From assembly GCA_945787295.1 (NCBI GenBank), contig CALZHQ010000077.1:1-13648 (forward strand): a DNA stretch of 13,648 nucleotides, read 5' to 3'. Source of the stretch: an uncultured Desulfuromonadales bacterium (GTDB lineage Bacteria; Desulfobacterota; Desulfuromonadia; Desulfuromonadales; Geopsychrobacteraceae). Shown here piece after piece: positions 1 through 13,648 of this stretch. The position numbers were made by a program, and so were the translations under genes. The notes under the pieces are model-generated. The model did not search any database and had not been told where the DNA came from. It saw only the letters and a program-made list of their open reading frames with translations. Numbering within the stretch: the stretch's first letter is position 1; each line of letters begins with the position of its first letter.

Positions 1-587
1 TCGCGGAAGCGAAAAATGACCAGGTTGGTCGCCGGCTGCAAGGCTTCAATGACGGCAAACATGACAAATTGCAGTACCGGGTTGCCGGTCGCATCGACCA
101 TTGCCCGATGGAAGCGGACATCCGAAGCGCAGAAGTCTTCATCCGTGGTGATCGGATCTTTCTGCCGTTTAATCTCCTCCGCCATGGTCTGCAGCTGCTC
201 TTCCCCGCGGCGCTCTGCGGCCAGCCGGCAACAGGTCAGTTCCAGTTCGCGGCGCGCTTCAGCAATTTCAGAGAGACTGAATTCGCCCATGCTGACCATG
301 AGCATGGCCGCACCGGTCAGCGACGAGCGAAGCTCTTCCTGGCTGGGGCGGTTGACAAAGGTGCCACCGGTTGGGCCGCGGCGGCTGCGGATGAGGTTCT
401 GGGCGGCCAGTCGTTTTAATGCCTCGCGAATCGTTGGCCGGGACACGTTGTATTTTTCGGCTAAAACTTCCTCGGTCGGAAGCTGGTCGTCAACCTTGAG
501 ACTGCCATCGACAATCGCGCTGCGGATGTTTTCCGCGATCTGCTTGGCAAGGCTTTCGGTCACAGGGGGTTGGAAATTAATTGCCAT
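1..587 (-). CDS. GntR-family transcriptional regulator, FadR/FCD subfamily (partial, C-terminus off the left edge)
   Basis: Reading the minus strand from the ATG at 587-585 gives about 195 residues (MAINFQPPVTESLAKQIAEN...). Residues about 8-75 form a GntR winged helix, including LPTEEVLAEKYNVSRPTIRE and LIRSRRGPTGGTFV. An all-helical FCD effector domain follows from about residue 85, with the typical SEIAEARRELEL stretch and the D/H pair of SDVRFHRAMVDATGNPVL that helps bind a metal or carboxylate ligand in FCD proteins. Family members are about 230-250 residues, so roughly 40-50 are missing. A TAG lies in frame 6 bases upstream of the ATG, so this is the earliest possible start in frame. 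The gene is divergent from the AcuI-type reductase and shares a 209-bp region with it that contains a FadR-type palindrome. I infer an acid-responsive local repressor and autoregulator. The ligand cannot be read from sequence. Confidence 0.93.
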   Translation of the reverse strand, partial: MAINFQPPVTESLAKQIAENIRSAIVDGSLKVDDQLPTEEVLAEKYNVSRPTIREALKRLAAQNLIRSRRGPTGGTFVNRPSQEELRSSLTGAAMLMVSMGEFSLSEIAEARRELELTCCRLAAERRGEEQLQTMAEEIKRQKDPITTDEDFCASDVRFHRAMVDATGNPVLQFVMFAVIEALQPATNLVIFRFR

Positions 588-678
588 CTTCTATGCGCTC
601 TTCCTGTCCATTACGGACATAAGTGATACCATTGATTCTTCCTGGCCCCCAAGATAACTCATTTACAGCAGCAGGGGA

Positions 679-715
679 AGTATTTATATATTTGTTTGAC
701 AAATATATAAATACT
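679..715. promoter_or_regulatory. 37-bp palindrome, likely operator of the divergent GntR regulator
   Basis: The arms at 679-695 (AGTATTTATATATTTGT) and 699-715 (ACAAATATATAAATACT) are perfect 17-bp reverse complements separated by TTG. The core TTGTTTGACAA (692-702) fits TNGTNNNACNA, the pattern recognised by the FadR subfamily of GntR proteins. It lies midway between a FadR-type gene and the reductase gene and overlaps a -35 box, so repression by occlusion is the simplest reading. The arms are much longer than the usual operator, so more than one dimer, or a second regulator, could bind. Confidence 0.75.
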
Positions 716-723
716 GTTATGGT
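696..723 (+). promoter_or_regulatory. Predicted sigma-70 promoter of the AcuI-type reductase gene
   Basis: A perfect -35 TTGACA at 696-701 is followed after 16 bp by TATGGT at 718-723, which matches the -10 consensus at 4 of 6 positions. The -35 hexamer starts in the palindrome's spacer and extends into its right arm. The ribosome binding site of the reductase begins about 60 bp further on. Confidence 0.55.
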
Positions 724-796
724 AAGAAAATCCACGAGCTTATTTACGATCGCAACATAAAGACACATTCCATTCTCATTGAAAAGGAGTAAGGTT

Positions 797-1798
797 ATGG
801 CGCAAGAATTTAAAGCCCTGCTGGTTGAACAGCCCGAGAAGAAGGTTTTTACCCGTTCCATTGTCACCCGGGCGGTGTCCGATCTGCCGGAAGGCGAGTT
901 ACTGGTCAAGGTTCACTACTCATCATTGAATTTTAAAGATGCGCTTTCCGCGGTTGGCAATCCCGGGGTGACGCGTAACTTTCCGCATACTCCAGGGATT
1001 GACGCTGCCGGCGAGGTGGTCGAATGCAGCGATGGCAGCTTTGCCCCCGGCGAAAAGGTCATTGTCACCAGTTACGACTTAGGCATGGAGACCGATGGCG
1101 GATTCGGTCAGATGATTCGCGTGCCGAGCAAGTGGGCCCTGAAACTGCCAGCAGGCCTGAGCCTGAAAGAGAGCATGATGCTCGGTACTGCAGGGCTAAC
1201 TGCTGCCATGTCGGTCCATGAGCTGGTCGAAAGTGGTGTTAAACCTGCGGATGGCCCGATTCTGGTGACCGGCGCGACTGGCGGGGTTGGCAGCTTGGCG
1301 GTGGCGATGCTGGCCAAGGCAGGCTATCAGGTGACGGCGGCGACGGGCAAACTGGACGAAAGCGATTATCTCAAAGGGATCGGTGCGACAGAGGTGATCG
1401 AACGTTCTGCGGTCACCGAAGGTTCGGAGCGGCCGATGATGAAACCTAGATGGGCCGGAGTGGTAGACTGCGTTGGCGGTGAAACTTTGGCCGCGGCCAT
1501 CAAGTCGACCAACCCGCTCGGCAGTGTCACCTGCTGCGGCCTGGTCGGGTCGCCCGAGCTACCGGTCAATGTTTTCCCCTTTATCCTACGCGGCGTGCGG
1601 CTGATCGGCATCGATTCAGCCGAGTACCCGATGGCCTCCCGGCTTAAGGTCTGGAATAAACTGGCAACCGATTGGAAACTGGATAACCTGGAGGCAATGG
1701 TCGATGAAGTGACCCTGGACGGAGTCGAAGAAAAGGTTCAGGGGATGCTTAAAGGGGGCTTGAAGCGGCGCGCACTGGTCAACGTGCTGGAGAGCTGA
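797..1798 (+). CDS. YhdH/YhfP-family NADPH-dependent oxidoreductase (AcuI-like, acrylyl-CoA reductase type)
   Basis: The 333-residue protein is a zinc-free medium-chain dehydrogenase/reductase. The N-terminal GroES-like half carries the subfamily hallmark YSSLNFKDAL followed by a PGIDAAGEV block. The Rossmann half has the nucleotide-binding loop GATGGVGS at residues 159-166. Characterised relatives (E. coli YhdH/AcuI, about 324 aa) reduce acryloyl-CoA to propionyl-CoA with NADPH, so detoxification of reactive enoyl-CoA is a reasonable but unproven role. An in-frame TTG lies upstream at 779, but AAGGAG at 785-789 sits at the right distance from the ATG at 797, so I chose that start. The gene is divergent from the GntR regulator and its promoter overlaps the palindrome, which suggests induction by an organic acid or acyl-CoA. 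Confidence 0.9.
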   Translation: MAQEFKALLVEQPEKKVFTRSIVTRAVSDLPEGELLVKVHYSSLNFKDALSAVGNPGVTRNFPHTPGIDAAGEVVECSDGSFAPGEKVIVTSYDLGMETDGGFGQMIRVPSKWALKLPAGLSLKESMMLGTAGLTAAMSVHELVESGVKPADGPILVTGATGGVGSLAVAMLAKAGYQVTAATGKLDESDYLKGIGATEVIERSAVTEGSERPMMKPRWAGVVDCVGGETLAAAIKSTNPLGSVTCCGLVGSPELPVNVFPFILRGVRLIGIDSAEYPMASRLKVWNKLATDWKLDNLEAMVDEVTLDGVEEKVQGMLKGGLKRRALVNVLES

Positions 1799-1822
1799 AA
1801 GATCCTTTAAAATAGAACACTC

Positions 1823-1857
1823 ACAACGGCGGCTATTTTCAGAATGGTCGCCGTTGT
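1823..1857 (+). terminator. Hairpin downstream of the reductase, possible terminator
   Basis: The arms ACAACGGCG (1823-1831) and CGCCGTTGT (1849-1857) form a 9-bp GC-rich stem that can be extended by a G-T and a C-G pair. It begins 24 bp after the stop codon. It is followed by TATTAA rather than a true T run, so intrinsic termination may be weak. Confidence 0.45.
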
Positions 1858-1912
1858 TATTAAGCGGGCTAGCAAGATATCAGGTCGAGTTAAACACGCT
1901 GAGGGATGAGAG

Positions 1913-3064
1913 ATGGTCACAACTGAAGATTACCAGGGCTTTGAACTCGGTCCGATCAGGCCACCGAGCGAAGCGAACAGCCTGCTGCTGCGGATTACCC
2001 GTAACTGCCCCTGGAACAAATGCAAGTTCTGCGGCCTCTACCGCGGAGAGACGTTCAGCGTCCGGCCGGTCGAGCACCTGATCGAGGATATTGACAAAAT
2101 CAAGACCTTTGTCGAGCAGATTCAGGATCTCATGCAACAACCGGGCGGCAACTACCAACAGCTGTCTGCCCTGCAGTCCGGCCTGTCGCACGGCGACCAG
2201 CTGGCTTTTCATGCCGCGCTCAGCTGGCTGCGCGGCGGGATGCAGTCGGTCTTTCTGCAGGACGCCAACACCCTGGTGATCAAGCCGACAGACCTGATCG
2301 CCATCCTGGAATATCTGCGCCAAACCTTCCCGCAGATTGAGCGGATCACCTGCTACGCCCGCTCCCATTCGGTCGCGCGGATCGCAGATGAGGATCTGTT
2401 GCGCATGGCGCAGGCCGGCCTGAACCGAATTCACATCGGCATGGAATCGGCCGCCGACCAGGTGCTCGACTTCATCAAAAAAGGGGTCGACAAGCAGACC
2501 CAGATAATCGCCGGCCAGAAAGTGAAGCGGGCCGGGATCGAACTGTCCGAGTACTTCATGCCCGGCCTTGGCGGCAAGGAGCATTCTACCGCCAACGCGT
2601 TGGAAAGCGCCGATGCCCTGAACCAGATCGATCCCGACTTTATCCGCATCCGTACCCTGGCGATTCCGGAAGCGGTCGATCTCTATCAGGAGGTGCAGAC
2701 CGGGAGTTTTATTCCCCTCGGCGACATTCAGAAAGCCGAAGAGCTGGTGTTATTCCTCGACAACCTGGAGGGGATCAACAGTACGGTCAAGAGCGATCAT
2801 ATCCTCAACCTGTTTCAGGAAGTCGAGGGGCGTTTTCCAGAGGATAAGGAACGGATGACCGCACCGATCCGCAGCTTTCTGGCAATGGCGCCAGATCAGC
2901 AACTGCTCTACCTGGTTGGTCGTCGCTGCGGCATCTTGACCAGACTGAGTGACCTTGATGATGCCGAGTTGCGCGGGCAGACGGAAAAGGCCTTGGTTGC
3001 CCATCAGGTGACTTGGGAGAATGTCGAGGATTGGGCTGCAGTTATAATGACACGATTCATATAA
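1913..3064 (+). CDS. Radical SAM protein of unknown specificity
   Basis: The protein has 383 residues. The cluster-binding cysteines are C32, C37 and C40 in RNCPWNKCKFCG. This is a CX4CX2C spacing rather than the textbook CX3CX2C; it would bind a [4Fe-4S] cluster and S-adenosylmethionine. Further on, HIGMESAADQVLDFIKKGV (about 180-200) resembles the SAM-contacting strand of Elp3/HemN-like radical SAM barrels, followed by YFMPGLGG, another typical barrel strand. No B12-binding domain is visible, and no second cysteine cluster suggests an auxiliary Fe-S centre. GAGG at 1901-1904 lies 8 bases before the ATG. The substrate is unknown. The reductase 115 bp upstream is in the same orientation but separated by a hairpin, so co-transcription is uncertain. 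Confidence 0.9.
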   Translation: MVTTEDYQGFELGPIRPPSEANSLLLRITRNCPWNKCKFCGLYRGETFSVRPVEHLIEDIDKIKTFVEQIQDLMQQPGGNYQQLSALQSGLSHGDQLAFHAALSWLRGGMQSVFLQDANTLVIKPTDLIAILEYLRQTFPQIERITCYARSHSVARIADEDLLRMAQAGLNRIHIGMESAADQVLDFIKKGVDKQTQIIAGQKVKRAGIELSEYFMPGLGGKEHSTANALESADALNQIDPDFIRIRTLAIPEAVDLYQEVQTGSFIPLGDIQKAEELVLFLDNLEGINSTVKSDHILNLFQEVEGRFPEDKERMTAPIRSFLAMAPDQQLLYLVGRRCGILTRLSDLDDAELRGQTEKALVAHQVTWENVEDWAAVIMTRFI

Positions 3065-3580
3065 GGTCAAGCTTTATAGGATCCAAGAAATGGCGAATTA
3101 CTCGTTGAAGTCCTGGTACAGGCACAGATCTAGATACGCAGGACCGTTGTCACGCAATCTGCGGCATGTCTCATTGGCTGCATATTCTGATCAAAGCCAC
3201 CACCCGGTGAGGAATATTCTAAAGACTTTTGCGCTCAATTTACACAAAGTTTTTTACACCCTCTTCCGGGGACATAATACCTATTTCCAATACCTGACAT
3301 CTCATGGCAGAAAAGGCTCAACCAGTTGCTCTGGAAGGGGTTTTTATTAAAATTGACCGACAATGCTAACCTGCTTTTAGATAGGACAATTCACGCCAGT
3401 CAGTTGCACCATAAAAAACATCTCTAAAGTCTTTACATGTGAAAATTCCCGCCATCTGAACATTCGAGCGATTTTACCCGCCATTAAATGCTGACAGAAT
3501 GTTTCTTCGTACTTCGAGCAAGATCACAGCAATATGGTAGCGTTTAACTATCCGATATCTGAAGTAAAGGAGATGTTGCC
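3065..3580. other. 516-bp gene-free stretch before the OsmC selenoprotein gene
   Basis: I see no convincing gene on either strand. An 86-codon open frame at 3090-3350 has an S/R/H/Y-rich composition and no family signature. The segment CGGGGACATAATACC...TTTCC at 3268-3288 looks like the short GGGGACA...CTATTTCC motifs that I associate with relics of REP/IS200-like elements. TTGACC (3353-3358) with TTAGAT 18 bp later could be a weak promoter. The last part carries the strong Shine-Dalgarno AAAGGAG (3566-3572) of the next gene. Confidence 0.4.
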
Positions 3581-4045
3581 ATGTCTGAAATCATTCACAC
3601 ATCGCGGATCACGATCACAAGAGACCGCGGTCCAATCAGAATCGCCCGAATAGAAGGCTTTTCGGAACCTGTCTTCTATGGTGTTCACGGAGGGATACAG
3701 AAATTTTACAAGGTCGATCCGATCGAAGAACACGCCGCGACCTTGGACCACATAGTCGGTGCTGTATCCGCTTGAATGATGGGAACCTTCGCCAGCGTGC
3801 TGGCGACCAAGAAAATAAGAACTCATACCGACCGTTTTATGGCCAATGTTGAAGGCGATATTGAGAACGTCGCAGGGGTGCTCAAAATTACGGTAATTCG
3901 CGTTCATTATGTGCTGAAACTAAGCTCTGAAGAAGAATCAGATGCTCGTTGGGCAATGGAAAATTACATTGAAAAGTGTCCCGCGGCAATGAGTGTGACT
4001 GGGTGTATTCGTCTCGAAGATTCCCTTGAGTTCACTTCGGAGTGA
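3581..4045 (+). CDS. OsmC-family selenoprotein (TGA at 3773-3775 read as selenocysteine 65)
   Basis: Two open frames, 3581-3772 (64 codons) and 3776-4042, are in the same frame and separated only by TGA. Joined, they give one 154-residue OsmC/Ohr-fold protein. The N-terminal half has RIARIEGFSEPVFYGVHGG and EEHAATLDHIVGAVSA. After the TGA come MMGTFASVLATKKI, the strand DRFMANVEGDIENVAGVLKI, RVHYVLKL, and EKCPAAMSVTGCI. In OsmC-like proteins the segment equivalent to VGAVSA-x-MMGTF carries the peroxidatic Cys, and the TGA is exactly there. The partner Cys is C133 in the conserved CPxxxSV. Neither half has decayed, AAAGGAG lies 8 bases before the ATG, and a SECIS-like hairpin follows the TGA. 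These proteins reduce organic hydroperoxides or similar oxidants. Sec-containing OsmC-like proteins are a known bacterial family. A simple nonsense mutation is the alternative, but less likely. Confidence 0.85.
3789..3806 (+). promoter_or_regulatory. Bacterial SECIS-like hairpin in the OsmC selenoprotein mRNA
   Basis: TCGCCAG (3789-3795) and CTGGCGA (3800-3806) form a perfect 7-bp stem closing the tetraloop CGUG. The loop begins 20 nucleotides after the UGA and has G as its second base followed by U. Published bacterial SECIS rules call for a small apical loop with a G in its first two positions, roughly 16-37 nucleotides from the UGA. SelB would bind this loop to deliver Sec-tRNA. Confidence 0.75.
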
Positions 4046-4378
4046 AACACTGGGCCAAACATTCAACTGTGCCCCCTATTTCGGACGACTCGGGTTGCGG
4101 TGACAACGAAGTCCTGAGCGAACCGAGTCATTCACATAGGGCGTAGATTTTCTGGCAGAAGTTGGGGGAGATGGAGGCCAACAAGCGACACCGATGCGAT
4201 CTTCATAAACACAATTCCCTCTCAATTCAGCTGTTATCGGTGTGGAAGCCGAACAACTGCAGCCCCTTATTTGACAGACACCATTGCCCTTTTACAATTT
4301 ATCAGCAATGGCAGAAGTCAATGCCTGAACAGGGAGTAGCGCCTGGCCCTCACATCCAACAACCGTCTGGAGGAAATG
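4046..4378. other. 333-bp gene-free stretch with one structured element
   Basis: No credible gene is visible. A 77-codon open frame at 4162-4395 has no family features and overlaps the next gene. GTGCCCCCTATTTC at 4070-4083 resembles the motif noted at 3268-3288. The arms GACTCGG (4087-4093) and CCGAGTC (4123-4129), extendable by TT/AA with a bulge, form a hairpin around a 29-base loop. There is no T run, so it is not an obvious terminator. GGAGG at 4369-4373 belongs to the next gene. Confidence 0.4.
4087..4129. repeat. Inverted repeat downstream of the OsmC selenoprotein gene
   Basis: The 7-bp arms GACTCGG and CCGAGTC are perfect reverse complements. The next bases (GTT on the left, AA on the right) add two pairs across a bulged G. 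It lies 42 bp after the selenoprotein stop. It could be a factor-dependent termination or mRNA-stability structure, or part of an old repeat element. Confidence 0.45.
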
Positions 4379-5773
4379 ATGCTATCAAAAATTGAACTCT
4401 TATTTTCTTTTCTCCTTTGTTTCACGCTGATGGCCTGTGCTCCTGTAACGCCGCACCCGCACCCCCACATTCTGGTCGACCGTGACGGGTATCCGCTCAG
4501 AGATGACGGCGGTCGAATGTCGGAACCGGAATTCGAAAAGAGGATCAATGAGATCCGAACTAAAGTTGCCGAGTATATTGAGAGTTCAGGGCAACAAGGC
4601 AAGAAAGCTCGTTTGCTGGTGATGATTCATGGAGGAATGACCGGACGCCGTGACGGCCTGAATCAAATGGACCAGCTGCTCGATGATGAGCTGCTCGCGA
4701 AAGTCGGCGGACTCGACTCCGATGTCTTTCCAGTTTTTGTCAACTGGGACTCCTCTTTGCGGTCCTCCCTGACCGACGACCTGTTCCTGGTCAGGAGGGG
4801 AAGGCGGGATCCTGTTGCAGGTGTTTTGACCTCGCCAATCATCCTGTTCGCCCGGTTGGTCGAAGGCGTGGTCTATTTCCCTGTAACCCTGGTGCACCAC
4901 CTCGACACGTGGAAGATGCAGTTCGAAAAATGGAAAAAAGAAGATTCAAGCCCTGGAGCTACGGTGGCGGAAGGAGCCCTCAACATTATCACCCTCCCCC
5001 CGGCTCTGGTCACCCTCCCCTTCCTGTCAGCCTACGGCGAGGGGGCCTGGAATATGATGCAGCGACGCATCGATCAGATGTTTGCCCACCAGATCGCACC
5101 ATTACCCCCATTTTATACGGAGAAAGTCACCCGCCCGGGGGCTCTGAGGGAGTTCTTTGAGATCATCGAGTCAAATTACGGCGAAAGCGCCAGGAGTTCT
5201 GCCGGAGGGTCGAGGGTTGAGGTGATTCTGGCCGGGCACAGTATGGGGGCAATTGTCGGAAATCGCATCCTGAGGGATTTTCCTGCCCTCAAATTCAGCC
5301 GGATTGTCTATCTGGGAGCTGCCGCAAGCATTGAAGATTTTATCACTACTGTCCCTCCCTACCTGAGCCGATACCGTGACACAGAATTTTACAGCTTCAG
5401 CCTGAGCGTCCGGGATGAGGGGGGGGAATTCAACTATTTTGCGCCCCGCGGCAGCCTTTTAGTCTGGATTGACAGCCTTTTCGACCCGGGGCTTTCGGCC
5501 ACCGGCAACCGAGTGGGGTCTTTTGTGAACCGGAACGCCATCGGAATCCGAAACCCGTCAGACGAAGTCTGCAAGCGCATTCATTTTTTGAAATTTACCG
5601 GGCAAGAGGGTGACCCGCGAAAACACGGGCAGTTCAACGACCCCGGTATTTTTCAAAACATGCTCGCTATCGCCCTAGACAAATTTGACTCGGGAAGAGA
5701 CCATCTGGAGAAGCGCTTCGAGATCCACGAGAACATTTGCCTTAAGCCTACCGGATTTTCGGCCGGCCGTTAG
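4379..5773 (+). CDS. Alpha/beta-hydrolase-fold lipoprotein (serine hydrolase, lipase/esterase-like)
   Basis: The 464-residue protein starts with a lipoprotein signal (MLSKIELLFSFLLCFTLMAC) whose lipobox LMAC would be lipidated at C20, followed by a P/H-rich tether. The hydrolase core begins near residue 78 with LLVMIHGG, which fits the oxyanion-hole strand. The nucleophile elbow is VILAGHSMGAIVG with Ser288 in the GxSxG motif. KHGQF (about residue 418) is the best candidate for the catalytic histidine. Between them lies a long insertion with hydrophobic stretches (about 140-235), possibly a lid or a membrane-contact surface. GGAGG at 4369-4373 is only 2 bases from the ATG at 4376 but 5 from the ATG at 4379, so the latter start is preferred. 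The substrate is unknown. It is anchored in the outer or inner membrane, facing the periplasm. Confidence 0.8.
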   Translation: MLSKIELLFSFLLCFTLMACAPVTPHPHPHILVDRDGYPLRDDGGRMSEPEFEKRINEIRTKVAEYIESSGQQGKKARLLVMIHGGMTGRRDGLNQMDQLLDDELLAKVGGLDSDVFPVFVNWDSSLRSSLTDDLFLVRRGRRDPVAGVLTSPIILFARLVEGVVYFPVTLVHHLDTWKMQFEKWKKEDSSPGATVAEGALNIITLPPALVTLPFLSAYGEGAWNMMQRRIDQMFAHQIAPLPPFYTEKVTRPGALREFFEIIESNYGESARSSAGGSRVEVILAGHSMGAIVGNRILRDFPALKFSRIVYLGAAASIEDFITTVPPYLSRYRDTEFYSFSLSVRDEGGEFNYFAPRGSLLVWIDSLFDPGLSATGNRVGSFVNRNAIGIRNPSDEVCKRIHFLKFTGQEGDPRKHGQFNDPGIFQNMLAIALDKFDSGRDHLEKRFEIHENICLKPTGFSAGR

Positions 5774-6011
5774 CTTCAAAGGCGCTTTCCAATGCTGACT
5801 AAGCTTCCCTAATTTACTTAATGCCCTCGATTCCCTCTATGAATCGCCACGACCCGAATAGACAATTTTGGATCTTATGACTGTGCAACAAAATGAAGTC
5901 CGGTCTATGACCCGAGCTTCTGCATATCCGGGTCTCATATATTGTAAGTTTCGAGAGCTCTTTATTGAAGGCTGCTGGCCCCTATCCTGCCGGCTAGATT
6001 GAATATAATTA

Positions 6012-6044
6012 ACTAAAGCATGACTTGATTGGTCATGGTTTAGT
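6012..6044. repeat. 33-bp inverted repeat, possible operator or RNA hairpin
   Basis: The arms ACTAAAGCATGAC (6012-6024) and GTCATGGTTTAGT (6032-6044) pair at 12 of 13 positions around the 7-base spacer TTGATTG. No T run follows on either strand, which argues against an intrinsic terminator. It sits about 30 bp before the riboswitch-like leader, where a promoter would be expected, so a protein-binding site is plausible. Confidence 0.5.
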
Positions 6045-6073
6045 GGTATTAAGTTAAGCATAATCATTAAATT

Positions 6074-6152
6074 CCGACAAAGCCGCCCCTTTTACAAAAA
6101 GGGGCGGAAAGAGTCGGTTCTTTGTGTCACAGATGGCCGGGTTGCCGAAGGA
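6074..6152 (+). ncRNA. Candidate GEMM-class riboswitch aptamer (c-di-GMP-I or cGAMP type)
   Basis: The leader begins CGACAAAGCC and contains an 11-bp hairpin (CCGCCCCTTTT at 6083-6093, AAAAGGGGCGG at 6097-6107, loop ACA). GGGGCGGAAAG (6101-6111), a second imperfect hairpin around TCTTTGTGTCACAGA (6119-6133) and GGCCGGGTTGCCGAAGG (6135-6151) follow. From memory, these segments and their order resemble Geobacter GEMM RNAs, which carry GGCGGAAAGCC and a terminal GCCGGGUUGCCGA. The first stem is longer than usual and the bases after GGAAAG are AGTCGG rather than CC, so this is divergent or degenerate. Outer bases CCGAC (6074-6078) and GTCGG (6113-6117) can also pair. Without a covariance-model score, ligand and class stay open. 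Confidence 0.5.
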
Positions 6153-6188
6153 TATCTTTCCTTATGCGTGCTCGGCCTTTTGTTGTTT
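6144..6188 (+). terminator. Candidate riboswitch expression platform: intrinsic terminator
   Basis: GCCGA (6144-6148) pairs with TCGGC (6172-6176), with an inner AGGA (6149-6152) / TCCT (6159-6162) helix, followed by a tail TTTTGTTGTTT (6178-6188). The left arm re-uses the GCC needed to close the GGC-CGGGTT-GCC element of the aptamer, so the two folds exclude each other. This arrangement predicts that a folded aptamer allows read-through into the next gene, 31 bp further on. Confidence 0.5.
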
Positions 6189-6219
6189 CTGATCCTGCTA
6201 AAGACGGAAGGAGAAGAGC

Positions 6220-7281
6220 ATGACAAAGCATAAAAATAAGACTCCCCGGGAGAAAGTTCTAAAAAAACTGGCCGAAGGGCTAGAATCTGCAACGAAAAAG
6301 GCGCGGCGGCGGAAGAGTGTCACCGATCGGTTCGAGGTCCTGTCGAATGAAATCCTGGAGCTTGGTAAATGGTTGCCTGGCGAGGATTCCAGCGCCCAGC
6401 CGGGCTGGTTGAATGAGATCGGATCCGGCTTGGCGAACGCCGCTCTAGGGTTACGTGCTCTTGACGATTGCGACATCGATGAGCGGTCCGAGACCGTCGA
6501 GTCAGCCGGTTTGCTGACGGACGGGCTTTATGTGGTTGCCGAGAGCCTCGTTGTCGGCGGAAAGAGTCTGGCCGGGGTCAAGCTGCCGAAGGAAGGTACC
6601 GACAACAGGGTCGATCTGCCTCATCTGCAACGGATGATGACCGATCTGGTCTTCGACATAGAAACGGCCGCCAACCGCATTGCTGGTGGAATGGGGGAGG
6701 GCCTGCACGATGAAGATGTTGCCACCCGCCTCCCGGTCTTTTCCTCCGGTTGTGGCAGTCGTGGTCGCCTGGCGAAAGGGGCAATAGAGGAAATGTTTAT
6801 TGACGATCAGTCAGCTCAAGTCGAGGAGCCGATCCCGTTTACGTTCGATCGTCAGGCTTTGGTCGTTGCGCTGGAGGACGTTGGGGGCTTGCTGGAACGG
6901 TTATTAGCGCTGCTTCTCGAATTGGCAGCACTCCTGTTGGTCATGGCGACCGGCTACATCCCATGGCACTGCACCCAGGAATGTGTCGGTGACGGTGCAC
7001 TCCTCGGGCCTAAACTGAAGAGTACTCATGCCAAACGACAGGGGAGTGGCTGGTATCAGCCGCAGATCAGCATCACTTGGGAGTACTGCTGCTACAACCT
7101 TTGTGTCTTGGCGTGGAACGATCAGTTCATTGAAACGGTGGACAGTGGGCCGCACAACATCGGTCGAACAGTAGGGCACCCAAACCCGGTGACTGCGCAG
7201 AACCGTGCGCGAGCTGCGGCGAAGAACCGTGCAACGGTCCAGGCAATGCTCCGCATCGGGGCGCCGGGAGCTCCCTGTTAG
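6220..7281 (+). CDS. Hypothetical protein with a hydrophobic helix and cysteine-containing C-terminal region
   Basis: I do not recognise this 353-residue protein. The start is well supported: AAGGAG at 6208-6213, 6 bases before the ATG. Residues 1-33 are strongly basic (MTKHKNKTPREKVLKK..., ARRRK) with no signal peptide. Residues about 34-170 look helical and acidic. A leucine-rich hydrophobic segment (about 223-246) could be a membrane helix or an amphipathic packing helix. The region after it has HCTQEC (C251, C255) and YCCYNLC (C290, C291, C295) plus many aromatics, then a basic A/R/N-rich tail ending in Cys. There is no CXXCH heme motif and no recognised zinc finger. The riboswitch-like leader upstream suggests control by a cyclic dinucleotide, and a strong terminator ends the unit, so it is probably transcribed alone. 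Confidence 0.75.
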   Translation: MTKHKNKTPREKVLKKLAEGLESATKKARRRKSVTDRFEVLSNEILELGKWLPGEDSSAQPGWLNEIGSGLANAALGLRALDDCDIDERSETVESAGLLTDGLYVVAESLVVGGKSLAGVKLPKEGTDNRVDLPHLQRMMTDLVFDIETAANRIAGGMGEGLHDEDVATRLPVFSSGCGSRGRLAKGAIEEMFIDDQSAQVEEPIPFTFDRQALVVALEDVGGLLERLLALLLELAALLLVMATGYIPWHCTQECVGDGALLGPKLKSTHAKRQGSGWYQPQISITWEYCCYNLCVLAWNDQFIETVDSGPHNIGRTVGHPNPVTAQNRARAAAKNRATVQAMLRIGAPGAPC

Positions 7282-7319
7282 AATCCCGTAGCCGACTTAA
7301 CAGTTGAACAGTGTTTAGC

Positions 7320-7361
7320 AGAAAGCCCCAATTTAGGAAATCCTGGTTTGGGGTTTTCTTT
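7320..7361 (+). terminator. Rho-independent terminator after the hypothetical gene
   Basis: The arms AGAAAGCCCCAA (7320-7331) and TTGGGGTTTTCT (7348-7359) pair over 12 bp with one G-U. A small inner AGG/CCT hairpin sits inside. The T-rich right arm continues into TTTATAA. It lies 38 bp after the stop codon. Confidence 0.85.
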
Positions 7362-7516
7362 ATAAGTGTCTGGCCCGTTATAAAACGTGCAGGTTTCAAC
7401 TCCTGCCAACCTTTGCCGAGGACGTTGACGGTTACCCCCTTTTTTTTAATACCAACACGTAGTAAAAAGAGGATGAATTTCGATTGCAGCTATTATTTTA
7501 CTGGAAGGAATTGCTG

Positions 7517-8464
7517 GTGAAAAAGTTTTTGTTGGGCGCCTGTCTGCTCTCTCTGACGGCTTTGACTGCCTGTGCTCCGCTGAGCACGTTTCAGGCCGAG
7601 GGCTATAAATATGAAAAACCGCGCGTCGCCATTTTGGAATTTGACAATAAGGCTTCGCTCAGTCGTCAGTGGAAACTGAGCAACGGGATGCGCGATCTGC
7701 TGGTTGATGCCCTGGTCAAGACCAACAGGTACACGGTTTTGACCCGCAGAGACCTGGATGTCGTCCTCTCCGAACTTGATATCCAGCGGGACGCAGCCTT
7801 TCGTAAAGAAGGTAAGCTGCGGCAGGGCAAGCTGAAAAACCTACAGTATCTGATCAAAGGGGCGGTAACCGATTTTGACCATGTCAGCGGCGGAGCCCTG
7901 AGAGTCATCGGCAGTAAACTGGGGGTCGGTGGCAGCGGGGATGTCGCGGTGGTTTCGGTCACGATTTACGTCATCGCGGTCGAAAGTGGCGAGATTGTCG
8001 CGAGCAAGAGTCTGGAAGGCACCGCCAGTGCCGGCTCGGTCGATTTTAACGCCACGTATAAAAATGTCGGCTTCGGGGGCAAGGCGTTCTTTCGCACCCC
8101 GCTGGGCAAGGCCACCCAAGAAGTCATGGAAGAGTGCCTGATAGAAATAGGCAAAGCCATCGCCACCGAAGAATGGCACCCTGCGGTGGTCAAGGTTGAT
8201 GGGCGCCGCATCATAATCAGTGGCGGGAACGATCGTCACATCGCGGTAGACTCCGAGTGGGCCGTTTACACTGAAGGCGAGGCGCTGGTTGATCCGAAAA
8301 CAGGGGATATTTTAGGCCGAGAGCCAGGGGCCCTGACCGGCCGCATCCGGGTGACCGAGGTTTTGGACAAATACTCTGTTGCCGAGATCGAGCAGGGAAC
8401 CTTTCGCACGGGGCAAGAACTCTGGCCGGTTGCTCCGCCGGTAAAAGAAAAACCGGTCCAGTAA
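7517..8464 (+). CDS. CsgG/HfaB-family lipoprotein
   Basis: The 315-residue protein begins MKKFLLGACLLSLTALTAC, a lipoprotein signal with lipobox LTAC and lipidated Cys19. The CsgG-type domain follows: KPRVAILEFDNKA, then LLVDALVKTNRYTVLTRRDL, NLQYLIKGAVTDF, and VVSVTIYVIAVESGEIVAS with a glycine/serine-rich strand region. E. coli CsgG (277 aa) forms the outer-membrane pore for curli subunits; many CsgG-domain proteins elsewhere have other, mostly unknown envelope roles. About 80 extra C-terminal residues form a small beta-rich domain and a P/K-rich tail. No curli subunit genes are visible here. The open frame extends to 7484, but GGAAGGAA (7503-7510) is 6 bases before the GTG at 7517, and the signal peptide fits that start. 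Confidence 0.87.
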   Translation: MKKFLLGACLLSLTALTACAPLSTFQAEGYKYEKPRVAILEFDNKASLSRQWKLSNGMRDLLVDALVKTNRYTVLTRRDLDVVLSELDIQRDAAFRKEGKLRQGKLKNLQYLIKGAVTDFDHVSGGALRVIGSKLGVGGSGDVAVVSVTIYVIAVESGEIVASKSLEGTASAGSVDFNATYKNVGFGGKAFFRTPLGKATQEVMEECLIEIGKAIATEEWHPAVVKVDGRRIIISGGNDRHIAVDSEWAVYTEGEALVDPKTGDILGREPGALTGRIRVTEVLDKYSVAEIEQGTFRTGQELWPVAPPVKEKPVQ

Positions 8465-8483
8465 CTCGCGATAATAGGGCAGT

Positions 8484-8600
8484 TTAATTTATCGTGGCTT
8501 GAGTCATTCCCGTCTGCTCGACAAACGTCAGGATTGATTGCGTAGGGTCACTGGGACGACCCCGTTTTCTCCTGCTGCTGTCGCTGGCAAGAACCCTCAT
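8484..8600 (-). pseudogene. Decayed N-terminal fragment of an iron-sulfur flavoprotein gene
   Basis: Reading the minus strand from 8600 gives MRVLASDSSRRKRG, then an ILTFVEQTGMTQATI segment and a TAA stop. It aligns without gaps to the first 38 residues of the intact gene 102 bp away (MKILAFNGSRRKRGNTS..., ILAPAEQTGAITETI). The flavin-binding loop GSRRKRGNT has become SSRRKRGRP, and the fragment stops before the cysteine cluster. Same orientation and close spacing point to a tandem duplication whose second copy was truncated. No expression is expected. Confidence 0.7.
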
Positions 8601-8701
8601 CTGTCGCTGCTCAGTCCTAAAACCAAGGATCATATAATTCACGTTGGAAAGGCCCTGGCTGCACACCATCTGCGCGTGCTGAATCGTGAGCTTCGGAACT
8701 G

Positions 8702-9274
8702 TTATCGATTCAACTTCTGTCCCGCCAGGTCCGCTTGGCGCAGAACCTTCTCAGCAGCCTTGATGCTTCCGGCCTCGAAACAGCCGAGCGCACAAACCGA
8801 ATCGACCAACTCCAGACCGATGTCACGGGCGAAGTCACTGAGCAGAGTCAGGGTGTTACCCATCATCTCCTCTTCAAACTGCTCGCAGACCGCAGCGGTA
8901 ATACAGCGCTTGCTCGTCTTGTGGTATTTGCCGATCCATTCCTGGCGGCTGTTCGGGTATTGGATCAGGCTGTAGCTGCGGTCGATAAAGCGTTTCATGT
9001 CGGAGGTCACCGTGTACCAGTAGGTCGGCGAAGCCAGAACGACGGCCTCGGCCTCGTCCAGCTTTTCGATCAGGCTGGCATAGTCATCCTTGATCACACA
9101 GTCCCAGGAACCGCTGCAGCCCTCACAACCGGTACAGGCTTCGATCCGGTAATCACCGAGAAAAATCGTTTCCGTTATCGCTCCCGTCTGTTCGGCTGGC
9201 GCCAAAATGGTTTGAATGAGAATGCTGGTGTTTCCCCGTTTTCTTCTGCTGCCGTTGAAAGCAAGAATTTTCAT
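8702..9274 (-). CDS. NADPH-dependent FMN reductase-family iron-sulfur flavoprotein (Isf-like)
   Basis: The 190-residue protein has a flavodoxin-like fold. The N-terminal strand and FMN-phosphate loop read MKILAFNGSRRKRGNTS. The cysteines C47, C50, C53 and C59 (ACTGCEGCSGSWDC) have the compact CX2CX2CX5C spacing of archaeal Isf, where they hold a [4Fe-4S] cluster. ASPTYWYTVTSDMKRFIDRS (about 80-100) is the second flavin-contacting loop typical of the family. Isf proteins pass electrons between ferredoxin-like donors and oxidants such as O2, peroxide or quinones; the partner here is unknown. The open frame runs on to 9403, but AAGGGG lies just before the ATG at 9274 and the fold starts there. 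It is divergent from the next flavoprotein, and a truncated copy of its 5' end lies downstream. Confidence 0.88.
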   Translation of the reverse strand: MKILAFNGSRRKRGNTSILIQTILAPAEQTGAITETIFLGDYRIEACTGCEGCSGSWDCVIKDDYASLIEKLDEAEAVVLASPTYWYTVTSDMKRFIDRSYSLIQYPNSRQEWIGKYHKTSKRCITAAVCEQFEEEMMGNTLTLLSDFARDIGLELVDSVCALGCFEAGSIKAAEKVLRQADLAGQKLNR

Positions 9275-9526
9275 CTCTATCCCCTTATTGTCTGGGTTTG
9301 AATCGCGGCGGAATTGCGAGGCGCCTTCGCAGCCGACTTTATCGCCGCAAGCATAAAAAAGAAACGGTTCTATAGCCAATAAAAAGGTTCTGGTATAAAA
9401 CAATCATGTAGCCACCAAGGCGCTAAGAGAGTCATACGCTTGGAATTGGGGTTGACTTGGGCTCCTGGTGTCTTGCGGGCTGTACTGTAGTCGTACTTCA
9501 GGTCCACCACTAACAAGGAGTTTCAT

Positions 9527-10126
9527 ATGTATGTAATCGCGGTCAATGGCAGCCCCCGGGAAGGTGGCAACACCGAGGCGCTGCTGAAAGAGACGCTCAA
9601 GCCATTAGCGGAGAGCGGCTGGGAAACCGAATTGGTCAAAGTTGGCGGTACCGCCATTCGCGGTTGTACGGCATGCTATAAATGCATGGAGACGAAAAAC
9701 AACAAATGTATCATCGACAATGATGGTTTCAATGAAATCTACGCCAAGCTGCTCAAGTCTGATGCCATGATCCTTGGCTCACCGACCTATTTCGCCGCCG
9801 TTTCCGCCGATCTGAAAGCGCTGCTGGAGCGGGCCGGCCTGGTGGCTATCGCCAACGAAAACGCTTTTGCCGGCAAGATCGGTGCCGCGGTGGTGGCGGT
9901 CCGCAGAGGCGGGGCAACCCATGTCTTCGACAGCATCAACCACATGTACCAGATGTCGCGGATGATTATTCCCGGCTCCACTTACTGGAACATGGGGGTC
10001 GGGCGCGATAAAGAGGAGGTCAGAGAGGATGAGGAGGGGATGAACAACATGCGCCACCTCGGCAAGGTTATCGACTGGCTGGGGCGGTCGATAAAAAACA
10101 GTCAGGCCGAGTATCCCGAAGGCTGA
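9527..10126 (+). CDS. Flavodoxin family protein / NADPH-dependent FMN reductase with cysteine cluster
   Basis: The 199-residue protein is a paralogue of the divergent gene. It has the FMN loop NGSPREGGNTEALL (residues 7-20), a cysteine set GCTACYKCMETKNNKC (C47, C50, C53, C61; CX2CX2CX7C), and the second flavin loop LGSPTYFAAVSADLKALLER (about 84-103). The last cysteine spacing is two residues longer than in Isf, as in many bacterial family members, so cluster binding is likely but not certain. AAGGAG (9515-9520) is 6 bases from the ATG. Both genes probably use promoters in the shared 252-bp gap, which suggests related redox roles, although their sequences have diverged strongly. Confidence 0.88.
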   Translation: MYVIAVNGSPREGGNTEALLKETLKPLAESGWETELVKVGGTAIRGCTACYKCMETKNNKCIIDNDGFNEIYAKLLKSDAMILGSPTYFAAVSADLKALLERAGLVAIANENAFAGKIGAAVVAVRRGGATHVFDSINHMYQMSRMIIPGSTYWNMGVGRDKEEVREDEEGMNNMRHLGKVIDWLGRSIKNSQAEYPEG

Positions 10127-10136
10127 AACAGCAGAC

Positions 10137-10169
10137 GGCCAGCTTGAGAAATCGAGCTGGCCTTTAGGC
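10137..10169. terminator. Strong hairpin terminator between convergent genes
   Basis: GGCCAGCTTGA (10137-10147) and TCGAGCTGGCC (10152-10162) pair over 11 bp (one G-U) and close a GAAA tetraloop, followed by TTTAGGCTTT on the plus strand. It begins 10 bp after the flavoprotein stop and 1 bp beyond the stop of the convergent kinase. The plus-strand tail is better than the minus-strand one (GGCCGTC), but the stem could serve both genes. Confidence 0.75.
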
Positions 10170-12665
10170 TTTCCCTCCATCGAGAAAATTCCTGGTTGTC
10201 TGTGCCAGTGTTGGTAACGCTAAAGGTTTTATGAAAAATTCCTTGATCCCCTGTTGTTTGGCTTTTTCCTCGGTAATATTTGCGCTGTAACCTGTGCAGA
10301 GAATGATTGGCAGCTGCGGTTTGATCTTGAGCATCTCTAGCGAAAGTTCCAATCCAGTCAGCCCAGGCATGGTTTGGTCGCTTATGACCAGATCAAATTG
10401 CTCCGGGTTCGATTCGAACAGGGCCAGAGCCTTCAGACTGTCGGTTTGTGTCGTGACCGAATATCCCAAACCCACTAAATAATCGCCGAGCGCCTGAGCG
10501 AGAGGCTCTTCATCATCAATCAGCAGGATCCGCTCGCTTCCGGTTGGTAGCTTTTCGGTAGGTTCTTCCTGGGCCTGTTGCTGATTCGATTCATGAGCGG
10601 AGACTAGGATTGGAAAATAGGCTGAAAAAGTGCTCCCATTGTTGGGGCTGCTGTCGACTGCCATAAATCCATTGTGCCGTTTAACAATGTTATTGCAAAT
10701 AGACAGTCCCATGCCCGTCCCTTGCCCGACGGGCTTGGTGGTAAAAAATGGATCAAAGATCTTTTCCAAAATCTCGGCTGAAATGCCTGTTCCGGTATCC
10801 GTTATGGTTAGCTTTAGATAGCTGTTCTGGCTTGGCTCAAGCGTGGTAGAACAAAACTCTTCCTCTCGAGATTCTTTGCTCAGAGAAACCGTCAACAACC
10901 CTTTCCCATTCATGGCGTACACGGCATTGTGGCAAAGATTGATCAACACTTCGTCCATTTGGGTGGCATCGGCATCGATCATTGCCGAGCGAGCGTCCAT
11001 TTCGATCCGGGTTGAAATTTCAATGCTGGCCGGAATTGATGAGCGGAGCAGTTTGAGAGCTTCTTCGACAACGATAGCCAGCTGTAGCGGCTGTGGGGCC
11101 TGGGTGTTCTGGCGGCTATAGGTCAGAATCTGTTTGACCAGTTCTCCTGCTCGGGAAGAGGCGGCGAACGCTTGCTCAATCCGGGGTGACAAAGCATGCT
11201 CATTGCCCATTTTTCGGCGCATCAGTTCCAGGTTGGTCATGATGATGGTGAGGATGTTGTTGAAGTCATGGGCAATGCCACCGGCCATAATGCCGACCGC
11301 TTCCATCTTGTACTTCTGGCGTAGTTGCGCTTCAAGCTCCAGCCTCTTTGCCTCTGACTGCTTGCGCGCGGTGATGTCGCGGGATATTCCGACCAGACCG
11401 ATGATCTCTCCATCCGGCTTGAAGATGGGAGCTTTTATCGAGTCGAGATGAACCTGATCTCCTTCTGCGGTGGTTAGCGCCTCCTCGACCCGGACAGATT
11501 GGCCGGTCTCAAAAACGACGCGGTCTTTCTCCTTAATCGCTTCAGCAAAGTCCTGTGCAAAGAAATCGAAGTCTGATTTGCCAATCTGTTCTGCTTCCGT
11601 CAGGCCAATCATTTTCTCTGAGGTCTTATTACAGCAGAGGTAATTGCCGTTTATATCTTTTATATAGATTGCGTCGTCGGCAGAATCGATAAGACTGCGC
11701 AGAAAGGACCTTTCACTCATGATTGCTTTGTCAAACTGGGCGCGGTTCTGCTCGATTTTCTGGATCGATTTTTTTAGCCTTAATCTGAAGAAAATGGCTG
11801 CGATAATGGCAACTAAAACGGAAATACCGAGAAATGTCAGCAACTGTTTTCCCCATTCGGGGAAAACGAAATATTTTCTCTCGGCGATGTCCGTTTCGAA
11901 ATACTTCTCCAAGAGTTGAAAATAGGTTGAGCCTGTATCGTCTTTTAACGCTTTTACGTTGCGGTCTATTGTCTTCGCCAGAGTCGCAGTGTGTGGCGAG
12001 CTTTTGGGAAAAGCAAAGTTGACATTGATCGGCTGGAATACCAGGGAGGTCTTTTTTAGATGGTAGTCATGTTCATGTTTATCACCAAAATTTCTGTTGG
12101 CCACAGCCCCGTACGCCGAGCCATCGCTGACTGCTTTGAACGCTTCTTGGTAACTGGCATACTCAACAAATCTACAGTCGATGTCAAAGCTACCGATTAA
12201 TTCCTTGATCCCGGCGGAACCTTCGTAATTGACGCTGTTTTTCAGGACAGCAATTTTTTTGCCCGCTAAATCAAATATAGAGCTGTAGGAAGGACTCTCT
12301 TCCTTGATGTAAAAACGCGACCAGCTTAACAGGACGGTCTCTGCGGAAAATTCATACAATTCTTTTCGCGATTCAGTCACCGCGACATCCGGCAGAATAT
12401 CGATTTCACCCGCTTCCAGGCGCTCAAGACCTTCGCTCCAGGTTCCCCAGACATATTCAATCTGCCAGTTTTCCTGCGCAGCAATGTGGGCAAGCAGATC
12501 AGGCCAAAATCCAGTCGCTTCGCCCTGATCATCCGGATATATTTTTGGAGCATTTGCATAAGCCCCAACTTTAAAAGAGTATCTTTCGGCTCTTATCTGT
12601 TGAGGCTGGACGATTAAGATAATCAATAATGATGCGAGAAGAGCGAAAATGCGACTGGACTTCAT
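10164..12665 (-). CDS. Hybrid sensor histidine kinase: SBP_bac_3 sensor, TM, PAS, HisKA, HATPase, REC
   Basis: The 833-residue protein starts with a signal/anchor (MKSSRIFALLASLLIILIV...). A periplasmic family-3 solute-binding domain follows (about 27-260; TGFWPDLLAHIA, EAGEIDILPDVAVTESR). A membrane helix lies at about 275-296. The cytoplasmic part has a PAS domain (about 317-436), a HisKA with His466 in GGIAHDFNN, and a HATPase with an N box (CHNAVYAM), DTGTGI and GTGMGLSICNN. The C-terminal receiver (about 711-830) has ILLIDDEEP, phospho-acceptor Asp763 in DLVISDQTMPG, and the FFIKP lysine. It senses a small periplasmic ligand, probably amino-acid-like, and passes phosphate from His to its own Asp; no Hpt or separate regulator lies nearby. 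An ATG 9 bases upstream (12674) is in frame, but AGGA touches it and is 9 bases from the ATG at 12665. Confidence 0.93.
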   Translation of the reverse strand: MKSSRIFALLASLLIILIVQPQQIRAERYSFKVGAYANAPKIYPDDQGEATGFWPDLLAHIAAQENWQIEYVWGTWSEGLERLEAGEIDILPDVAVTESRKELYEFSAETVLLSWSRFYIKEESPSYSSIFDLAGKKIAVLKNSVNYEGSAGIKELIGSFDIDCRFVEYASYQEAFKAVSDGSAYGAVANRNFGDKHEHDYHLKKTSLVFQPINVNFAFPKSSPHTATLAKTIDRNVKALKDDTGSTYFQLLEKYFETDIAERKYFVFPEWGKQLLTFLGISVLVAIIAAIFFRLRLKKSIQKIEQNRAQFDKAIMSERSFLRSLIDSADDAIYIKDINGNYLCCNKTSEKMIGLTEAEQIGKSDFDFFAQDFAEAIKEKDRVVFETGQSVRVEEALTTAEGDQVHLDSIKAPIFKPDGEIIGLVGISRDITARKQSEAKRLELEAQLRQKYKMEAVGIMAGGIAHDFNNILTIIMTNLELMRRKMGNEHALSPRIEQAFAASSRAGELVKQILTYSRQNTQAPQPLQLAIVVEEALKLLRSSIPASIEISTRIEMDARSAMIDADATQMDEVLINLCHNAVYAMNGKGLLTVSLSKESREEEFCSTTLEPSQNSYLKLTITDTGTGISAEILEKIFDPFFTTKPVGQGTGMGLSICNNIVKRHNGFMAVDSSPNNGSTFSAYFPILVSAHESNQQQAQEEPTEKLPTGSERILLIDDEEPLAQALGDYLVGLGYSVTTQTDSLKALALFESNPEQFDLVISDQTMPGLTGLELSLEMLKIKPQLPIILCTGYSANITEEKAKQQGIKEFFIKPLALPTLAQTTRNFLDGGKA

Positions 12666-12845
12666 CGAATCCATTCCTAAGCGGCTTGATAGTGTTTGAT
12701 TAATTTGTCGACTCTAACACAGGATGCGCTCGAATAGGAATAGGGCATTCCTTCAAATTTGTTGCAGGCAGCACTGAGAATGCTGAATACCAAAGCATCA
12801 TGTCTTCAGCGTGCTCTTGCGGGTAACGTGGGCGGCCGGGAATAA

Positions 12846-13244
12846 TCAATCCGCCAGCGGATCTTCCCCTTCGTGCCAGCTGGCCAGATATCTCTCCTGC
12901 AGGTGAAAATCTTCTCCTTTGTGTTCTGTGAGAGTGACGTAGATCTGCTCCTTCGGGATATTCCAGGTGTCCTCCAGGAGATCCATGAAACCGAGCGTCA
13001 GGATTCGCCGCTGTTTTATGGTGCGCCCTTCACGGATGTCGGCGTTGACCAGCGCGATCCCTTTTTCCGGTTCGTCGGCCCGGCCGATGGAGAGATTATG
13101 GGTGCCGAATTCGCGGATCGAGATGCTGATGTGATCGGTGCCGGTATCCATCACCTCGGAGAACAGCTGCCGGACATTTTCGGCAAACGCGATTTTGTCT
13201 TTATCGGTCAGGCTGCGGTTGAGTTCAAATTGTAAATGCGGCAT
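12846..13244 (-). CDS. Tautomerase-superfamily protein (MIF / CHMI-like)
   Basis: The 132-residue protein begins MPHLQFEL; after Met removal, Pro1 is the catalytic base of the tautomerase superfamily. The second half has ALVNADIREGRTIKQRRIL, matching the strand-turn-helix GRxxxxR region of MIF and 5-carboxymethyl-2-hydroxymuconate isomerase proteins, which are about 115-125 residues and trimeric. The C-terminal 20 residues (LQERYLASWHEGEDPLAD) are an extension. Family enzymes interconvert keto and enol acids; the substrate here is unknown. AGGAGG lies 5 bases before the ATG and overlaps the TAG of the upstream transporter gene, only 8 bp away, so the two are probably one transcript and translationally coupled. 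Confidence 0.82.
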   Translation of the reverse strand: MPHLQFELNRSLTDKDKIAFAENVRQLFSEVMDTGTDHISISIREFGTHNLSIGRADEPEKGIALVNADIREGRTIKQRRILTLGFMDLLEDTWNIPKEQIYVTLTEHKGEDFHLQERYLASWHEGEDPLAD

Positions 13245-13252
13245 GGAACCTC

Positions 13253-13648
13253 CTATCCACGTTTCAGCAGAAATACGCCGACAAAAATCAACAGGGTCGC
13301 CCCGTAGTCAGCCAGGGTGATCGGCTCTCCGACAATTAAAGCACCTATCAGCAAAGCTACAACCGGTGGAATGTAAGTCACTGATGAGGCCGATACGGCT
13401 CCCAGGTTTTCGACGATGTAATAATAGATGATATAGGCCAGCCCGGTGCCAAGCAGGCCGAGGCCGATAATCAGGCCGAGGGTGGCGTGGGTGCTGGTGA
13501 AGATAGTGCTGATACCAGGGTAATCGGTGAACAGCGCCAGTACCAGCAGCCCGAGGCCGAGCTGGTAGGTGGTCAGGGCGGCGGCGGGAATTTTCAACGG
13601 GATGATGAATTTCTTGGCGTAGACGAAGGAGGCACCGACGCTCAAGGA
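13253..13648 (-). CDS. EamA/DMT-superfamily transporter (partial, N-terminus off the right edge)
   Basis: The visible 131 residues are the C-terminal part of a drug/metabolite transporter of the EamA type. Four hydrophobic helices can be seen, with AYIIYYYIVENLGAVSASSVTYIPPVVALLIGAL in the characteristic last repeat: the LGA...S...Y..PV.A.L.G motif followed by GEPIT and a final helix GATLLIFVGVFLLKRG. Full proteins have about 290-300 residues and ten helices in two EamA repeats, so more than half the gene lies beyond the window. The frame is open through the edge, so no start is visible. Such proteins export or import small metabolites across the inner membrane. The tautomerase gene follows directly. 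Confidence 0.9.
   Translation of the reverse strand, partial: SLSVGASFVYAKKFIIPLKIPAAALTTYQLGLGLLVLALFTDYPGISTIFTSTHATLGLIIGLGLLGTGLAYIIYYYIVENLGAVSASSVTYIPPVVALLIGALIVGEPITLADYGATLLIFVGVFLLKRG

Follow-up and report, generated by a model that had tools for sequence, protein, structure and literature searches.

The 13,648-nucleotide stretch of DNA analysed here (the window) contains a gene at 3581-4045 whose in-frame UGA is almost certainly recoded as selenocysteine (Sec), and its predicted product belongs to a widespread subfamily of Sec-containing OsmC-like proteins without an NCBIfam model. Recoding is strongly supported by the conservation of the UGA, the Cys at this column in rare relatives, a SECIS-like hairpin with the required G in its loop, and the presence of selA, selB and selC together in 15 of 21 carrier genomes. 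The mechanism is ordinary, that is, Sec recoding at a known reactive position. The features of the gene are as follows.

3567-3572, forward strand: Shine-Dalgarno motif AAGGAG, 8 nt upstream of the first ATG.
3581-4045, forward strand: predicted Sec-containing OsmC-like protein of 154 residues; natural stop TGA at 4043-4045.
3746-3748, forward strand: codon for Asp56, nine residues N-terminal of Sec and invariant in 47 aligned relatives.
3773-3775, forward strand: UGA codon predicted to be read as selenocysteine 65, in the peroxidatic-Cys column according to conservation and alignment with the peroxidatic Cys (Cp) of Ohr (6d9n).
3789-3806, forward strand: SECIS-like hairpin with a 7-bp stem (3789-3795/3800-3806) and the loop CGTG (3796-3799), in which the second position is G; it lies 20 nt after the UGA.
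3977-3979, forward strand: codon for Cys133 (CPAAMSV), the predicted resolving Cys; all 81 sequences have a Cys codon here, and the residue aligns with the CP motif of Ohr (6d9n).

The preliminary description had claimed that two short ORFs of the same frame reconstitute an OsmC-like protein. Indeed, ORFs 3581-3775 (64 aa) and 3776-4045 (89 aa) share one frame with TGA 3773-3775 as their sole separator, and the joined protein matched Pfam OsmC (PF02566) with 33.3 bits (cut-off 27.5) over residues 56-145, making it a PF02566 member with a predicted OsmC fold. Its further claims, that the TGA stands at the reactive-Cys position (VGAVSA-U-MMGTF) and that the partner Cys133 is kept, were borne out as well. 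Purifying selection acts on both halves of the gene, as judged against four relatives: dN/dS of the half before the UGA was 0.015-0.038 in three of the four comparisons (the fourth was saturated, with pN/pS 0.081), and that of the half after the UGA was 0.061-0.126 in all four.

Relatives were collected by scanning contigs from the genomes of 84,980 species with an alignment, using patterns that excluded the UGA column, and the best 80 of 149 encoding places were used. The column codon was TGA in the window and in 79 of these 80 loci, and TGC in one (L073, from a Syntrophaceae MAG). A further relative with 92% identity, on a 3.5-Mb contig of genome G063, has TGA at the column too. The alignment of homologues that had been proposed as a check gave TGA or a Cys codon throughout the DNA (TGA 80, TGC 1; n=81), and Cys also occupies the column in 6 of 11 full-length database relatives. 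The genuine gene ends (n=82) were TGA in 32 cases, TAA in 31 and TAG in 19, whereas TAA or TAG stood at the Sec column in 0 of 82 sequences. Since all three stops are used at true gene ends, the internal TGA does not behave as a stop. Its conservation refutes the reading of the locus as a pseudogene or sequencing error, in which the TGA would be a true nonsense change in a decaying or misread gene: the stop does interrupt the frame under the standard code, but the identical TGA in 79 of 80 relatives, the low dN/dS of both halves and the preserved hairpin leave this reading with a vanishingly small probability.

R14, R20, T54-L55-D56, G68 and T69 are invariant in 47 aligned relatives; R14 and R20 are candidates for the catalytic Arg that Ohr/OsmC enzymes have near Cp. 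In the order of G003 (Desulfuromonadales), to which the source of the window probably belongs, matches were found in 10 of 136 genomes, and 11 of 11 rows contained one TGA, four of these rows being of a sister type (34-36% identity) described below. In a sample of the phylum, 36 of 395 genomes (about 1 in 11) matched, 35 with the window type and 1 with the sister type; all 37 rows contained one TGA, the position of which was not checked row by row. The subfamily is a fairly common, unmodelled branch among bacteria that reduce sulfate or metals and among relatives of these.

An ATG directly follows the UGA (UGAAUG), and one could imagine that translation stops at the UGA and restarts there to give a separate 89-residue protein. 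Annotation pipelines do call the piece after the UGA: 272 protein matches were found in the database, and among the 120 listed, 109 were pieces of 88-91 aa that start at either of two Met residues after the UGA, and 11 were longer. The 89-residue entries include records named Malonomonas rubra and Desulfuromonas carbonis; judged by the records, cultured carriers of the gene are D. carbonis and Desulfosarcina cetonica JCM 12296. The expectation that such genes would be annotated as fragments was thus correct for 109 of the 120 listed relatives. However, a ribosome-binding motif precedes the post-UGA ATG in only 3 of 82 sequences, compared with 75 of 82 for the first start, and in the window no Shine-Dalgarno motif lies upstream of the post-UGA ATG. 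Furthermore, the column is free of TAA and TAG, the Cys forms are continuous, and the first half is conserved at least as well as the second, although nearly all of the OsmC match falls in the latter. We therefore reject re-initiation as very improbable.

Five of the 11 full-length database relatives have Trp at the column (P0002, P0005, P0007, P0009 and P0044; protein records only). If taken literally, these proteins would indicate that UGA is decoded as Trp, or undergoes another selenium-free recoding. Four of the Trp rows are in the tree, at three places: P0002 and P0007 each lie beside a single Sec locus, and P0005 pairs separately with P0009. TGA means Trp under genetic code 4, which gene callers may select on short contigs, and Trp beside single Sec loci is the pattern expected of such translation. 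The Trp rows probably arose in this way, from TGA on short contigs read with code 4. The separate pairing of P0005 and P0009 speaks for Trp decoding, but two of the three Trp places adjoin single Sec loci, TGG is found at the column in 0 of 80 DNA-checked loci, the sole sense codon observed in DNA is TGC, a SECIS-like hairpin is present, and TGA terminates 3 of the window's 8 Pfam-supported genes. On these grounds Trp decoding was rejected, and we assign it hardly any probability. The preliminary description had held that a sense codon other than Cys in close relatives would speak against Sec; none occurs among the 80 DNA-checked loci, but the Trp in 5 of 11 database proteins would, if genuine, be of this kind. 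The Trp rows are in any case a trap for surveys of Sec and Cys forms.

PMC13188914 describes the bacterial SECIS (bSECIS) element as a hairpin with a loop of 3-9 nt and a stem of 4-16 bp, a G in the first two loop positions, and a distance of 16-37 nt from the UGA. The window hairpin passed these rules as coded here, as did 80 of 82 sequences; the two failures were L073, the Cys form, and L052, where the loop G is missing. Taken alone, the window hairpin exceeds the chance level only moderately (z -1.87; 8 of 200 shuffles were as good), and synonymous-codon shuffling of the window reached its hairpin score in 5 and its energy in 6 of 300 cases. Single sequences are mildly unusual, the median sequence being reached by 4.7% of synonymous shuffles in score and by 11.7% in energy. 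In the family as a whole, strong hairpins (score at least 15) were found at the SECIS place in 78 of 82 sequences, five offset control positions gave 1, 0, 20, 4 and 2 of 82, and the mean energy was -11.6 kcal/mol versus -8.6 (sd 0.29) kcal/mol in shuffled families, where the rows are related and the codon table was pooled. The structure pairs 88.9% of cells, and 6-63% when slid. Six of the seven stem pairs each stand in at least 65 of the 82 sequences, of which 67 are distinct; pair 23-28, which closes the loop, is open in 49, with a larger loop as the only effect. Evidence from covariation is slight. Pair 18-33 is changed on both sides in 8 sequences and broken in 2, mostly through one switch common to the kin of the window; over all 82 sequences two pairs change both sides, which was equalled in 139 of 500 shuffles; and the doubly changed cells (10 versus 1.5 in shuffled data) come mostly from one C-G/G-C switch in the window's close kin. 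An Rfam scan at the gathering threshold and a tRNA scan of the window gave no matches.

For the Sec machinery, 21 carrier genomes were picked for spread from the genomes of the 80 loci. The tRNA-Sec gene (selC) was found in 16 of them (62-79 bits), and selB and selA in 19 each; all three were present in 15 genomes, and at least two in 19 of 21. For five of the 19 selB matches the best stretch extends over no more than roughly the first 60% of the model. The cut-off of the tRNA-Sec model RF01852 was also passed by ordinary tRNAs in 5 of 14 control genomes, whereas at E 1e-10 the only controls to pass were E. coli and M. jannaschii. All three genes are present in G063, which has the closest copy found in the genomes searched, in G021, the genome of the Cys form L073, and in 4 of 4 genomes of the sister clade. 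No tRNA-Sec over the cut-off was detected in five carriers (G018, G004, G008, G017 and G013), and a rescan of the first four found none among 150 scored of 226-451 candidates each; selA is present in all four of these and selB in three. One of them, G018, is represented by a whole-chromosome record (C1) with selA, selB and the Sec-OsmC gene, and none of its scored candidates was over the Rfam cut-off for tRNA-Sec, which reflects either a divergent tRNA-Sec or a limit of the search. In G013, selA, selB and selC were all absent. The 'Opitutaceae' record of locus L028 is probably misbinned, since its protein is near-identical to that of L029 from an Acidobacteria MAG and its genome, G013, lacks all three of these genes.

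The preliminary description had stated that the Sec-OsmC family is known. This holds insofar as a listed family exists, which is modelled by NCBIfam NF041052 ('OsmC-related (seleno)protein'); the window protein belongs to a different subfamily. It scored 12.8 bits with NF041052 against a cut-off of 95, and eleven more members scored at most 22.7 bits. None of the NCBIfam models was over its cut-off in the 12 members scanned, with the Ohr, OsmC and SACOL1771 models far below. The OsmC-like selenoprotein entry in the literature (COG1765 or pfam02566) has, where a motif is given, UxxT, whereas the window protein reads UMMGT, with Gly at +3 and Thr at +4. From these scores and motifs we conclude that the listed family and the window protein are different subfamilies. 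The UxxT motif suggests that NF041052 corresponds to the OsmC-like family of the Sargasso Sea/GOS data (COG1765). Both kinds have the OsmC domain and carry Sec in the same region of a helix (the model aligns across the UGA column), and a hairpin also follows the UGA in two NF041052 Sec copies that we folded. They differ in that two Sec members of NF041052 have FULLTQL or FUMFSQL and a later Cys in GCY or GCH, compared with UMMGT and CPAA in the window protein. In the sample of 395 genomes, NF041052 passed in 4 genomes, compared with 35 for the window kind; TGA is present in three of the five NF041052 copies, and none of the places listed coincided with those of the window type.

Two further Sec-containing types were distinguished. 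The Desulfopila type (P0122, L102) also has Sec in the OsmC helix and a CP motif further on, and matches PF02566 with 70.8 bits, but its helix reads GSUISITLRMYA and it has a Pro eleven residues before Sec; by our own reading it is YhfA-like. L102 (1396-1827, forward strand) is a separate Sec-OsmC paralogue in a Desulfopila genome that also has a window-type copy, and it scored 54.7 bits with NF041052, below the cut-off. The sister clade (L124-L127, from G022, G152, G122 and G119) has 34-36% identity to the window type and resembles it in the HATTLD approach, GGULTGT and CPVY, and all four members have TGA at the column, but it forms a clade of its own with 100/100 support on a long branch; two of the four were scanned with NF041052 and stayed below the cut-off at 24-30 bits. 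Compared with the Ohr/OsmC peroxiredoxins (TIGR03561, TIGR03562), the window protein has Sec for Cp, lacks Glu at Cp-10 and scores well below the cut-offs. A further OsmC match with one TGA was noted on contig C120 of G010.

Among the papers searched, none pairs OsmC with Desulfuromonas, or OsmC-like with selenocysteine and Desulfuromonas. Older papers, for example on the selenoproteome of the Olavius symbiont, may include such sequences. In the available excerpts of PMC9312934, PMC13188914, PMC1088965 and PMC2398784, the sole OsmC entry is one OsmC-like family, and the main text of PMC8318568 contains no OsmC. Selenoprotein surveys and annotation pipelines depend on family models; with one for the window subfamily, many annotations would be put right and the counted selenoproteomes would grow.

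A maximum-likelihood tree of 96 rows places the seven Cys rows in three groups nested within the Sec clade, starred branches make three changes necessary, and the sister clade is Sec-based as well; the midpoint root of this tree falls on the sister branch, many forks are open, and the search was seeded with the window family. From the nesting of the Cys forms at three places, Sec looks ancestral, and it is likely that in the window-type clade Sec came first and Cys is derived. In L073, the one Cys gene whose DNA was seen, the SECIS element is lost. The P0122 type and the sister clade show that OsmC proteins gained or retained Sec on more than one occasion. According to the Sargasso Sea paper (PMC1088965), selenoproteins are usually sporadic beside widespread Cys homologues, a picture that this Sec-dominated clade contradicts. 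The subfamily also offers naturally occurring Sec and Cys variants with which to ask what an OsmC enzyme gains from selenium.

As to the catalytic role, decoding of the UGA at 3773-3775 by SelB and tRNA-Sec would be directed by the hairpin at 3789-3806, whose conservation and structure are described above. By alignment, Sec65 would take the place of the peroxidatic Cys of OsmC/Ohr proteins and Cys133 that of the resolving Cys. Oxidation of Sec65 by a hydroperoxide or similar oxidant would give a selenenic acid, from which a Sec65-Cys133 selenenylsulfide may form, and this could then be reduced by a cellular dithiol. We favour, with some reservation, the reduction of a hydroperoxide or similar oxidant as the most likely chemistry. 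The equivalence of the Sec column with the Cp of Ohr is based on the profile alignment with 6d9n and the fold match. A PDB search with the single protein sequence gave chance matches only; the family profile matched Ohr 6d9n with E 0.12 and an OsmC-like chain with E 0.26, and unrelated luciferase rows had lower E values. Among the 11 full-length database relatives, the exceptions at Cys133 are P0012, a Cys form with Ser, and P0044, which is without the motif.

The catalytic pair of Ohr is Glu51/Cys61, with the Glu ten residues before Cp (PMC5962072). In the window family, the corresponding position (Cp-10) is the invariant Leu55, followed by the invariant Asp56 at -9. With the catalytic Glu missing from its place, the earlier proposal that Sec raises reactivity to hydroperoxides keeps the standing of a conjecture. 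The protein might instead be a thiol/selenol enzyme acting on another substrate, e.g., a persulfide, a selenium species or an electrophile, an option that we consider plausible but not probable. It is favoured by the invariant T54-L55-D56 and H51/H57 in place of the Glu, by the lack of any NCBIfam peroxidase model over the cut-off in 12 members, and by the hosts, many of which, judged by their record names, belong to strictly anaerobic groups. It is opposed by the retention of both the Cp and the resolving-Cys columns, by the OsmC fold, and by rubrerythrin, a peroxide-detoxification protein, whose gene is less than 5 kb away at 6 of the 82 loci and, in four close relatives, begins 23-24 nt downstream. 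Besides the favoured hydroperoxide chemistry, we tentatively suggest that the subfamily and its sister clade may have been Sec-based from their origin, with Cys appearing later, and that the Glu of Ohr may have been traded for a different acid-base set of H51, D56 and H57 to suit a substrate or reductant of their own in anaerobes; this is possible rather than likely.

The 672 ORFs that neighbour the gene at 82 loci showed no general conserved operon. Their largest clusters cover 11 loci, 7, 7 (universal stress protein, one Pfam-confirmed) and 6 (rubrerythrin, Pfam-confirmed in L048); by our own reading, the 11-locus cluster consists of PAS-type sensors and one 7-locus cluster is alcohol dehydrogenase-like. 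The four close relatives with the adjacent rubrerythrin are Desulfobacterales, and rubrerythrin is the only neighbour lying a few bases downstream in several loci. The neighbourhood leans weakly towards oxidative stress. In G063, a MerR-type regulator lies about 0.4 kb past the gene end. Joined-protein searches, plasmid tblastn and viral-contig scan, gave no matches, and nucleotide comparison with eight relatives showed that only the gene and up to 63 bases upstream are shared.

Elsewhere in the window, a short ORF at 8484-8669 (reverse strand) is similar to the beginning of the FMN-reductase-like gene (8702-9403, reverse strand) and, by eye, is perhaps a truncated duplicate. Two long ORFs at 4376-5773 and 6220-7281 (both forward strand) have no Pfam match at E 0.001, and the first has, by eye, a lipoprotein-like start. 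The radical SAM protein of the window shows up to 80% identity to proteins of the order of G003.
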